Shown: positions 1-24,694, numbered from the stretch's first letter. The stretch is 24,694 nt of DNA from a virus (IMGVR_UViG_3300031841_002508:1-24694); one strand, 5' to 3'. Program-made: numbers and translations. Notes: generated from the letters alone by a model not told the origin.

Positions 1-78
1 CCGCAACAAAACGCGGTGCAGGAAGAAGTTTCATTAACCAGTGGTAAGCGTTACACTGGAGGAAATGTTGGCGTCTAG
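1..78 (+). CDS. C-terminal end of an upstream gene, probably terminase large subunit
   Basis: An open frame runs from the window edge to a TAG stop at 76-78 and encodes 25 residues ending GKRYTGGNVGV. It is in a different frame from the next gene, which starts 7 bases after the stop. The sequence alone is too short to identify a family. The assignment rests on position: in lambda-like phages the gene immediately upstream of the gpW and portal genes is the terminase large subunit (gpA), the ATPase/nuclease that packages DNA into proheads. Treat the function as inference. Confidence 0.45.
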   Translation, partial: PQQNAVQEEVSLTSGKRYTGGNVGV

Positions 79-84
79 CCGGAA

Positions 85-669
85 GTGAAAATTCCCGCAA
101 CTATCGCTGCTGGCACGACTGTTGCGTGGGTCGATGATGCAACCGTCGATGTATTTGGCGCTGCGGTAGATAATACAACGCACAGCTTAACGTATTATTT
201 GCGAAAAAGTATTGCTGCGGGAGGTGTTACCGCAAGCGGTGTTGCAGAAGAAAATGGATGGAAGGTGACATTGACAGCGGCAACGACCGCTGAAATGGAC
301 GTTGGCGATTGGTACTTCCAGGCTGTCGCGACGAGCCTGAGCGATAGCACGGTCATTGAGCTGGGACGTGGTGGCTTCACGGTTGAAGCATCACTTGCGT
401 ACACCGGAATAGCTGGTGCGTATGACGGCCGATCGCAGCTCCAAAAAGATCTCGATGCTGTTCAGGCAGCAATTCGGGCGATTATTAGTGGTGGCGCCGT
501 CGCTGAGTACCGAATTGGCACTCGTAACCTAAAAAGATTCGAGCTGACAGAATTGATGGAGCTTGAATCTCGCTTGAAGGCGCAGCTTGCTCGCGAGAAG
601 AAGGCCGAGATGATTGCCAACAACCTTGGCAATCCGCATTCGCTTTACGTCCGATTTAATCAAGGCTGA
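85..669 (+). CDS. gpW-like head-completion (head-tail joining) protein with N-terminal Ig-like domain
   Basis: 194 residues, GTG start, 7 bases after the preceding stop. Residues about 1-103 are Thr/Ala/Val-rich with an alternating beta pattern (LTYYLRKS, WKVTLTAATTAEM, DWYFQAVAT) ending in FTVEAS, consistent with an Ig-like or BppU-like beta sandwich. Residues about 110-192 are helical and contain YDGRSQLQKDLDAVQAAI, YRIGTRNLKRFELTELMELE and a basic end, the pattern of gpW-type proteins that sit between terminase and portal. Lambda gpW (68 aa) seals the packaged head and forms part of the head-tail connector. Here the gpW-like part is only the C-terminal half. The stop overlaps the portal start by one base (TGATG). 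The family call is from motif memory and synteny; the role of the extra domain is unknown. Confidence 0.7.
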   Translation: MKIPATIAAGTTVAWVDDATVDVFGAAVDNTTHSLTYYLRKSIAAGGVTASGVAEENGWKVTLTAATTAEMDVGDWYFQAVATSLSDSTVIELGRGGFTVEASLAYTGIAGAYDGRSQLQKDLDAVQAAIRAIISGGAVAEYRIGTRNLKRFELTELMELESRLKAQLAREKKAEMIANNLGNPHSLYVRFNQG

Positions 670-2162
670 TGGGACTCCGCACTCGACTACTTCGTAGCTT
701 TGGTCTGCAGCCGATCCCTCGGTCTGGCCCGCCGGTCCGTCGTCGGCGTAATTATGCAGGCGCAATTATCAGCCGCTTGACGAGTGACTGGATGTCATCT
801 CAGGCGAGTGCTGACGCTGAGATTCGGACCAGTCTGCGCAAGCTGCGCGACCGCAGCCGCGAAATGGTGCGGAACAATCCGTACGCCAAGCAAGCGAAGC
901 GAACCACGCAAATCAACGTGGTGGGGGCGGGTATCAAGCTGCAGTCCCAGGTCCAGCAGATTCGCGGTCGGAAATTGAACGATTCAGTGAATCGTTTGAT
1001 CGAAGAGAAGTGGAACGCTTGGTGCCGGGCTGAGAATTGTGATGTCGCGGGCCGCCATAACTTCCACATGATGGAATGGTTGGCCGTTGGTGCTTTGCCG
1101 GAGTCAGGCGAGGCGTTGTTCAGGATTATTCGTCGGCCATTTGGCAACAGCCGAGTGCCTCTGGCTTTGGAAATGCTTGAGGCCGATATTTTGGATGAGG
1201 AGTACCAAGGCCCAACCTTGGCTCGCTCCAATGAATGGCGGATGGGTGTGGAGATTAATGAATGGGGCCGCCCTGTCAGATATGCATTCCTGACGAGACA
1301 TCCAGGAGACTATTGGTTCCAGAACGTTGAGCAGAAAGGAGGCAAGCATGTCTTTCTGCCCGCAGAAGATGTAATTCATCTGTTCATCCCTGAGCGTCCA
1401 CGGCAACATCGCGGCGTGCCGTGGTTCCACCCTGTGATGAGCGATGCGCATCAACTGCAGGGTTACGAAGAGGCGGCTGTGATTCGAGCGCGTGCTGGCG
1501 CATCAATCATGGGATTTGTGACTTCACCTGAGGGCGAGCTTGATGGTGATGACGTTGAGGGCGAACGCCGGATTTCGGAGTTCGAGCCTGGCATGTTCAA
1601 GTATCTGGAACCAGGGCAGAACGTTTCGGTGCCAAGCATCGACTCCCCGGACCAGCAGTACGAAATGTTCGTGCGCAATAAAGTCCGCAGATTCGCAAGC
1701 GGGTTTGGATGCAGCTACGAAACTTTAAGCCGTGACTTCAGCAACACTAATTACAGCAGCAGCCGGTTGAGCTTGCTCGAAGATCGTGAGCACTGGAAAG
1801 TAGTTCAGCGTTACATGATCGAGCACTTTCATACTCGTATTTTTAGAGAATGGCTGAACTTGGCGGTGCTTTCTGGCGAGCTGCCGTTTGAAGATTTCGA
1901 TCAACGGCCTGAGCGATATGACAATCCGAGGTGGACTGCCCGTGGATGGGATTGGGTTGATCCATTGAAGGAAGCGAAGGCTTATCGCGAAATGGAACAA
2001 GCGGGCTACATGACGAAGGCGCAAATCGTGGCGAAGCTTGGCGGTGATTTCTATGACAACTTGGCTGAGCTGTCGCGTGAACAGCAAGCGGCTGACGACC
2101 TTAATGTGGAGCTTGATCGTGACATTATTGAGCCCGAAATGCCGCCGGAGGTGACTGAGTAA
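669..2162 (+). CDS. phage portal protein (lambda gpB family)
   Basis: 497 residues. The portal is the dodecameric ring at one head vertex through which DNA is packaged and ejected, and on which the procapsid is nucleated. The N-terminus is basic (RTRLLRSFGLQPIPR). Residues about 68-88 contain NPYAKQAKRTTQINVVGAGI, which matches the NPYA...VVGxG signature of lambda-type portals, followed by WNAWCRAENCD. Further typical segments are EMLEADILDEEY, GVPWFHPVM and NYSSSRLSLLEDRE (the NYSS(S)R motif near the middle-to-C-terminal part). Length is close to the family's usual 500-550 residues. The start codon shares a base with the upstream stop, and the stop shares one with the following fused gene (TAATG). 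Confidence 0.95.
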   Translation: MGLRTRLLRSFGLQPIPRSGPPVRRRRNYAGAIISRLTSDWMSSQASADAEIRTSLRKLRDRSREMVRNNPYAKQAKRTTQINVVGAGIKLQSQVQQIRGRKLNDSVNRLIEEKWNAWCRAENCDVAGRHNFHMMEWLAVGALPESGEALFRIIRRPFGNSRVPLALEMLEADILDEEYQGPTLARSNEWRMGVEINEWGRPVRYAFLTRHPGDYWFQNVEQKGGKHVFLPAEDVIHLFIPERPRQHRGVPWFHPVMSDAHQLQGYEEAAVIRARAGASIMGFVTSPEGELDGDDVEGERRISEFEPGMFKYLEPGQNVSVPSIDSPDQQYEMFVRNKVRRFASGFGCSYETLSRDFSNTNYSSSRLSLLEDREHWKVVQRYMIEHFHTRIFREWLNLAVLSGELPFEDFDQRPERYDNPRWTARGWDWVDPLKEAKAYREMEQAGYMTKAQIVAKLGGDFYDNLAELSREQQAADDLNVELDRDIIEPEMPPEVTE

Positions 2163-4663
2163 TGCCTGCAATGCCGACCGAAGGAATGCGCGAAGAGGCG
2201 CGTCGATATAGAAAATGGAAAGAAGATGGACGAAAAGGCGGCACGGAAGTTGCAGCCCGTCGTGCAACTCAGATTCTTAGTGGCGACGAACTAAGTGATG
2301 ATGTGATCGTCGCAATGAGCGCTTGGTTCGCTCGTCATGAAATTGACAAGAAGGCCGAGGGCTTCAGCCCTGGAGAGGATGGCTATCCCTCGCCTGGTCG
2401 TGTGGCTTGGGCCGCTTGGGGCGGTGATCCTGGAAAAAGCTGGGCAGACGATCGACGTAAAGGTATCGATCGCGCCGCTGATGATATTAAAGAGGATGAG
2501 TCTATAGACTCTGTAACGAATAAACCTGAGTCACTGGAGATGGAACAGGAACACGAAAGGGCCGAGCCCGATGCACTGAAGGTAGGCGATTACGTTTCTT
2601 GGAATTCTTCCGGTGGTCGCGCTCGTGGTTTGATCGAAAAGATTGAACGTGATGGCACGATCGATGTGCCTGATTCTGAGTTCACTGTCAACGGAACAGC
2701 CGAAGATCCTGCTGCGTTGATTTGTGTTTACCGCCCTACTGGAGAGGGTGGTAGCTACGAGAAAACTGAAACTCGTGTTGGGCATCGATTCAGCACTTTG
2801 ACCAAGATAGAGCCCTTGCGTTCACTCGAAGTCGAAAACACTCCTGAGGTCGCTGCTGAAGCGACCGAAGAGTCTGTCGAAAGCGTGAGCGAAAAGCCTC
2901 AAACTCGTGAGATCGAAGGTTCTAAGTTCAAGCGCGTTGAAGCAACAAACTTCAACATGCTTGACGACCGGAGCATGGAGTTTCCATTCAGCTCTGAATA
3001 TCCCGTGGCTCGTTACTTCGGGAACGAGATCTTGAGCCACGAGATGGAGTCTGCGAATCTTTCGCGACTCAATGATGGCGCACCGCTTTTGTATAACCAT
3101 GATCCAGATCGCATGATCGGCGTTGTCGAACGTGCGTGGATTAATGGTGATAAAAAACGCGGTTACGCCAAGGTGCGTTTCTCGCGCAATCAATTTGCGC
3201 AGGAAGTGCTCCAAGACGTTCGCGATGGCATTCTTCGCGGCGTTTCTTTCGGCTACTCCATTGATAAAATGGAGGAGCGAGAAGATAACTTCGTGGCGAC
3301 CAATTGGTCACCTTACGAAGTATCGCTGGCTGTCATCCCAGCCGACCCCACTGTCGGAATTGGACGTTCTCTTGAAGACTCTGATTCTGAACCTGCGGCT
3401 TCAACCGCATCTCCTGAAAACACTATGACTGAACCTGTCATGGACAACACTCCTGACCTGGAGGTGATCCGGTCCGAGGCCGTAGAGGCCGAGCGGACCC
3501 GGACTGCTTCTATCACCAGCATGGGTGAGCGCCACAAGCTCTCCGACCTGGCACGCGAACTCATCGATGGCGGCAAGTCTATCGATGAAGCCCGTGCTGC
3601 ATTCCTCGACAAAATCGGCACCCAAAAAGTGGAACATCGCATTGACGCCAACGATGTTGGCCTTTCCGACCAGGAAACTCGTAACTTCAGCTTCGTCAAG
3701 GCGCTGAACTACCTCTCCAACCCTGGCGATCAAACTGCTCGCCGCGAGGCCGCGTTTGAGATCGAGGTTGGCGAAGCTGCCGCCAAGAAGTACGAGCGTT
3801 CTTCTAACGGCATCGTTATCCCCAACGAAGTCCTCCGTCGTGACCTCGTCGTCGGCACCCCCACTGCTGGTGGTGATCTGGTTGACGATGTGCTCCTGGC
3901 TGGTTCCTTCATCGACCTGCTGCGTAATCGCCTGGCTATCGCCAATGCTGGCGCGACCATGCTGACTGGCCTGCAGGGCAATGTTTCTATCCCTCGCCAG
4001 ACTTCAGCCGCCACCGCTTACTGGGTTGGTGAAAATGCTGCTCCCACCGAGAGCCAGCAGGCCATCGACCAAGTCAACATGACCCCCAAGACTGTGGGTG
4101 CATTTGTTGACTACAGCCGTCGTCTTCTGCTCCAGTCTTCTGTTGATGTGGAAGGCATGGTTCGCAACGACCTGGCTCGTGTCATCGCTCAGGAAATTGA
4201 CCGTGCTGCCATCTACGGCACCGGTTCTTCCAACCAGCCTCTCGGCCTGACCAACACCTCCGGCATTGGCTCCGAGACCCTGACTGGCGTCGGCACCTTC
4301 ACTGAGCTGATCGCCATGGAGACCGATGTGGCAGCTGCTAACGCTGACGCTGGTTCCCTGCGTTACATCATCAACGCAACCACTCGCGGCGGCCTGAAGG
4401 GCGCCAAGAAGGATGCTGGTAGCGGCGAATTCGTGTTCGCTGATGGTGAGATCAACGGCTATCCCGCCATTGTCTCGAACCAGCTGCTGAACAACGATGC
4501 ACTGTTCGGTGACTTCTCCATGTTCATCATGGGTATGTGGTCCGGCCTGGATCTGACTGTGGATCCTTACGCTGGCGCTACTGCTGGCACCGTGCGCGTG
4601 ATTGCGCTCCAGGATGTTGACTTCGCTGTCAAGCAGCCTGGCGCATTCTGCTTCGCCACCTGA
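2162..4663 (+). CDS. fused prohead protease / HK97-fold major capsid protein
   Basis: 833 residues, preceded by a good Shine-Dalgarno (GGAGGT, 2147-2152). Four parts are visible. Residues 1-105 (RHEIDKKAEGFSPGE, GYPSPGRVAWAAWGGDPG) form a domain I recall from other phage proteins. Residues about 140-219 (KVGDYVSW to FSTLTKIEPL) resemble HVA1/Tudor-like (DUF2945) domains. Residues about 250-402 are an HK97 prohead protease (S78) with candidate catalytic His313 in YNHDPDR, Ser362 in RGVSFGYS 49 residues later, and Glu386 in PYEVSLAVIPADPT. Residues about 430-490 look like a scaffolding delta region, and about 549-833 are the HK97-fold capsid core (GIVIPNEV, YWVGENAAPTES, SSNQPLGLTN). Lambda and HK97 encode protease and capsid separately. 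Codon use changes near position 3430, with more C-ending codons in the capsid part. In-frame ATG 3425 could start a separate capsid polypeptide. Confidence 0.92.
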   Translation: MPAMPTEGMREEARRYRKWKEDGRKGGTEVAARRATQILSGDELSDDVIVAMSAWFARHEIDKKAEGFSPGEDGYPSPGRVAWAAWGGDPGKSWADDRRKGIDRAADDIKEDESIDSVTNKPESLEMEQEHERAEPDALKVGDYVSWNSSGGRARGLIEKIERDGTIDVPDSEFTVNGTAEDPAALICVYRPTGEGGSYEKTETRVGHRFSTLTKIEPLRSLEVENTPEVAAEATEESVESVSEKPQTREIEGSKFKRVEATNFNMLDDRSMEFPFSSEYPVARYFGNEILSHEMESANLSRLNDGAPLLYNHDPDRMIGVVERAWINGDKKRGYAKVRFSRNQFAQEVLQDVRDGILRGVSFGYSIDKMEEREDNFVATNWSPYEVSLAVIPADPTVGIGRSLEDSDSEPAASTASPENTMTEPVMDNTPDLEVIRSEAVEAERTRTASITSMGERHKLSDLARELIDGGKSIDEARAAFLDKIGTQKVEHRIDANDVGLSDQETRNFSFVKALNYLSNPGDQTARREAAFEIEVGEAAAKKYERSSNGIVIPNEVLRRDLVVGTPTAGGDLVDDVLLAGSFIDLLRNRLAIANAGATMLTGLQGNVSIPRQTSAATAYWVGENAAPTESQQAIDQVNMTPKTVGAFVDYSRRLLLQSSVDVEGMVRNDLARVIAQEIDRAAIYGTGSSNQPLGLTNTSGIGSETLTGVGTFTELIAMETDVAAANADAGSLRYIINATTRGGLKGAKKDAGSGEFVFADGEINGYPAIVSNQLLNNDALFGDFSMFIMGMWSGLDLTVDPYAGATAGTVRVIALQDVDFAVKQPGAFCFAT

Positions 4664-4668
4664 TTCTC

Positions 4669-4902
4669 ATGAAGCTTGAGATCACACGCAATGTGATGAT
4701 CAGCGGGGAGCCTGTGAAAGCAGGCTCCTTCGTTGAAGTCGAGCTAGTCATTGCGAACCTGCTGATCAACAGTGGCAAGGCAAAGGTTGCATCGGAACCA
4801 GAGCCGAAGCCAGAGTTGGAGATTCAGCAATGTGTTGTGGAATCAGCCACTAAGCCTGCAGCTCGACGCGGGCGATCCAAGAAAACTTCTCCTGAAGACT
4901 GA
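4669..4902 (+). CDS. small head-region protein, function unknown
   Basis: 77 residues, beginning 5 bases after the capsid stop; no clear Shine-Dalgarno, so translation is probably coupled to the capsid gene. The N-terminal 45 residues (ITRNVMISGEPVKAGSFVEV, then NLLINSGKAKVA) look like a compact beta domain often found directly after capsid genes in siphoviruses. The C-terminal part is low-complexity: Pro/Glu-rich (EPEPKPELE), then basic (ARRGRSKK). It occupies the position of lambda gpFI-type accessory proteins, but I see no specific homology. It overlaps the next gene by one base (TGATG). Confidence 0.7.
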   Translation: MKLEITRNVMISGEPVKAGSFVEVELVIANLLINSGKAKVASEPEPKPELEIQQCVVESATKPAARRGRSKKTSPED

Positions 4903-5273
4903 TGGCCGTTCTCTCTGTGGGGCTTGAAAAGCTTTCCCACTTCGCCTTGGCTCCTACTGCTGAGCGCACTGCTGATCTTGACGGCACTGCCGTTGATCTC
5001 AAGGACTATGAAGGTGATGTTGTCGTGATCCTCGATGTCGAGGCTGGCGGCACTTCTACTCTCGACGTGAAGATTCAGTCGAGCGACACGTCTGGCGGGA
5101 CTTATGAAGACCTGTCTGGCGCTGCTTTCACCCAGGTGGCGGCTACTGCTAGCAAGCAGGTGCTGGTTTTCGCGAAGAGCGATGCGAAGCAGTTCGTCAA
5201 GGCTGTGTCCACGACTTCTACTTCAACTCACACCTACAGCATCAATGCTTTCGGTGCGCTGAAGTACGCCTGA
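4902..5273 (+). CDS. probable head decoration / capsid-stabilising protein
   Basis: 123 residues, acidic N-terminal half, beta-rich throughout. The segment DVKIQSSDTSGGTYEDLSG, then FTQVAATASKQVLVF and SINAFGALKYA has the strand pattern and terminal 'VxxLKYA' seen in small phage capsid-surface proteins with a carbohydrate-binding-like or jelly-roll sandwich. It follows the capsid gene, lies directly upstream of a strong terminator and shares the capsid gene's biased codon use, all consistent with a high-copy protein. The start overlaps the preceding stop (TGATG). The decoration role is inferred from position and composition; lambda gpD itself is not recognisably similar. Confidence 0.65.
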   Translation: MAVLSVGLEKLSHFALAPTAERTADLDGTAVDLKDYEGDVVVILDVEAGGTSTLDVKIQSSDTSGGTYEDLSGAAFTQVAATASKQVLVFAKSDAKQFVKAVSTTSTSTHTYSINAFGALKYA

Positions 5274-5282
5274 TAACGCTAT

Positions 5283-5308
5283 GCGCCCGGTTATCCGGGC
5301 GCTTTTTT
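5283..5308 (+). terminator. intrinsic terminator after the capsid/decoration genes
   Basis: A perfect 8-bp GC-rich stem (GCGCCCGG at 5283-5290, CCGGGCGC at 5295-5302) with a TTAT loop is followed by six T residues (5303-5308). This is a textbook Rho-independent terminator, 9 bases after the decoration-gene stop. The next gene's ATG is at 5310, so there is only one base between T-tract and start codon. Confidence 0.9.
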
Positions 5309-5309
5309 C

Positions 5310-5594
5310 ATGGCTTTCACCGAAGATTTAAGCGTTTTCCTGAGCAGTGCTGATTTCGCTGTTCCAGTAAGTTCTGGCTCCATCACTGGCCTGGGCATCC
5401 TTGACATGCCGAGTGAGATTATTGCCGATGGAGTGGTGCTTACAACTGACTTTAAATTGACGTGTGAGTCATCAAAGTTTGGGGGCCTGCTGCATGGTGA
5501 CAAGGTCACTGTCGACAGCACTAATTACACTGTAAGAAGCGCGTCATTGGTCGAAGACGGCGCCTTCGTAGAACTCATGCTGATGAAAGACTGA
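5310..5594 (+). CDS. head-tail joining protein (gpFII-like)
   Basis: 94 residues. The C-terminal half reads LTCESSKFGGLLHGDKVTVD followed by YTVRSASLVEDGAFVEL; the 'xxGLxxGDxVTVDxxxYTVR...DG...L' pattern is typical of small head-tail attachment proteins such as lambda gpFII, which form the ring where the tail docks onto the finished head. Length fits the family (about 100-117 aa). The ATG follows the upstream terminator by one base, so any ribosome-binding site would lie inside the hairpin; expression needs read-through and perhaps a leaderless or coupled start. The stop overlaps the next start (TGATG). Confidence 0.72.
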   Translation: MAFTEDLSVFLSSADFAVPVSSGSITGLGILDMPSEIIADGVVLTTDFKLTCESSKFGGLLHGDKVTVDSTNYTVRSASLVEDGAFVELMLMKD

Positions 5595-5917
5595 TGGTTG
5601 CTGAAATCGGCTACTTCGCAGACAATTCCAAGAACATCCATTTCTGGGATCCGCTGACTGCGGATGGGTCTACTCCTGCTGTAAAAATCGCAGGTATTAA
5701 CTTTACTTTTTGCGATAAAATTACAGGTTCAAATATCACGGTAGTCCATCAGGGCTCTTTCGATGACGTTGATTGGTTCGACTTGGAGACTCACTCCCAT
5801 GCCGGTAGTGGGGTTGATCGTCATACTTATTCCAATACTCCAGTACTTTACGTAAGAAGTACTGTTTCCGGTATTGGAGCTAGCGAATCTTATACAGGCT
5901 CCGTGATGTCTGACTGA
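5594..5917 (+). CDS. small beta-rich protein between joining and tail-terminator genes, function unknown
   Basis: 107 residues, one-base overlaps at both ends (TGATG). The second half, SNITVVHQGSFDDVDWFDLE, then VLYVRSTVSGIGASESYTGS, resembles discoidin or carbohydrate-binding-type beta sandwiches ('V.GS.DG..W.DL....RYVR..V'). It shows a similar strand layout to the probable decoration protein at 4902-5273. In lambda the corresponding slot holds gpZ (192 aa), to which this has no visible similarity. A neck, connector or second surface decoration protein are the main possibilities; none can be chosen from sequence alone. Confidence 0.6.
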   Translation: MVAEIGYFADNSKNIHFWDPLTADGSTPAVKIAGINFTFCDKITGSNITVVHQGSFDDVDWFDLETHSHAGSGVDRHTYSNTPVLYVRSTVSGIGASESYTGSVMSD

Positions 5918-6345
5918 TGACTACCAAGCGCGAACAAATTCTGGCTCAGGTCGCGACGACCCTAGCTACCACGACAGGAGTCAGTGGTCGGATTTATAGA
6001 TCAAGGGTGACTGCTGCGGCAAGGGCAGAGTCGCCGATGATCATTATTGAGCCGATCACTGACGCAGCCAGGCAGGTTACATCGCTGCCAAAGCTGGATT
6101 GGCGGATGCGGCTAAGAGTGACTGTTGTGGTTCGTTCTCAGACGCCAGATACTGATGCTGACCCGATTATTGAATCGATGCACTCTTTATTGATGAGTGA
6201 TCTGACCCTTAACGGCTATGCAATTGACGTACAGCCTGTGCTGACTGAATTTCAATTTTTAGATGCAGATCAGCCGGCTGGAGTGATCTCAAACGAGTAC
6301 GACGTTCTTTACCGTACAGAAGTAGATGATCTAGCGGCTGGCTAA
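5917..6345 (+). CDS. tail terminator / minor tail protein U-like
   Basis: 142 residues starting at a TGATG overlap. The layout is an N-terminal helix (REQILAQVATTLATTTGV), a SGRIYRSRVTAAARAESP segment, then strands (MIIIEPITDA, WRMRLRVTVVVRSQTPD) and a second helix (DPIIESMHSLLMSDLTL), ending FQFLDADQPAGVISNEYDVLYRTE. This is the usual arrangement of gpU-type tail terminator proteins, which cap the head-proximal end of the growing tail tube as a hexamer and form the tail's head-binding face. Position directly upstream of the tail tube gene supports this. Confidence 0.8.
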   Translation: MTTKREQILAQVATTLATTTGVSGRIYRSRVTAAARAESPMIIIEPITDAARQVTSLPKLDWRMRLRVTVVVRSQTPDTDADPIIESMHSLLMSDLTLNGYAIDVQPVLTEFQFLDADQPAGVISNEYDVLYRTEVDDLAAG

Positions 6346-6370
6346 TATTTAAGCAGGCGCAAGTATTAAC

Positions 6371-6604
6371 ATGAATGACGAGTACCGAGGGCAGGGTGGG
6401 TCTTACCTCCTCGACCCAGAATCCGGTAAGCGCACTTTGATTCAGCGCACTCTCCCCGCAAACTCTCCTGAGGACAATGGCACTTCTTCTTCGGAAACGA
6501 CTGATTCTGATCGAGTCGGAATCGACGTACGGAACCGACGCAGCTCCAGACGGAGCGGACGCGGTTTTAGTGAGGGATCTGAATATCACTCCTCAGCAGA
6601 GTGA
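6371..6604 (+). CDS. small GGSY-motif protein, function unknown; overlaps the tail tube gene
   Basis: 77 residues. The first 35 (NDEYRGQGGSYLLDPESGKR, then TLIQRTLP) match a short conserved motif I recall from small genes just upstream of tail tube genes in related phages. After about residue 36 the reading frame lies inside the tail tube gene in another frame, and the product becomes a Ser/Arg-rich tail (RRSSRRSGRGFSEGS), which may simply be what that frame encodes. The overlap is 128 bases. Only a weak ribosome-binding site is visible upstream. The N-terminal part is convincing as coding; whether the long tail is functional is not known. Confidence 0.6.
   Translation: MNDEYRGQGGSYLLDPESGKRTLIQRTLPANSPEDNGTSSSETTDSDRVGIDVRNRRSSRRSGRGFSEGSEYHSSAE
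6469..6474 (+). promoter_or_regulatory. Shine-Dalgarno that sets the tail tube start
   Basis: TGAGGA ends two bases before the ATG at 6477, with the GAGG core 4 bases upstream of the ATG. It lies inside the preceding small gene and supports initiation at 6477 rather than further downstream, together with the conserved LLLRKRLILIE N-terminus. Confidence 0.5.
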
Positions 6605-7412
6605 TGTCGTCAGCCGCGACTTGATTCGCCCCTATCTCGGTGCATCTGAGCAGCTTCTGGCTAACACTCGCGTTGAGTGTACTTTCAGTGTTGAACTTGC
6701 AGGTTCTGGCACTGCTGGTACTGCGCCTCAGTACGGCAAAGCCCTCAAGGCTTGCGGTCTGGCTGAGACGATCGTCGCTTCCACCAGTGTCACCTACGAC
6801 CCTGTCAGCTCAGGTTTTGAGTCTGTCACCATCCACTACAACATTGATGGTGTTCGCCATAAAGTGACAGGTGCTCGTGGAACCTTCACGCTCAACACAA
6901 ACGTTGGCGAGATTCCGACGATTGATTTCTCCTTCACCGGGATCTACAACGCGCCTGACGACTCGGCATTGCCTACCGTCACCTACGCGAATCAGGCCAC
7001 CCCTCTGGTGTTCAAGAACGGCAACACCGACACCTTCTCCTTGCTGTCTTACTCAGGCTGTTTGCAGTCTGTGTCAATGGATCTCGGTAACACCTTGGTG
7101 TACCGCGAGCTGATTGGCTGCAACAAAGAAGTTCTGATCACTGATCGAAGCTCCAACGGCACCGTGGTGGTGGAAGCCGTTGCAATTGCAACGAAGGATT
7201 ACTTCGCTGCTGCACTTACTGACGGCACTCTGGGTAACTTGACCTTCCAGCATGGAACGACTGCTGGCAACATTGTCGACTTCTCTTCCAGCCGAATCGA
7301 TATCGGCGATGTGTCGTACAGCGACCAGGATGGGATCGCGATGCTGAACATCCCCTACACAGCGATTCCTTCTACCGCTGGCAACGATGAGTTTAGTCTT
7401 ATCTATACTTGA
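6477..7412 (+). CDS. major tail tube protein
   Basis: 311 residues. The N-terminus (LLLRKRLILIESESTYGTD, then VLVRDLNITPQQSDVVSRD and LIRPYLG) is the signature of phage tail tube proteins of the Phage_tube_2 kind: stacked hexameric rings form the hollow shaft through which DNA passes. The central part is beta-rich (VECTFSVELAGSGTAGTAPQ, VTGARGTFTLNTNVGEIP), and the C-terminal part (SYSDQDGIAMLNIPYTAIPS) is also characteristic. At 311 aa it is larger than lambda gpV (246 aa). It is followed immediately by an intrinsic terminator, as expected for a gene needed in very high amount. The start lies within the upstream small gene. Confidence 0.88.
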   Translation: MALLLRKRLILIESESTYGTDAAPDGADAVLVRDLNITPQQSDVVSRDLIRPYLGASEQLLANTRVECTFSVELAGSGTAGTAPQYGKALKACGLAETIVASTSVTYDPVSSGFESVTIHYNIDGVRHKVTGARGTFTLNTNVGEIPTIDFSFTGIYNAPDDSALPTVTYANQATPLVFKNGNTDTFSLLSYSGCLQSVSMDLGNTLVYRELIGCNKEVLITDRSSNGTVVVEAVAIATKDYFAAALTDGTLGNLTFQHGTTAGNIVDFSSSRIDIGDVSYSDQDGIAMLNIPYTAIPSTAGNDEFSLIYT

Positions 7413-7428
7413 TCGGAAGGGGCTGCGA

Positions 7429-7457
7429 CGGGCTGCTTAATTGCAGCCCGTTTTTTT
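7429..7457 (+). terminator. intrinsic terminator after the tail tube gene
   Basis: A perfect 8-bp stem (CGGGCTGC at 7429-7436, GCAGCCCG at 7443-7450) with a 6-base loop is followed by seven T residues (7451-7457). It begins 16 bases after the tail tube stop and lies 34 bases before the next ATG. The stem sequence differs from the terminator at 5283, so it is not a copied repeat. Confidence 0.9.
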
Positions 7458-7491
7458 GTGGTGTATTGTATTTACGAGTCTTTTATTTTTC

Positions 7492-7818
7492 ATGGCTTTC
7501 GTCCGCAAAAGGGTCAAGACTTTCAAGTGGCCCGTAAAGGTTGAAGAACCTGCCGATGGCGGCGTGTTCGAGGAATCTACTTTTGATGCAATTTTTAAGC
7601 GTGTGCCTCGTTCTGAGTTTCAGAAGCTGGCGGACAAGGGTGACTTTGAGTTGTTGAAAGCTGTGCTGACTGGCTGGGAAGGAATCGAAGATGAAGACGG
7701 CAAGCCAGTGCCGTTTTCTCAGGCGACCATGAAGGAATTCGCGGACGATGCTTATTGGATTCGTGGTGTACTGAGTGCTTACACCGAAACCTTTGAAGGC
7801 GCCAAGCTGGGAAACTGA
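7492..7818 (+). CDS. tail assembly chaperone (gpG-like), zero-frame product
   Basis: 108 residues from ATG 7492; the reading frame is open back into the terminator, but ATG 7492 is the natural start because the upstream codons lie in the hairpin. The product (AFVRKRVKTFKWPVKVEEP, FEESTFDAIFKRVPRSEF, GVLSAYTETFEGAKLGN) is acidic and of the size and position of lambda gpG, which coats the tape measure protein during tail assembly and is absent from the virion. The gene lies between tail tube and tape measure and ends at TGA 7816-7818, directly after the slippery heptamer. No strong Shine-Dalgarno is visible in the AT-rich leader; ACGAG at 7474-7478 is the nearest candidate. Confidence 0.85.
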   Translation: MAFVRKRVKTFKWPVKVEEPADGGVFEESTFDAIFKRVPRSEFQKLADKGDFELLKAVLTGWEGIEDEDGKPVPFSQATMKEFADDAYWIRGVLSAYTETFEGAKLGN

Positions 7819-8159
7819 GGGATGCCGCAAAGTATTGGGTAAGCGGCGGCAAGAAGGTTGAGGATAAAAGCAATGATGATGCTGCGGCTTTCGGTCTGAA
7901 GCCGCAGCGTCCTGCTGCTTCTTCGGAAGAGCATTTTGAAGTATGGGAAGAAAACTGGGACGTTGTGATGATGTTCATGCGAATGACGACGCAGTGGAAC
8001 GTCACCATGGGCGGCTACGTCGGCCTGAAATATGAAGTGCTGGTGGGTGCAGGCTGCTTGATGGAGCTGTATGATGTAGATAATCCCCGCGAGATGCTCG
8101 AAGGTATCCAGGAAATGGAATCTGCAGCACTCGTCGAGCTGAATAAGGAGAAGAAATAA
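7492..8159 (+). CDS. tail assembly chaperone fusion (gpG-T-like) made by -1 frameshift
   Basis: Reading 7492-7815, slipping back one base and continuing 7815-8159 gives 222 residues. After the shift the frame reads LRDAAKYWVSGGKKVEDKS, then FEVWEENWDVVMMFMRMTTQ, WNVTMGGYVGLKYEVL and a C-terminal helix. The EVWxENWxxVxxF...TQW...GGxxGLxY pattern is that of DUF1799-type proteins, the T-like partner in many siphophages. This frame has no convincing independent start: ATG 7965 would lose the conserved EVWEENW segment. In lambda gpGT recruits tail tube subunits to the tape measure/gpG complex, and a few per cent frameshifting sets the ratio. The stop overlaps the tape measure start (TAATG). The fusion is inferred from frame layout plus the slippery site. 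Confidence 0.85.
7809..7815 (+). promoter_or_regulatory. -1 programmed ribosomal frameshift site GGGAAAC
   Basis: In the zero frame the bases read G GGA AAC TGA. The heptamer fits X XXY YYZ in the correct phase, so both tRNAs can re-pair at GGG AAA. Lambda's G/T site is GGGAAAG. The stop codon follows immediately. Eight bases beyond the heptamer is a possible stimulatory hairpin: GCCGC (7824-7828) pairing with GCGGC (7843-7847), extendable by one T-G pair, with a 14-base loop. The heptamer is seen directly; the hairpin is tentative. Confidence 0.85.
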
Positions 8160-11100
8160 TGACTACGAAGAAGGTGCAGCCAGTAACTATCAAGCTTGAT
8201 ATTAAGGGCGGAGAGCAGGTCGCCAAGCTAAAAAGTTCATTCCGCGATCTTACAAAAACCGTCGGGCAAACTGACAGTGGTATTGAAGCAGCTCGCAAAA
8301 GCGTAATTGAATACGGGAAAACCGCCAACCAAAGCGAAGCCGTAGTAAAGGGGCAAATTAAAGCATTTGAAGGCCTGCGTGAACAAGCCCAGATGGGCGG
8401 AAAGGTATATCAAGAACTGTCTAATGATATTGCAACTTTAAAGTCTCAACTTAATGGCTCGACTCCTGCAATTGACGCTCAGCGAAAAGCTCTTATTGAG
8501 AGCGCAGATAGCGCGAGAGTTACGCGCTCGCAGCTTATAGGCCTTCTGAGTACTTTAAGTGCTTTGCAAAAGCAAACTACGGCAGGCTCAAAAGCCTTTG
8601 CTGAGATTGGGGCTGATATTGCAAATCTTGAAAGTAAAATTATCAAGGCCAAGGCTGCGCAAGAAGACTTAAATAGAGTTACTCTTGCCGGAAACCAAGC
8701 CGCTGCTGGCGGCGCAGCTGCGACAAGGCTGCAGATCAAAGCGATTGATCAAAAAGTCGCAAGTCTTCGCGAGGAGAAACAACAGCTCGAAAGCTTAAAA
8801 AGGCAAGAAAAAGCCAGGCTAGGGCTTCAAACTATCGTGGAACGGCCTGGTGACGTTCCTTTCAGGACTAGAGAATACATACAAGAGGCAGTCGCTGGCG
8901 CGGTACTAGGCGAAAACGTTACGCAAAAGTTTGGAAAGCAAGAGATAGAAACTGCGATCAATGCTGTAAAACAATCCGTCATTGAGCTGCAAAGTGAAAT
9001 TGAAGTTGAGTTGGCTCGTGGCGCTAGGCGCACATTTCAAGAAATGGCGCGTGACGGCAGAGAGTCAGCACGATCACTTGCACAAGCTTTCTCTGGGCCA
9101 GAGTTTGAGCGCATTTTCAGCAATTTAGATAAAAACGTAGGCGAGCTTCCTAATACCACCGCTGGATTGTCTCAAAGGCTTCGCGAGTTAGAGCGTGTTT
9201 TAAATAACACCGCTCGTAGTGGTGATGATTATGTCACCGTTGCCCTTAAGATCGCCCAAGTCCAACGCGAAGCATCTGCTGCGACTCAAGGGCTAGGTGC
9301 TGCTTTACTCAATGATTTAGCAAGTGGCGCTGCGGTAAGAAGTCAAAAGAACCTTCGCGAGGTTATTGGTCAGCTTCAGGCGGAAATGTCTGAGCTTAAT
9401 ACCGAAACAGCGGAAGGCTCTGCCAAGTATGCGGAAAACGCAAGGCAGGTAAACAGGCTCCAGAAAGAGCTTGACCAGATTTCAAACAGCTACCGCACTG
9501 TTGCTGACGTTGCACGTCAAGCTGGCATAGCGATGGGCGGAAGCCTGAATCCTTTTTCTGCCAGTGGGGCTAAAAATCCTGCCTTTATGCGAGAGCGTGA
9601 AAAGCAGGAGATGGAGCAAATCGCTGAACTCCAGAAAGTAATCAATGACTTAGCAGATGAACATGTAGGAAGTCTCAGAAGTGCTGCTCGCACAATGGAC
9701 GAATACGAGCAAAAACTTGGCGACGATATTGTACGACGATACGAAGAAGAAACAGCTGCGCAAGATAAAGCTTATCAAAATCGAATAGCGAACGAAGAAG
9801 ACGCTTTCAGGAAAGAGCTTGAGCGCTTAAATACATTGTCTCAAGCTCGCAAGGCAGCCGCTTCCGCAATGGGCATAGGCGGCAGAGAAGATATTTCTTC
9901 TTTGTACCAAGGAATCATTGGCTTATCGACTGCTGATATTAGGCGTCAGCAGGAAATGATGGGTAAATCTGCGGCGGAAGTATTCAATGATATTGCAACT
10001 GCTTTTGAAAAAGGAGGTCGTGCAGTTGATCTCAAGGGTAAAAGCACTAGCATTGGCGATGACATCGCTGAAGGTGTAGTCGACGGGGCCTCGAAGTCGA
10101 GCGAGATCGCCAAAGGCGCGAAAGATTTTGCTAGCAGGCTGATTTCTGCCTACAAGAAAGCATTCAAAATTCAAAGTCCCTCTAAGGAAACAGAGCAAAA
10201 AATCGGCGTTCCACTGGGCCTTGGAATTATCAAAGGCCTGATATCCGCTCTTAAATCGAACAAGAACGAAGTCAAGAAGGAGATTGAGCAAATTATCGAT
10301 CCTGGTTTGCCCAGGTCTCGCTCGCCGCGTTCCTTGATTGGCTCGGTGAACGAGCTTAAGGCCACTAATTTTGGATTCGCTTATCGCTCCCGTCCGGCTA
10401 CTCCTGGCTATCGGCCCCTTGGTTCAAACGTAAGGCTTGATAGTGAGATTGAGCGCATGTTCAACCAATTCAGGGTGAACATTGCTGCACTCACGACGGA
10501 TGCTGAAATTTATTACAACCTGCTTCAGTCTCTACCAAGTAGTCGCCTGACTACTAATTTGGCTAGCGCTGCAAGCCGCAGGGCTGCAGCGGCTGAAATC
10601 CCTGGGTTTATTGAATCTCAAAGATTAATTGGGCCTGGAGAGCTTGAAAGGGAGATTAGCACAGCTGTAGCTCAATACTTGAGAGACGTAAGGCCAACAG
10701 ACCCTTGGGTTGGAATTACAGCAGATTACAAAAGATTTGTAGATGCCGCAGTTGCACAATCTGAAAGGCTCAGAGCTTCAACAGTTCGAGCGTTGCCCGG
10801 AGTTCGTGTTGCCGGCGCCTTGCCTCCGGCGTCTCAAGATATTACGCCAGCGCAGCAGCAAAGAATTGAACGTGCCTATCGGCGCTCGTCTCAGAGATCT
10901 TTGTCTGTTCTCGCCGAGGATGCATTTAGGGACTTTGGCACCCCAGGCCTGCCCGCATCAAGCTTCGGCTTTATGGCCGATCCTGCCCGTATTGGTCGCT
11001 TTTCTGGCATAGGTCGTGCATTGCCGCCGGCAATTGATGTTGCTGCAACGTCTGTCGAGAGCGGGAGCCAAAACCTTCGTGATTCTGTTCGTGATTTCTT

Positions 11101-14100
11101 CAACCGGATTTCGCAAGGTGTACGTTCTTCTTTCAGTGGTGCGGGAGGCGGCAGTGGCCGTGGCCGTGGCTTTTCCGGCGGTTTAGGTGGTGGCGGTGGT
11201 GCGAGCGGCAACTTTGAGCGACTCAATACTGTTCTTCAAAGATTTGGACCGCTTAGCAACAGAAGCACTGCTGACATTCAAGAATTAGGCGCAAGCCTGA
11301 GAGGCCTTGGAGATATTCTCTCCCCTTTGGATCAAGACTTTGACAGGGTAAACAAGGCAATTATTGATCAATCAAATTTAATTGACCGCGAGCTGCAGAA
11401 GCGCGAGCGCCGCATGAGCCGCCGCCGGATGTCACCGATGCAGATGACGCAGGCTGCTGGTGCTGTCTTGTCGGGCGGTATTTTTGGCGGTCCCGAAGGT
11501 TTTGTTGGCGGCGCAGCCGGTGCATTGGCTGGCGGCGTTGGCGGCGCATTTGCTGGCGCAGCCATTGGCGCACAGGTTGGCGGGATCAGGCGAACGCTTG
11601 GTGAGTATGCGGATTATGCGGCGCAAATTACAAGGCTGAATATTGCCCTGGAAGGCATTGCCGGTTCACAAGCTCAATACAACCGTGCATTGCAGGCGGC
11701 GACAGATGTGACCGCACAACTCAACGTGCCGCAGGAAGTGGCAATTCAAGGCATGACTCGCCTTGTTGCTGCTGTTAAGGGCGCTGGAGGCGGCGTTGCT
11801 GAAGCTGAAATTGCGTTCAAGAACATTAATTCTGCAATTATCGCGACAGGTGGTGGAGCAGAACAAGTTCAAGGGGCCGTAACTGCATTGGTGCAGATCT
11901 TCAGTAAAGGCAAGGTTTCAGCAGAAGAAATCAACCAGATCGCTGAAAGACTGCCTGGTACGTTCAATAAAATCGCTGAGGCTTCTGGTCGCACTGGCCC
12001 AGAACTGACGAAAGCACTGCAGCAAGGCACGGTGGGTCTAAATGACCTGATGAAGTTCCTCGTCAGTCTTGGGGATGAATATGGCGAGCTGGCTGAAAAG
12101 ATCGCGGGATCTTCCGAAAATGCAGGAGCCAGACTGCAGGTTGCATTTAACCAAATGCGGATCGAAGTTGGCAATGCGCTTCAGCCTATTGGCGCAGAGT
12201 TTCAAAATGCGTTTACAGAATTTATTGAAGACATCACCCCAACCTTGGTGGAAGTATTACCGAAGATTGGAGAATTTGCTTTAGTTCTTGGAAAAAACCT
12301 GGATGTACTCGCTGCCGCTGCCGGCGGTGCTGCGGCGGCTATGGGTTTGTTGGCGCTTGCTTCTGTGAAAGTTGCCATTCCTGCTGGAGTCACTGGATTA
12401 GGGGTCTTGATGCTTAAAGCGGCGGCTGCAGCTGGTGCATTAAAGGCTGCTTTGGCGGGGATTGCTCTCTTAAATCCTTTTGTGTTGCTAGGCGCAGGCT
12501 TAGCTGCCGCGACTGTAGGAATTGTTAAATACTACAACAGCCAAAAAGAGCTTAATGAGCTACTGGATGAAGGGAAAGGATCCACCGAGGCCATTAAAGA
12601 CAAAATCCAAGAATATGAAGACAGTATAACTAAGGCTACTGACAAGCTGAAAGGAATAAATGGAGAGAAAAAGGCGACCAGTCGCGAAGCCAGCAGGCTG
12701 AAGAAGGAAGTAATAAAGCTAAGAGGAGAGCTTGAAAGGCTCCAAGGCACTTACAAAATAAGACTTGAATACGAAAGAAAGGGCTACAAGTTTGGCGACA
12801 AAGGGGAGTTAACAGAATTTACAGTAGGAAATATTGTTTACGGAGGCCCAAGAGGCGCAAGAGCGAGGGCTCTTCGATATGTCGATGGTACTCCAATTGA
12901 TGGGGGCAAAGGCTTTGGCGAGACTGAGCCTACTGGTGGCGGATCTGGCAGCAAGGGTCCAAAGTCTCAGCTGGATAAATTGCTGGCTGACTTTAGGTCG
13001 CTGCAGCGTGCGCAAAATGGTGTGCTTGAAATTGAAGGGATGCGACAGACCCAGGCCCAGCAGCTTGCTAGGGCCACGGCTGATAACAATCAAAAGTTAA
13101 TTACAACGACTAATCTTAATAACATTAGTCTTGATTTTGCAGAGCAGCAGCTTCAGATAGAGAATAAACTTCTTGACGATCTTGATAAGGCAGCAGGCCT
13201 TGAAATAGAGGCAGACAGGCGTCAAGCTGAAAAAAATGCTCGACTTGAGTATGAGATTAAACTTAGTCAGCTTTTAGAAAAATCGAAAGGCGCTATCGCC
13301 TTTGAGGAGCAACGCGCTGCTATCGCTGCAGAGCAAAGGCAAAAAGCACTGGACGACGAAATTTTCGGCCTTCGCGATCAGCTTGGTCTTGTAACCGATG
13401 ATGAGCGCATTGCCCGTTTCCGAGGACAGGCTGAAGAAAAATACGGCGCAGACGATCCCAGGGTAGGCGAAGCCGTAGACCTCTTCCGTCAGCAAATCGA
13501 CCCTACCTTCCTTGAGGGTATCCAGCAGGCTATTCGTTCGACAAGAGACGAGCTGGAAACATTGATTGATCCAATTAATCAAGTTACAGGCGCTGCGACC
13601 GCTATTGGTGAAGCGTTCTCCAAGTCATTCATGGACACGATTACTGGGGCGTCTACAGCACGAGAAGGATTGGCGTCGTTCTTCCGCAATGTTGGTAATT
13701 ACTTCTTAGATTTGGCTGGCAATATTATTGCTAAGTTGATCGAAATAGCAGTTCTGGAGTCTCTGACCAGCGTGTTTGGTGGCGGCTCTGCTGGCGGTTC
13801 TGGGATCCTGAGTCGCCTTTTCGGATTTAAGGACGGAGGCGTCGTCAAGGACATTCAGCCCTACGCCAAGGGCGGCATTGTCGACAAGCCGACACTGTTT
13901 AGGTACGCCAGTGGCGGCACTGGACGTTTTGGCTTAATGGGTGAGGCCGGACCTGAGGCGATCATGCCTTTGCGTCGTGGTGCCAACGGCAAGCTTGGTG
14001 TTGAAGCTTCCGCCGGAGTTGGCGATATTATTGTGAATGTTGACGCTTCAGATTCTGCCGCTCAAGGCGATGGACGACAGGCCCAGCAGCTTGGCAAAGC

Positions 14101-14164
14101 TATCGGCGCTGCAGTCCAGGCTGAGCTGATTAAGCAAAAACGCCCTGGGGGACTTCTTAGCTGA
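8159..14164 (+). CDS. tape measure protein (lambda gpH-like)
   Basis: 2001 residues, Shine-Dalgarno AAGGAG at 8145-8150. The tape measure fixes tail length and is ejected ahead of the DNA. Residues 1-660 are mainly coiled-coil and contain two related segments (FEGLREQAQMGGKVYQELSN and LSALQKQTTAGSKAFAEIGA). A KIQSPSK motif sits at about 674-680. Residues about 990-1021 are Gly/Ser-rich, and 1098-1144 Gly/Ala-rich. About 1161-1344 is the conserved tape measure domain (ISAEEINQ-like VSAEEINQIAERLPGTF, then SSENAGARLQVAFNQM). About 1371-1461 is hydrophobic and membrane-compatible. About 1894-1968 holds the gpH C-terminal family motif (GEAGPEAIMPLRRGANGKLG). At about 0.15 nm per residue the tail would be near 300 nm, twice lambda's. 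No peptidase domain is evident. Confidence 0.95.
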   Translation: MTTKKVQPVTIKLDIKGGEQVAKLKSSFRDLTKTVGQTDSGIEAARKSVIEYGKTANQSEAVVKGQIKAFEGLREQAQMGGKVYQELSNDIATLKSQLNGSTPAIDAQRKALIESADSARVTRSQLIGLLSTLSALQKQTTAGSKAFAEIGADIANLESKIIKAKAAQEDLNRVTLAGNQAAAGGAAATRLQIKAIDQKVASLREEKQQLESLKRQEKARLGLQTIVERPGDVPFRTREYIQEAVAGAVLGENVTQKFGKQEIETAINAVKQSVIELQSEIEVELARGARRTFQEMARDGRESARSLAQAFSGPEFERIFSNLDKNVGELPNTTAGLSQRLRELERVLNNTARSGDDYVTVALKIAQVQREASAATQGLGAALLNDLASGAAVRSQKNLREVIGQLQAEMSELNTETAEGSAKYAENARQVNRLQKELDQISNSYRTVADVARQAGIAMGGSLNPFSASGAKNPAFMREREKQEMEQIAELQKVINDLADEHVGSLRSAARTMDEYEQKLGDDIVRRYEEETAAQDKAYQNRIANEEDAFRKELERLNTLSQARKAAASAMGIGGREDISSLYQGIIGLSTADIRRQQEMMGKSAAEVFNDIATAFEKGGRAVDLKGKSTSIGDDIAEGVVDGASKSSEIAKGAKDFASRLISAYKKAFKIQSPSKETEQKIGVPLGLGIIKGLISALKSNKNEVKKEIEQIIDPGLPRSRSPRSLIGSVNELKATNFGFAYRSRPATPGYRPLGSNVRLDSEIERMFNQFRVNIAALTTDAEIYYNLLQSLPSSRLTTNLASAASRRAAAAEIPGFIESQRLIGPGELEREISTAVAQYLRDVRPTDPWVGITADYKRFVDAAVAQSERLRASTVRALPGVRVAGALPPASQDITPAQQQRIERAYRRSSQRSLSVLAEDAFRDFGTPGLPASSFGFMADPARIGRFSGIGRALPPAIDVAATSVESGSQNLRDSVRDFFNRISQGVRSSFSGAGGGSGRGRGFSGGLGGGGGASGNFERLNTVLQRFGPLSNRSTADIQELGASLRGLGDILSPLDQDFDRVNKAIIDQSNLIDRELQKRERRMSRRRMSPMQMTQAAGAVLSGGIFGGPEGFVGGAAGALAGGVGGAFAGAAIGAQVGGIRRTLGEYADYAAQITRLNIALEGIAGSQAQYNRALQAATDVTAQLNVPQEVAIQGMTRLVAAVKGAGGGVAEAEIAFKNINSAIIATGGGAEQVQGAVTALVQIFSKGKVSAEEINQIAERLPGTFNKIAEASGRTGPELTKALQQGTVGLNDLMKFLVSLGDEYGELAEKIAGSSENAGARLQVAFNQMRIEVGNALQPIGAEFQNAFTEFIEDITPTLVEVLPKIGEFALVLGKNLDVLAAAAGGAAAAMGLLALASVKVAIPAGVTGLGVLMLKAAAAAGALKAALAGIALLNPFVLLGAGLAAATVGIVKYYNSQKELNELLDEGKGSTEAIKDKIQEYEDSITKATDKLKGINGEKKATSREASRLKKEVIKLRGELERLQGTYKIRLEYERKGYKFGDKGELTEFTVGNIVYGGPRGARARALRYVDGTPIDGGKGFGETEPTGGGSGSKGPKSQLDKLLADFRSLQRAQNGVLEIEGMRQTQAQQLARATADNNQKLITTTNLNNISLDFAEQQLQIENKLLDDLDKAAGLEIEADRRQAEKNARLEYEIKLSQLLEKSKGAIAFEEQRAAIAAEQRQKALDDEIFGLRDQLGLVTDDERIARFRGQAEEKYGADDPRVGEAVDLFRQQIDPTFLEGIQQAIRSTRDELETLIDPINQVTGAATAIGEAFSKSFMDTITGASTAREGLASFFRNVGNYFLDLAGNIIAKLIEIAVLESLTSVFGGGSAGGSGILSRLFGFKDGGVVKDIQPYAKGGIVDKPTLFRYASGGTGRFGLMGEAGPEAIMPLRRGANGKLGVEASAGVGDIIVNVDASDSAAQGDGRQAQQLGKAIGAAVQAELIKQKRPGGLLS

Positions 14165-14505
14165 TGGCCACTTTCCCTGACATCAATGCTGATTATGGAG
14201 CCAGCAAGAAGGCAGAGCCCAACGTGCGTGTTGCGCAGTTCGGCTCAGGGTATTCTCAGCGTTCAACTTTTGGCATAAACCAAGATAAGAAGGTTTGGAC
14301 GCTTTCTTGGCAGAACAGAACAGCTACAGATGCGAATGCGATTGAAGACTTTCTGGAGGCAAGAGCAGGTGTCGAGTCTTTTGATTGGGCTCCACCTGAC
14401 GAGACGAACACTTACAAGTGGATCTGCAAGTCTTGGACCAAGACGATGCCGTATTGCAATCTGTTCAACATTGAGGCAACTTTCGAGGAGGTATTTGAAG
14501 CATGA
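14164..14505 (+). CDS. minor tail protein M-like
   Basis: 113 residues, TGATG overlap with the tape measure stop. ATFPDINADYGASKKAEPNV, RVAQFGSGYSQRSTFGIN, WTLSWQNRT and a C-terminal NIEATFEEVFEA form the pattern of the lambda gpM/Phage_min_tail family (gpM is 109 aa). In lambda gpM binds below the tape measure/tube initiation complex and is required for distal tail assembly. It is followed by the gpL-like gene in the lambda order, overlapping by 4 bases (ATGA). Confidence 0.9.
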   Translation: MATFPDINADYGASKKAEPNVRVAQFGSGYSQRSTFGINQDKKVWTLSWQNRTATDANAIEDFLEARAGVESFDWAPPDETNTYKWICKSWTKTMPYCNLFNIEATFEEVFEA

Positions 14506-15242
14506 CCACTACACCTGATGTAGTCAAAAGAGAGCTTTATTCACTCGAGCCTTCGGCAATTATTGAGTTGTTTCAGCTACATCTCACTGCTGAAGTCAAC
14601 GGCGTGAATTTGGTTTACTACTACCACGCTGGAACCAATGAGTTGTCGCAGGACATTGTTTTCGGCGGCATCACATATTCAGCTGTACCAATTGAAGCTG
14701 ATGGGTTTGAGGTGAACACGAAAGGAACTCTGCCGCGTCCTGTGATGAGGATTGCGAATGCAGATGGTGCCATAAGCGCACTGCTTAATGCCTACAATCC
14801 GCTGCAAGCTGAACTGCGGCGAATTAGGACGTGCAAGAAATTCCTTGATGCGGTGAATTTTGAGGGCGGTGTCAATGCCACTGCTGATCCAACTGCAATT
14901 TTCAATGGTGGGTACGAATCTTGGTACATCGATCGTGTTTCGGCGGAGAACCCTGATGTCGTTGAGTTTGAACTTGTCGGCAAGCTTGATTTGACCAATT
15001 TGCGTCTACCCGGAAGGCAAGTCGTCGAGCATTGCCAGTGGAAATACAAAAGCAAAGAATGTGGTTACAAGCCAGGCAAGATGTTCAACCTGCAGAACCA
15101 AGAGGTTACTGATGCATCTCAGGATCAATGCGCAAAAAACCTTCGAGCATGTGAGCTGAGGTTCCCAAAGGGAGAGGGTATTGGACCTAAGGACGATTTG
15201 CTGCCATTCGGAGGATTCCCTGGTGCTCGACTTCAGATCTGA
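14502..15242 (+). CDS. minor tail protein L-like, predicted iron-sulfur protein
   Basis: 246 residues, strong Shine-Dalgarno GAGGAGGT at 14485-14492. The N-terminal domain (LEPSAIIELFQLHLT, FGGITYSAVPIEADGFEV, LPRPVMRIAN) matches the gpL/distal tail protein family, the ring at which the tail tip joins the tube. The C-terminal domain holds Cys178 and Cys187 (EHCQWKYKSKECGYKP) and Cys210 and Cys217 (QCAKNLRACELRF). Lambda gpL is known to bind a 4Fe-4S cluster through four C-terminal cysteines, and as I recall their spacing is the same. Cys111 is additional. The gene overlaps the next by 20 bases. Confidence 0.92.
   Translation: MTTTPDVVKRELYSLEPSAIIELFQLHLTAEVNGVNLVYYYHAGTNELSQDIVFGGITYSAVPIEADGFEVNTKGTLPRPVMRIANADGAISALLNAYNPLQAELRRIRTCKKFLDAVNFEGGVNATADPTAIFNGGYESWYIDRVSAENPDVVEFELVGKLDLTNLRLPGRQVVEHCQWKYKSKECGYKPGKMFNLQNQEVTDASQDQCAKNLRACELRFPKGEGIGPKDDLLPFGGFPGARLQI
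15210..15215 (+). promoter_or_regulatory. Shine-Dalgarno that sets the GTG start of the JAB protein
   Basis: GGAGGA lies 7 bases upstream of GTG 15223 and within the end of the gpL-like gene. It favours GTG 15223 over the TTG at 15181, which has no ribosome-binding site at proper distance and would add residues (RTICCHSED) that look like out-of-frame gpL coding. Confidence 0.7.
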
Positions 15243-15531
15243 CGCAGAGAAGCACGCCATGCGTTGTGCGCCTCAAGAGGCTTGTGGCGTAGTGGTAGGG
15301 GGCAAGTATTGGCCTTGCAGGAATATCGCTGATGACCCTTGCGCCCACTTCGTAATCGAACCAAAAGATTATGCGACTGCATCTTTCTTTGGTCGCATTG
15401 AAGCAATAGTGCATTCCCACCCTGACGGAGGCCCGCCTAGCACCGCTGATAAGACTGCTTGCAGCGGAACGAAGGTTCCGTGGCATATTTGGAGCGTGCC
15501 GGACAAGCAATGGTCAATTATCGAGCCCTAA
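15223..15531 (+). CDS. JAB/MPN-domain metallopeptidase-like tail protein (N-terminal half of gpK)
   Basis: 102 residues from GTG 15223. The JAMM zinc-site residues are present: Glu19 in PQEACGVVV, then His64 and His66 in VHSHPDGGPPSTADK, with Ser73 and Asp76. Spacing after the second His is six residues to Ser rather than the usual seven. The trailing ACSGTKVPWHIWSVPD is typical of phage members. In lambda gpK this domain is fused to the NlpC/P60 domain in one protein; here the two are separate overlapping genes (22 bases). Such tail-tip proteins may act on peptidoglycan or in tail maturation; the substrate is not known. Confidence 0.87.
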   Translation: MLDFRSDAEKHAMRCAPQEACGVVVGGKYWPCRNIADDPCAHFVIEPKDYATASFFGRIEAIVHSHPDGGPPSTADKTACSGTKVPWHIWSVPDKQWSIIEP

Positions 15532-15890
15532 TTGGGAGGCAATGGGAGTACGGCAAGTTTGACTGCTTTACTTTGGTTCGTGATTGGTTTAGGTTGCGAG
15601 GAATTCAGCTGCCTGACTTTGAGCGTCCAGAAGATTTAGAAACCTGTGACAGCATCTTTTTGCAGCAAGCAGTCGCCATAGGGTTTACGCCGGTCGAGTT
15701 CAACAGCCGCAAGCCTGGCGATGTTTTGATCATGAACCTTGGCACGGCAGCACCAATGCATGCAGCGATTCTTTTGCCCAATGAGCGCATCCTTCATCAG
15801 CGTCAAGACTCGCTAAGTGCGGTAGAGCCTTTTGGGCGATACTATGTCTCTAGTGTCGCGGCGGTCTTTCGGCATGCAGCAGACAGTTAG
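15510..15890 (+). CDS. NlpC/P60-family peptidoglycan hydrolase, tail tip (C-terminal half of gpK)
   Basis: 126 residues from ATG 15510. An upstream TTG at 15459 would read into the JAB gene in another frame and is rejected. Catalytic candidates are Cys19 in GKFDCFTLVRDW and His84 in PMHAAILL, with His96 in RILHQ as a possible third residue; RKPGDVLIMNLG before the His is typical of the fold. NlpC/P60 enzymes cleave cell-wall peptide bonds (D-glutamyl-diaminopimelate type); in phage tails this probably opens a local hole during DNA entry. It overlaps the JAB gene upstream and the gpI-like gene downstream. Confidence 0.88.
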   Translation: MVNYRALIGRQWEYGKFDCFTLVRDWFRLRGIQLPDFERPEDLETCDSIFLQQAVAIGFTPVEFNSRKPGDVLIMNLGTAAPMHAAILLPNERILHQRQDSLSAVEPFGRYYVSSVAAVFRHAADS

Positions 15891-17238
15891 GTTGCTGGGT
15901 GATCTCGGAGAGCGCTATGGCTCCGAGCATAAATATCACGATTTGCGGTCTCCTGCTGACGCTCTAAAGCTGCTGTGTATAAATAAGCCTGAGCTTGCCA
16001 AAGAATTAGCTGAAGCTCATAAGCACAATATCGGCTACACCTTGGTGCAGGCCGGTGAATTTTTAGATTATGAGGATCTGAGGCTGCCGCTTGGCCGGAA
16101 CGATTTGATTTTGACTCCTGTTGTCGCCGGCAGTGGTGGTGGTGGTGTAGGGAAAATTCTTATTGGTGTTGCTCTAGTTGCCGTTGCAATTGTCGCTGCG
16201 CCTTTAGGCGCTGGCTTTTTGGGATTAGGTGCTGGCGCATTTACTGCGACCACGGGAACAGCGCTTGTTGCCGGAACTGCCACAAGTTTCGCCACGACTG
16301 CATTGCTTAGTGCTGTCTCTGTTGCGCTTGGTACGTTGGGCACTGGCTTGATTTTGACTGGTGTTTCGCAGGTACTTTCACCGCAACCAGTCATCCCAAG
16401 TCTTAACGACAGGACAAGACCAGGACAAAATACAAATGCAACAGGCCCGCAAGGCGTTTCAAGGGCTGTCTCAGGCGAACAATCCTATGCTTTTGCTGGT
16501 CCTGCAAATACTGTCGGCATAGGCGCAACAATCCCGCTTGTTTACGGCAAAATGCTGATCGGCAGCAATTTAATTTCCTCTACTGTTGATGTAACAAATG
16601 AAAGCGATCCTACTAGTGAATTTTTTGTGGCCCCAGGGCCATCATCGGTCACTGTCAACAGCGACAAGGTTACAAATAGATTTGCAAATCTCAACGGGCT
16701 GAGAACGAGGAGATGGGCTGACGCAGATATCCGCATTGAGGATGATCAAGGCTCAAGGGGATACAACAGGCGCATTTACAATTCAAGCCTGGATTTCAGC
16801 GATACCGGCGGCTCAATTGAAGCTGGAGGCCTGAGGAACTGGGGTGGAAGCAATGACGAAGAAATTAGGCAAAATTTGCAGATCTTTTTCCAGCTTGATC
16901 GAGGGCTTTCGAGGACGATTGGGCTGAAGCTTGTTCCTGCATTCTTGACGTACGAAATTACTGTTGAAAAGACTAATTACTCTGGAACTTCACCGATTTT
17001 CTCAAGGGTGCAAGGCACGATCCAAGGGCTTTTGACTCAGACGGACAGGTTTAAATGGGCGCACGCAATCACTTACGGTCAAAGTGGAGCAGAGGATAAC
17101 GACACAGAAGTGCTGATCAAAGTTCGGATTGTCAAGACAGACGCAGAGCCCAACCAACGCATCAGTCTGCTTAATGCTGGCTACGAGTACTTCTTTGATG
17201 ATGATCAGAATTACACCGAAAATCTCGTGGGAGGCTGA
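15874..17238 (+). CDS. tail assembly protein I-like, with long C-terminal extension
   Basis: 454 residues from ATG 15874, where TVRLLGDLGERYG begins as in other gpI proteins; an in-frame ATG at 15844 is possible and would add 10 residues. Residues 1-80 form the beta-grasp-like gpI domain (SPADALKLLCINKPELAKEL). A Gly-rich hinge (GSGGGG, about 86-92) precedes a hydrophobic Ala/Gly/Val stretch to about 165 that could insert in membrane. Around 205-235 is ANTVGIGATIPLVYGKMLIGS, a conserved end segment of gpI. Lambda gpI is only 223 aa; the remaining 220 or so residues here are extra and unassigned. The gene overlaps the NlpC gene by 17 bases, and is followed after 2 bases by the hub gene. Confidence 0.82.
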   Translation: MQQTVRLLGDLGERYGSEHKYHDLRSPADALKLLCINKPELAKELAEAHKHNIGYTLVQAGEFLDYEDLRLPLGRNDLILTPVVAGSGGGGVGKILIGVALVAVAIVAAPLGAGFLGLGAGAFTATTGTALVAGTATSFATTALLSAVSVALGTLGTGLILTGVSQVLSPQPVIPSLNDRTRPGQNTNATGPQGVSRAVSGEQSYAFAGPANTVGIGATIPLVYGKMLIGSNLISSTVDVTNESDPTSEFFVAPGPSSVTVNSDKVTNRFANLNGLRTRRWADADIRIEDDQGSRGYNRRIYNSSLDFSDTGGSIEAGGLRNWGGSNDEEIRQNLQIFFQLDRGLSRTIGLKLVPAFLTYEITVEKTNYSGTSPIFSRVQGTIQGLLTQTDRFKWAHAITYGQSGAEDNDTEVLIKVRIVKTDAEPNQRISLLNAGYEYFFDDDQNYTENLVGG

Positions 17239-17240
17239 TC

Positions 17241-19319
17241 ATGGGACTTAATTCAAACTCCGTCATTAAGATCGTTGACCTGCTTTGCGAAGGCCCGATT
17301 GAAGGCATCGTGGGCGATCGTCAAGGGATTTATCTCGATGAGTCCCCTCTTGAGTCTTCAGCAGGTGATGAACTCGTCAGGAAGGACTATGTTACTTACA
17401 AGCATCAGGTAGGCGGCGCGGAACCAGGGTATTTACCGCAGGCAAAATACAGAACAAGCGTGGTTAAAGAAGGTCCGGGAGAGATTGGATCGGACTACCG
17501 CGAAATATTGAGTGAGGATGGGAGCAAGGTGACCAGCCGCGATTATGGGGCGGGGCAGAAAACCTTCACAGTCACCAACCTTGATGTTGATACTGTCGAT
17601 TTAGTCTTTACTATCCCAAGGCTTTTTTCCACGGCGCAAGAAGGCCTAGTGCGGGGTCAGCTGTTTGATGCGCAGATCTTCTTTGATGTATTTGTTCAGG
17701 CTGAAGGCAGTGGCGGGCCTTTTAGAAGAGTTCAGGTAAGCAAGGTTAGCGATATCAGCGAAGATTTCAGGCTGAATGCTGCTGGCAGGGTTTTTTACAT
17801 TGAAGGCATTAGCACTACGGCCTACCAGTACAAGATTAGTGGTATCGATCTTGCAGGCAGAGGACAGGGGCCTTGGAATATTCGAGTTCGCAAGTACCCG
17901 CAAGATGAATACCAAGGCGAAATCCCGCACACTCGAGCCGATGCTGCAGATGTTGACCAGGACATTTTTCGGGCAACTTTTAGGGAGTTTCAGGATATCG
18001 AGAAGGACATCCCGCTCAAGAATGGTCGGGCAAATACGTTGCTCTGGTCTTCGGTCATTGAGCATGTAAATAATCGAACTGCTTATCGTTATTCTGCAAC
18101 TGTAGGGATGAGCATCTCTACAGAAGAGTTTCAGAGCCTACCGACAAGGTCTTACTTGGTGAAAGGCAAAAAAGTTCCTATTCCTTCCAATGCTGTGCCG
18201 CGAGAAGATGGGAGCCTAGAGTTTATTGGGCCATTTAATGGTTTGGTTGGTGAAAACGCTTGGACGACATGCCCTGTTTGCATCTTTCATGATCTGCTGG
18301 TGCGCGACAGATATGGTGCCGGGCATTTTGTTAATTCCAACAACTTGAGTTGGGTTGATTTGTATCCTCTAGCTCAGTATGCAAACGAGCTAATTGATGG
18401 CGAACCACGATTCGCCTGCAATGTTGCAGTATCTGCTCAAGCAGATGCTTTTCAAGTCCTGCAGGATTTTGCCAGCATCTTTAGGGGGATGATGTATTGG
18501 CAATCAAACATCATTCAAGTAACGGCTGATCACGGCAACCTTGATGGAACGAATGTCGATCCTGTTCACATCTTCTCAAACTCAAATGTTGTTGGCGGAG
18601 TTTTTGCTTACAGCGGATCATCCTTAAAAACCCGCAGCACTAGCATCAGGGTTCGATATATCGATCCAGATAATTTTTACAAGCCCAACGTCCTGGTGAT
18701 CGAGGACTCTGAATTGATATCCAAGTACGGTTATCAAGTCAAAGAGGTCTTGGCGTTTGGTTGTACGTCGAAAAATCAAGCACGACGTTTAGGGCGTTGG
18801 ATGATGAAAGCTGAGGAGCTTGACGCTAATACGGTTGCTTTTGCAGTTGGCTTGGATGGTGCGCTGGTTTTCCCTGGTCAAGTATTTGCCATTCAGGATG
18901 AATTGCGTGCTGCAACGCGATTGTCTGGCAGGATCAGCAGTTCAACAACAACCAGCATTGTTGCTGATCAGACAATCACACTGCCTGACGGTGACAATCC
19001 AACTTTGATGTGCGTCTTGAGTGACGGGACGGTTGAGAGCAGGCCTATTGACGTTGCGAATACAACTGGCACGACAATTGCTGTGACTCTTGCTTTCAGC
19101 TCAGCTCCGCTCGCGCAGGCCATCTACTCGATTAGCACTAGCGACGTGAATGAGCAGAAGTTCCGCTGCCTTTCGGTCGCTGACAACAATGATGGGACGT
19201 TCGCTGTTGTAGCCGTTGAGTTCAACGACAGCATCTACCAGGCGGCAGATGCGGCAGAAGACTTGGAGTTCTTAGATGTAACTACTGTGGATGAGAAGCC
19301 ACCCGCACCCGTAATCTGA
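17241..19319 (+). CDS. tail tip attachment/hub protein J-like, N-terminal part
   Basis: 692 residues, Shine-Dalgarno GGGAGG at 17229-17234. The start LNSNSVIKIVDLLCEGPIEG, IVGDRQGIYLDESPL is the hallmark of gpJ central tail hubs. The segments FVQAEGSGGPFRRV, TSTAYQYKISGIDLAG-like ISTTAYQYKISGIDLAG, RDRYGAGHFVNSNNLSW and FQVLQDFASIFRGMMYWQSN follow in the usual order. The end (FLDVTTVDEKPPAPVI) corresponds to the linker that in lambda J leads directly into the fibronectin domains. Here there is a stop, and the next gene begins in a -1 frame at TGATG. The hub forms the trimeric distal end of the tail and the platform for host-binding domains. Confidence 0.93.
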   Translation: MGLNSNSVIKIVDLLCEGPIEGIVGDRQGIYLDESPLESSAGDELVRKDYVTYKHQVGGAEPGYLPQAKYRTSVVKEGPGEIGSDYREILSEDGSKVTSRDYGAGQKTFTVTNLDVDTVDLVFTIPRLFSTAQEGLVRGQLFDAQIFFDVFVQAEGSGGPFRRVQVSKVSDISEDFRLNAAGRVFYIEGISTTAYQYKISGIDLAGRGQGPWNIRVRKYPQDEYQGEIPHTRADAADVDQDIFRATFREFQDIEKDIPLKNGRANTLLWSSVIEHVNNRTAYRYSATVGMSISTEEFQSLPTRSYLVKGKKVPIPSNAVPREDGSLEFIGPFNGLVGENAWTTCPVCIFHDLLVRDRYGAGHFVNSNNLSWVDLYPLAQYANELIDGEPRFACNVAVSAQADAFQVLQDFASIFRGMMYWQSNIIQVTADHGNLDGTNVDPVHIFSNSNVVGGVFAYSGSSLKTRSTSIRVRYIDPDNFYKPNVLVIEDSELISKYGYQVKEVLAFGCTSKNQARRLGRWMMKAEELDANTVAFAVGLDGALVFPGQVFAIQDELRAATRLSGRISSSTTTSIVADQTITLPDGDNPTLMCVLSDGTVESRPIDVANTTGTTIAVTLAFSSAPLAQAIYSISTSDVNEQKFRCLSVADNNDGTFAVVAVEFNDSIYQAADAAEDLEFLDVTTVDEKPPAPVI

Positions 19320-20848
19320 TGCCGATTGACTTCCAGCTGATCGTAAAAGACGGTGCGGTAACCAACCGCGCAATCACCTCTTGGGCAAGGGGAGAGGGTG
19401 GTGGATTTACAACGTCTTTTGACGTTAAGCATCGATTGAATCAAGGCACCTTCACTCAGTTCAACACAACTGCGTCGAGCTTTGCTTACGAAGGAGTGCC
19501 ACCCGGCACAACGTTTGAGGTGCAGGTAAGAGCTGTTGGTGTTGGCTTTCCGCCCAAGAAGTCTCGTTATGTGAAAGCAACGAGTATTGCGCCTGACCTG
19601 CCTAGGAGCATTTCTTCTGACCCTGAGGCAGGGGTTACTCAGCTTGTTCCAAATGTGTCGTCACTGATCTTGAAGCCAATTGACGACAAACAGGCTGTCT
19701 TGTCTTGGATTGCTCCTGTAAGTGAAAAGTTGAACAACCTGACAGCAATCGTTAGGCATTCAACCAAGACAGATGGAACGGGGACGTTTGCAAATTCAGT
19801 CAAACTAGTTGAAGCTTCTGTCCTTTCCAATGGAGTCAATGTGCCGCTGCTTAGCGGTGAATACATCGTCAAGCTGAAAGATCAGACGACCCGTCGGCTG
19901 AGCGATACAGCTGTCAGCGTTGTGACGAGCATCCCAGAAGCATTAGACAACAGTCCAGTCTTGAGCATTCGAGAAGACCAAGGTGACCTGCCATTTAGCA
20001 GTGGAAGTTATATGCGCGGCGTGTTCTACAGCGACCTTTATGGCGGGCTGGTTTTGGATGGCGATGCACTTTGGGATGAAGAGGTTCAAGGAAACATCGA
20101 TGATCTGACTGAAGTTGACTTCATCGGGACTCGTAAGTTCAGGGGGGAATACGAGTTCAGCACCGTTTTAGATCTTGGCGGCAAGTTTGCGGTAACGCTC
20201 GACCGCATTCTTGCCAATGAAGGTCTGTATCCGGGCACGACGATAGATGAACGCACCGAACTGATTGATAGCTGGACTGATATTGACGATGTTGATGAAA
20301 ACGACAATTTGATTTACCAGGCAGAAGACACTTCTGCAACGCTCTACTTCCGAGCTAGCAACGACGAGCTGAGGGATGACGAGATCATGCTTGAGCAGAC
20401 GAACGATCCTTTGACAGACAATTTATTGCTCGAAGACGGCAGTGCCTTGCTGCAAGAGTCGTCGGTTGTTTTTGGTGCGTGGAGCCCCTTGGATCGCAAC
20501 ACGTTTGTCGGCAGAGTCTTCCAGTTCAAGGCTGAGCTGGAGACTGACCATATCGACCAGACGCCCGTTGTTACTGAGCTTGGCTTCAACGTGTCAATGC
20601 CTCCACGAGTAGAGAATGGTGCCTTGAGGGCATCTGGGGCTGCTGCTGATGCTGTGACCTTCACAAATGCGTTCTATCAGGCACCGACGATTGGCATCAC
20701 GGCTTTCAATCTTCAGAGCGGGGACTATTATGAACTCACATCCGTGACTCGTACTGGATTCACTGTCCACTTCAAGGATTCGACCAATTCTTCTGTGGAT
20801 CGCAACTACCAGTACGTGGCAGCGGGCTATGGATCTGAGCAGCCTTAA
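19319..20848 (+). CDS. gpJ C-terminal-like protein with fibronectin-type domains
   Basis: 509 residues. The first 90 or so (VKDGAVTNRAITSWARGEGG, FEVQVRAVGVGFPPKKS) look like the fibronectin-type III domain that follows the hub in gpJ, and about 100-205 (DDKQAVLSWIAPVSEK, GEYIVKLKDQTTR) like a second. The middle part is acidic with no assigned domain (LTDNLLLEDGSALLQE). Residues about 425-509 (VTFTNAFYQAPTIGITAF, NLQSGDYYELTS, YQYVAAGYG) match a lectin-like beta domain common at the ends of phage J proteins. No ribosome-binding site is visible; initiation is likely coupled to the preceding stop (TGATG). It most likely assembles on the hub. Confidence 0.82.
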   Translation: MPIDFQLIVKDGAVTNRAITSWARGEGGGFTTSFDVKHRLNQGTFTQFNTTASSFAYEGVPPGTTFEVQVRAVGVGFPPKKSRYVKATSIAPDLPRSISSDPEAGVTQLVPNVSSLILKPIDDKQAVLSWIAPVSEKLNNLTAIVRHSTKTDGTGTFANSVKLVEASVLSNGVNVPLLSGEYIVKLKDQTTRRLSDTAVSVVTSIPEALDNSPVLSIREDQGDLPFSSGSYMRGVFYSDLYGGLVLDGDALWDEEVQGNIDDLTEVDFIGTRKFRGEYEFSTVLDLGGKFAVTLDRILANEGLYPGTTIDERTELIDSWTDIDDVDENDNLIYQAEDTSATLYFRASNDELRDDEIMLEQTNDPLTDNLLLEDGSALLQESSVVFGAWSPLDRNTFVGRVFQFKAELETDHIDQTPVVTELGFNVSMPPRVENGALRASGAAADAVTFTNAFYQAPTIGITAFNLQSGDYYELTSVTRTGFTVHFKDSTNSSVDRNYQYVAAGYGSEQP

Positions 20849-20850
20849 AA

Positions 20851-22233
20851 ATGGCACGTTCTGAGTACAACATCCCAAACCAGAGCGGAAGCGGCTTCCG
20901 ATCTGACCTGAATATTGCACTGGCTGCTATCCGCACTAACAACAGTGGGGCTGGAGTGCCTTCGAACCAGTTCGACTACATGCAGTACGTCGAAGATACA
21001 GTCGGAGACCCCAATGTTGACGTTGTCTATCAGCGTGGAAGAACAACTACTTTCTACAGGTTATACAAGATCGGCGGCCCGCATTACTTCCGGGATGGAA
21101 CAGCGGCGGCACCAAGTCTGACGTTCGATAGCGACGTTGATACCGGGATTAGCAGGCCAGCAGCTAACACGCTTGCTTTTTCTACTGCAGGCGTTGAAGC
21201 CTTTCGTGTTGATTCAAGTGGTCGGGTCGGCATTGGTCAACCCGCGCCTGATTCCCCCCTTCATGTAAAAAGAGCAACGCAGGGCACCATTCAAAAGTGG
21301 GCTGCTGATTTAGGTGTTAATGACAGAACTTGCGAGCTTTTGTCGCCTGAATCGGATAGTATAACCGAACCATTTATTTTTTCAACGAACAACTCTTGGC
21401 GTTTTCGGGTTGATACAACTGAAGCCTTAACGATTGATGACATTGGTCATGTTGGCATTGGTCTTACTAACCCCAGTGATTACAAAACTAATGCAGATGA
21501 TCTAGTTGTTGGCGACATCTCCGATGGCAATGGGCACGGCATCACTGTTGCTTGCGGTTCAACTAATGCAGGCCGTATTTGTTTTGCTGATGGAACGGAC
21601 ACCGCCAGTGAACAACGCGGGATGGTGGTTTATGTGCATGGAACCAATGATGTAATGCAGGTCCATGTTGAAGGAACTCAGGTTGCGACATTTGATGCAA
21701 ATGATTTGTATGTCATGGGAGTCACTCAATCAGGTGGAAACACAGCAGGTGGTGTCGTTAAAGCAGAAGGATTTAACACTAAAGCTGGTCATTCTGGAAG
21801 CCTACAAAACAACAATTTCAATGTTTCATGGTCTTCACCGAATGCTCAGTTATACATTGACAATGTAAACCTAGGCACAATCGCTAGTTCTTCTGATTAT
21901 CGAATTAAGCAAAACATTTCCACCATTACAACGGAATGTATTGACAGAATTAAGCTGCTACGCCCTGTTCAATATGAATTTGGAAGCTACGGAGAGTTGT
22001 TTACGCCTGATGGTGTCATTCGTGAAGGTTTTATCGCGCATGAAGTTGCAAGTGTAATTTCAAGCGGTGTTGAAGGCGAAAAAGATGACCCTAACTGCAT
22101 TCAATCACTTCGCCTTGACGCAATCCTGAGCGTTACGGTCAAGGCACTGCAAGAAGCAGTGACTAAGATCGAAACACTTGAAACCAGTGTCGCTTCACTT
22201 GAAGCCCGTATTACTGCACTGGAGACTGTCTAA
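20851..22233 (+). CDS. tail fibre with C-terminal S74 intramolecular chaperone
   Basis: 460 residues. The N-terminus (IPNQSGSGFRSDLNIALAAI) is a virion-attachment-like motif seen in fibres of aquatic phages. The shaft contains repeated fibre motifs: DTGISRPAANTLAFSTAGVE with VDSSGRVGIG, and again TEALTIDDIGHVGIG. The C-terminal about 113 residues form a Peptidase S74 chaperone: SDYRIKQNIS gives Ser348 and Lys353, the Ser/Lys dyad with the spacing of the K1F endosialidase. LLRPVQYEFG and GFIAHEV are also diagnostic, and the end is a heptad coiled coil (LETSVASLEARITALE). The chaperone folds the trimer, then cuts itself off before Ser348, leaving about 347 residues on the virion. Confidence 0.93.
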   Translation: MARSEYNIPNQSGSGFRSDLNIALAAIRTNNSGAGVPSNQFDYMQYVEDTVGDPNVDVVYQRGRTTTFYRLYKIGGPHYFRDGTAAAPSLTFDSDVDTGISRPAANTLAFSTAGVEAFRVDSSGRVGIGQPAPDSPLHVKRATQGTIQKWAADLGVNDRTCELLSPESDSITEPFIFSTNNSWRFRVDTTEALTIDDIGHVGIGLTNPSDYKTNADDLVVGDISDGNGHGITVACGSTNAGRICFADGTDTASEQRGMVVYVHGTNDVMQVHVEGTQVATFDANDLYVMGVTQSGGNTAGGVVKAEGFNTKAGHSGSLQNNNFNVSWSSPNAQLYIDNVNLGTIASSSDYRIKQNISTITTECIDRIKLLRPVQYEFGSYGELFTPDGVIREGFIAHEVASVISSGVEGEKDDPNCIQSLRLDAILSVTVKALQEAVTKIETLETSVASLEARITALETV

Positions 22234-23330
22234 TGGCTGATCGCAAACTTTCCGCGCTCACTGAGCTGACTGCACCGGCAACGGATGATCAGTTCCTTGC
22301 TCTGGACAATTCAGAAGCGCTAGACGCCGACAAGAACAAGCGGGTTCAGTTCGGTGTCCTTTGCCGAAATATCCCTGACGGCACCGTCGCTTTGCCATCA
22401 CTTGGCTTTGCTTCTGACACTGGCAACACTGGCTTCTACCGCAGTGGAGGCAATGAAATCGCTGTAAGCGTAAGTGACACTTACAAGTGCAAATTTACGG
22501 CGACCGGCTTTCAGCTTGGGACAGGAACTGCTGCTGCGCAGCTGCACACATTCAATACAGCCACTGGTGATGATGTAATCATCGAAAACAGTGAGGCTGG
22601 TGCAGGCGAAGGGCCAAACATTGCCTTCTATCGCAACTCCGCTTCACCTGCTGACAATGATGTCCTTGGAACGCTTGAGTTCCGTGGCAAGGACAGCGGC
22701 GGCAGCCCTCAGTCTTATTCAGAAATCACCGCAGGCATTGTTGACGCAAGCGCTGCCTCTGAGGATGGTCGCCTTGACTTCAGCATCACTGTTGCCGGCA
22801 CTCCGACCAATATGGTGCGGCTGCAGGAAGGCAAGATTGGCCTGAATGAGTCTGCGCCTGAAGCTCCTGTTCATATCACCAACTCAGATACTCAAATTGT
22901 TCGCCTGGAGTGTCAAAACAATGATGCTTCCTCCGGTGCAGACATCAGGATGTACCGCCATCGCAACGGTGCTGTCGGCCAAGATAATGACAACCTAAGC
23001 GCTCTGTTTTTCAGAGGGCACAACGACAACGGCACCGCCTCTCAGCGTCAGATTGACTATGCGTCAATCCAGTCGAGCATCGTTGACGCGACCAACAACA
23101 GTGAAGACGGCAAGATTGACCTGAGGGTTCAAACAGCCGGAACACTGACGAGCATGGCGGCAATCACCGCCGCGAACGTCACGCTCGGATCTCGTCCAGT
23201 CATTCCAACTCATACGCCATCTTCGGCAACTGATACTGGCACTGCAGGTGAGATTGCTTGGGACTCAAGCTATCTATACGTTTGCACCGCAACCAATACT
23301 TGGAAGCGGGCGGCATTGAGCACTTGGTGA
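22233..23330 (+). CDS. tail fibre/appendage protein with an internal duplication
   Basis: 365 residues, Shine-Dalgarno GGAG at 22221-22224, TAATG overlap with the fibre stop. The N-terminus (ADRKLSALTELTAPATDDQ) is an attachment-type motif. LPSLGFASDTGNTGFYRSGG shares the 'DTGxx' fibre motif of the preceding gene. Two similar segments follow (residues about 127-198 and 235-311), both containing xIxxYR, LxFRG and GIVDA/SIVDA...SEDGxxD. The C-terminus (GEIAWDSSYLYVCTATNT, WKRAAL) is a conserved fibre end. There is no S74 chaperone. It is probably a structural part of the host-binding apparatus; its target is unknown. Confidence 0.8.
   Translation: MADRKLSALTELTAPATDDQFLALDNSEALDADKNKRVQFGVLCRNIPDGTVALPSLGFASDTGNTGFYRSGGNEIAVSVSDTYKCKFTATGFQLGTGTAAAQLHTFNTATGDDVIIENSEAGAGEGPNIAFYRNSASPADNDVLGTLEFRGKDSGGSPQSYSEITAGIVDASAASEDGRLDFSITVAGTPTNMVRLQEGKIGLNESAPEAPVHITNSDTQIVRLECQNNDASSGADIRMYRHRNGAVGQDNDNLSALFFRGHNDNGTASQRQIDYASIQSSIVDATNNSEDGKIDLRVQTAGTLTSMAAITAANVTLGSRPVIPTHTPSSATDTGTAGEIAWDSSYLYVCTATNTWKRAALSTW
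22611..23165 (+). repeat. protein-level tandem duplication within the fibre gene
   Basis: Two copies of a segment of about 72-77 residues (22611-22826 and 22935-23165) share the order x-N/D-I-x-x-Y-R, L-x-F-R-G, the IVDA motif (GIVDASAASEDGRLD versus SIVDATNNSEDGKID) and a final V-AGT-T-M. The DNA copies are diverged, so this is an old duplication or repeated fold, not a recent direct repeat. Confidence 0.6.
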
Positions 23331-23380
23331 CCTAGCACCTGTTGCTAATCTGAGTAAACTGCCCTTAGGGGGTGCCATCG

Positions 23381-23719
23381 ATGGCTGTTCAACCTGGGAC
23401 GTACAACATCACGCTTCAGCGGCGAGCAGACTACAGTGTTTTGCTGCAGTTCAAGGACAGCAATGCTGCAGCAATAGATCTAACCGGCTGGACCGCCGCC
23501 GCACAAGCTTGGAATAAAGACCGCACTAAAAAGCACGCTGATTTTGCGATTGACTACACCAACCGCTTGAGCGGTGAGGTCACGATAAGCCTGACAGACA
23601 CGCAAACAGAACTATTCCCTGACGAGGCATACTATGACGTGCTTCTGACTGACACCAGCGGACTCAAGGAGTACTACTTAGAAGGCGTCATCTCTGTCTC
23701 TGAGGGGTACACAGCATGA
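23381..23719 (+). CDS. small BppU-like/Ig-like fibre-region protein
   Basis: 112 residues from ATG 23381. A run of Gs (23368-23372) at good spacing supports this over the in-frame GTG at 23372. The sequence (QPGTYNITLQRRADYSVLLQ, FKDSNAAAIDLTGWTAAAQ, TDTQTELFPDEAYYDVLLTD, EYYLEGVISVSEGYTA) has the layout of N-terminal domains of baseplate/tail upper proteins (BppU-like): a beta sandwich with 'xDLTGWTxxxQ' and 'YYDV'. These usually attach further receptor-binding proteins. It is separated from the preceding gene by about 50 bases, the longest gap in the fibre region, in which I see no clear promoter. It overlaps the next gene by 4 bases (ATGA). Confidence 0.78.
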   Translation: MAVQPGTYNITLQRRADYSVLLQFKDSNAAAIDLTGWTAAAQAWNKDRTKKHADFAIDYTNRLSGEVTISLTDTQTELFPDEAYYDVLLTDTSGLKEYYLEGVISVSEGYTA

Positions 23720-24694
23720 CTTCCGTAAATATCACCACTAATAAAAACACCGTCAGTGTTGACGAGAGTGGCGAGATTGCAATCGTCACCATCAAAACTG
23801 CAGGCCAAAACGGCGCAGGTTTAGCTCCTGGTGGTGCGGATGGTGCAGTTCTTGTAAAAGCAAGCACCGCAACTTACGACACGGAATGGACACGATCACC
23901 ATCGTTGTCTGCTGCTGTATTTGACCCTGCAATCGCCACATCATTTACTGATGTAGGTCAACTTGGCTGGAGTGGTACGGATGAAGGTATTGCGATCCAG
24001 CGTGATGCAAATGTCCTTGAAGTTCTAGGCCAAGATTCGCACGTTTACGTCAAGTGCGTGCAGTCTGGCGGCATGATTAAAGGCCAGGTTTGCGCTTTTG
24101 CTGGGGTTGATGCCACAACACTCCGCCTAACCGTTAATACTCTTGTCGCTGATGGCAGCGTTCCTGGCTTTACGTTTTTCGGCATTTTGGCTGAAGATAT
24201 TGCTGAAAACGGCTTTGGTTTTGCTTGCACACAGGGTTACATTCGCGGCATTGATACTTCCATTTACCCTGCTGGCTCTGTTCTTTTTGCCTGCACTGTA
24301 AATCCTGGCGATCTTGTCTTAGAAAGCAACCTACTGCCAGCGCCAAATTTACGCCTTCCTGTTGCAGTCACCGTCAAGAGTGATGCAGTGAACGGCGAAA
24401 TCTATGTACGGGGCACAACTGGCCTTGAGATGTATGCGCTGCATGACGTTGAAGTTGATGGAGAAGAAACAGGCGATGTACTGGTCTGGAACGATGATTT
24501 GCAACGATGGGAAAATAAAGCGCCGGCAAATGCTTCAGCACCTCGCAGTGCAACGATCGCAGAACCCCAGGCTGGCGATAAATTCACGCTGTTCAAAACC
24601 ACACGCAGCACAACGATCAACAAAGTCCTTGCAGTTGTTTCAGGCGGCAGCATCACCTATGAAATCCGTTACGCAACCGATCGCAGTGCTGCTG
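23716..24694 (+). CDS. tail fibre / receptor-binding protein, 3' end outside the window
   Basis: Open from ATG 23716 to the window edge, at least 326 residues; Shine-Dalgarno GAGGGG at 23702-23707. The N-terminus is Asn/Thr/Val-rich (SVNITTNKNTVSVDESGE) followed by a Gly-rich linker (TAGQNGAG). Residues about 85-200 (GQLGWSGTDEGIAIQRDANV, YVKCVQSGGMIKGQVC, FGILAEDIAENGFGFACTQG, YIRGIDTS) match a domain found repeatedly in phage fibres, with the order 'LxWxxxEGTxxI... VYVKxxNxSGxxI.NGxVV... GxxxEDIAxGxxGFxxxxGxVRGxDT'. Near the window end, KFTLFKTTRSTTINKV and YEIRYATDRSA form a second common fibre-end motif. The protein is probably a host-binding fibre. Confidence 0.83.
   Translation, partial: MTSVNITTNKNTVSVDESGEIAIVTIKTAGQNGAGLAPGGADGAVLVKASTATYDTEWTRSPSLSAAVFDPAIATSFTDVGQLGWSGTDEGIAIQRDANVLEVLGQDSHVYVKCVQSGGMIKGQVCAFAGVDATTLRLTVNTLVADGSVPGFTFFGILAEDIAENGFGFACTQGYIRGIDTSIYPAGSVLFACTVNPGDLVLESNLLPAPNLRLPVAVTVKSDAVNGEIYVRGTTGLEMYALHDVEVDGEETGDVLVWNDDLQRWENKAPANASAPRSATIAEPQAGDKFTLFKTTRSTTINKVLAVVSGGSITYEIRYATDRSAA

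Follow-up and report, generated by a model that had tools for sequence, protein, structure and literature searches.

The protease-capsid gene at positions 2162..4663 on the plus strand of the window (the whole 24,694-base IMG/VR virus record analyzed here) probably functions as one gene with two starts, with a nested start giving free capsid precursor and the full-length fusion being the minority product. In the mechanism that we propose for this head gene of a lambda-like siphophage, which joins protease, delta-type scaffold, and HK97 capsid behind an N-terminal domain (N-domain) and a Tudor domain, initiation at 2162 would yield the 833-residue fusion, probably as a minority product, while an internal start in the linker, most likely Met427, would yield a standard 407-residue delta-capsid precursor that forms the bulk of the shell. 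The full-length fusion would enter the prohead by way of its capsid domain, bringing its protease and front domains along, and the protease would cut away everything N-terminal to about residues 545-570 in both forms. Before being discarded, the N-domain and Tudor domain would act within the prohead, where the portal vertex is one possible site.

Just inside the 5' end of the window lie a head-tail joining gene and a portal gene of the lambda type (669..2162, plus strand); the fusion gene starts on the final base of this portal gene. The fusion frame is uninterrupted from the ATG at 2162 to the stop at 4663, and a strong Shine-Dalgarno (SD) sequence, GGAGGTGA, lies ahead of this ATG. The open frame and its Pfam, NCBIfam, and PHROG matches bear out the sequence-only reading that protease and capsid are encoded in one 833-residue chain with two extra N-terminal domains. 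Our IMG/VR search matched 277 stretches, 275 of which encode relatives; the best 80 were fetched, and a wider set comprised 132 distinct fusion frames. Since these 80 relatives keep protease and capsid in a single frame wherever a contig spans both, a sequencing error or lost stop was rejected, and no stop separates the two parts in the window. Inspection by eye revealed no convincing site for an internal promoter or antisense gene.

All domains described here lie on the plus strand. Residues 5-107 (2174..2482) make up the N-domain, a predicted five-helix bundle that matches phrog_2859, a PHROG family without assigned function, over residues 5-97; it has no Pfam family, and no solved-structure relative was found in the PDB by profile or by fold. 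The Hva1 Tudor-type beta domain follows at residues 136-218 (2567..2815), where Hva1_TUDOR (PF11160) scores 27.2 bits over residues 142-187 against a gathering threshold of 24.1. Residues 256-404 (2927..3373) are predicted to be an S78 prohead protease based on the Peptidase_S78 score (42.7 bits over residues 286-400, Pfam cut-off 21) and a His/Ser/acid triad. Both catalytic residues named in the sequence-only reading, H313 and S362, are invariant in 132/132 distinct relatives, as is E386, which we add as the third. That reading was also right that two domains precede the protease, although they occupy about 250 residues rather than about 220.

A hypervariable linker occupies residues 405-426 (3374..3439) and is followed by a delta-like helical scaffold region at residues 427-555 (3440..3826) and the HK97-fold major capsid domain at residues 570-833 (3869..4660). 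The capsid assignment comes from Phage_capsid (158.1 bits over residues 570-832, Pfam cut-off 24.2) and TIGR01554 (137.6, cut-off 27.5), while phrog_617 (major head protein, fused type) covers residues 261-832 with an E-value of 1e-164 (profile positions 23-621 of 626). The NCBIfam model for protease/MCP fusions, NF045541, scored 177.2 bits with its best stretch at residues 268-514 and did not reach its cut-off of 525. A full-length AlphaFold2 model (38 related sequences, pLDDT 47) was used for rough secondary structure alone; this low-confidence model contains strands in the Tudor domain and helices at residues 433-457, 461-469, 474-487, and 503-543, with the best block at 440-480. The predicted helical residues 433-543 fit the HK97 delta domain, which serves as scaffold in HK97-type phages (PMC10275583).

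The likely fate of the N-terminal part can be gauged from R4C, which encodes a 629-residue S78 protease-capsid fusion without either front domain. The R4C virion capsid chain (PDB 8gta) is exactly residues 362-629 of the 629-residue precursor, and a counterpart of the delta-like region is missing from this mature chain. 8gta matches window residues 570-824 (E 2e-50), residue 570 being paired in the alignment with the start of the 8gta chain. By homology with R4C, the mature shell protein more likely begins at or slightly before residue 570 than near residues 480-550, where it had initially been placed; since disordered residues may be absent from the deposited model, the cut would lie at or upstream of 570. 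The R4C structure also implies that everything ahead of about residue 570 is very probably lost at maturation, in keeping with the earlier suggestion that the N-terminal mass is removed from each subunit.

Although the protease-delta linker is hypervariable in both length and sequence, it carries an in-frame start codon in all 132 distinct frames (ATG in 128 and GTG in 4). This codon sits just before the delta helix, and the next residue is usually Glu, Asp, Ser, or Thr. The window counterpart is the putative start M427 (3440..3442), which would give a 407-residue capsid precursor, with M422 (3425-3427) as a second candidate. A Met is not improbable by chance in a window of linker length in any single sequence; the product over 23 clusters (70% capsid identity) is about 1e-3. 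Across these clusters, the best linker SD-plus-start combination is stronger than those in windows of equal length from the rest of the respective ORF (combined p 2e-6). Frame +2 was omitted from this SD control because start codons there require TGN codons, which are nearly absent.

In eight of 19 cultured phages, namely CRP-811, R4C, CRP-406, CRP-821, VP882, phiHAP-1, RcCronus (a tie), and PPpW-3, the linker ATG ranks first in SD strength among the in-frame ATG/GTG codons located from the catalytic His to the capsid. The predicted internal-start products of these eight phages begin MSEE, MSDP, MTDK, MTEE, MPDK, MDEQ, MSDT, and MNIK. The SD is strong in R4C (GGAGGA) and clear in CRP-811. In the other 11 isolates, S-CBS1, S-CBS3, ep3, and FoX1 among them, the strongest SD is not at the linker, and no SD precedes the matching codon in S-CBS1 or in the relatives L168 and L230. 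The ClpP-type F10 fusion has an SD and ATG at residue 220, which is not its strongest. Our searches of the open literature turned up no paper that describes an internal start for the capsid in fusions of this kind.

The lambda C and Nu3 genes are nested in frame, such that a full-length protease fusion is made together with an abundant internal-start product, the scaffold. The logic proposed for the window is analogous without C/Nu3 belonging to the family, and the nested product, scaffold in lambda, would be the capsid protein itself here. As in C/Nu3, a conserved in-frame internal start is found at a domain junction in 132/132 relatives; a ribosome-binding site before it is absent in the window and present in many relatives. 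The occurrence of protease and scaffold in one gene has been described (PMC8508860). Because the conserved linker start points to a separate capsid precursor, the 1:1 protease-to-capsid ratio deduced in the sequence-only reading is probably wrong.

That ratio would hold if the 833-residue polyprotein were the only product and the protease removed itself and the N-terminal domains from every subunit, which we consider unlikely. Publication of the Murka (PMC10892653) and MD8 (PMC8508860) fusions as single-gene products is in line with such a polyprotein, as is the lack of an SD at M427 in the window, but the conserved ATG/GTG, the strong SDs in many relatives, and the constraint on synonymous sites at the junction argue against it. 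Moreover, the shell would presumably have to hold an additional ~47 kDa of N-terminal mass for every subunit.

The conserved linker residues could instead be read as the protease's own cleavage motif, Met-Glu/Asp, which would free the delta-capsid precursor by proteolysis rather than initiation. Glu or Asp comes directly after the last linker Met in 101 of the 128 ATG-bearing relatives, and cleavage could plausibly occur in a linker that separates protease from scaffold. Nevertheless, this explanation seems very improbable to us, given that the lineages without a linker Met (L178, L188-L191) have GTG, which encodes Val, that SD sites lie upstream in divergent members, and that the near absence of synonymous change at the junction indicates selection on DNA or RNA rather than on protein. 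A start codon and a cleavage motif could also act together at the linker.

Neither M422 nor M427 is preceded by an SD in the window; this absence is not decisive, since about 12 of the 21 window genes likewise lack one. When the synonymous difference per pair was followed along the ORF in the window clade (83 sequences), it reached its ORF-wide minimum at codons 419-443 (0.146 compared to a mean of 0.415, z -3.2), while the lowest 25-codon window elsewhere was 0.265. Nearly no synonymous change was observed at 10/33 codons in 411-443 compared to 9/761 elsewhere (Fisher 3e-10). The nucleotide sequence of the protease-capsid junction is thus under selection, with the strongest synonymous-site conservation of the ORF at codons 415-443 (3404..3490), and use of the internal start would be one reason for it.

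The conservation runs ~45 nt past M427, which is more than an initiation site alone explains, so we considered whether codons 415-443 harbor some other element, such as an RNA hairpin, a pause, a packaging signal, or a recombination site, to which the ATG would be incidental in the window clade. The conserved stretch contains GGAGGTGATCCGG (3460-3472), an 11-nt anti-SD match with no start codon downstream, whose synonymous sites are kept in nearly all close relatives, and RNAalifold predicts a GGCC/GGCC hairpin at the junction in this clade. As the sole cause of the constraint the hairpin was rejected, its covariation being weak and breaking in divergent members. The start codon, in contrast, is conserved well outside the clade bearing GGAGGTGATCCGG, and we regard an unrelated element with an incidental ATG as improbable.

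HK97 encodes its gp4 protease, of the S78-type family, and its gp5 capsid, with a delta domain, in separate genes. The window shares this protease family and delta-capsid layout but joins the two. An HK97-like separation with both front domains present occurs in one relative, L240, where the portal gene is followed by an unfused N-domain-Tudor-S78 protein (~410-420 residues) and, after about a dozen bases, a 413-residue capsid gene. The 407-residue nested product would be the equivalent of the L240 capsid, so that the fusion may have arisen when the stop separating the protease gene from the capsid gene was lost while the start of the latter was retained. We infer this direction; alternatively, a fusion ancestor may later have been split. 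In a separate Akkermansiaceae MAG locus (L242:3920-6814), the N-domain and Tudor domain form a 218-233 aa protein that is followed by pieces of the protease-capsid frame, in what looks like a prophage copy undergoing decay.

A protease-scaffold-capsid fusion as such is already published: Pseudomonas phage MD8 has a single-gene fusion with a ClpP-type protease (PMC8508860), Xanthomonas phage Murka has one described as a "single 684-amino acid propeptide" (PMC10892653), and NCBI models exist (NF045540/NF045541). Like the window, MD8, Murka, these models, and PHROG 617 combine protease, helical scaffold, and HK97 capsid in one frame. The window differs from MD8 and Murka by its two additional N-terminal domains, and from MD8 in that the MD8 protease is ClpP-like rather than S78. 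The descriptions of MD8 and Murka do not mention an internal start.

The four-part order, which had been singled out as the notable feature, turned out to be widespread and already common in marine phages, although we found no paper naming it. Both the N-domain and Tudor domain are present in 96 of the 132 distinct fusion frames, with 18 having the N-domain only, 3 the Tudor domain only, and 15 neither. Full-length relatives in cultured phages include Roseobacter phage CRP-811, which has all four parts, and Synechococcus phages S-CBS1 and S-CBS3; these three are 44-51% identical to the window protein, likewise follow a portal gene, and are annotated as major capsid protein only. They are not uniform, in that S-CBS1 has no recognizable Tudor domain and CRP-811 has an SD at its internal ATG that the window lacks. 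R4C shares the S78 protease-capsid fusion with the window but, like VP882 and phiHAP-1, has neither front domain, and it has an SD before its internal ATG. Five close relatives (L062, L064, L066, L068, and L070; 76-80% identity) start after the N-domain and keep the Tudor domain, showing that the N-domain can be lost.

Because the N-domain is missing from these five relatives and from R4C, VP882, and phiHAP-1, comparison of the sequences shows it to be an accessory part rather than an essential scaffold. The sequence-only reading had suggested that the N-terminal domains may serve as scaffold. Given that the N-domain is absent from the five close relatives, a recognizable Tudor domain from S-CBS1, and both from R4C, VP882, and phiHAP-1, the helical delta region at residues 433-555 is more likely to be the scaffold; what survives of the proposal is a role inside the prohead. 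Portal proteins carry the N-domain C-terminally, whereas free S78 and ClpP-type proteases carry it N-terminally; it is also present on a MuF-like protein, and it is paired with a Tudor domain alone or with a ferritin-like domain ahead of S78. Since most of its phage partners work inside the prohead, an interior role, such as portal docking or component gathering, is favored over chance fusion and is supported by these architectures.

Eight of the portals (L197, L201, L206, L213, L214, L234, L243, and L248) have the N-domain close to their C-terminal end, which is expected to point toward the interior of the head. Two phage S78 proteases (L241:3542-5257 and L244:2543-4123) have the N-domain together with the ferritin-like domain, which is inserted ahead of the protease, and a BFVD entry for an N-domain protein is named Dps. 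As a cellular protein in its own right, roughly 115-160 residues long, the N-domain is also found in Mesorhizobium and relatives (L256-L261) and in Patescibacteria/Peregrinibacteria (L252-L254, L263). These genes lie among ordinary chromosomal genes with no obvious prophage, and their housekeeping neighbors in Mesorhizobium and Peregrinibacteria offered no clue to function.

For the S78 protease-capsid fusion family as a whole, we lean toward the view that the "single propeptide" genes are two nested in-frame genes, in which a conserved internal start would supply the delta-capsid precursor in bulk and the full-length protein would be a minority subunit delivering the protease, N-domain, and Tudor domain into the prohead. 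Modeled alone from 106 diverse sequences, the N-domain is a compact bundle of five helices (pLDDT 95, pTM 0.88). This defined, confidently modeled domain, found repeatedly on portals, proteases, and capsid fusions, is a candidate prohead-interior module. If the nested start is used, it would explain the low protease copy number in phages with protease-capsid fusions and would correct the annotation of a large group of phages, both aquatic and cultured, in which the capsid gene has been entered as a single long propeptide.
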